36,297 nt of DNA, taken from positions 1 through 36,297 of the forward strand of contig PEYT01000021.1 of assembly GCA_002774285.1 (NCBI GenBank), read 5' to 3'. The notes below the pieces were generated by a model. The model had not been told where the DNA came from and did no database searches. It saw only the letters and a list, made by a program, of their open reading frames with translations. The position numbers were made by a program, and so were the translations under genes. Source of the DNA: a candidate division WWE3 bacterium CG08_land_8_20_14_0_20_40_13 (GTDB lineage Bacteria > Patescibacteriota > WWE3 > 0-14-0-20-40-13). Shown one piece after another: positions 1-36,297 of this stretch (its first letter is position 1; each line of letters opens with the position of its first letter).

Positions 1-343
1 CTGCAAGTTCCTTGGCGTCAATGGAATCCAAAACCAAAGAAGGTTTTACTTTAGAAGTAACGGGGTTAACCATATACGGCATAATGTTTTTCCTAAAAAT
101 CACATATTTTTTTTGACCCATGATATCTGCCATTCTGTGAACCAAAGGAACTACTTTCACTTCGGGTCCTACCATAATCTCAAACGGAATATCTTTTACT
201 TTTGCGACAAGAAGCTTTGCACACTTATCAACAAGCTCGACATCGCCTAAAAGGTTAAAGGAAGCAATTTTTATTTTTGGAGAAATGGAAATTATGGGAA
301 GCTCTCTTTTACATCCCGCAACTTCCAAGGAAAAGTAGTTCAT
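1..343 (-). CDS. Phosphoribosyltransferase-like protein (adenine phosphoribosyltransferase type), truncated by window start
   Basis: Not in the ORF track. Reverse-strand reading from ATG at 343: MNYFSLEVAGCKRELPIISISPKIKIASFNLLGDVELVDKCAKLLVAKVKDIPFEIMVGPEVKVVPLVHRMADIMGQKKYVIFRKN..., resembling PRTase N-terminal half; open to position 1. Confidence 0.65.
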   Translation of the reverse strand, partial: MNYFSLEVAGCKRELPIISISPKIKIASFNLLGDVELVDKCAKLLVAKVKDIPFEIMVGPEVKVVPLVHRMADIMGQKKYVIFRKNIMPYMVNPVTSKVKPSLVLDSIDAKELA

Positions 344-356
344 ATCTAATCCCTGC

Positions 357-1700
357 TTAAAGCGACTTTAAAATACCCCGCGCGGCAATAACACCCGTTG
401 CCGCCGCCCCTACTATGTTTCCGGAAACCCCAGCGCCGTCGCCCGCCACAAATAATCCCACGCATTGTGTTTCCAACTGTTTATTGGTCTTTATCCTAGA
501 ACCGCGGAGCTTTATTTCGGGGGCGTACAATAAATTTGACCCAGCATTAATTCCCGGAAGGACTTTATCCAATATTTCTATGGTTTCCAAAAGATTTTTT
601 ACAATGCGATATGGCAAAGCCATGCTGATATCTCCGGGGGTTGCATCTTTTAGTGTCGGGATTATTAAACTTTTGGCAATCCTTTCTGCGGTACTCCTGC
701 GCCCTGCCATAAGATCAGAAAGCCTTTGAATTAAAGGTTTTCCCCCACCAAGCGTTGTTGCAAGTTTTGCAATAGATATTGCGTAATCGGTAGTATTTTC
801 TACAGGTTCAGTAAGTACGACCTCTTGGACCAAAGCGAAATTGCTATTGGGTGATTCGTTGCCCGAATTGGAATGACCATTTACACAAACATAACCTCCG
901 TAATCTTCTATTGCCACAAAACCATTGGGGCATGGGCACAGTGTCCGCACGGTATCGTCAAAAGTGGGAGTCTGAACAGAATAGATACCCTCATACATAA
1001 TTTTCGTTTGCTCTTCCATTACGGAAGCGGGAAATTCGTACCGCACTCCGATTTCCACTTTTTGATATTCGTAGGCAATACCAAGAATTTTTGCCATGTC
1101 CTGCAACCACTTTGTTCCCACACGACCGGGGGCCATAAGTATTATTTTTGAGGAAAATTCCCCACTTGAGGTTTCTATTTTAAATTCTCCTTTTTTGTCT
1201 TTGACTACTTTAAAAACTTCACATTCGGGGATTATCGTTACACCACTTTGGAAAAGACTGTTGGAAATTTCCTTAATAACTCCGGGCAAAGCATCACTTC
1301 CCACATGGCGGCATTTTCTAGTGTACAGTTTAATATTGTATCTTTCGCATCTTTTTACTAGATGTTCCGCTTTTTCAAATGACGCGGGAGTTGCGGGAGC
1401 CGTCACCCCAAAATCCAAAAAGGCTTTTTCTACATAATTTAGAAGATTCTGTGCCTCTTCACGGTCAACAAAGTCCAATAGTCTTTCCTGACTTAAAGTT
1501 AAACTAAAATGAAGTTTCCCATCGCTAAAAGTACCGCTTCCACCAACCCCGCACAAAGTTTCTTTTTTATCCCGTTTATCGATACTTTTTCCTTTCTCTA
1601 AAATAACAATGTCTTTTACGCCAAGTTTTACAAGCTCAAGTGCGGCGAACAAACCTGCCGGCCCGGCGCCAATAATTGTAATTCCGTAGGTAGTCTTCAC
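357..1700 (-). CDS. FAD/NAD(P)-dependent oxidoreductase (FAD-dependent dehydrogenase family)
   Basis: Rossmann motif GITIIGAGPAGLFAALEL near N-terminus and C-terminal GLFVAGDGAGVSGNIVGAAATGVIAARGI. GTG at 1700 preferred over the TTG at 1745 in the ORF track. Confidence 0.85.
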   Translation of the reverse strand: MKTTYGITIIGAGPAGLFAALELVKLGVKDIVILEKGKSIDKRDKKETLCGVGGSGTFSDGKLHFSLTLSQERLLDFVDREEAQNLLNYVEKAFLDFGVTAPATPASFEKAEHLVKRCERYNIKLYTRKCRHVGSDALPGVIKEISNSLFQSGVTIIPECEVFKVVKDKKGEFKIETSSGEFSSKIILMAPGRVGTKWLQDMAKILGIAYEYQKVEIGVRYEFPASVMEEQTKIMYEGIYSVQTPTFDDTVRTLCPCPNGFVAIEDYGGYVCVNGHSNSGNESPNSNFALVQEVVLTEPVENTTDYAISIAKLATTLGGGKPLIQRLSDLMAGRRSTAERIAKSLIIPTLKDATPGDISMALPYRIVKNLLETIEILDKVLPGINAGSNLLYAPEIKLRGSRIKTNKQLETQCVGLFVAGDGAGVSGNIVGAAATGVIAARGILKSL

Positions 1701-1923
1701 ACAAAAAGCGTAACCCAATTTTGTAAAAAAACAAGCCCCAACCAAAAGCGTAAATCAGTTGGTCGTTTGCTCCAATAACATAAAACCCGACAGCATGGTT
1801 TTCGGTCCATCGTGTATGTGCCTTGCGGAGAAGTCCAACATCTTGTCCGGGAATCCATCCATACCAGACCGCTGTACCAGGAACCTTCCCTCTAGTTATG
1901 TAGCTATGTTCACCCCGTCCCAT
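1697..1923 (-). CDS. Putative small Trp-rich protein of unknown function (end uncertain; in-frame ORF runs to 1636)
   Basis: GGAGG Shine-Dalgarno 5 nt upstream of ATG (ggataGGAGGcttaaATG); MGRGEHSYITRGKVPGTAVWYGWIPGQDVGLLRKAHTRWTENHAVGFYVIGANDQLIYAFGWG...; its -1 frame ends in a GTGA overlap with the FAD gene. Confidence 0.4.
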
Positions 1924-1954
1924 TTAAGCCTCCTATCCTTTCGGGTTTTTAAGG

Positions 1955-1976
1955 AAAAAAAACCGCCCTCCGGCGG
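1955..1976 (-). terminator. Rho-independent terminator-like hairpin, possible attenuator
   Basis: Minus strand CCGCC-ggag-GGCGG followed by TTTTTTTT, located between a putative promoter and the downstream SD/ORF. Confidence 0.6.
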
Positions 1977-2063
1977 ATTAGCCACTTACCTCTTATTGAT
2001 GATTTTCTTCTTCTTAGTCACTAGCATTAAAAACTACCAATCAGATGGTACAATGTCAATAAC

Positions 2064-3071
2064 GTGGAAAACATAATAGAGACGACACGCAAAAAATACA
2101 ATCTTGTCCCAAAGCGGGAGTTTGACCAATTCTTTGCCACAGAAGAAACTTCGTTAAAGAAGGCCCAAATAATGCATCAGAAAACCGCGCTGGATGGGAA
2201 AGACATTTTGATTTTAGGCGACGATGACTTGGTGTCTTTGGCATGCTTTATGGTAGGGAAACCCAAAAGTGTTACTGTCGTAGAAGTGGACAAAGAAATT
2301 GCCAACGCCATTAAAGAAACCGCCACAGAACATTCTCTTCCCATAATAGTTGTCTTAAGTGACTTAAGGTACCTAAGGGACCTAAAGGGCTCCTTCCAAT
2401 CCGTCGCCTTTGACCCCCCATATACAGCGCCCGGAGTTACTCTGTTTTTAAAGAAAGCTTTAGAAAATTTATCATGCGGAGAAGATGCCAAAATATTCAT
2501 GTGTTTTGGCGCCGGACCAAAAAATGACGAGAAGTTTCTTAAAGTACAGGAAATAATTAGTGGATTTGATCTTGTAATCGAAGAGAAATTGGACGGGTTT
2601 AACAGGTACCACGGAGCCAGCGGAGTAAAAAACACAAGCTCCCTCTACATTTTAAGATCTACGGATAAAACCGACACTTACAATGTTTCCCAAGGAGAAA
2701 AAAACATCTACACCTTTCAAGTCCCTCCAAAATTAAGACTTCCCCATATTGAACATTATGCCATGATGTTTTTTGGTGTAGACAGAAACCTAACAACTGC
2801 AAAAAGGGAATTGGAAAACACAGTAACAAAATCCTGTGAGCATCTTAAAATAAAATGGGTCGCAAAAAGCCACAAAAATTTTAAAGGTGGGGGAATGACC
2901 TTAAACTTTGTTTTGGAGCAGTCTAATCTAAGCGTGCATACTTGGCCAGAACTTTCTATGATTCACCTTGATCTTTTAATCTTTTCCCCCCTTTTCGGAC
3001 GGGAGCTTATTGCGGAAACTTTTGCCAAAAACTTTAAAACGGAAACTTTTGAATTTAGGAGGCTGGAGTAA
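2064..3071 (+). CDS. Fusion protein: BpsA-like branched-chain polyamine synthase (DUF43 type) + S-adenosylmethionine decarboxylase (SpeD/SpeH)-like domain
   Basis: N-terminal half has LGDDDLVS and FDPPYT motifs typical of BpsA; C-terminal half has QSNLSVHTWPE matching the AdoMetDC cleavage-site motif (ESHxSIHTWPE). GTG start preceded by TACAAT. Confidence 0.8.
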   Translation: MENIIETTRKKYNLVPKREFDQFFATEETSLKKAQIMHQKTALDGKDILILGDDDLVSLACFMVGKPKSVTVVEVDKEIANAIKETATEHSLPIIVVLSDLRYLRDLKGSFQSVAFDPPYTAPGVTLFLKKALENLSCGEDAKIFMCFGAGPKNDEKFLKVQEIISGFDLVIEEKLDGFNRYHGASGVKNTSSLYILRSTDKTDTYNVSQGEKNIYTFQVPPKLRLPHIEHYAMMFFGVDRNLTTAKRELENTVTKSCEHLKIKWVAKSHKNFKGGGMTLNFVLEQSNLSVHTWPELSMIHLDLLIFSPLFGRELIAETFAKNFKTETFEFRRLE

Positions 3072-3077
3072 ATAATT

Positions 3078-5894
3078 CTATTTAAGAACAACCGTAATAT
3101 CCTTGTCGCTATCTAGGTTTACCGCAGGCTGTTCCTTGCCATTTATCGTAAGAGAAAACTGCCCATCTACTATCCCCGGCTGTTTTATTACCGCAAGTTG
3201 ATAAATTCCATTTGACCAATCTGTCTGATCTTTAGGATAAAGATAAGAAAATTCCAACGATACACTGTTTTTTGCCTTAAGTTCAAAGCTTGTCCCAAAT
3301 TCTGTTAAAGTGGCAATATCCACAACTTGAACTCCATTTAAAATATTTATTTCTTTACTATCTTCAAGATTCTTTAGAGTAGCAGTCTGCAATTTTGCGC
3401 CGCGGGGAACATATACACGCAGGAAATTGATATAGGAACCCACCGGCCAAGCGTTGGTTTCCCCAGTATGGGAGTAAGAAATAGTCGCCGTTCCCGAAAG
3501 ATACGAAGGATCTTTACTAGAGGTAACAAAGTAGGAGATTGATCGTGTAATAAAAGGATTGGTTTTTGTGCCTCCAAGATTAGCGTCCACCGCCATTAGA
3601 TAATCCGCATTTTTGGTATTGGCATTTTTCCCATCCCAGTTTAACTTTCCAAAAAAAGAGGATTCCGGAAAATACGCAATAATATGTTTACTGTTAAAGC
3701 TATCAGCGATACTTTTTAAAAATTCGGCGGGCTTAATGTTTTTTTCAAAACTTTGGGCAAGTATTTTATGGGCAAGATTTGTGGTAAAAGTCTTTTTTTG
3801 GGTCCCGCCTCCAGTAGTCTCATCTTGAAACGACTGCATTTTCTCGAGGATGTTTTGATCATTAATTTCAAGATCATACATGGAAAGATACACTTCCCCG
3901 ATTTCTTTAAGAAGAGTTGCTAAAAAGTTTGTGTCTACGGCTATTACTCCATCGTAAGTTTTCCCTGTCACATTAGTAAAAACATTTATAAGATCGCGTG
4001 CAGAACTTGGAAAGTCCGGGTTCCATAAAGAATCTCTAATATCAAAATCTTCCCTCTTTGAAAGGACTTTTACAGGTTCCGGCACGATAGAGGAAGAAAG
4101 TTTATCCGTTTTTACATCCACATTTTTTATATCATCTACCGAAATTGCCGTTATCTTTCCCTTATCAAGGGTAATATCCGCATAGGATTCCACTACACCG
4201 CCTGTGGCAGTTATTTGGTTTGATCTTTGAAAAAGAATCAAGTATTCCTTCTTATTTGTGTATCCCAAAATATTAGGGAGATCCGATAGAAGACCGGGAA
4301 TATATTCCATAACTCCCGCGTAACTGGAAAAATACCTAAGGGACAATCCCTTTAAAAGTGGTGAGCGGATCTTTGCAAATTGCGCAAGCATTTGTCCCAA
4401 ATGCTGATTACCGGAAAGGCTATCTTGCCGCCCCCCGGCAATATCCTCTTTAGACGCTATAAATGTTACCGAATTGGGACTTAGCGCAAAAGCAATCTTT
4501 TGTGACAACAAAAGAACATTCCCATACTCCCCTCGGTAAGATGACAGGTGATAATACCCGCTAACCAACGATTGAAAATCCTCCAAGAAACTCTCTTTAT
4601 TTAAAATGGCAAGCGGCGTCCGGATAATTTGGGGAATAAAATAAGCTCTTAAAAACGCTGATTCTGCAAGATTGTAATTGGCTCGGTTGGCAGAAATTGT
4701 GCCCGTGGCAAGATTGGCAAAAAAATAAAAGGCGGGAAATATCGCAATAAAAACCAAGGATCCTAAGATTGAGAAAAGCCAATCTCCTGTTTTTTTCTTA
4801 TTCCTATCTTTCTCATCTATCCCTTCTTTTCCCTCTAATCCGCCTCCTCCCTCTAACCCCCCTATTGTTTTAATCGGGGCAAGATCCCTTTTCCACCGAA
4901 AAATTCTTGGAACTTTATAGCTTTCTTCCTTTAAGAGATCTATCTTAACTGTCTCTTTTGGCGGCTTGGTGTTATTAAAATAACCAAGTTGTGTAAAGGT
5001 ATCGAGCACCGCGTCTTTTAATGAGAATTTCGCCTTCCAAGAAAGCGAGGAGCATCCGCTTGTTAGTAATTCCTCTTGATCGGCAAAAATTGGCGCGTCC
5101 GGACGGGGCAAAAATTTAATCTCCAACCCCCTTCTCGCAATACCTTTTAAAAGGTAAGCAAATTCTATTTCCGCAACGGGCGTAGTATTTGCTACCGGAA
5201 TTATCTTTCCTAAAACTTCTTCTACCACTGCGCATTTGGATAGCGCTTCCACAGCGTCGTGAATGTATATAGCGAAATGTTTTTGCAAACCGTTGCCAAA
5301 AACCCTTATAGGAAGATTGTCCAAAGCATCCTTTAGCATCTCCTCAATAGGGTTCTGGGATAAAAAGTCCATTCCGGGACCAAACACATCACCAAGACGG
5401 CAGACACACACCTTTGCTCCATAGGCTTTGCGGTGTTTCCAACAAACCGCCTCAAGATACCTCCGGCTTTCTATTTGGGAAAATTTGGCTTCGTCGGCTT
5501 CGGATGTTCCAAAATAATTTTCAACACTTCCCGCCGAAACCACCCCTTGATAGACATTAAGATGGGATATTAAAACAACTTTTGCACCGTTTTTAACGGC
5601 ATAGTCTAAACAAATTTTTAGATTTACGGGGTCATTTCCATTGTCGATAAATTTCTCCGGAAAAAAATAGATTACCCCTATGTCTTTTTTCTCTTTAAAA
5701 GATTTTTCAAAATTGTCCGAGGGGGCAAAAGAGAAGTTTGGATCGTTTTTAAGAGAGGCCAATTTTACGACGTCTATTCCTCCCAAAGTTCCGCTTAAAA
5801 TTACCTTATATCCATCCAGAAGAAGTCTTTTTGCAAGACTGCGGGCTGTAAAATTAAGACCATTGACGATATACACCGTTTTTTCCGGGGGCAT
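3078..5894 (-). CDS. NAD-dependent epimerase/dehydratase (SDR) domain fused through a TM segment to a DUF4012 domain
   Basis: N-terminal TVYIVNGLNFTARSLAKRLLLDGYKVILSG (atypical SDR Rossmann) then TM (WLFSILGSLVFIAIFPAFYFFANLA) and long DUF4012-like region (KEYLILFQRSNQITATGGVVESYADITLDKGKI). Confidence 0.75.
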   Translation of the reverse strand: MPPEKTVYIVNGLNFTARSLAKRLLLDGYKVILSGTLGGIDVVKLASLKNDPNFSFAPSDNFEKSFKEKKDIGVIYFFPEKFIDNGNDPVNLKICLDYAVKNGAKVVLISHLNVYQGVVSAGSVENYFGTSEADEAKFSQIESRRYLEAVCWKHRKAYGAKVCVCRLGDVFGPGMDFLSQNPIEEMLKDALDNLPIRVFGNGLQKHFAIYIHDAVEALSKCAVVEEVLGKIIPVANTTPVAEIEFAYLLKGIARRGLEIKFLPRPDAPIFADQEELLTSGCSSLSWKAKFSLKDAVLDTFTQLGYFNNTKPPKETVKIDLLKEESYKVPRIFRWKRDLAPIKTIGGLEGGGGLEGKEGIDEKDRNKKKTGDWLFSILGSLVFIAIFPAFYFFANLATGTISANRANYNLAESAFLRAYFIPQIIRTPLAILNKESFLEDFQSLVSGYYHLSSYRGEYGNVLLLSQKIAFALSPNSVTFIASKEDIAGGRQDSLSGNQHLGQMLAQFAKIRSPLLKGLSLRYFSSYAGVMEYIPGLLSDLPNILGYTNKKEYLILFQRSNQITATGGVVESYADITLDKGKITAISVDDIKNVDVKTDKLSSSIVPEPVKVLSKREDFDIRDSLWNPDFPSSARDLINVFTNVTGKTYDGVIAVDTNFLATLLKEIGEVYLSMYDLEINDQNILEKMQSFQDETTGGGTQKKTFTTNLAHKILAQSFEKNIKPAEFLKSIADSFNSKHIIAYFPESSFFGKLNWDGKNANTKNADYLMAVDANLGGTKTNPFITRSISYFVTSSKDPSYLSGTATISYSHTGETNAWPVGSYINFLRVYVPRGAKLQTATLKNLEDSKEINILNGVQVVDIATLTEFGTSFELKAKNSVSLEFSYLYPKDQTDWSNGIYQLAVIKQPGIVDGQFSLTINGKEQPAVNLDSDKDITVVLK

Positions 5895-5955
5895 GTTCTA
5901 ATTCTACTCCAAGATTTAAAGAAATCTACGGACTTATTGTGATAAAATTCCTTAT

Positions 5956-7401
5956 ATGACAAGAACACGGGTTGCGCCTTCTCCTACTGGTTATCCCCAT
6001 ATTGGAACAGCTTATCAAGCCCTTTTTGATTTTGTTTACGCTAAAAAAGACCCGCGGGGAAAATTTATTATCCGTATCGAAGACACGGATAAAAAAAGGT
6101 TTGTAGAGGGCGCAGAACAAGTTGTTTATAAATCTTTGGAGTGGCTAGGACTTTTGGCTGATGAAAGTCCCGTCAATGGCGGAAAATACGGCCCCTACCG
6201 CCAATCGGAGAGGCTTGATCTTTATCAAAAATACGCCTCGGAGCTTGTGGAAAGAGGACACGCATATTATTGCTTTTGTTCTCAGGAAAGAATAGATGCA
6301 TTACGAGAAGAGCAAGAAAAAAACCACCTCCCCCCAATGTACGATGGCTTTTGCAAAAAACTTACTTCTGATGAAATACAGCAAAAAATTGCAAACGGAG
6401 AAAAATATGTAATCCGCATGAGAATTCCCGAAGATGAAATCATTACGGTACACGATTCTATTCGCGGGGAAGTAAAATTTCTTTCCAAAATTTTAGACGA
6501 TCAAGTTCTAGTAAAATCTGATGGTTTTCCCACATACCACCTTGCTGTTGTCGTGGACGACCACCTGATGGAAATAACTCATGTTATCCGTGGCGAAGAG
6601 TGGCTTTCTTCCGCCCCAAAACATATTCTTTTGTATAAATTCTTTGGGTGGGAGGAACCCATTTGGACCCACCTGCCGCTTTTAAGAAATCCCAACAAAG
6701 GAAAAATAAGTAAAAGAATGGGGCACGCTTCCATTTTTTGGTACCGAGACGAGGGGTATCTTCCAGAAACGGTGTTAAATTTTATTGCTCTTACCATCTG
6801 GGGCCGCGATAAAGATCATGAGATGTTTTCGGTTTCCGATATGATAAAAGAATTTGACTTTTCAAAAATCCGAATTGCCGCTCCGGTTTTGGACATTGCA
6901 AAACTTGATTGGTTAAACGGAGTGTATATTAGAAACCTCTCAATCTTGGATCTTAAAAAGAGATTAATCCAATTTGACCAACCCATCCAATTCCTAGATC
7001 AAAACAAATTGGATAAAGTTTTGTCACTAATCAAAGAGCGCATGCGCCGCCTAAAAGAGTTTTGGGATTTGGCGGATTACTTTTTTGCGGATCCAAAAAT
7101 TTCCAAGGAAGAAATGGTAAAACAAATGCTTAAAGAGTCAAAACTTTCTCCTTCCAAAACCATAAAAGACTTAAGTTACTTAAGTAACTTAAAGCTATTG
7201 CGCTGGGAAGCCAAAGAAATTGACGAAGCGCTTCACAAATCACAGGACAATTCGCAAACGCCACCGCGCCAATTTTTTATGCCGATCCGAATTGCCTTAA
7301 CGGGAAAATCTCAAACCCCACCCTTAGCTAATGTCATGGAGGTTTTGGGAAAAGACGAAGTAGTCAAGAGAATCGCAACGGCCAAAAACCATCTGGCATA
7401 A
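5956..7401 (+). CDS. gltX: Glutamyl-tRNA synthetase
   Basis: RVAPSPTGYPHIGTAYQALF (HIGH motif), IRIEDTDKKRF, GKISKRMG (KMSKS-equivalent). Confidence 0.97.
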   Translation: MTRTRVAPSPTGYPHIGTAYQALFDFVYAKKDPRGKFIIRIEDTDKKRFVEGAEQVVYKSLEWLGLLADESPVNGGKYGPYRQSERLDLYQKYASELVERGHAYYCFCSQERIDALREEQEKNHLPPMYDGFCKKLTSDEIQQKIANGEKYVIRMRIPEDEIITVHDSIRGEVKFLSKILDDQVLVKSDGFPTYHLAVVVDDHLMEITHVIRGEEWLSSAPKHILLYKFFGWEEPIWTHLPLLRNPNKGKISKRMGHASIFWYRDEGYLPETVLNFIALTIWGRDKDHEMFSVSDMIKEFDFSKIRIAAPVLDIAKLDWLNGVYIRNLSILDLKKRLIQFDQPIQFLDQNKLDKVLSLIKERMRRLKEFWDLADYFFADPKISKEEMVKQMLKESKLSPSKTIKDLSYLSNLKLLRWEAKEIDEALHKSQDNSQTPPRQFFMPIRIALTGKSQTPPLANVMEVLGKDEVVKRIATAKNHLA

Positions 7402-8023
7402 TTTCCGGCTTTCTGGGAACTATTTTTGCCACAAGCCACCCCACAACAAAGCCCCCGATATGAGCAAAATAAGCCACACCGCTGTCTGCTAAACCAATTG
7501 CTCCCAAACTATAAAAAAACTGCGCCGCGATCCAGTACAAAAGCATAAACGGGGCAGAGACTGTCGCATTGCTTGCATATATTCCAAAGGGGATTAAAAC
7601 ATCAATTTTGGAACGGGGAAATAGTACCAAGTACGCCCCCATAAGCCCGGCAATTGCTCCGCTTGCTCCAATAATGGGTATATCCGATCCCAAGGAAAAC
7701 GCCATTTGAGTAAGACCGGCAATCGCCCCACAGAAAAGGTAGAGGGCAAGAAATTTAAAATGCCCGAAATGATCTTCCAAGCTATCTCCAAACACATGAA
7801 GAAAAAGCATATTTCCGATAATATGCCCAAAACTCGCGTGTAAAAAAAGGCTGGTTATTAAGGTTTCCGGTCTAAAAAAAGCTGGTACTAAGGCAAATTG
7901 ATAGATAAATAAATCGGAAGAAAAAAGCATGGTAAACAAGAATACGACGATATTCATGCCGATGATAAAATTTGTAATGTACGGCGTTGTGTACCTAATA
8001 TTGTGGTCTCTGATTGGAATCAT
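7364..8023 (-). CDS. Rhomboid family intramembrane serine protease
   Basis: HASFGHIIGNMLFLHVFGDSLED, GASGAIAGLMGAYL (GxSG), FAHIGGFVVGW; multiple TM helices. ATG at 8023 preferred. Confidence 0.9.
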   Translation of the reverse strand: MIPIRDHNIRYTTPYITNFIIGMNIVVFLFTMLFSSDLFIYQFALVPAFFRPETLITSLFLHASFGHIIGNMLFLHVFGDSLEDHFGHFKFLALYLFCGAIAGLTQMAFSLGSDIPIIGASGAIAGLMGAYLVLFPRSKIDVLIPFGIYASNATVSAPFMLLYWIAAQFFYSLGAIGLADSGVAYFAHIGGFVVGWLVAKIVPRKPEIMPDGFWPLRFS

Positions 8024-8030
8024 AGACGAT

Positions 8031-8061
8031 TCGGGTTTCACCCGACTCGGGTGAAACCCGA
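8031..8061. repeat. Perfect inverted repeat, 14-bp arms with 3-nt loop (terminator or REP-like)
   Basis: TCGGGTTTCACCCG-act-CGGGTGAAACCCGA. Confidence 0.85.
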
Positions 8062-8074
8062 TTTAATCTTGTAT

Positions 8075-9142
8075 CTACTGGATAAGTTTTGAGATTTCGA
8101 GGTACATCTTCTCGGTAGCGTCTAGTGGAACATTCCCGTATGTTTTCTTTTTACTACAAACTTTGACTAAATCATCAACCGACTTTTTGAATCCGTCGAT
8201 TGTTAATAGTACCTCATTAAGAATTACGCATGGAAAAAACTCTACAGCCTTTTTGGCATTTTCCTCTTGTTCATTTTGCGATACCCAAGAAAGAGGAACA
8301 AGAATAGCGGGGATTTTTAGATAACAAAGTTCATAGGTAATATGGGCACCAGAGCGAGACAGCAAAAAGTCAGCTGTAGACAAAACCTTTTTGTAAGTAT
8401 CCCCAAAAGCATAATCAAAAGCCCAGTATTTACTTTGGCCGTACTTTTCCATAAAGGACTGCGCCTTTTGATAGTCGTCGTTTTGGCTATTTTTGGCGGT
8501 TTGGTGAATAATTCTAAAATCTTTAACTTTAAGAAGATTATCTATATTGTCAAAAACAAATTGGTTAAAGGCGTGGCTTGCTTGCTTTCCACCGGTAATA
8601 AAAACTGTTTTAAATTCCCTTGAGTTCCCGCGAGGTTTTATGGATAAAATCTCTTCCCGTAACGGTAACCCCACATATTGGTATTTTGGTGATGTTATTT
8701 TTGGGAGCCATGACAAAAAAATTATGTCTGCGACCTTGGCAATAACTCTATTGGCCATTCCCATGGTAACAGTTTGTTCATGGGTAACTATTTTTATTCC
8801 AAGAATTTTTGCGGCAAGGCACAACGGGACAGCTAAATACCCCCCAAAAGAGACAAGGATACAAGGTCGGTATTTGATAAGTATTAGGAAAGACCAAGTG
8901 AGAGAACCAAAAAGATAAAGGTATTTAAGAGGGTTATTGTTTTTGTAAAACTTTGGAGAAACAAAATTGATAAAACTAAACCCTAAAGCGGTTACTTCTT
9001 TGTACTCGCTACTTAATTCTCTGTTCCTTTTTTGCGTTACCTTATGTCCTACATAAACAATGTTGCAACCGTCATTTTTAAACTTTTTAGCTAAAGGAAT
9101 AGACGAATTATGATGTCCCCCACAAAATATGATTGTTTTCAT
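8075..9142 (-). CDS. MurG-like UDP-N-acetylglucosamine transferase (GT28-type)
   Basis: MKTIIFCGGHHNSSIPLAKKF; VSFGGYLAVPLCLAAKILGIKIVTHEQ; LLSRSGAHITYELCYLKIPAILVPLSW. Confidence 0.8.
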   Translation of the reverse strand: MKTIIFCGGHHNSSIPLAKKFKNDGCNIVYVGHKVTQKRNRELSSEYKEVTALGFSFINFVSPKFYKNNNPLKYLYLFGSLTWSFLILIKYRPCILVSFGGYLAVPLCLAAKILGIKIVTHEQTVTMGMANRVIAKVADIIFLSWLPKITSPKYQYVGLPLREEILSIKPRGNSREFKTVFITGGKQASHAFNQFVFDNIDNLLKVKDFRIIHQTAKNSQNDDYQKAQSFMEKYGQSKYWAFDYAFGDTYKKVLSTADFLLSRSGAHITYELCYLKIPAILVPLSWVSQNEQEENAKKAVEFFPCVILNEVLLTIDGFKKSVDDLVKVCSKKKTYGNVPLDATEKMYLEISKLIQ

Positions 9143-9170
9143 GATAAAAGTATAGCAAATTAAAGAGAAG

Positions 9171-9202
9171 AAGACCCAAAAAGCGTGTGCTTTTTGGGTC
9201 TT
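9171..9202. terminator. Strong hairpin, 14-bp perfect arms with 4-nt loop; probable bidirectional terminator
   Basis: AAGACCCAAAAAGC-gtgt-GCTTTTTGGGTCTT. Confidence 0.65.
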
Positions 9203-9204
9203 TA

Positions 9205-9515
9205 AAATTAGTTCCATGCTGGGTTAGCTGGGGGACGGCCCGAACTGTAAGCTGGATCTGCTAGGTGGTAGAGACATCCGACAAGCTGATAAGATCAAAT
9301 TCCAAAAGATAGGATCAGTGAAAGGAAAAGGACGAAACAGATGTTAAACGAAAACATTATCGTCGAAGAAATACTCTTGTTTAGGCTCAATATTAATAAT
9401 TAGTTAAAAAAAGGAAAAGGGCCGTGGCAAAAAACGCTATGTGAATATTACGGGCAGGTAACATTTCCTCCAGAATAGCGAGGGAGAAACAAATTTCAAA
9501 CGCAGGGGGGTAGTT
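9205..9515. ncRNA. Candidate structured non-coding RNA of unknown class (strand uncertain)
   Basis: ORF-poor intergenic DNA between a terminator-like hairpin and the RAYT palindrome; complementary segments ACGGCCC/GGGCCGT, CGCTAT/ATAGCG, GACG-ATGTT/AACAT-CGTC, CTGAT/ATCAG; A-rich loops on plus strand. Confidence 0.35.
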
Positions 9516-9518
9516 AAG

Positions 9519-10317
9519 AAATCTTCCACTTCCGAAGTGGAAGATTTATGGTTGACAAATCAACAATCATATTTAAAAATTAAAGCGCAAGGAGATACAA
9601 ATATGCCCCAAAGAATGCTCCCTCTGGTAAATTCGGAGTTTTACCATGTCTTTAACAGAGGTATTGAAAACCGTACAGTTTTTGAAAATGAGGACTACTA
9701 TCTTCGAGCGATTCAGGCGCTAGACTATTACAGACACGACTCACCACCAATAAAACTCTCAAGACTTACCGAACTTTCTGTCGGAAGGTATTTAGAAGTA
9801 ATGGAATTTCTTGAAAAGGAGAATTCTTTCTTGGTAGACATACTTTCTTATTGCTTGATGCCCAATCATTTTCACTTTTTGCTTAGGCAAAAGAAAGATA
9901 ATGGAATCGCAATTTTCTTAGCGAATTTTCAAAACAGCTATACGAGGTATTTCAATACAAAAAATAAACGACGCGGACCCATATTTCTTACTCAATTTAA
10001 GGCAAAATTGATCAAAAGCGAAAATCAGCTCTTTCATGTTTCCAGATATATCCACTTAAATCCGTATTCGGCAAAAATTGTGACAACATTAGATGAGCTG
10101 GAGAAATACCCTTGGTCATCTTTTAAAGAATATACCGAGCGCAAGGTAAAAGGAATTTGCGAAAAAGAAGCGGTATTATCTAATTTTAAAACTGGTGAAA
10201 GATATAAAAAGTTCGTTTTTGATAATGCAGATTACCAGAGAACTCTTCAAGAAATAAAACGGTTGTTGTATTAGATACCCCTTTTTCTTCCACTTCTTCC
10301 ACTTCGGAAGTGGAAGA
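9519..10317 (+). mobile_element. RAYT / IS200-IS605-like element: Y1 transposase flanked by two matching palindromes
   Basis: AAATCTTCCACTTC-c-GAAGTGGAAGATTT (9519-9547) and TCTTCCACTTC-g-GAAGTGGAAGA (10295-10317) flank the HUH transposase ORF. Confidence 0.75.
9603..10274 (+). CDS. REP-associated tyrosine transposase (Y1_Tnp / TnpA_REP)
   Basis: FYHVFNRGIENRTVFENEDYY, SYCLMPNHFHFLLRQ (HUH), HLNPYSAKIV, YPWSSFKEY; SD AAGGAG upstream of ATG 9603. Confidence 0.92.
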   Translation: MPQRMLPLVNSEFYHVFNRGIENRTVFENEDYYLRAIQALDYYRHDSPPIKLSRLTELSVGRYLEVMEFLEKENSFLVDILSYCLMPNHFHFLLRQKKDNGIAIFLANFQNSYTRYFNTKNKRRGPIFLTQFKAKLIKSENQLFHVSRYIHLNPYSAKIVTTLDELEKYPWSSFKEYTERKVKGICEKEAVLSNFKTGERYKKFVFDNADYQRTLQEIKRLLY

Positions 10318-10371
10318 GAGTTTTCTCCAGTATAACAAACCCAAATTTTTGTGGTATAGTGTTTCTCACCT

Positions 10372-10851
10372 ATGCTTTTGACACCGCATACTTTTATCGG
10401 AATGGCTATCGCCCATTTTACCGGAAGTCCTATTTTAGCCGCGCCAATTTGTTTTGTGGCGCATTTTGTGTGCGACAAAATTCCCCATTGGGATTTTTTT
10501 AGCGGAACGGAAAACGATGACGGCTCAAGAACAAAAGGCTGGCGGTTTTTTGCTTTTGTGGCGGATTTTGGACTAGCGCTTTCTATTGGATGGTTCTTTT
10601 TTTACCGTGGGGCTTTTTTGCAAAATGATCTTTTTGGAGCGATAACGCTTCTTTCCGGAGCGTTTTTTTCCAACCTCCCCGACGCTATGGAATCGCCTTA
10701 TATCTTTCACATGGATATCTACAAAAAATCCAAGTTTTTGGAAAAGTTTACTAATCTTCAAAAGAACGCACAAACACAAGCCCAACCCATTATAGGTATT
10801 ACAATCCAGCTTATTTTGTCCTTGTTTTCCGCCATTCTACTCCTAGGTTAA
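10372..10851 (+). CDS. Integral membrane protein of unknown function
   Basis: MLLTPHTFIGMAIAHFTGSPILAAPICFVAHFVCDKIPHWDFF; histidines and several TM helices; promoter TGGTATAGT upstream. Confidence 0.6.
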   Translation: MLLTPHTFIGMAIAHFTGSPILAAPICFVAHFVCDKIPHWDFFSGTENDDGSRTKGWRFFAFVADFGLALSIGWFFFYRGAFLQNDLFGAITLLSGAFFSNLPDAMESPYIFHMDIYKKSKFLEKFTNLQKNAQTQAQPIIGITIQLILSLFSAILLLG

Positions 10852-12244
10852 CAGTAACAATCAAAAAAACCGTCCCAACGCCAAACCGTACCACATCCAG
10901 ATCAATATCGCTTTCATTGGAAAGAACCGTTATCATTCCAAAAATCGCGGTCACAAGCCAATAAAACAAGGCTATCTGAGGCTTTGACCACCCCAAATCC
11001 AACATTCTATGATGAAGATGTCCGCGATCTCCCCAAAAAGGAGATTTCTTTTGCAGAATCCTTCTTAATCCCGTAACTAGAGAATCTATTAAAGGCACCA
11101 AAAGCACCATGCTAACAATATAAACTTTGGACAAAGAGAGAATGGAAAGAGCTCCAATTACAAGTCCTACTGCTGTCGCCCCAAAGCCCCATAAAATTTT
11201 TTGCGGATGCCAAGTGGCAGGCGCCAGTCCAAATGCGGAGCCGCTAGCTATTGCCGCAAGGACGGCTACACCCATTTGAGTGGGATCGTTATCGCTAACG
11301 GCAGTTTTTGCCGACGCAAGGGCGATTACAAGACAAGCAATTCCAGCAAAACCAGAAAATTGCCCATCGATGCCGTTGGACCACGATACAGCATTTGCCA
11401 AAAACACAATCCATAAAACAGCAAAAATATCCGCAAATAAAACAATACTGTGATGACCTATAAAATCAAAAGGAATAACCACACGGTCAAGAAGAATAGT
11501 GCTTCCTAAAGGGTTTTCTATATAACTTATGCCCACCCCTGCCCCTACCACAAAAAAAGCCGCCAAAAATTGCAACACCAGTCTCATTTTTGGACTGGTG
11601 TACTTTGCCCTATCATCAATAAGACCTACGATAACAAGAAGAAGAGTTCCAAGAAAAATTCCCATCAAGGGTTTAGTAAAGGGCAGAAAAAGCAAAGACA
11701 CCAAAACAAAACCAATAAAAAACGCCAGCGCCCCGCCCCGTGGCGTGGGTTTTGATAACAGCTGGGCGGGATGATGATGCGTTGCCGGATCGTCAATTAA
11801 ATTTCTGCTGTTGGCAAATCTAATAACTGACGGGGTTACAAAATAGACGGCCAAAAAGGAGATTAGCCACGGACCCACTAAATTTAAAATTTCCAGATTC
11901 CTAAAAAAATCATGAGGCGATGAGTTGTAAACTATGGAAATAAGGCAAAAAGATAAAAATACCGCCTGCAAAACCGCCACCACTCTGGAAACATCGGCCA
12001 ATTCCCTTTTCCCTTTCTTTTCCAAGTAAAAAGCTGTACCAGTGTCAATAATCAAAAAAATGACAGCGGAAACTGGGATTAAAAATAAAAACTTGGGAGC
12101 GGAAAGTTGCGCTTCTCCCCACGGTCTGGAAAAAAACAACCCCACCTGATATGGAAGACCGTTAAAGTTTAACGACAAAAAAACTGCGCTAATTAAAATT
12201 GGTAATAGCGAAAAAATAAGGTATTTTATGTTCCTTTTGTACAT
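10811..12244 (-). CDS. MraY/WecA-family undecaprenyl-phosphate glycosyl-1-phosphate transferase
   Basis: KPTPRGGALAFFIGF, GLIDDRAKYTSPKMRLVLQ, NAVSWSNGIDGQFSGFAGIACLV, GDRGHLHHRML. Confidence 0.9.
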   Translation of the reverse strand: MYKRNIKYLIFSLLPILISAVFLSLNFNGLPYQVGLFFSRPWGEAQLSAPKFLFLIPVSAVIFLIIDTGTAFYLEKKGKRELADVSRVVAVLQAVFLSFCLISIVYNSSPHDFFRNLEILNLVGPWLISFLAVYFVTPSVIRFANSRNLIDDPATHHHPAQLLSKPTPRGGALAFFIGFVLVSLLFLPFTKPLMGIFLGTLLLVIVGLIDDRAKYTSPKMRLVLQFLAAFFVVGAGVGISYIENPLGSTILLDRVVIPFDFIGHHSIVLFADIFAVLWIVFLANAVSWSNGIDGQFSGFAGIACLVIALASAKTAVSDNDPTQMGVAVLAAIASGSAFGLAPATWHPQKILWGFGATAVGLVIGALSILSLSKVYIVSMVLLVPLIDSLVTGLRRILQKKSPFWGDRGHLHHRMLDLGWSKPQIALFYWLVTAIFGMITVLSNESDIDLDVVRFGVGTVFLIVTVNLGVEWRKTRTK

Positions 12245-12248
12245 GATG

Positions 12249-13784
12249 TTAATCTTTGGACCGGAACTTGGGCGTAAAATATAAGTCTTTCATCTTCTTT
12301 CCTAACATAAATTTTGTTTCCGCGTGGATATAGGGTAAAAATCCAAAAGTTAAAAGGTTGATAATAACCAGCGGTCCCTCCAAGTATGTGGAAATTTTTT
12401 TCCACCATGGCCAATTTGCAGGCTTTGGGGCCATCATTTTATCTTTAATAAGGCTTGCCGGAACTAAAAGAATTATCGCAAAAGTCAAAACTGAACTTGT
12501 AACTTTTGGGATGGAATAAGCCAGCGGATTTTGTTTTGCAGCAGGGTTTACCGCGTACAAGACAAAAATTCCAAAAGTAATTAAAAAGACAATCGTTATC
12601 CATACGGTATAGGTTTCTACAAGATAGTAGGTTTGTGAAATTCTTTTTGAAATTGGAATTTTATGATTTTTTAAAAACCCTTTTATCGCGATAGGAAAAA
12701 CCAACACTCCCCACCCCCACCGCACCAGCTGTTTGTACTGGCTTTTATGCGAGGCCCACCATCCCGACCCCTGTACAGCGTCGGATGAAATTGGAACAAA
12801 AACACCCTCCCCGCTAAAATTGCCGTTTTTGACAAGGTACGCCCGCCAAAAGAAAGTGGTGTCATCCACCCCAAGCGATACATCCCAGAAATCCGCGTCT
12901 ATAAGAGTAGAAAGAGCGGTAGTATAGGCAGAAAATGTTTGCATGCGCGTAGGCTCTACCACCCACGCGGAGATAATTGCCATAGTAACGCTTGTTGCTT
13001 GAATTCTCATAAGTGGAGGCACATCCCAAATGTTATTGTCGTAAAGATATGCCGCAGTTTGATAAAACCTATCTCTTCTTGATGGGTCCGTTAAAAACGC
13101 GTAGGTAACACGGGAAAAATATTTAGGGTGGACTTTGGCGTCGGCATCAAATGTGGTAAAAATGTAATTTTCTAAATTTTCTCCGCGCTTTTTAAGTTGG
13201 GCAACCGCGTGTCGTCCGCCCCAATCTCTGTTGGCCGCCGCCGCTCCCACCGCTTCGCCAGCTATTCCCTTGGGATGAATGTAAAATAGAATCTCCGGAA
13301 GATCTTTTGATGATCTTTTTATCTCCTTAAGTCTTTCTTCTACCTCCCCCGCACCTCTTTCTTCGCAGGTAACGGCGACAACAATTTGCTTTTTGGGAAA
13401 ATCCGTCTCAGCAAGGCCTTTTATAGTATTTTCCAAAACCTCGTACCCTTCGTTAACGGTAGGAATTAAAACGAGATGCTTAATTTCGGAAAGATTCTTC
13501 GGAAGGTCCTTATTATTTAGAAGGGTGGGAAAATCCAATTTCTTAAGCATTCCTGCCCAATCCACGCTTATTTCTTTTTTGTATCTTTTATAACCAACAA
13601 AAGAACCAATGGTATGAACAACCGCTCGGTACACCCAAAAAAACGATAAAAAGGTAATAAAAAAGATAACGCCGCGGGGAAATCTGGGACCAAGCCACAA
13701 GGGAGAAGTCAAAACCAGCCATGTTAAAAGACCGGGGATTATTTCCAAAATTCGCTGTAGTATTTTATCGGTATCAATCTTCAT
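12249..13784 (-). CDS. Membrane glycosyltransferase family 2
   Basis: HLVLIPTVNEGYEVLENTIKGL, TFDADAKVHPKYF, QYKQLVRWGWGVLVF; C-terminal TM helices. Confidence 0.85.
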   Translation of the reverse strand: MKIDTDKILQRILEIIPGLLTWLVLTSPLWLGPRFPRGVIFFITFLSFFWVYRAVVHTIGSFVGYKRYKKEISVDWAGMLKKLDFPTLLNNKDLPKNLSEIKHLVLIPTVNEGYEVLENTIKGLAETDFPKKQIVVAVTCEERGAGEVEERLKEIKRSSKDLPEILFYIHPKGIAGEAVGAAAANRDWGGRHAVAQLKKRGENLENYIFTTFDADAKVHPKYFSRVTYAFLTDPSRRDRFYQTAAYLYDNNIWDVPPLMRIQATSVTMAIISAWVVEPTRMQTFSAYTTALSTLIDADFWDVSLGVDDTTFFWRAYLVKNGNFSGEGVFVPISSDAVQGSGWWASHKSQYKQLVRWGWGVLVFPIAIKGFLKNHKIPISKRISQTYYLVETYTVWITIVFLITFGIFVLYAVNPAAKQNPLAYSIPKVTSSVLTFAIILLVPASLIKDKMMAPKPANWPWWKKISTYLEGPLVIINLLTFGFLPYIHAETKFMLGKKMKDLYFTPKFRSKD

Positions 13785-13794
13785 AAGATGAATT

Positions 13795-14589
13795 TTACAG
13801 GCGGAAAAGCTTTTCGGCATTTTCGGAGGTAACTTCTGCCACTTCTTGAAACGCGATTCCTTTTATTTCCGCAATTTTTTCTGCAACTATTTTAACATGG
13901 GCAGGCTCATTAATTTTAATCCGGGGGTTACTTCTTAGAGGTTCCGGGGTTAAAAACGGCGCATCGGTTTCTAAGAGGATTCTTTCAAGAGGTGTATTTT
14001 TTGCCACCTCCAATATCTTCCCACCGCTTTTATAAGTTATAATTCCGTTAAAGGAAAGATAAAGACCTTCGGCCAAGGCAATTTCTGCCGTCTCCCAGTC
14101 TTCCACAAAACAATGCCAAACACCTGCGGGATGAAATTTTTTTATGTATTCCACGGTTTTATCCTTAGCGTTTCTTGAATGGATCACAATCGGTTTTCCA
14201 AGACGCCTAGAAAGGTTAAGCTGAAAAGTAAATATCATTTCCTGCTCCCCCACACTTCTCTCTTTTTCCATGGGAGGAACAGGGGAAAAATCAAAACCGC
14301 ATTCTCCAATGGCTACAACTTTTGGGGACTTGGCAAGTTCGGCCAAAAGTTCCAATTGATCGTCGACTGTTTCTTTTTGACCCGCATCGGTATCCTGAGG
14401 ATGAATTCCCACAACAGCCACTACCTTGGGATATTTCCCCGCTATAGCAACCGCTCCTTGCGCCTCTTTTAAAGAAGACGAAACACAAATTATCTTGTTG
14501 ACACCCGCGGCAGTTGCCCTTTCTATTACATCGTCCAAAGACAATCCGTAGGAATCCCATCTTAAATGGGCGTGAGTATCAATTAACAT
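13795..14589 (-). CDS. tatD: TatD family metal-dependent hydrolase
   Basis: MLIDTHAHLRWDSY, VGIHPQDTD, IGECGFDF, PIVIHSRNA, LLETDAPFLTPEPLRS. Confidence 0.93.
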   Translation of the reverse strand: MLIDTHAHLRWDSYGLSLDDVIERATAAGVNKIICVSSSLKEAQGAVAIAGKYPKVVAVVGIHPQDTDAGQKETVDDQLELLAELAKSPKVVAIGECGFDFSPVPPMEKERSVGEQEMIFTFQLNLSRRLGKPIVIHSRNAKDKTVEYIKKFHPAGVWHCFVEDWETAEIALAEGLYLSFNGIITYKSGGKILEVAKNTPLERILLETDAPFLTPEPLRSNPRIKINEPAHVKIVAEKIAEIKGIAFQEVAEVTSENAEKLFRL

Positions 14590-14971
14590 CGTGGAAACTC
14601 CAAAACAATTCCCCAATAAGTAAGACTGTTACAACCAGCATAAAATTAAGCGGAGAAAAAGCATGAAGATAGCGGAGAATTAAAAAAGAAACAAGGGCAA
14701 GGCTTAGTATAAGTCCCCTCCGCAAGCTTTTACGAAAAATATCCCGCAGTACCCAAGGCTTTAAGATTCCGCTTTTTACTTTGATTTCTTTAGGTTTTCC
14801 TTCAAGATAGGACAGGGGCAAAGAAAAAATCCCCCCAAAAAAAATCCACAGAAGCGCCAAAAACCCCCCGACTATGATGGGAGACGAGGGATCAATTGTA
14901 AAAAAGACATATAGCAATAACGCTCCAAAAAGGATTAAAATAAAAAGCACTGTTAGGATAAATCGTGGCAT
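14579..14971 (-). CDS. Hypothetical membrane protein
   Basis: 130 aa with four likely TM stretches (FILTVLFILILFGALLLYVFF etc.); directly upstream of tatD. Confidence 0.6.
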   Translation of the reverse strand: MPRFILTVLFILILFGALLLYVFFTIDPSSPIIVGGFLALLWIFFGGIFSLPLSYLEGKPKEIKVKSGILKPWVLRDIFRKSLRRGLILSLALVSFLILRYLHAFSPLNFMLVVTVLLIGELFWSFHDVN

Positions 14972-14995
14972 ATATTAGATGTTTTAAATTCTATC

Positions 14996-17839
14996 ATGGA
15001 TGAACTCTCCCTAAATACCGGACAAAAAGAAGCCGTGGATTATAAAGATGGGCCTTTGCTAATCGTTGCCGGAGCAGGTACCGGAAAAACGCGTGTTATA
15101 ACGGAAAAAATCCGGCGCCTTATACAAGAGAACCATATTCCGCCACGGGAAATTCTTGCCGTTACTTTTACCGACAAGGCGGCGGGAGAAATGCTTTCAA
15201 GAATCGGTGATGTGATGCCTCTTGGGTACGAAGAACCATCTGTTTGCACATTTCACAAATTTTCCGAAATGGTATTAAAAGACCGCGGAATAGAGATTGG
15301 TCTTGATCCCACATTTAACATTTTGTCGGCAAGCGATGCCTACCGGCTTTTTAAAAAAAATCTTTTTAAATTTAAACTTAAATATTTCCGCCCCCTCGGA
15401 AATCCCAATAAATTTATTTTGGCAATTCTTAAGTTTTTTTCTAGGCTTCAAGACGAAGTGGTAACACCTTTAGAATTTTCTCAGTTTGTAGAAAAGCAGG
15501 AGGAGGATAAGGAAAAACTAACGGAATTAGCAGAGGCCTATACCACATACACGCAAATTAAATTGGATAACTCGCTTATGGATTTTGGCGATCTCCTTAA
15601 CTGGTCGCTACAGCTTTTTAAAACTAGACCCGTAATTCTTAGAGAATATCAAACACGGTTTAAACATATTTTTGTGGACGAATTTCAGGACACTAACTGG
15701 GCGCAGTACGAGCTTATTAAAATGCTTGCAGATCCCGTGTTAAATCCTCTTCTTACAGTAGTTGGCGATGATAATCAAAGCATCTACAAGTTTCGCGGCG
15801 CCGCAATCTCTAACATCATAAATTTTCAAAGGGATTATCCAAAAGCCCGCCTTGTAATTTTGGACCAAAACTACCGCAGTTTCCAGGACATTCTGGACGC
15901 CAGTTATCGCCTTATAAAAAACAACGACCCTGATACTTTGGAGGCCAGACTTGGCATAAGTAAAAAACTTACCTCTCAAAAAAAGGCTCCGCAAACGCCA
16001 AGCATTGTTATTAAAACTCTGGATAACGAAAGCGATGAAGCGGAGTTTGTGATTTCTAATATCATAAAACTTATGAAGCAAGATCCCAATCTTGCTTTTA
16101 AAGATTTCGCTATATTGGCAAGGGCTAATACCCATCTGGATCCCGTAACCGCAACACTGCGCCGACACCTGATCCCTTACCAAATTGTGGGAAACCGCGG
16201 CCTTTTTGATACGGCGGAAATCCGCGCGCTTTTATCATTTTTAAGGTTTGTGGTAGATACCGGCAACAATGTGGCATTTTACGATCTTATGTCTAGTAGT
16301 TTCTTGGACATGGCCCCGCTAAAAATTCTTGAGATTCTAAAAAAATCCAAGGCAAAAAAGATTTCTCTTTGGGAATCTTTTGTGGAGGACCCTTTGCTTA
16401 CAGTGCCCGCAAAAATTTTAAAGGGGTCGCTTAATGACGCCCCAAAAGAAGCTGTCAGCAAAATTCTTTTTGATTTTATTACAAAGACAGGATGGGTAGA
16501 AAATGTTATTAAAGAAGAATCGCTAACTAACAAACTTAAGATTGATAATCTAAATCGCTTTTTTAAATTTATTAAAGAATTTGAAAGCAGAGAAAAGTTA
16601 AATTTTGCCCCCGGTTTTGTGGAGTACTTGGATTTGGCCATGGAGGCTGGGGAAAACCCCGCGCAGGCGCAAATTGAAGATATAGACACTGTTAATTTGT
16701 TAACAGTCCACGGAGCCAAGGGGCTGGAATTTCCCGTGGTATTTTTAATATCTGTTACAAGCGACCGCTTTCCCACAAGAAACCGCGGAGATGTAATAGA
16801 AATTCCAGACGCTCTTATAAAAGAAACACTGCCCACCGGCGACTATCATCTGGAAGAAGAGCGCCGACTTTTTTATGTTGGAGCAACACGCGCAAAAGAC
16901 AAATTATTTATCTCCTTCGCCAAAAGCTACGGAGGCACAAAAGAAAAACGACCGTCGGGATTCATTAATGAACTAAAAATTGAGACGGAGAAAAAGTTGG
17001 AGGAAAATCAAAAAGAGAACCAAAGGTCGGGACAGCTAAATTTTCTTTTAATAACACCAAGAGAACTATCAAAATTACCGAAAACGGTGGTTAAAAAAGC
17101 GCTGGAAGTACCCTTTGTCAGTTTTAGCCAATTAGATATGTTTAAAACCTGCCCTCTTCAGTACAAGTACCGGTATATTTTGCAGATTCAAACCCCACCA
17201 AATCACGCCTTTACTTTTGGACAAAGCATTCATAACACTCTCCGCGATTTTGAAAGGATGGCAATTTTAAACAAAGATAAAGCTACTCTGGAAGAACTGT
17301 TAAAAATCTACGAAAATAATTTCGATCCTTCGGGTTATGAGTCCAAGGAACACCGCGAAAAACGATTTGAGCAAGGAAAGGATTACTTAAAGACTTATTT
17401 TGAAAAGGGACGAAAGCTTTTGGGGAATCCTAAATTTATCGAAGAAAAATTCCGGATGCTGATTGACGGAACACCCTTTGTGGGGGTAATTGACCGCGTG
17501 GACGAAACGGATGAAGGAGTTGTGATTGTGGACTATAAAACCGGCGAAGCACGGGAACAGGAAAAAGTGGATAAAGACGCGCAATTAACCGCCTATGCAA
17601 TAGCGGCAAAAGAGGTTTTAAAACTTAACCCCGTAAAGCTTTGTCTTTACTTTTTTGAAGATGCCGAAATTGTGGCGACAACAAGAGATGAACACGATCT
17701 TATCGTGGCAAAAAAGGATATCGCAGAAACGGTAGGTAAAATTAAAGAAGGGGAATTTCCAGCTAAAGTTGGTCCCCTTTGCAAGTACTGCAGTTATAAC
17801 TCCATCTGCCCAGCATACAAGAACTATCTTAATATTTAA
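14996..17839 (+). CDS. UvrD/PcrA-like SF1 helicase fused to PD-(D/E)XK nuclease with Cys cluster
   Basis: LNTGQKEAVDYKDGPLLIVAGAGTGKT, VDEFQDTN, VGDDNQSIYKFRGA, VHGAKGLEFPVV, ATRAKDKLF; C-terminus VIVDYKTG and CKYCSYNSICP. Confidence 0.93.
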   Translation: MDELSLNTGQKEAVDYKDGPLLIVAGAGTGKTRVITEKIRRLIQENHIPPREILAVTFTDKAAGEMLSRIGDVMPLGYEEPSVCTFHKFSEMVLKDRGIEIGLDPTFNILSASDAYRLFKKNLFKFKLKYFRPLGNPNKFILAILKFFSRLQDEVVTPLEFSQFVEKQEEDKEKLTELAEAYTTYTQIKLDNSLMDFGDLLNWSLQLFKTRPVILREYQTRFKHIFVDEFQDTNWAQYELIKMLADPVLNPLLTVVGDDNQSIYKFRGAAISNIINFQRDYPKARLVILDQNYRSFQDILDASYRLIKNNDPDTLEARLGISKKLTSQKKAPQTPSIVIKTLDNESDEAEFVISNIIKLMKQDPNLAFKDFAILARANTHLDPVTATLRRHLIPYQIVGNRGLFDTAEIRALLSFLRFVVDTGNNVAFYDLMSSSFLDMAPLKILEILKKSKAKKISLWESFVEDPLLTVPAKILKGSLNDAPKEAVSKILFDFITKTGWVENVIKEESLTNKLKIDNLNRFFKFIKEFESREKLNFAPGFVEYLDLAMEAGENPAQAQIEDIDTVNLLTVHGAKGLEFPVVFLISVTSDRFPTRNRGDVIEIPDALIKETLPTGDYHLEEERRLFYVGATRAKDKLFISFAKSYGGTKEKRPSGFINELKIETEKKLEENQKENQRSGQLNFLLITPRELSKLPKTVVKKALEVPFVSFSQLDMFKTCPLQYKYRYILQIQTPPNHAFTFGQSIHNTLRDFERMAILNKDKATLEELLKIYENNFDPSGYESKEHREKRFEQGKDYLKTYFEKGRKLLGNPKFIEEKFRMLIDGTPFVGVIDRVDETDEGVVIVDYKTGEAREQEKVDKDAQLTAYAIAAKEVLKLNPVKLCLYFFEDAEIVATTRDEHDLIVAKKDIAETVGKIKEGEFPAKVGPLCKYCSYNSICPAYKNYLNI

Positions 17840-17847
17840 ACTGTATT

Positions 17848-17875
17848 CGGGTTCCACCCTTTAGGGTGGAACCCG
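17848..17875 (+). terminator. Inverted repeat, 13-bp arms with 2-nt loop, followed by T tract
   Basis: CGGGTTCCACCCT-tt-AGGGTGGAACCCG then catcaaattttt; same family as 8031-8061. Confidence 0.75.
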
Positions 17876-17912
17876 CATCAAATTTTTCCTTTCCGTTTGC
17901 TATACTTAAACT

Positions 17913-19676
17913 ATGAAACGGTTGTTAACAACTCTCCTATTTTTTGTCGCGATCACACCCCTATTTACACGAGCGGTTTTTTCCGTGGACGAGCTGGAGA
18001 AAGTCCAAAAGGACTTACAAAAAACCCAAAAGGAATATAACGATGTTTCGGGGGACTTAGGCGGTATTAATTCCCAAATTTCCACAATCACCAAGAAGAT
18101 TACCGGACTTTCGTCCCAGATTAGTGTAACTCAAGGCGAAATAAACGGACTGTTAAATCAAATCAACGGCTTGTCATCCGAGATAAAAACTTTAGAGGAT
18201 ACGCTGGAAAGATTTAGGCAGGTAATGGAACAAAAGGAAACGGAAAGAAACGGCACCATGCGGGTACTATATAAAGTTTCCCGCGGATCCCCCCTAATAA
18301 CCGCTTTTGCCGCAACGGGGATCTTGGACTTTACCAAAAAAACCATCTATTTTAAAAGCTATTTGGACCACGCCACGGATTTTATTAAAGAGGTAAACGG
18401 ACAAATTAAAGATTATTCCCATCAAAAAGCGGAAACGGAAAGGGCAAAAAACGATTTGGAGGAGCAGAAAGTAAAATTGGATAAAATAAAAACCTCGTTG
18501 GCGTACCAAGTTAAATCCGCGCAGACAGAGGTGTCAGGATTGCAGTCGCAGGCTTCTGCATTGGAAGACCAGCTTAAAAACCTTTCGGATTCCTTGGACG
18601 AATTAACCGGTAAACAAGAAGAACTGCTCCGCGCAAAATTTGGCGCCTCCTCCGAACGCCTGACCGTGGGCGATAGCGAGTCCAGCAAGCAAACACTTCC
18701 CGATCCCGGGTTCTCTCCAGCCTACGCCTTCCGCACAAGGGGGTATCCTCACCGCGTTGGTATGAACCAATACGGAGCAAGGGGACGGGCGGAAGACGGA
18801 CAGGACTATAAAGATATTCTTGATGCCTACTACCCCAATACCAACTTGGAGGAAAGCTGTGACAAGGATTTGGAAATTCCGGTTATGGAGTATGGCGATA
18901 TATCCCTTGAGGAATATCTGTACGGACTGGGGGAAATGCCTGCGGATTGGCCCATGGATGCTCTAAAAGCGCAGGCCATTGCGGCAAGAAGCTACGCCTT
19001 AAATTACACACAAGGCGGACGGGCGATTTGTACAGATCAACGCTGTCAAGTTTATCTGGGATACGAAAAAGGTGGGAGGTGGAATCAGGCAGTTGACGAA
19101 ACCTGCGGTCAGTATTTAACTTATGACGGTTCGCCCATTCCCGCTTGGTATGCTTCTACCGCCGGCGGTTTTGTTCGTTCCAGCGGCGATGTGTGGGGAA
19201 GTTCTAGGCCTTATTCCCAAAGACTCCGCGATGGAAAATGCGACGATTGGGAACAGTGCTCCTATGATGGACCAAATTACGGGGACTCTCCATGGTTTAA
19301 TAGGGCTTGGGGCAAAGGAACTGAGCCCGGTCCTTGGATGACGGGACCACAAACAGAGGATATTTTTAACGCGTATTTGCTCTCAAACAAAGACTCGTCT
19401 TACAATAGCGATCTATCGCCTGTGGACAAAGATGGAATAAACGAAAACGAAGTAAAAACAAAACTTGAAGAAGAAGGAATCATTCCCGTTGGAGAAATTT
19501 CCAAAATAGAAGTTTATGACGACGGACAGGGCTATACCACAAAAATTAGGCTGTACAGCGAAAACTACAATGGCGAGGATTTTGACGGGTATAAATTCCG
19601 CTCCGTCTTTAATTTAAGGGCTCCGGGAACAATTGTTATTTGGACAAGTTTTTTTGATGTTTTAGTTAAAAACTAG
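17913..19676 (+). CDS. Secreted coiled-coil protein with C-terminal SpoIID/LytB domain
   Basis: Signal peptide MKRLLTTLLFFVAITPLFTRAVFS; heptad-rich 30-240; EYLYGLGEMPADWPMDALKAQAIAARSYAL and AWYASTAGGFVRSSGDVWG. Confidence 0.9.
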   Translation: MKRLLTTLLFFVAITPLFTRAVFSVDELEKVQKDLQKTQKEYNDVSGDLGGINSQISTITKKITGLSSQISVTQGEINGLLNQINGLSSEIKTLEDTLERFRQVMEQKETERNGTMRVLYKVSRGSPLITAFAATGILDFTKKTIYFKSYLDHATDFIKEVNGQIKDYSHQKAETERAKNDLEEQKVKLDKIKTSLAYQVKSAQTEVSGLQSQASALEDQLKNLSDSLDELTGKQEELLRAKFGASSERLTVGDSESSKQTLPDPGFSPAYAFRTRGYPHRVGMNQYGARGRAEDGQDYKDILDAYYPNTNLEESCDKDLEIPVMEYGDISLEEYLYGLGEMPADWPMDALKAQAIAARSYALNYTQGGRAICTDQRCQVYLGYEKGGRWNQAVDETCGQYLTYDGSPIPAWYASTAGGFVRSSGDVWGSSRPYSQRLRDGKCDDWEQCSYDGPNYGDSPWFNRAWGKGTEPGPWMTGPQTEDIFNAYLLSNKDSSYNSDLSPVDKDGINENEVKTKLEEEGIIPVGEISKIEVYDDGQGYTTKIRLYSENYNGEDFDGYKFRSVFNLRAPGTIVIWTSFFDVLVKN

Positions 19677-19678
19677 CT

Positions 19679-20089
19679 ATGTTAGTACATCTTTACACTG
19701 ACGGCGGATCGCGGGGAAACCCCGGACCTTCGGCAATCGGTTTTGTTATCTACAAATTGGACAAATTTAACAAATTGGACCAATTGGATCAATCTGGATT
19801 GTGTATCGGTAATACCACAAACAATGTTGCCGAATATAAAGCGTTAATATATGCTTTAGCTAGATGCCAAGAATTAGGAGCAAAACAGGTTAATTGTTTT
19901 TTAGACAGCCTTCTTGTGGTTAACCAGCTAAACGGGAAATTTAAAATAAAAGACGCAAAACTTATTCCCCTTGCGCAAAAAATAAAAACACTGGAAAAGA
20001 ACTTTGAGGGGGTCTCTTATACTTATATTCCCCGCGAAAAAAACCGCCTTGCCGATAGTCTGGTAAACGAGGCCCTAAATTATAGGTAA
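19679..20089 (+). CDS. RNase HI-like ribonuclease H
   Basis: LYTDGGSRGNPGPSAIGFVI, TTNNVAEYKALIYAL, LDSLLVVNQLNG, NRLADSLVNEAL. Confidence 0.93.
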   Translation: MLVHLYTDGGSRGNPGPSAIGFVIYKLDKFNKLDQLDQSGLCIGNTTNNVAEYKALIYALARCQELGAKQVNCFLDSLLVVNQLNGKFKIKDAKLIPLAQKIKTLEKNFEGVSYTYIPREKNRLADSLVNEALNYR

Positions 20090-20094
20090 CCTTG

Positions 20095-21795
20095 CTAGGC
20101 TTCTACGATTACGGGAAGAAGAAGAGGCGTCCTGCCCGTAGTTTTTTGGAAATATTTAAAAAGGGCTTTTTCTACTTCATCTTTAATAAGAGCCCAATCA
20201 TTTTTCTTTTTTCTGTTTTGCTTTACCGCATCTAAAATCGCCTTTTCGGCGCCCGCAATAAGCTCTTTAGATTCTTTCATGTAAACAAAACCGCGGGAAA
20301 CTATTTGCGCGGAATCTAAAAACTCGTTTTTCTCACGGTCAAATTTTAGAATGGCCACAAAAATACCGTCCTCCGACAGCACCCTTCTATCTTTAATAAC
20401 AACCGGACTTACTATATCAACCTGACTTCCAATATAAACATCGTGGGTTTCTATTTCTTTGTGTTTAAAAGCGGTGCCCTGTGAAAATGTCACGCTATCG
20501 CCTTCCAAAAGTTCCAAGATATTTTCCTGCAAAATCCCAAGGCGGACTATATTATTGGAATACGCGCGCATTAAGGATATCGTCCCGCCAATCGGGAGAT
20601 AGTATTTAGGACGGATCAAGGAGGCTAAAAGCACATGATCTCCTTGCGATCCATGACCAGAAACATGCAAGTTTTCCTGTACAGCGCTGTAAATTACCTC
20701 CGCTCCCGCCAGAGTTAATTTGTCAATAAGTTCATTAACAAGATCCACAGTGCCGGGGATGGGGTCGGCCGAAAAAATCACCGTCGCGCCGGCGCGCATT
20801 TTTATATATTTATGTTCGTCGCGGGCAATTCTTCCAAGAGCAGATCCCGACTGGCCGTAACAACCCGCGACGATATAAGTTAACTTTGATTGATCCATGG
20901 CCTGAGCATGATGCAAAGGAACAAAGGACTCTTTTGGATGAGGCATGTATCCAAGCCGACGCGCTGTTTCCGTGGACTGTTCCATACTGCGCCCGCCAAT
21001 AACAACTTTCCGGCCGCAGGATACTGAAGCATCAACCACCATCTTTATTCTTGAGATATTGGAAGACATGGTAGTTACAAAAACCTGACCCTTTGCCTGT
21101 GAAATATATTCATTAAAGGTCTTTTGAATTTCTTTTTCCGAGTGGGTAAAACCTTCTGATGTCGCTCCAAGACAGTCGGAAAGCATAGCTAGTACCCCGC
21201 CTTGACTTAAACGAACCGCGCGCGGAATATCAAATTGTTTATCCATCATTGGAGTCCAATCAAATTTGTAATCGGGAACATGAAAAATAGTCCCTTGGGG
21301 AGTACCAATACAAAACCCCAAGCTTTCAGGAACGGAATGATTAACGCGAAAATAATCTATTTTAAACTCTCCAAGACTTATAGGACCACCATCGGGATTT
21401 ATTATATTAAAACTTGTTCCTTCAAGGAGATTTTGCTCTTTTAGGCGGTTTTTTAAAAACTCGGAAACTATTTTTGCGCAATAGATGGGTATTCTAACTT
21501 CTTTAAGAAGATAAGGAACCGCGCCAAAGTGATCCTCGTGACCATGGGTAATAATAAGACCGCGTACTTTGCCGATGTTTTGTAAAACATAGGAAAAGTC
21601 GGGAAGAATTAGATCCACGCCAAAAGCGTCTCGACCCGGAAAACCGATACCGCAGTCAACAATCACAATATCGTTTCCGTATTCGTAAACATACATGTTC
21701 TTTTGAACATCTGTGGTTCCGCCAATAACGGTTATTTTTAAATCGTGTTTTTTCTTACTGCTAAAATTGGTGAATTTCATAGTTTTTACATTCAC
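20095..21795 (-). CDS. rnj: Ribonuclease J
   Basis: VDCGIGFPG, THGHEDHFGAVPYLL, SGHGSQGDH, metallo-beta-lactamase/beta-CASP layout, 566 aa. Confidence 0.95.
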   Translation of the reverse strand: MNVKTMKFTNFSSKKKHDLKITVIGGTTDVQKNMYVYEYGNDIVIVDCGIGFPGRDAFGVDLILPDFSYVLQNIGKVRGLIITHGHEDHFGAVPYLLKEVRIPIYCAKIVSEFLKNRLKEQNLLEGTSFNIINPDGGPISLGEFKIDYFRVNHSVPESLGFCIGTPQGTIFHVPDYKFDWTPMMDKQFDIPRAVRLSQGGVLAMLSDCLGATSEGFTHSEKEIQKTFNEYISQAKGQVFVTTMSSNISRIKMVVDASVSCGRKVVIGGRSMEQSTETARRLGYMPHPKESFVPLHHAQAMDQSKLTYIVAGCYGQSGSALGRIARDEHKYIKMRAGATVIFSADPIPGTVDLVNELIDKLTLAGAEVIYSAVQENLHVSGHGSQGDHVLLASLIRPKYYLPIGGTISLMRAYSNNIVRLGILQENILELLEGDSVTFSQGTAFKHKEIETHDVYIGSQVDIVSPVVIKDRRVLSEDGIFVAILKFDREKNEFLDSAQIVSRGFVYMKESKELIAGAEKAILDAVKQNRKKKNDWALIKDEVEKALFKYFQKTTGRTPLLLPVIVEA

Positions 21796-22415
21796 ATCAA
21801 AGAAATTTGCGCCCCGTTGTCTTTTTTGGACGAACGCGAATCTTCTTTTAACATTTCCCGCGCCTCCTCCAAGACTCTGGGGATTTTTTTAAACTCCTTT
21901 TCCAAAACAGCTGCCACCTGTGGACTGCGTAATGCCGCCGCCGGATGATACAACGGATAAATTACCCGATCTTTCCACACTTGCGCCACCCCATGCTCTT
22001 TTGAAATTTTCGCATCTTTTACAAAATGCTCCAAGGCAAATCTTCCCAAAGTCACAATAAGCTTTGGGTTAATTAGTTTAATTTGACTTTCCAGATACAT
22101 GGAACAATTTCTAAGCTCGTCCACCATTGGGGCGCGATTGTCCGGAGGACGGCACTTTATTACATTTCCAATCCAAACATCACTGCGCGATAGCCGAATT
22201 TTGGAAAGAAGATCGGCAAGGAGCATTCCAGCTCGTCCCACAAAAGGACGCCCCTGATCGTTTTCGTTTTGACCTGGCGCTTCGCCAACAAAGATTACCG
22301 CGGAATTTAAATTTCCTTCTCCGGGTACTGCATTCTTTCTGGTTTTACACAGACGACATTTTTTGCAGGATACTACTGCCTTGGCTATTTGCGCAGCTAA
22401 TTCTTCTTTTTTCAA
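21792..22415 (-). CDS. Uracil-DNA glycosylase, family 4-like (Fe-S type)
   Basis: CKKCRLCKTRKNAVPGEGN, VGEAPGQNENDQGRPFVGRAGMLL, NVIKCRPPDNR, PLYHPAAALR; TTG start. Confidence 0.93.
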   Translation of the reverse strand: MKKEELAAQIAKAVVSCKKCRLCKTRKNAVPGEGNLNSAVIFVGEAPGQNENDQGRPFVGRAGMLLADLLSKIRLSRSDVWIGNVIKCRPPDNRAPMVDELRNCSMYLESQIKLINPKLIVTLGRFALEHFVKDAKISKEHGVAQVWKDRVIYPLYHPAAALRSPQVAAVLEKEFKKIPRVLEEAREMLKEDSRSSKKDNGAQISLM

Positions 22416-22419
22416 AATT

Positions 22420-23484
22420 TTAAATATACCCGGAAATGTATGTTTTTAAATTCTCTTTTGTAATAATGACTTTTTTAACTTTTTCTTCCACAATGGCCTT
22501 AGCGGTTTTTCTGGCAATACCTTCCAAAATTCTCTTTAGACTTCTAATACCGCTATCAAATCCTAACGGTCTTATAATATAAGGCCAAAGACTTTCCTCA
22601 ATTACAAGCTCTTCCGCTGAAAGGCCGCATTCTCTACGGACTCTGGGCAGTAAAAAGTCTCGCGCAATTCCTTCTTTTTCTATGTCGGTATAAGAAGGCA
22701 TGCTAATAACTTCCAACCTATCCATAAGAGCCGCCGAAAACGACCCTGTGTTGTTAGCGCTTACAATAAACATAACTTGGGAAAGATCCAAAGGATAGTC
22801 TATGTAATGATCTCTAAATTTTGTGTTTTGCTCCGGATCCAAAATTTCCAAAAGAACCGCCATAAAATCGCTCCTAAGACCCTTCTCCCCGCTCACCTTA
22901 TCCATCTCGTCAAGAAGCACCAACGGGTTAAATGATTTTGTGCGGGCAAGCGCCTTTACAATTTGCCCGGGCTCCGATCCCGGATCCGAACTGTTTCTTC
23001 CTCTAAGTTCCAAGGTTGATCCAAGCGCCCCAAGAGATATTCTAATAAATTTACGGCCCAAGGCTTCGGCAATAGATTCCGCCATTGTTGTTTTTCCGGT
23101 GCCTTGCAACCCCACCAAACATAAAATAGGAGAGTGTTCTTCCGAAATCTTTCCTCTTTGAGTTAAAAGATTCCGCACGGCAAGATATTCCATAACGCGC
23201 TCTTTTACCCCCTCCAAACCATAATGATTTTTATCCAAAACCATTTTGGCATTTGGAAGATCCAAATTATCGTTTGTCGCGACCTGCCATGGAATTTGGG
23301 TAATCCAATCTATATACCTGCTTAAAATCTCATACTCGCTACTGTAACTTCCAAGGTTTGCCATGCGGTTAAGCCTTTCCAACATCTGCTCTACCCGGCT
23401 TTTTAACTCTTCTGGAGTTTTTGCAGTGGAAACTCTTTCTTTAAGGCTTACGAGCTCACGAAATAGATATTCTTCTTTGGGCAT
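22420..23484 (-). CDS. Lon-like AAA+ ATPase lacking both LAN N-domain and C-terminal protease domain
   Basis: DKNHYGLEGVKERVMEYLAV, GLQGTGKTT (Walker A), LVLLDEMDKV (Walker B), LDPEQNTKFRDHYIDYPLDLSQVMFIVSAN; stops after GIRSLKRILEGIARKTAKAIVEEKVKK... Confidence 0.92.
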   Translation of the reverse strand: MPKEEYLFRELVSLKERVSTAKTPEELKSRVEQMLERLNRMANLGSYSSEYEILSRYIDWITQIPWQVATNDNLDLPNAKMVLDKNHYGLEGVKERVMEYLAVRNLLTQRGKISEEHSPILCLVGLQGTGKTTMAESIAEALGRKFIRISLGALGSTLELRGRNSSDPGSEPGQIVKALARTKSFNPLVLLDEMDKVSGEKGLRSDFMAVLLEILDPEQNTKFRDHYIDYPLDLSQVMFIVSANNTGSFSAALMDRLEVISMPSYTDIEKEGIARDFLLPRVRRECGLSAEELVIEESLWPYIIRPLGFDSGIRSLKRILEGIARKTAKAIVEEKVKKVIITKENLKTYISGYI

Positions 23485-23487
23485 ACA

Positions 23488-24423
23488 TTAATAGTTTAAC
23501 ACGATCTCTCCGTCTTTCTCCGCCACAAAAAAACTAACCTCGGCTTTTTCCAAAATACCAGAGGGGAATAAAGAAAAATCCAAAAGCGGAGAATTGTTAA
23601 CGGCATTATCTAAAATATCAGAAGAGATAAGGTAACCAAAAAACAATCCTTGCTCCGGAACATCCTTAAAAGATTCCAAAAATTTAGAGTCCATTCCTAA
23701 ACTTTTGGTTAGGCGTTCGGAAACTTCTCCAACAGAGGTTTTTACAGCATCGTCCTTATACACCAAAAGAAAACCGCCAAAAACCACAGCATTTAATTGT
23801 ACTTTTGATAAAGCCGACGACTGCAAAGTTAAGCTTTGCTCCACCTTATCTAAATCTTTTGGTAAAAGAAGAATTCCGCAAGATTCAGAAAGGCAAAAAT
23901 AGGAAAAGTCGTCCTCAAAAAAAGTCAGGGATTCTTTAAAAGACATGTCCATAAGGGTAGAAAGGATCGCCTGAAATTCCTTTTCCTTATCACCCGAAAG
24001 ATAAGAGGAAATATCGGAACCCTCGGCGTAAAAAACCACATCCGAAGGGACGGTAAGTTCAAATTTTCTGGCGCCAAAGGTAAAATTACTGCCAAGGGAC
24101 ACGGGTTCTAGTTTAGCGGTTTTCCATCGTGGCTTGGCACCGGTTACCTCGCTTATTGTAACGGTTTCAGAACTTCTTTTAAAAGGACCAAGCCCGCCCG
24201 CCCACAAACCGCCAATGGCAAAAGCCATTAAAAGAATTGGAACGGCAAAAGACAGCGCCTGTTTTTTAGTAAATTTTCTTTCTAATTTAAGATCTAGCGA
24301 TTCCGCTACGGAAGAAGCGCTCACGGGAGCTTCCTTTTGCTCTAGTTGGGAACCGCAGAAGTAACAAAAAAGGGCTTTGTCGTTTTTTATCTCCCCTTGG
24401 CAATTTAGACAAGTTATACTCAT
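23488..24423 (-). CDS. Zinc-ribbon, single-TM protein of unknown function
   Basis: CLNCQGEIKNDKALFCYFCG plus one TM (ALSFAVPILLMAFAIGGLWAGG). Confidence 0.65.
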   Translation of the reverse strand: MSITCLNCQGEIKNDKALFCYFCGSQLEQKEAPVSASSVAESLDLKLERKFTKKQALSFAVPILLMAFAIGGLWAGGLGPFKRSSETVTISEVTGAKPRWKTAKLEPVSLGSNFTFGARKFELTVPSDVVFYAEGSDISSYLSGDKEKEFQAILSTLMDMSFKESLTFFEDDFSYFCLSESCGILLLPKDLDKVEQSLTLQSSALSKVQLNAVVFGGFLLVYKDDAVKTSVGEVSERLTKSLGMDSKFLESFKDVPEQGLFFGYLISSDILDNAVNNSPLLDFSLFPSGILEKAEVSFFVAEKDGEIVLNY

Positions 24424-24497
24424 ACAAAAACCATTTTATAACAGATAGTGTAACAAGACCATCCTTAGAATTAATTTAAAAGCGGAGCAGGCCTAAT

Positions 24498-25478
24498 TTA
24501 TATTAGAACAAGTTGGCCGGAATCGCTTGTGGTGTTTCTTGAAACTGTCAGAGAACTCGGGATGATCGGGGGTTTGGAAGTCTTTGAAAGCAGGGGAACT
24601 TTGGAAAAAAGACTTTTAAATTCCAAATCCAAAAACAATTTTTCCACCTTTTTAGGATTGTAAATTCCCCAAAGACAATCTTTAAGATCAAAACTTATTG
24701 GAACATCCGTAACAATTGTGGAAAGTTTTTTAGACAAAACCGCAATTTCGGCACCCTCCGCGAGTTTCTTTCGGAGGGAAATAGGGAAAATTTGAGAAAT
24801 ACGGGTGTATATGTTCTCGATTGAGCCAAACTCTTGAACTAATTTTAGCGCGGCTTTTTCACCAATACCTTGTACTCCGGGAATATTATCGCTAGGATCG
24901 CCACGGAGCGCTTTATAATCTATTAAATTAATTGGATCTATTTGGTAGGTCTCCCTGACTTGATCCAAATCCCAAAGTTTTTCTTTAATAAAAGGCGGGC
25001 GGGCGGGTCGGAAAACTTTGGTTGTTTCATCAATGAGCTGTAAAAAATCCTGATCGCTACTCACAACGATAGTTTCCAATTTTGAACTTTGAACTTTAAA
25101 CTTTGAACCTCGGCACAGAGTGCCAATAACATCATCTGCCTCGTAGCCACCCGCGGAGATTACAGGAATATTTAAGGCGTTAAGAACTTCCAAAGCGCGG
25201 GGTATTTGTTTGTCAAACTCCTCAGCTTCGTCCGGACGCTCCCTCCGCCAACCACGGTTCTCCTTATACGGAGCAAAAGCCAGATGTCTAAATGAAGGAC
25301 CCGTTTCCGTAGCGACAATAATATGAGTTGGAGAAAGTTTTTTTATGGAATTTAATAAAATATTGGACAGGCCATAAACCGCATTTGTTTGCTCCCCTTC
25401 TTTTGTTGCTAAAGTACGGGGATACGCATGGTAGGCACGGTGCATTAGGTTAAGAAAATCGAATAAAACAAGTGTCAT
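24498..25478 (-). CDS. Standalone 5'-3' exonuclease (PolA N-terminal domain type)
   Basis: LVLFDFLNLMHRAYHA, GYEADDVIGTL, VVSSDQDFLQL, LRGDPSDNIPGVQGIGEKAALKL. Confidence 0.94.
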   Translation of the reverse strand: MTLVLFDFLNLMHRAYHAYPRTLATKEGEQTNAVYGLSNILLNSIKKLSPTHIIVATETGPSFRHLAFAPYKENRGWRRERPDEAEEFDKQIPRALEVLNALNIPVISAGGYEADDVIGTLCRGSKFKVQSSKLETIVVSSDQDFLQLIDETTKVFRPARPPFIKEKLWDLDQVRETYQIDPINLIDYKALRGDPSDNIPGVQGIGEKAALKLVQEFGSIENIYTRISQIFPISLRKKLAEGAEIAVLSKKLSTIVTDVPISFDLKDCLWGIYNPKKVEKLFLDLEFKSLFSKVPLLSKTSKPPIIPSSLTVSRNTTSDSGQLVLI

Positions 25479-25511
25479 ACAAAGATTCTAGCATGCTATA
25501 ATTACCGTATG
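25476..25511. promoter_or_regulatory. Compact divergent promoter with two extended -10 boxes sharing GCATGC
   Basis: attctaGCATGCtataat: minus TGC-TAGAAT 6 nt before ATG 25478, plus TGC-TATAAT 6 nt before ATG 25509. Confidence 0.65.
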
Positions 25512-26315
25512 CCCTTAAGAGATATTCCACTTTTATTAGGCACTATTTTTGCAGTAGTCTTTTTTACAGCAGTGTTAAAGGTATTTCCGCAAATCCCTGT
25601 TCCAAAAATCAGTGAGGAAATTTTGTATGTCACTCCAATTCCCGAGGAGGCGCGTCCTGTTATTGTTTCTCCGGAAAGTGATGGGATTTTAAGTAAAATA
25701 CCAGATTCATTTAAATGGAAAAACGGCGGAATAAAAAACCAAGTTCAAATCTCGTTTAACCATGCTTTTTCTAAAATTTATTTTGACGAAATTGTAACGG
25801 GAAGCAATTTTGTCTATAAGACATTAACGGATAAGGAATTAAAACCTGGAGTGTATTTTTGGCGGGTTAGAGATGTCTCGCTTCCTTCCCAAAAAGGAAA
25901 ATGGAGCTTAAAAAGCTGTTTTGTATTGGGTCCGATCCCGGGAACTGTTTCCGCTCCCGCACCCTTCCGGCCAGTTTACGAACGAATTGGGATTTCGGAA
26001 ACAAATGCTATACCACCACAAACTTTCCGTTGGTCTTTGGTTTCTTATGATCCGTATTGTTTTTCCTATGCAAAAATGTATCTTATGGAAGTGGCCTCCG
26101 ACCCGTACTTTAAAGAAATACTGCATGCATCCCAAACATCAAACGACCGTATTGAAATTTTGGATACCGAGAAATTCTCCGAAAATCTTATTAAAGGCGC
26201 CGCCAGCGTTCCTTTTTATTGGAGGGTTAAAGCAGTTGACGAGTGGGGAAAAGAGAGTTCTTGGAGTTCCGTTTCCAATTTCTATTTAGTTGATTTAAAG
26301 GTGAGTACATTGTGA
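25509..26315 (+). CDS. Membrane-anchored or secreted protein with FN3-like repeats
   Basis: N-terminal TM; two segments ending YFWRVRDVS... and YWRVKAVDEWGKESSWS typical of FN3-like folds. Confidence 0.55.
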   Translation: MPLRDIPLLLGTIFAVVFFTAVLKVFPQIPVPKISEEILYVTPIPEEARPVIVSPESDGILSKIPDSFKWKNGGIKNQVQISFNHAFSKIYFDEIVTGSNFVYKTLTDKELKPGVYFWRVRDVSLPSQKGKWSLKSCFVLGPIPGTVSAPAPFRPVYERIGISETNAIPPQTFRWSLVSYDPYCFSYAKMYLMEVASDPYFKEILHASQTSNDRIEILDTEKFSENLIKGAASVPFYWRVKAVDEWGKESSWSSVSNFYLVDLKVSTL

Positions 26316-27529
26316 AAAGTCCAAAGATTGCCATAATTCATGATTACTTAAATGCCTATGGAGGTCAGGAAGCCGTAACGAGTGCCATCTGGGAATTGTG
26401 GCCAAATGCTCCAATTTATACCGCCCTTTGGGATCCCGCGGTCTTTAAAAAAACTAGGACACTCCAAGGAGCAAAGATCGTAGTCCCTAAGTGGGCCACT
26501 TCGAAATTTGTTAACAGGTTCTACAAATATTTTACCTTTCTCTACCCCATCGTTTTTGAAAGACTGGATTTGTCAAAATTTGATATTGTAATTTCTTCTA
26601 GCGCTAATTTTGCCAAAGGAGTTATTACTAAACCTACTCAACTTCATATTTCGTATATTCACACCCCACCGCGGTTTTTGTACGGTTATCCCACGGAAAG
26701 TTCAAAACGAGATAATTTATTATGGAAGCCGATTTTAAAAATAGTGGATTACTTTCTGTTGAGATGGGATCAAAAAGCGGCGCAAAGACCAGATTTTCTT
26801 TTATGCAATTCCAAAGAAGTACGGGATCGAATTAAGCGTCTTTATAAACGGGACGCGAAAATAATTTACCCGTTTATAAATATCCAAAATGCAAAGGGTG
26901 ATAAGGCCGCGCCCACCACGCAAGCCGAGCTTGCGAGGCGTTGTGGGCGGGGAAATTTGGAAGATGGGGAAAATACAGGAGAAAAAGAGGAATACTACCT
27001 TACAGTTACAAGAATGTCTCTGTACAAACATGTGGATAAAGCAATACTGGCCTGCGCGCGTCTGGGCCGAAAGTTAAAAGTCGCGGGATCGGGAAAAGAG
27101 TTTGAAAGATTTAAAAAAATAGCCGAAAGTTGCGGGGGAGATATAGAGATGTTGGGCTTCGTCTCCGAAAACCAAAAGGCGGATCTTTATAAAAATTGCC
27201 GTGCCTTAATCCACCCTGTAGAATTTGAGGACTTTGGCATGACTCCTTTGGAGGCAATGTATCTTGGAAAGCCCGCTATTGTTCCCAATCAAGGAGGATT
27301 TAAAGATACTGTAATTGATGGGTACAACGGGGTGTTTTCTAAAAGTTCTTCTGTTACCGATTTATCAGAAGCAATACTTCGATTTGAAGAACTGGAAAAA
27401 AGGGTTAATTGGGAAAAAAATTGTAAAGAAACGGCTAGTAGGTTTACTAAAGAAAGATTTAAAAAAGAATTTAAGGGGTTTGTAGAAAAAAGTTGGGAAA
27501 ATTTTGAAATGTCCGTTCAAAATGCCTGA
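26312..27529 (+). CDS. Glycosyltransferase family 4/1
   Basis: IIHDYLNAYGGQEAVTSAIWELWP, YYLTVTRMSLYKHVDKAI, LIHPVEFEDFGMTPLEAMYLGKPAIVPNQGGFKDTV. Confidence 0.92.
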   Translation: MKSPKIAIIHDYLNAYGGQEAVTSAIWELWPNAPIYTALWDPAVFKKTRTLQGAKIVVPKWATSKFVNRFYKYFTFLYPIVFERLDLSKFDIVISSSANFAKGVITKPTQLHISYIHTPPRFLYGYPTESSKRDNLLWKPILKIVDYFLLRWDQKAAQRPDFLLCNSKEVRDRIKRLYKRDAKIIYPFINIQNAKGDKAAPTTQAELARRCGRGNLEDGENTGEKEEYYLTVTRMSLYKHVDKAILACARLGRKLKVAGSGKEFERFKKIAESCGGDIEMLGFVSENQKADLYKNCRALIHPVEFEDFGMTPLEAMYLGKPAIVPNQGGFKDTVIDGYNGVFSKSSSVTDLSEAILRFEELEKRVNWEKNCKETASRFTKERFKKEFKGFVEKSWENFEMSVQNA

Positions 27530-28349
27530 ATTTCCTGAAGTTTACACCATAGTTTCCGATCTAAACCGTGAAATAGCCGGCAAAAGGATTATATCAATTC
27601 AAATTCTTGACCCTGCGCTCGCGCGACCGTCAAAAGATATTATTAAGTCGCTTGTAGGAAAAAATGTTGAAGGCGTTTCACAGCTAGGAAAGAATATTGT
27701 GTTAAATTTCCAAGGGGGCGGTGGGCTAATTTTTCACCTTAGGATGACAGGAAGACTCCTTTTTAGAAAGCGGGACGCTGGGGCCGATCCGTATACAAGG
27801 TTGGTTTTTTATTTTGGAGAAAATCAGTTGCGGTTTTGTGAAATGCGACGCTTTGGCTACGCCCAATATTTATCTAAGGACGAAATGGAAGTTTTAAAGT
27901 CTCATCGAGAGATTAACATGTTAAATATTTCTGGCGAGGAGTTTACAAAAAGAATTAAAGAAAAAAACACCATCGTCAAAAGAGCGCTACTAGATCAAGA
28001 CATGATATCCGGAGTTGGAAATATTTACGCCAACGAGGCTCTATTTTTGGCTAAAATTAATCCGGAAAGACTTACTAAATCTTTATTGCCAAGGGAGATA
28101 AACTTACTTCTTGCTTCTCTCAAGACCGTGATAAACGAAGGGATATCCCACCGTGGAGCAACCCTTCCCGACAAATCGTTTGTGGATATTTATGGAAAAC
28201 CCGGAAGCGAGCAAAATTATTTTAAAGTCTACGGAAAAAACGGCAAGCCGTGCCCTATCTGTAATTCTATTATTGTTGTTAAACAAATATCCCAAAGGGG
28301 TTCGTTTTTCTGTCCAACTTGTCAAAAGAACACTGCCTGGAACCCTTAA
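27522..28349 (+). CDS. mutM: Formamidopyrimidine-DNA glycosylase
   Basis: MPEFPEVYTIVSDL N-terminus, LLDQDMISGVGNIYANEALF, C-terminal zinc finger CPICNSIIVVKQISQRGSFFCPTCQ. Confidence 0.96.
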   Translation: MPEFPEVYTIVSDLNREIAGKRIISIQILDPALARPSKDIIKSLVGKNVEGVSQLGKNIVLNFQGGGGLIFHLRMTGRLLFRKRDAGADPYTRLVFYFGENQLRFCEMRRFGYAQYLSKDEMEVLKSHREINMLNISGEEFTKRIKEKNTIVKRALLDQDMISGVGNIYANEALFLAKINPERLTKSLLPREINLLLASLKTVINEGISHRGATLPDKSFVDIYGKPGSEQNYFKVYGKNGKPCPICNSIIVVKQISQRGSFFCPTCQKNTAWNP

Positions 28350-28358
28350 AATTTTAAA

Positions 28359-29417
28359 ATGGCTATAAAAACTTTATCCCTTACAAATTTCCGAAGCTGG
28401 GAAGAAACCGCGTTTGAATTTGATCCAAAAATAAACTTGATGGTAGGTCCTAACACCTCGGGAAAATCCAATATTCTTGAGGCGGTATATTTTTTAGCCA
28501 TTGGAAAATCCCTACAAGCACAGTCTCAAAAGGAAGTTATAAAATGGGGAAAAGATCACGCAAAGATAATTGCCCAAACAGATCCCAAAGGAAAATTAAT
28601 GATTGTGATTTCGGAAAATCCCGAGGGAAGTATGCAGACTAAAAAAACCTTTAAGGTTAACGAGGTGCCAAAAACCCGCTTTGGGTTTCTGGGAAACTTT
28701 TCTGCTGTACATTTTTCCCCCGCTGATATCCGCCTTGTAATTGGCTCGCCAACCAGAAGACGCGATGTTTTGGATCAAATCCTTTCACAAGCAGACCACA
28801 ACTATCTTCGCGCGCTTTTGTCCTATCAAAAGATAATAAAGCAAAAAAATAAACTGTTGGAGGTGTTAAAAGGCAAAACAGGAGACATTCCAGAACTTGA
28901 TTTTTGGAACGGTTCGGCGGAAAAGAATGGAAAATATATTCAAGAATCTCGACGAAATTTTATTAAATATTGTAATACCCTGCTTTTAGAAGTTGCCCCG
29001 CGTCTTAATTCCCCCAAAGAGTCTCTTGTGATTAATTATAAACCAAACATCATTTCCAAGGAACGCTTGGAAATAGTAAAAAGGGACGAGATTGCAAAAG
29101 GTGTTTCGCTTGTTGGCCCACATCGAGATGATTACAACTTTATAAAAAACAGCACAAAGGATTTGGAACTTTATGGAAGTAGGGGGGAACAACGCACCGC
29201 TGTTTTTGCCCTAAAGCTCTGTGAAATCGCTTTTTTGGAAGAATCCTTAAAACAAACTCCGGTACTTCTTTTGGACGATATTTTTTCTGAACTTGATAAA
29301 ATTCACCGAAGAAATATTCTTACGGTTTTGGATAAATATCAATCTATTATTACAACAGTCGAAATGTCGCTTGTTCCAAAAGGAATTCTAAACAAGGCAA
29401 AGGTTTTTGAGATTTAA
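28359..29417 (+). CDS. recF: DNA replication/repair protein RecF
   Basis: LSLTNFRSWEETAFEFDPKINLMVGPNTSGKSNILEAVYFLA, SPADIRLVIGSPTRRRDVLD, SRGEQRTAVFALKL, LLLDDIFSELD. Confidence 0.96.
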   Translation: MAIKTLSLTNFRSWEETAFEFDPKINLMVGPNTSGKSNILEAVYFLAIGKSLQAQSQKEVIKWGKDHAKIIAQTDPKGKLMIVISENPEGSMQTKKTFKVNEVPKTRFGFLGNFSAVHFSPADIRLVIGSPTRRRDVLDQILSQADHNYLRALLSYQKIIKQKNKLLEVLKGKTGDIPELDFWNGSAEKNGKYIQESRRNFIKYCNTLLLEVAPRLNSPKESLVINYKPNIISKERLEIVKRDEIAKGVSLVGPHRDDYNFIKNSTKDLELYGSRGEQRTAVFALKLCEIAFLEESLKQTPVLLLDDIFSELDKIHRRNILTVLDKYQSIITTVEMSLVPKGILNKAKVFEI

Positions 29418-29418
29418 C

Positions 29419-31584
29419 ATGGTCATAATTCCACTAATCGCTTTGGGTGCGCTTATCGCATACCTTTTAACAAAAACCGTTTTGGCAATTTGCTTTTTAG
29501 GCTTTCTTCCTATTCTTTTTATTCTTTCCCGAATATTTGGTGACGCCAAAATAATAATCTCCATCTCATATGGGAAGATTATTCTTTTAAGCGCGTTCTT
29601 AATTCCTTTAATGGCTTTATACTCATACACTATCTTTGCTATTGGAAACAAAACTTTAGCTAACCTGCCTGAATTTATGATTACCTTTGTTTTAAAATTT
29701 ATTTTTTCCTTTGCTATCGCCGTGGTTGTTGGGTTATCGGCTTGGGCCACTGGACGCGCCGTTTTTAAAAGGCGGGATGTGGTTGGTCTTGCCTGCGGTT
29801 TTGTAATTTTATCTTTGGTATTTTTTTTCCTTGCTTTTTTTGGGAAATTTTTTCTTTGGGAAGTCTTTGCGGTCTTATTAATCCCGTTGGTTTTTAGTTT
29901 GCGGTTGCCGTTAAGAAAGACAAGGAAATTTTTGAAGAAAAAAACTGAATTAAAACAGAATTCGGCACTATTGTTTTTAACCGCAGTAGTTTTTGTGGCC
30001 AGCCTTTTTGTGATTTCCCTAAAGGGTTTTGTGGAAGGACCGGACGGTCTAAGACTATACCTTAACATTACAAAATTTATTGCCCTAAATGGCAGGCTCC
30101 CTAAAACGGAACTTTTTTCTGGAATCCCCTTTCCTTTTGAAGTTCTTGCGGCAATTCCTTTTTTGGCGGGAGGCGTGACCTGCGCCAAATTTTTCTTAAA
30201 CTCTTTTGTCCTTTTTATCGCGTGGGAAATATATCTTATTGCCAAAAAACTCGGGCTAAAAACCCTTTGGGTTCCGATTATTGTTATCCTAACACATCCT
30301 ATTTTGTTCTACCTTGTTTCGGTGGAGTTTAAAACGGAACTATTTTTAATATTTCTGCTTTTGGCGGCCTTTATTGCCTTTTTAGAAAACTCCACGCTTT
30401 CGTTCTTTCTTTTTGCCGCAAGCGTTATTGTAAAACCAACCGCGCTTTTTATGGCAATTCCTTTTTGTTTAGCCGCTATAATATATCAATTCAAAGAAAA
30501 ACACTTAAAGAAAATGTGTTTGGGTCTGATTTTAGCTACCGTCCCCATTATCATCTGGGCAGTCTTTTGGAGTCTTTCGGTGCCATATTTTGGAGAAATA
30601 AAAATTTTGGCAAAGCCTTACTATTTGTCACTTGCAGACCGTACAGCTTGTAACCCTCAAATAATAGAATACGAGCAAAATACCTATTACGGGGGCGCCA
30701 AAAGTTTCCTCACGAATCTGGCTTTTCCCATCTCCCAGCTTTTTACCTCAAACGGATGGAGTTCTTTAAGTTCTCTTACGGACTACGGTCTTATTTATTT
30801 TGTTTTTTTCTTTGTTTTTTTGTATATATTTTTTCAAAAAATTATCCGGCGGGAGAAAATGAATCTTTCCGTAGCAAGCCGCGGAGTATCTTCTTTTCGT
30901 AATAGCAATTCGCCTTCGGCGGATCGGGTCTTATCTCCGCAACAAGTTGCGGAGTATTCGACCATTCCGAAAATAAATTTCATAAACGGAAAATTTGTCG
31001 TTCCTCTTTTAATTTCTTTTGTTCCGTGGCTTGCTACAAGACCAGATGCTTTATGGTATACAGCTGTACCATTTTTTCTTTTACTGCTTTTATTTTGGAA
31101 TTTTCTGGAAGGTAATTTAGATAAAGAGGCGCTCCGTTTTGTAACTTTTTTCGTTGGGGTTATTTCCTGCCTTTACATGCTTACCTACTCATTCATCGAT
31201 CCTTACATTACATATATTCCACCAAACTTTGGAGAAAGTAGGAGGATGGCGTTTACCAATATTTACGAGGCCGGAAAGTTAGTTGGCGAAAACCAGAAAA
31301 TTCTGTTTTCTTCCTCCTTACCCTTTGTTCGGATTGATTATTTCTTCCAAAATTCTCCGGAGCGCGTTATATATTTTGACCGACTGTCCGAAATATATAA
31401 AGACCAGGATAAATTTAAAAATCTACTTGGCGCAGAAAATATCGGATACGCGGTATATTTTAAGGAAGCGGATAACACAAAAATCCCCTGCGTAGTGGAA
31501 ACGCAAAATCAAGCAGAAATTCTTTTTAAAGATTTTGGACAACTTTTAATGGAAAACGACTCGGTAAAAGTCTATAAGTTTTAA
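29419..31584 (+). CDS. Polytopic membrane protein, possibly a GT-C type glycosyltransferase
   Basis: More than 10 predicted TM segments over 722 aa; no definitive motif seen. Confidence 0.55.
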   Translation: MVIIPLIALGALIAYLLTKTVLAICFLGFLPILFILSRIFGDAKIIISISYGKIILLSAFLIPLMALYSYTIFAIGNKTLANLPEFMITFVLKFIFSFAIAVVVGLSAWATGRAVFKRRDVVGLACGFVILSLVFFFLAFFGKFFLWEVFAVLLIPLVFSLRLPLRKTRKFLKKKTELKQNSALLFLTAVVFVASLFVISLKGFVEGPDGLRLYLNITKFIALNGRLPKTELFSGIPFPFEVLAAIPFLAGGVTCAKFFLNSFVLFIAWEIYLIAKKLGLKTLWVPIIVILTHPILFYLVSVEFKTELFLIFLLLAAFIAFLENSTLSFFLFAASVIVKPTALFMAIPFCLAAIIYQFKEKHLKKMCLGLILATVPIIIWAVFWSLSVPYFGEIKILAKPYYLSLADRTACNPQIIEYEQNTYYGGAKSFLTNLAFPISQLFTSNGWSSLSSLTDYGLIYFVFFFVFLYIFFQKIIRREKMNLSVASRGVSSFRNSNSPSADRVLSPQQVAEYSTIPKINFINGKFVVPLLISFVPWLATRPDALWYTAVPFFLLLLLFWNFLEGNLDKEALRFVTFFVGVISCLYMLTYSFIDPYITYIPPNFGESRRMAFTNIYEAGKLVGENQKILFSSSLPFVRIDYFFQNSPERVIYFDRLSEIYKDQDKFKNLLGAENIGYAVYFKEADNTKIPCVVETQNQAEILFKDFGQLLMENDSVKVYKF

Positions 31585-31603
31585 GTGTGCTAAAATAAAA
31601 TAG

Positions 31604-32170
31604 ATGACTGCATTTTCCGCGTATTTGGAGTCCCCAAAAAATGTTTCGTTTGAATCCCAAGAAAAGGGGGAAACTATCCTTTTTCTTTTAAGGCGCCACT
31701 GGTTTACCAACATCCGTTGGGTTCTTTTTGGCGCTCTCCTTCTAGTCTTTCCATTTTTTTACAGAATCATCCTATCCGGGGACACTCTATTTTCCTCCCT
31801 CCCCTATAAGTATTCCGTGGTAGGTGGGATTATTTGGTACCTCTTTTCTTTTCTTTTTATTCTGGAGAATTATCTAATTTGGTATTTTAATGTTTATATA
31901 ATCACCGACAGAAGAGTTATTGATACCGACTTTTATGGAATTATCCACAAAAATGTTTCCGAAGCCCCGCTTAGAAATATTGAGGATTCCACCTACGATG
32001 TAAGCGGGATTTTCCCAACAATTTTTAACTTTGGAAACATAAAAATTCAAACGGCCGCCGAGGCTCCGGAATTTGAATTTGAATGGGTGCCAAATCCGGC
32101 GTATGTTCATGATAAATTAAACGACCTCATTACTTATAATGTAAAAAAATTCGCCGGAAGGCATAGATGA
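31604..32170 (+). CDS. Bacterial PH-domain membrane protein
   Basis: Two TM helices then YIITDRRVIDTDFYGIIHKNVSEAPLRNIEDSTYDVSGIFPTIFNFGNIKIQTA. Confidence 0.75.
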   Translation: MTAFSAYLESPKNVSFESQEKGETILFLLRRHWFTNIRWVLFGALLLVFPFFYRIILSGDTLFSSLPYKYSVVGGIIWYLFSFLFILENYLIWYFNVYIITDRRVIDTDFYGIIHKNVSEAPLRNIEDSTYDVSGIFPTIFNFGNIKIQTAAEAPEFEFEWVPNPAYVHDKLNDLITYNVKKFAGRHR

Positions 32171-32439
32171 CCATGTCTAATTCAAACGGTCTTGATTTAT
32201 CACTCGTGTTTCCGGTTAGTTTTGGAAATGTCGTTATTGATCCATGGGTGATAGCTGAAGTTTTTTTGGTGGCATCGCTTTTTGTGTATTGCGCTTACGC
32301 CAGTCTTGTGGTATGGCAAGTGTATATCATGTCGGAAACAATTTCCACGCCGATCTCGCCATATCTTAAGTCGTTTGCTTGGTTACATTTGGTCTTGGCA
32401 CTTTCGTTATTCGCTTCTGTGATTTTTTATTGGATTTAG
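32167..32439 (+). CDS. Small two-TM membrane protein
   Basis: 4-nt overlap with upstream CDS; 90 aa, two hydrophobic stretches. Confidence 0.6.
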   Translation: MTMSNSNGLDLSLVFPVSFGNVVIDPWVIAEVFLVASLFVYCAYASLVVWQVYIMSETISTPISPYLKSFAWLHLVLALSLFASVIFYWI

Positions 32440-32448
32440 ATAGTTATT

Positions 32449-33972
32449 ATGGACACCCCTTTTAATATTAGAACACAAAAAATAGAGGGCTCGAAAGAGC
32501 CGGTGGCTGGATTTTATTCCTCGGTTTTGGAGGGCGCTGGCGACTCCCGTGACGCTATGGAGCAAAGGGGGAAACTATTTGCGGTTGTTGAACTTGCGGG
32601 TGGTGAAGGTTGCGATCTAAAACTTGCCATGTCACTTGCCAAAAATACTCTTTCCGAATCCTATTTTGGAAATTTGGAAGGGACCCCCCTTTCGGCTCTG
32701 GAAAGAGCGGTTTCGGAAACTAAGGAAATAATTTCTAATCTTTCGGGAGACACGGGATCGTGTCAAATATCTATGAGTTTGGGTGCTGTAGTTTTGTGGG
32801 GCAATGTAGTTTATCTTGCCCAAATGGGAGACAATCAAACTTTGCTTTTAAGAAATTCGTCAGCGGTAACACTAGGAGAAGAAACTGGTGGCGATGTTAA
32901 GCTTCATTCTTCGGTTTTGGAAGATGGGGATGTGTTCGTTTGCGCCACAGGATTATTTTTAAGAAAATTCTCGGTCGATTTTATTTTAAAAAACAGTTTA
33001 AAAATCGAAGAAGAGATTGCGGCGTTTCAAGAAAATTTCCGCCTGTGCGCTTGCGTTATTTCGGTAAGTGGCAAGGTAGCTTTATCTCCAAGAGATTTTA
33101 TTAAAATTGCCTCTCCAATATCCCAAAGAAGCAAAGGATTAAATAAGCGGGCAAAAATTGCTCTTTTATCGTTTGCTTTTGCAACAATTCTTTCCGCAGG
33201 CGTGTACAGCATCAACAAAGTAAAACCCTTTGCGGGATCCGCACGAAAAGAGGTCGGAAAAGAGGTTGTCACAATTTCCGAAATCGTAAAGGAAAAAGAA
33301 ATAAATTACGCCAAACCCATCTTTGAATACGCGGGGCTTAGCGATATTACAGTATCCAAAGTATTCGTGGATGGAGAAGAAATTAAAGCTGTGGATTTTA
33401 AGGCTGGCAAACTGTGGACCTTGGAAAAAGACGGGACAAAAGTAAAATCGGAGGATATTACGGGGCTTGTAGAACAATTGCCAGAAAATTATAGCGGGCT
33501 TGCGCCATATCTTGGCAACTGGTACGCTCTTTCTCCCCCACTTAATAAAATTGTCAAAATTACAGTAGGTTCCGGCGGATTTACCGCAAGTGACTGGCTA
33601 AAAGAAGAAGGCATAGACCTTTCAACATCGGAGGATTTGGCGGTGGATTACCATGTATATGTGTTGATGAGTGACGGTACCGTGATAAGGTATCTAAGCG
33701 GACAAAAAACCGCGTTTTCTTTAGTATCCGAAGACAGTAAAATGACAAACCCAACCAAAATCTTTACAAGCGCGGGTACCAAAAATTTGTATATTTGGGA
33801 TGCGGGAGAAAAAAGCGTATTTATGTTTAAAAAAGACGGAGAATTTGTAAAAAAGGCCCAAATTACAGAAAACCTTAAAGAAACGGGGGTTATGGATATG
33901 TTCGTGATTGAAGGAGATGTAACAGAGGTATATCTGTCCACGACAGCCTCTCTTTACAAATTTGAGATTTAA
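32449..33972 (+). CDS. PP2C-like domain + TM + C-terminal repeat/propeller-like domain
   Basis: VVYLAQMGDNQTLLLRN and DGDVFVCATGLFLRKF resemble PP2C; TM AKIALLSFAFATILSAGVYSI; extracellular beta-rich remainder. Confidence 0.5.
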   Translation: MDTPFNIRTQKIEGSKEPVAGFYSSVLEGAGDSRDAMEQRGKLFAVVELAGGEGCDLKLAMSLAKNTLSESYFGNLEGTPLSALERAVSETKEIISNLSGDTGSCQISMSLGAVVLWGNVVYLAQMGDNQTLLLRNSSAVTLGEETGGDVKLHSSVLEDGDVFVCATGLFLRKFSVDFILKNSLKIEEEIAAFQENFRLCACVISVSGKVALSPRDFIKIASPISQRSKGLNKRAKIALLSFAFATILSAGVYSINKVKPFAGSARKEVGKEVVTISEIVKEKEINYAKPIFEYAGLSDITVSKVFVDGEEIKAVDFKAGKLWTLEKDGTKVKSEDITGLVEQLPENYSGLAPYLGNWYALSPPLNKIVKITVGSGGFTASDWLKEEGIDLSTSEDLAVDYHVYVLMSDGTVIRYLSGQKTAFSLVSEDSKMTNPTKIFTSAGTKNLYIWDAGEKSVFMFKKDGEFVKKAQITENLKETGVMDMFVIEGDVTEVYLSTTASLYKFEI

Positions 33973-33992
33973 GCCAATTTGTAGTAGAATTT

Positions 33993-34436
33993 ATGCCTGT
34001 TATCGCGGAAAATAGAAAGGCCTATCACGAATACTTTGTAGAGGAAGAATTGGAAGCTGGAATAAAGCTTCTGGGGCACGAAGTAAAAGCATGCAAAACA
34101 CAGGGAGCATCCCTGGTTGGCTCTCATGTTAGAGTCTTTAAAGATGAAGCATATGTTTTGGGCATGAAGATTCCGGTTTTTGCTAAGGCTGGAAATGTGA
34201 CATCGTACGATCAGGAACGGACCCGCAAACTTTTAATGCGCCGAGGAGAAATAAACACAATAATTGGCGCGTTAAGCCGTAAGGGATTTACGGCAGTACC
34301 TTTAAAACTTTATACCGATCGCGATCTTATTAAAATAAAAATTGGCATTGTAAGAGGAAAGAAAGAGTATGATAAGAGGGAAGAGCTTAAGAAGAGAGAG
34401 CAGTTGAGGGAAATACAGAGGGAGGCGAAAGGATGA
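33993..34436 (+). CDS. smpB: SsrA-binding protein SmpB
   Basis: NRKAYHEYFVEEELEAGIKLLGHEVKACK...GASLVGSHVRV...VPLKLYTDRDLIKIKIGIVRGKKEYDKREELKKRE. Confidence 0.97.
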   Translation: MPVIAENRKAYHEYFVEEELEAGIKLLGHEVKACKTQGASLVGSHVRVFKDEAYVLGMKIPVFAKAGNVTSYDQERTRKLLMRRGEINTIIGALSRKGFTAVPLKLYTDRDLIKIKIGIVRGKKEYDKREELKKREQLREIQREAKG

Positions 34437-34458
34437 GCGTTTGGTTTATCTACATACG

Positions 34459-34499
34459 GCCCTCCTTCGTTCCGACTTTAGGTCGGAACTTTGAAGGGC
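34459..34499 (+). terminator. Hairpin after smpB
   Basis: GCCCTccTTC-GTTCCGAC-tttag-GTCGGAAC-ttt-GAAGGGC. Confidence 0.6.
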
Positions 34500-34542
34500 G
34501 CTCTTTAAATGTAAATTCGCTACGCTCATTAACATTTAAATG

Positions 34543-34918
34543 GGGGATGACGGGAATCGACTGGTAAATTGTAGATAAAGGTCAAGCCGAAGATGTTAGA
34601 TACTTCGTAAAAGATGCTAACAAAAAACAATTGCTGAAAAAGCAGAACTTTCTCCTGTAGAAGCCGAATACGCCTTGGCGTACGCCTAAACAGGTGTCCT
34701 TAAATTTCTTTTTTGACGGGAATTTTTGGGCATAACCAAAGTCAAAAGCGTTGAAGTGAGAGGGTTACATCTTTCTTCAATTAGAAATTATAACCCGCGC
34801 TAGGGAGGTGTTTGTACCTTTACACACCTTGCGCGTTTCATTAAAAAGATACTAAGCTTGTAGCACATTTATCGTATCGTTTATCAACACGGGGGTTCAA
34901 CTCCCCCCATCTCCACCA
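34543..34918 (+). ncRNA. ssrA: tmRNA, tag AEKAELSPVEAEYALAYA*
   Basis: Acceptor GGGGATG/CATCTCC with encoded ACCA; GGTTCAACTCC T-arm; PK1 CGAAG-GTTAG/CTTCG-CTAAC; resume codon GCT at 34633 after an 11-nt linker; stop TAA 34687-34689; adjacent to smpB. Confidence 0.95.
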
Positions 34919-34937
34919 CCGCGTCAAACGCGGTTTT
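34919..34937 (+). terminator. tmRNA terminator
   Basis: CCGCGT-caa-ACGCGG-TTTT immediately after the encoded CCA. Confidence 0.7.
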
Positions 34938-34996
34938 CGTAGGATAGGCAAATAGTGTAATAAAAGTAGAAAGATTAACTTCTCAACATATCTAGC

Positions 34997-35044
34997 GGTG
35001 GTGAGTCGCGTCCGATCGCGTCATACGCGATCACACGCGACCAC
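34997..35044. repeat. Long imperfect hairpin
   Basis: GGTGgtga-GTCGCGT-cc-GATCGCGT-cat-ACGCGATC-ac-ACGCGAC-CACC. Confidence 0.75.
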
Positions 35045-35062
35045 CTACGAAATGTATTTTGT

Positions 35063-35365
35063 GTGAATACCGAATCACTATCCCACAAACCTAGGTTTTA
35101 TGTGTATATCCTGTTTAGTAAAAGGGACGCCGGTCTGTATATTGGTTTTACTGCTGATTTAAAAGTAAGATTAAAACAACACTCCCAAGAACAAGTTTCT
35201 TCAACAAAAAACAGAACGCCTTTAAAATTGACTCACTACGAATATTACCTAGATAAGAAAGATGCACAGGCAAGAGAAAAGTATCTAAAAAGTGGCTACG
35301 GAAGGAGGCAGATCGAAAACTTTCTCCAACATACGCCAGATTACTACAGGCCTTCCCTTCTCTAG
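35063..35365 (+). CDS. GIY-YIG family endonuclease
   Basis: FYVYILFSKRDAGLYIGFTADLKVRLKQHSQ...LTHYEYYLDKKDAQAREKYLKSGYGR. Confidence 0.92.
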   Translation: MNTESLSHKPRFYVYILFSKRDAGLYIGFTADLKVRLKQHSQEQVSSTKNRTPLKLTHYEYYLDKKDAQAREKYLKSGYGRRQIENFLQHTPDYYRPSLL

Positions 35366-35376
35366 ACTATAAGATA

Positions 35377-36129
35377 ATGAAATCGCCACGCCCCACAATC
35401 ACAACTTTTTATTCAAGTGTTAATAACCTGTTCAAGCGGGCTTTTGAGTTGCTGTCTGATCTTCTTTTTCCCGCTTTTTGCGTGGGATGCAAAAAAGAAG
35501 GCCAGTTTCTTTGTCCTTCATGCGAATCGAAAATTGACTATTTTACAAAAGAGATCTGCATTGTTTGTCAAAAACCTTCCATAAAAGGCTTTACTCATCA
35601 CACTTGTGCAACAAAATTTACTCCAGAAAGAATCTATTCGGTTTTTTTCTACCACGGCATTGTGCGAAAAGCGATCCTTTCCGCCAAATACGGCAAAGCA
35701 TATAAAGCGCTGGATCCCCTGATTGACATATTCTCGGAGAGTATCGCGGAGTCTGGAGTAGATTTTGGACTGGAATCAATTGTCATCCCAATCCCCCTTC
35801 ACTTTTTAAGAAAAATAGATCGTGGCTATAATCAAGCAGAGTATATCGCTGATCGCCTTGCAAAATATTTTCACCTTAAGATTGATACGACAGCCCTAAA
35901 AAGGCAAACCTTCACATCAAAACAAGCCAAGCTAACAAAAGTGGAAAGAAAAAGGAATGTGGAAAATGCATTTGTCGTTTCCGCTGACAGAGTGTCCCAA
36001 GTCAAAGGAAAAGATATTGTTCTTGTGGACGATATTGAAACTTCGGGAGCGACAATGCTTTCTGCCTCCAAAGCCCTAAAACAAGCCGGTTGCAGATATA
36101 TCTATTGTATCGCTTTTTCTAAAGACTGA
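35377..36129 (+). CDS. comF: ComF family phosphoribosyltransferase
   Basis: CVGCKKEGQFLCPSCESKI zinc ribbon, IPIPLHFLRKIDRGYNQAEYIADRLA, DIVLVDDIETSGATMLSASKALK. Confidence 0.94.
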   Translation: MKSPRPTITTFYSSVNNLFKRAFELLSDLLFPAFCVGCKKEGQFLCPSCESKIDYFTKEICIVCQKPSIKGFTHHTCATKFTPERIYSVFFYHGIVRKAILSAKYGKAYKALDPLIDIFSESIAESGVDFGLESIVIPIPLHFLRKIDRGYNQAEYIADRLAKYFHLKIDTTALKRQTFTSKQAKLTKVERKRNVENAFVVSADRVSQVKGKDIVLVDDIETSGATMLSASKALKQAGCRYIYCIAFSKD

Positions 36130-36165
36130 AATTGGTTGCCCTTTCTGCTAAAATTGTCTTATCTT

Positions 36166-36241
36166 GCCCCCATAGCTTAATGGATAGAGCATTGCGTTGC
36201 GGACGCAAAGGTTAGAGGTTCGAGTCCTCTTGGGGGCACCA
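36166..36241 (+). tRNA. tRNA-Arg, anticodon GCG, CCA encoded
   Basis: Full cloverleaf: GCCCCCA-TA-GCTT/GAGC-A-TTGCG-TTGCGGA-CGCAA-AGGTT-AGAGG-TTCGAGT-CCTCT-TGGGGGC-ACCA; A20 and C35 consistent with Arg identity. Confidence 0.93.
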
Positions 36242-36297
36242 TTTGGGAAATTGCGAAATCGTTGGGTGTGGCGCTCGCGTCGCCGCCGCCCGATGCG

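Follow-up and report, generated by a model that had tools for sequence, protein, structure and literature searches.

A shortened, probably impaired member of a family of proteins joining a BpsA-type aminopropyltransferase to an AdoMet decarboxylase-type domain in a WWE3 bacterium

Described relatives and the fused reading frame

The closest described relative of the first half of this protein is BpsA, N4-bis(aminopropyl)spermidine synthase (EC 2.5.1.128; Thermococcus kodakarensis, 5xnc; Thermus thermophilus, 6j27). In the Thermococcus enzyme, a GDDD motif that includes Asp159 and Asp160 binds decarboxylated AdoMet (dcAdoMet), Asp225 and Tyr290 lie near the acceptor amine, and a C-terminal acidic cluster carries the aminopropyl group (PMC12979288); a 2026 review describes BpsA as strikingly restricted to thermophilic lineages (PMC12979288). 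The second half is related to class 1b AdoMet decarboxylases (AdoMetDC, SpeD), represented by the Thermotoga maritima enzyme (1tlu), and to SpeDC and SpeDA, the pyruvoyl-dependent ornithine and arginine decarboxylases that derive from SpeD, have a homologous domain and pyruvoyl chemistry, and also occur in candidate phyla (PMC10407285). In that work, (i) SpeDC has four diagnostic residues, Gln, Thr, Phe, and Tyr (Fig. 8 of PMC10407285); (ii) SpeDA has lost a proline that is fully conserved in AdoMetDC; and (iii) SpeD, SpeDA, and SpeDC are all expected by the authors to keep Ser63, His68, and Cys83.

AdoMetDC fusions that have already been published have either a SpeE-type transferase or SpeDC as the partner (PMC11107197, PMC10407285). 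A proven analogue is the Candidatus Pelagibacter AdoMetDC-aminopropyltransferase fusion, which works in Escherichia coli and likewise lets a single protein make dcAdoMet and transfer its aminopropyl group; its AdoMetDC domain is N-terminal, whereas the protein described here carries that domain at the C-terminal end of a BpsA-type transferase (PMC11107197). Among openly licensed papers, we found no publication on a BpsA-AdoMetDC fusion.

The original prediction for the window (the whole 36,297-nucleotide stretch of WWE3 DNA that was analyzed) placed LGDDDLVS, FDPPYT, and EQSNLSVHTWPE within one reading frame, and interpreted that frame as a BpsA-type half followed by an AdoMetDC-type half. All three do lie in a single open frame of 335 aa, and an HMM check found both domains above their Pfam cut-offs. 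The features, in window coordinates, are as follows:

2064..3071, +, whole ORF, BpsA-type aminopropyltransferase/AdoMetDC-type fusion, 335 aa, GTG start at 2064, stop at 3071
2049..2054, +, TACAAT, promoter -10-like box 9 nt 5' of the GTG, proposed from the sequence
2109..2675, +, BpsA_C domain (PF01861), aa 16-204, by Pfam and by fold match to 2qm3/5xnc
2217..2228, +, GDDD motif, aa 52-55, equivalent by alignment to Thermococcus BpsA Gly157-Asp160, the dcAdoMet site (PMC12979288)
2412..2426, +, DPPYT motif, aa 117-121, with Asp117 equivalent by alignment to Thermococcus BpsA Asp225
2754..3065, +, AdoMet_dc domain (PF02675), aa 231-334, by Pfam and by fold match to 1vr7/1tlu
2922..2924, +, Ser287, serine predicted to form the pyruvoyl group on self-cleavage (T. 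maritima Ser63 by alignment), flanked by Gln286 and Asn288
2937..2939, +, His292 (T. maritima His68 by alignment)
2982..2984, +, Phe307 (TTT) at the catalytic cysteine position (T. maritima Cys83 by alignment), which is Cys in 23/23 other aligned fusions

With curated Pfam cut-offs, BpsA_C scored 116.1 bits (2e-33; cut-off 27) and AdoMet_dc 51.1 bits (2e-13; cut-off 25), whereas the NCBIfam equivalog model for AdoMetDC (TIGR03330) gave 43.6 bits, below its cut-off of 75.65. A sequence search of solved structures matched the first half to BpsA (2qm3, 5xnc) and the second to class 1b AdoMetDC. The predicted structure (mean pLDDT 87.9, pTM 0.66), in which each half is confident, matched BpsA 2qm3/5xnc (E 1e-17 to 1e-15) and T. 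maritima AdoMetDC 1vr7/1tlu (∼2e-8 to 5e-8; TM over target 0.77-0.79, with 0.79 for 1tlu) in Foldseek, so that the fold of both halves agrees with the domain assignment.

Donor, acceptor, and decarboxylase sites

In its BpsA half, the window protein keeps GDDD at G52-D55 together with the Asp225 and Tyr290 equivalents (Asp117 and Tyr182 by alignment). In place of the DPPET or DPVET of BpsA, however, DPPYT is found in 24/24 aligned fusions. The Glu259 equivalent is absent from the window protein, the LTRxESS region being replaced across the DPPYT subfamily in our alignment, and no acidic C-terminal cluster was seen at aa 190-230, where the BpsA carrier tail gives way to the AdoMetDC domain. Because features tied to the branching mechanism of BpsA (DPPET, Glu259, and the acidic tail) are absent, branched polyamine products are unproven and, judging from the residues, should not be assumed. 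While BpsA is a thermophile enzyme, the fusions reside in non-thermophile lineages, and BpsA relatives with a different acceptor site live in groundwater WWE3 bacteria, Streptomyces, and Erysipelothrix. We tentatively entertain a joint reading in which the DPPYT branch, non-thermophilic and repeatedly fused to AdoMetDC, might be an aminopropyltransferase in its own right, whose product or acceptor is new, rather than a source of the thermophile branched polyamines, and in which the WWE3 decarboxylase half might work with an altered (xSN) active site.

Residues of the AdoMetDC half were mapped by alignment with class 1b AdoMetDC, using T. maritima numbering that follows PMC10407285 in part; on it, Gln286, Asn288, and Phe307 occupy the Glu62, His64, and Cys83 positions. 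The alignment retained the predicted pyruvoyl serine and processing histidine as Ser287 and His292, and it returned the same Cys83-to-Phe replacement that had been proposed from an ungapped reading. The fold, the self-cleavage serine, His68, and HTWPE are shared with class 1b AdoMetDC, whereas the class 1b motif ESH reads xSN in the WWE3 fusions. The claim of an altered active site holds for the residues themselves, but its two components differ in reach. The xSN motif is typical of the whole WWE3 clade, with Asn, Ser, Gln, or Thr before the serine and Asn after it in nearly all; the Cys-to-Phe change is private to the window copy, the single exception among 24 aligned fusions. The original prediction recognized neither of these two points, nor the loss of the N-terminal BpsA domain. 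Elsewhere, the motif is QSH in the separate Shapirobacteria partners and ESH in Erysipelothrix and Anaerolineae. Other BpsA-linked SpeD proteins also lack Cys83, with Tyr in Streptomyces, Ser in four loci (L121, L134, L135, and L029), and Gly in one (L028), so loss of the cysteine need not mean loss of function. In the aligned WWE3 fusions, the last residue is Glu in nearly all (..IE, ..VE, or ..LE). At L104 and other Streptomyces loci, bpsA (DPPYT) stands beside an opposite-strand speD that has Tyr at the Cys83 position and Ala at the Glu62 position.

Distribution and genomic setting of the fusion

Full-length, one-frame fusions were present in 25 further genomes of the same class (26 including the window genome). 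In an alignment-based scan, named records with the fusion belonged mostly to candidate division WWE3, one of them being the complete genome RAAC2_WWE3_1 (L074). One-frame fusions also occurred in one Shapirobacteria genome (L085), in Erysipelothrix inopinata/E. anatis (L099, L128), and in Anaerolineae (L127, L133). The Erysipelothrix and Anaerolineae proteins have the same domain order, carry a canonical ESH..C, and are apparently independent fusions; the two of them that were checked (L099 and L127) pass the NCBIfam AdoMetDC equivalog cut-off. Recurrence in independent genomes excluded an assembly artefact as the source of the fusion, which had been named as a possible refutation. On other branches, including Shapirobacteria, Woesebacteria, Chisholmbacteria, and Bipolaricaulota, bpsA and speD are separate but neighboring genes. 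The fused state requires four changes on the tree of the BpsA half and four on that of the AdoMetDC half, a count that is blind to gain versus loss; since each fused group sits among unfused ones, four gains are the simplest reading, and the fusion appears, from these trees, to have arisen about four separate times. Recurrent fusion and bpsA/speD adjacency together support a two-step polyamine synthase as the reading of the family, which is widespread and uncharacterized. Repeated fusion to AdoMetDC amounts to a testable prediction of function and product, for which cultured hosts exist (Erysipelothrix, Streptomyces).

Single-protein scans of genome and viral contig collections returned no relatives, whereas the alignment scan did recover them; a phage collection and a plasmid collection each gave one partial BpsA-like match. 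MT839461.1, a 4.3-kb faecal "Bacteriophage sp." record, contains a BpsA-like stretch. In Anaerolineae, a second, DPPET-type bpsA-like frame lies directly 3' of the fused gene (L127 5302-6756; L133 3825-4934).

We surveyed 45 genomes of the class for co-occurring polyamine and AdoMet genes, comparing the lists by hand. AdoMet_dc was found in 33/45, BpsA_C above cut-off in 33/45, and both in 30/45, with BpsA_C only in three genomes (G008, G010, and G013) and AdoMet_dc only in three (G011, G020, and G037), of which G020 and G037 show a SpeDC-like motif in that domain. Bacterial MetK occurred in 3/45 genomes, archaeal-type AdoMet synthetase in 2/45 (including the sister genome, G001), PLP-type ODC/ADC in 2/45, and the arginase family in 1/45. 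Searches of the window genome (∼92% complete) for ODC (PF02784), the arginase family (PF00491), and AdoMet synthetase (PF02773, PF01941) were all negative, so AdoMet and the acceptor would have to come from outside or from unrecognized enzymes. Nor does this genome contain a second AdoMet_dc domain. SpeE enzymes carry a GGGDG motif, and the sole Spermine_synth-like ORF of the window genome reads GIAGGT at that position. Polyamine synthesis that depends on dcAdoMet may, in WWE3, be encoded entirely by the fused gene. Separate SpeDC-like genes (QESHISIHTF..DVYTC or close variants) occur in the same class at L031-L034 and L036, with L031 beside an arginase-family gene.

The window copy and competing readings

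The window protein lacks the N-terminal BpsA domain (∼100 aa) that is present in aligned full-length relatives and in solved BpsA, which the family profile matches from its first position. A frameshifted N-terminal domain just upstream was ruled out, as tblastn with the N-terminal regions of eight relatives gave only matches running into the known ORF and chance-level ones; no long direct repeat that could explain the deletion was seen in 1900-2300. The N-terminus, VENII, resembles the starts of relatives (for example, MENIV and MEKII), which makes it plausible that an internal deletion, in frame, removed the domain but spared promoter and start. A -10-like box stands 6-9 nt 5' of the start codon in most of 23 loci examined, and such closeness, in the window as in most relatives, suggests a leaderless transcript for the fusion genes.

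Changes found only in the window copy, at positions otherwise conserved, include Cys307Phe, Ser151Gly, Pro155Asp, Glu186Ser, Ser187Gly, Gly189Lys, Lys235Met, and His261Leu. The BpsA half breaks 7/47 conserved columns (family median 3.4%) and is second only to L026, whereas the AdoMetDC half breaks 4/21, against 6/21 in its nearest relative (the sister sequence L002). On the AdoMetDC-half tree, the window protein and L002 have end branches of comparable length (0.69 and 0.73), which confines the sign of faster decay to the BpsA half. The frame is nonetheless intact over 335 codons, and differences from the nearest relative are more frequent at third than at first and second positions, which points to a gene kept as protein over the long term; dS is saturated except in the AdoMetDC part, leaving dN/dS of little use.

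Our main reading, to which we assign a probability of roughly 0.55, is that the window ORF belongs to a family of fused enzymes that would carry out aminopropyl transfer in two steps, and that it is a shortened and probably impaired copy. Against it stand the intact frame, the AdoMetDC half that has decayed no faster than that of L002, the loss of Cys83 in other BpsA-linked SpeD proteins, and the negative searches for AdoMet synthetase, ODC, and arginase-family genes in the window genome; nor is a measured activity known to us for a fusion of this kind. In intact members, we infer, the C-terminal domain would (i) cleave itself before the conserved serine and form a pyruvoyl group and (ii) decarboxylate AdoMet to dcAdoMet, which (iii) the BpsA-type domain would bind through GDDD before (iv) the aminopropyl group is moved to an acceptor amine, for which a polyamine, imported or made elsewhere, is the likeliest candidate. 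The window copy may still fold and cleave, since it retains GDDD as well as the self-cleavage serine and histidine; weak or no decarboxylation is nevertheless likeliest, because the catalytic cysteine, the N-terminal BpsA domain, and several BpsA-side motifs are lost. From these residue changes, impairment appears more likely than activity. The self-contained two-step synthase originally proposed is the best reading of the family but is weakened for the window copy, which would offer a natural example of part loss in an enzyme of this type.

It is unlikely that the window copy is fully active, with the phenylalanine explained by an error in sequencing or assembly or by rare strain variation, or else offset by another proton donor. 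TTT is one base from the Cys codon TGT, the frame is intact, and Tyr, Ser, or Gly at the same site in other BpsA-linked SpeD proteins would be compatible with activity, but Cys is otherwise invariant in the aligned fusions, and the phenylalanine does not stand alone, as the N-terminal domain and several invariant or nearly invariant motifs are changed too. Improbable as well is a C-terminal domain serving as a non-catalytic scaffold or regulator, with the BpsA half working alone on dcAdoMet from host or surroundings; to our knowledge, dcAdoMet uptake is not an established process. The retention of GDDD and DPPYT beside a lost catalytic cysteine would suit a scaffold, and degraded SpeD domains retained in fusions have a precedent in Victivallis vadensis (PMC10407285), yet it is the BpsA half that has more broken conserved columns than the family norm, and the self-cleavage serine and histidine are kept.

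A switch of the C-terminal domain to ornithine or arginine, as in SpeDC or SpeDA, had been offered as the alternative to a two-step synthase and is now very doubtful. The altered Glu62 and His64 positions, the negative search for a PLP-type ODC/ADC in the window genome, and the occurrence of SpeDC genes in candidate-phyla bacteria (PMC10407285) speak for it. The cysteine loss is no pointer to such a switch, because Ser63, His68, and Cys83 are expected to be conserved in all three enzyme types, and linkage to an aminopropyltransferase calls for dcAdoMet. The reading is weakened further because nearly all fusions retain HTWPE, in contrast to the separate SpeDC-like genes of the class, whose signature differs (QESHISIHTF..DVYTCK or close variants, that is, HTF with DVYTC or DVYSC). 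The fusions thus keep HTW and lack HTF/VYTC, with some uncertainty as to the exact diagnostic SpeDC positions, and they keep the proline of HTWPE, which may or may not be the AdoMetDC proline lost in SpeDA. It is hardly to be expected, finally, that the BpsA half is no polyamine synthase and aminopropylates another amine, for example in nucleic acid. In its favor, DPPY is similar to motif IV of adenine-N6 methyltransferases, METTL5 and PH1948 are further fold matches, and the Glu259 and acidic tail of polyamine-branching BpsA are missing; the fold, however, is common to Rossmann methyltransferases generally, BpsA itself is the nearest structure, and the protein retains GDDD, the dcAdoMet motif.

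Elsewhere in the window are genes for a 938-aa protein in which an NAD-epimerase domain is fused to DUF4012 (3078-5894, -), a UvrD-type helicase fused to a PD-(D/E)XK nuclease domain (14996-17839, +), and a 354-aa Lon-type AAA+ ATPase with a Lon lid, in which no Lon N-terminal or protease domain was found (22420-23484, -).
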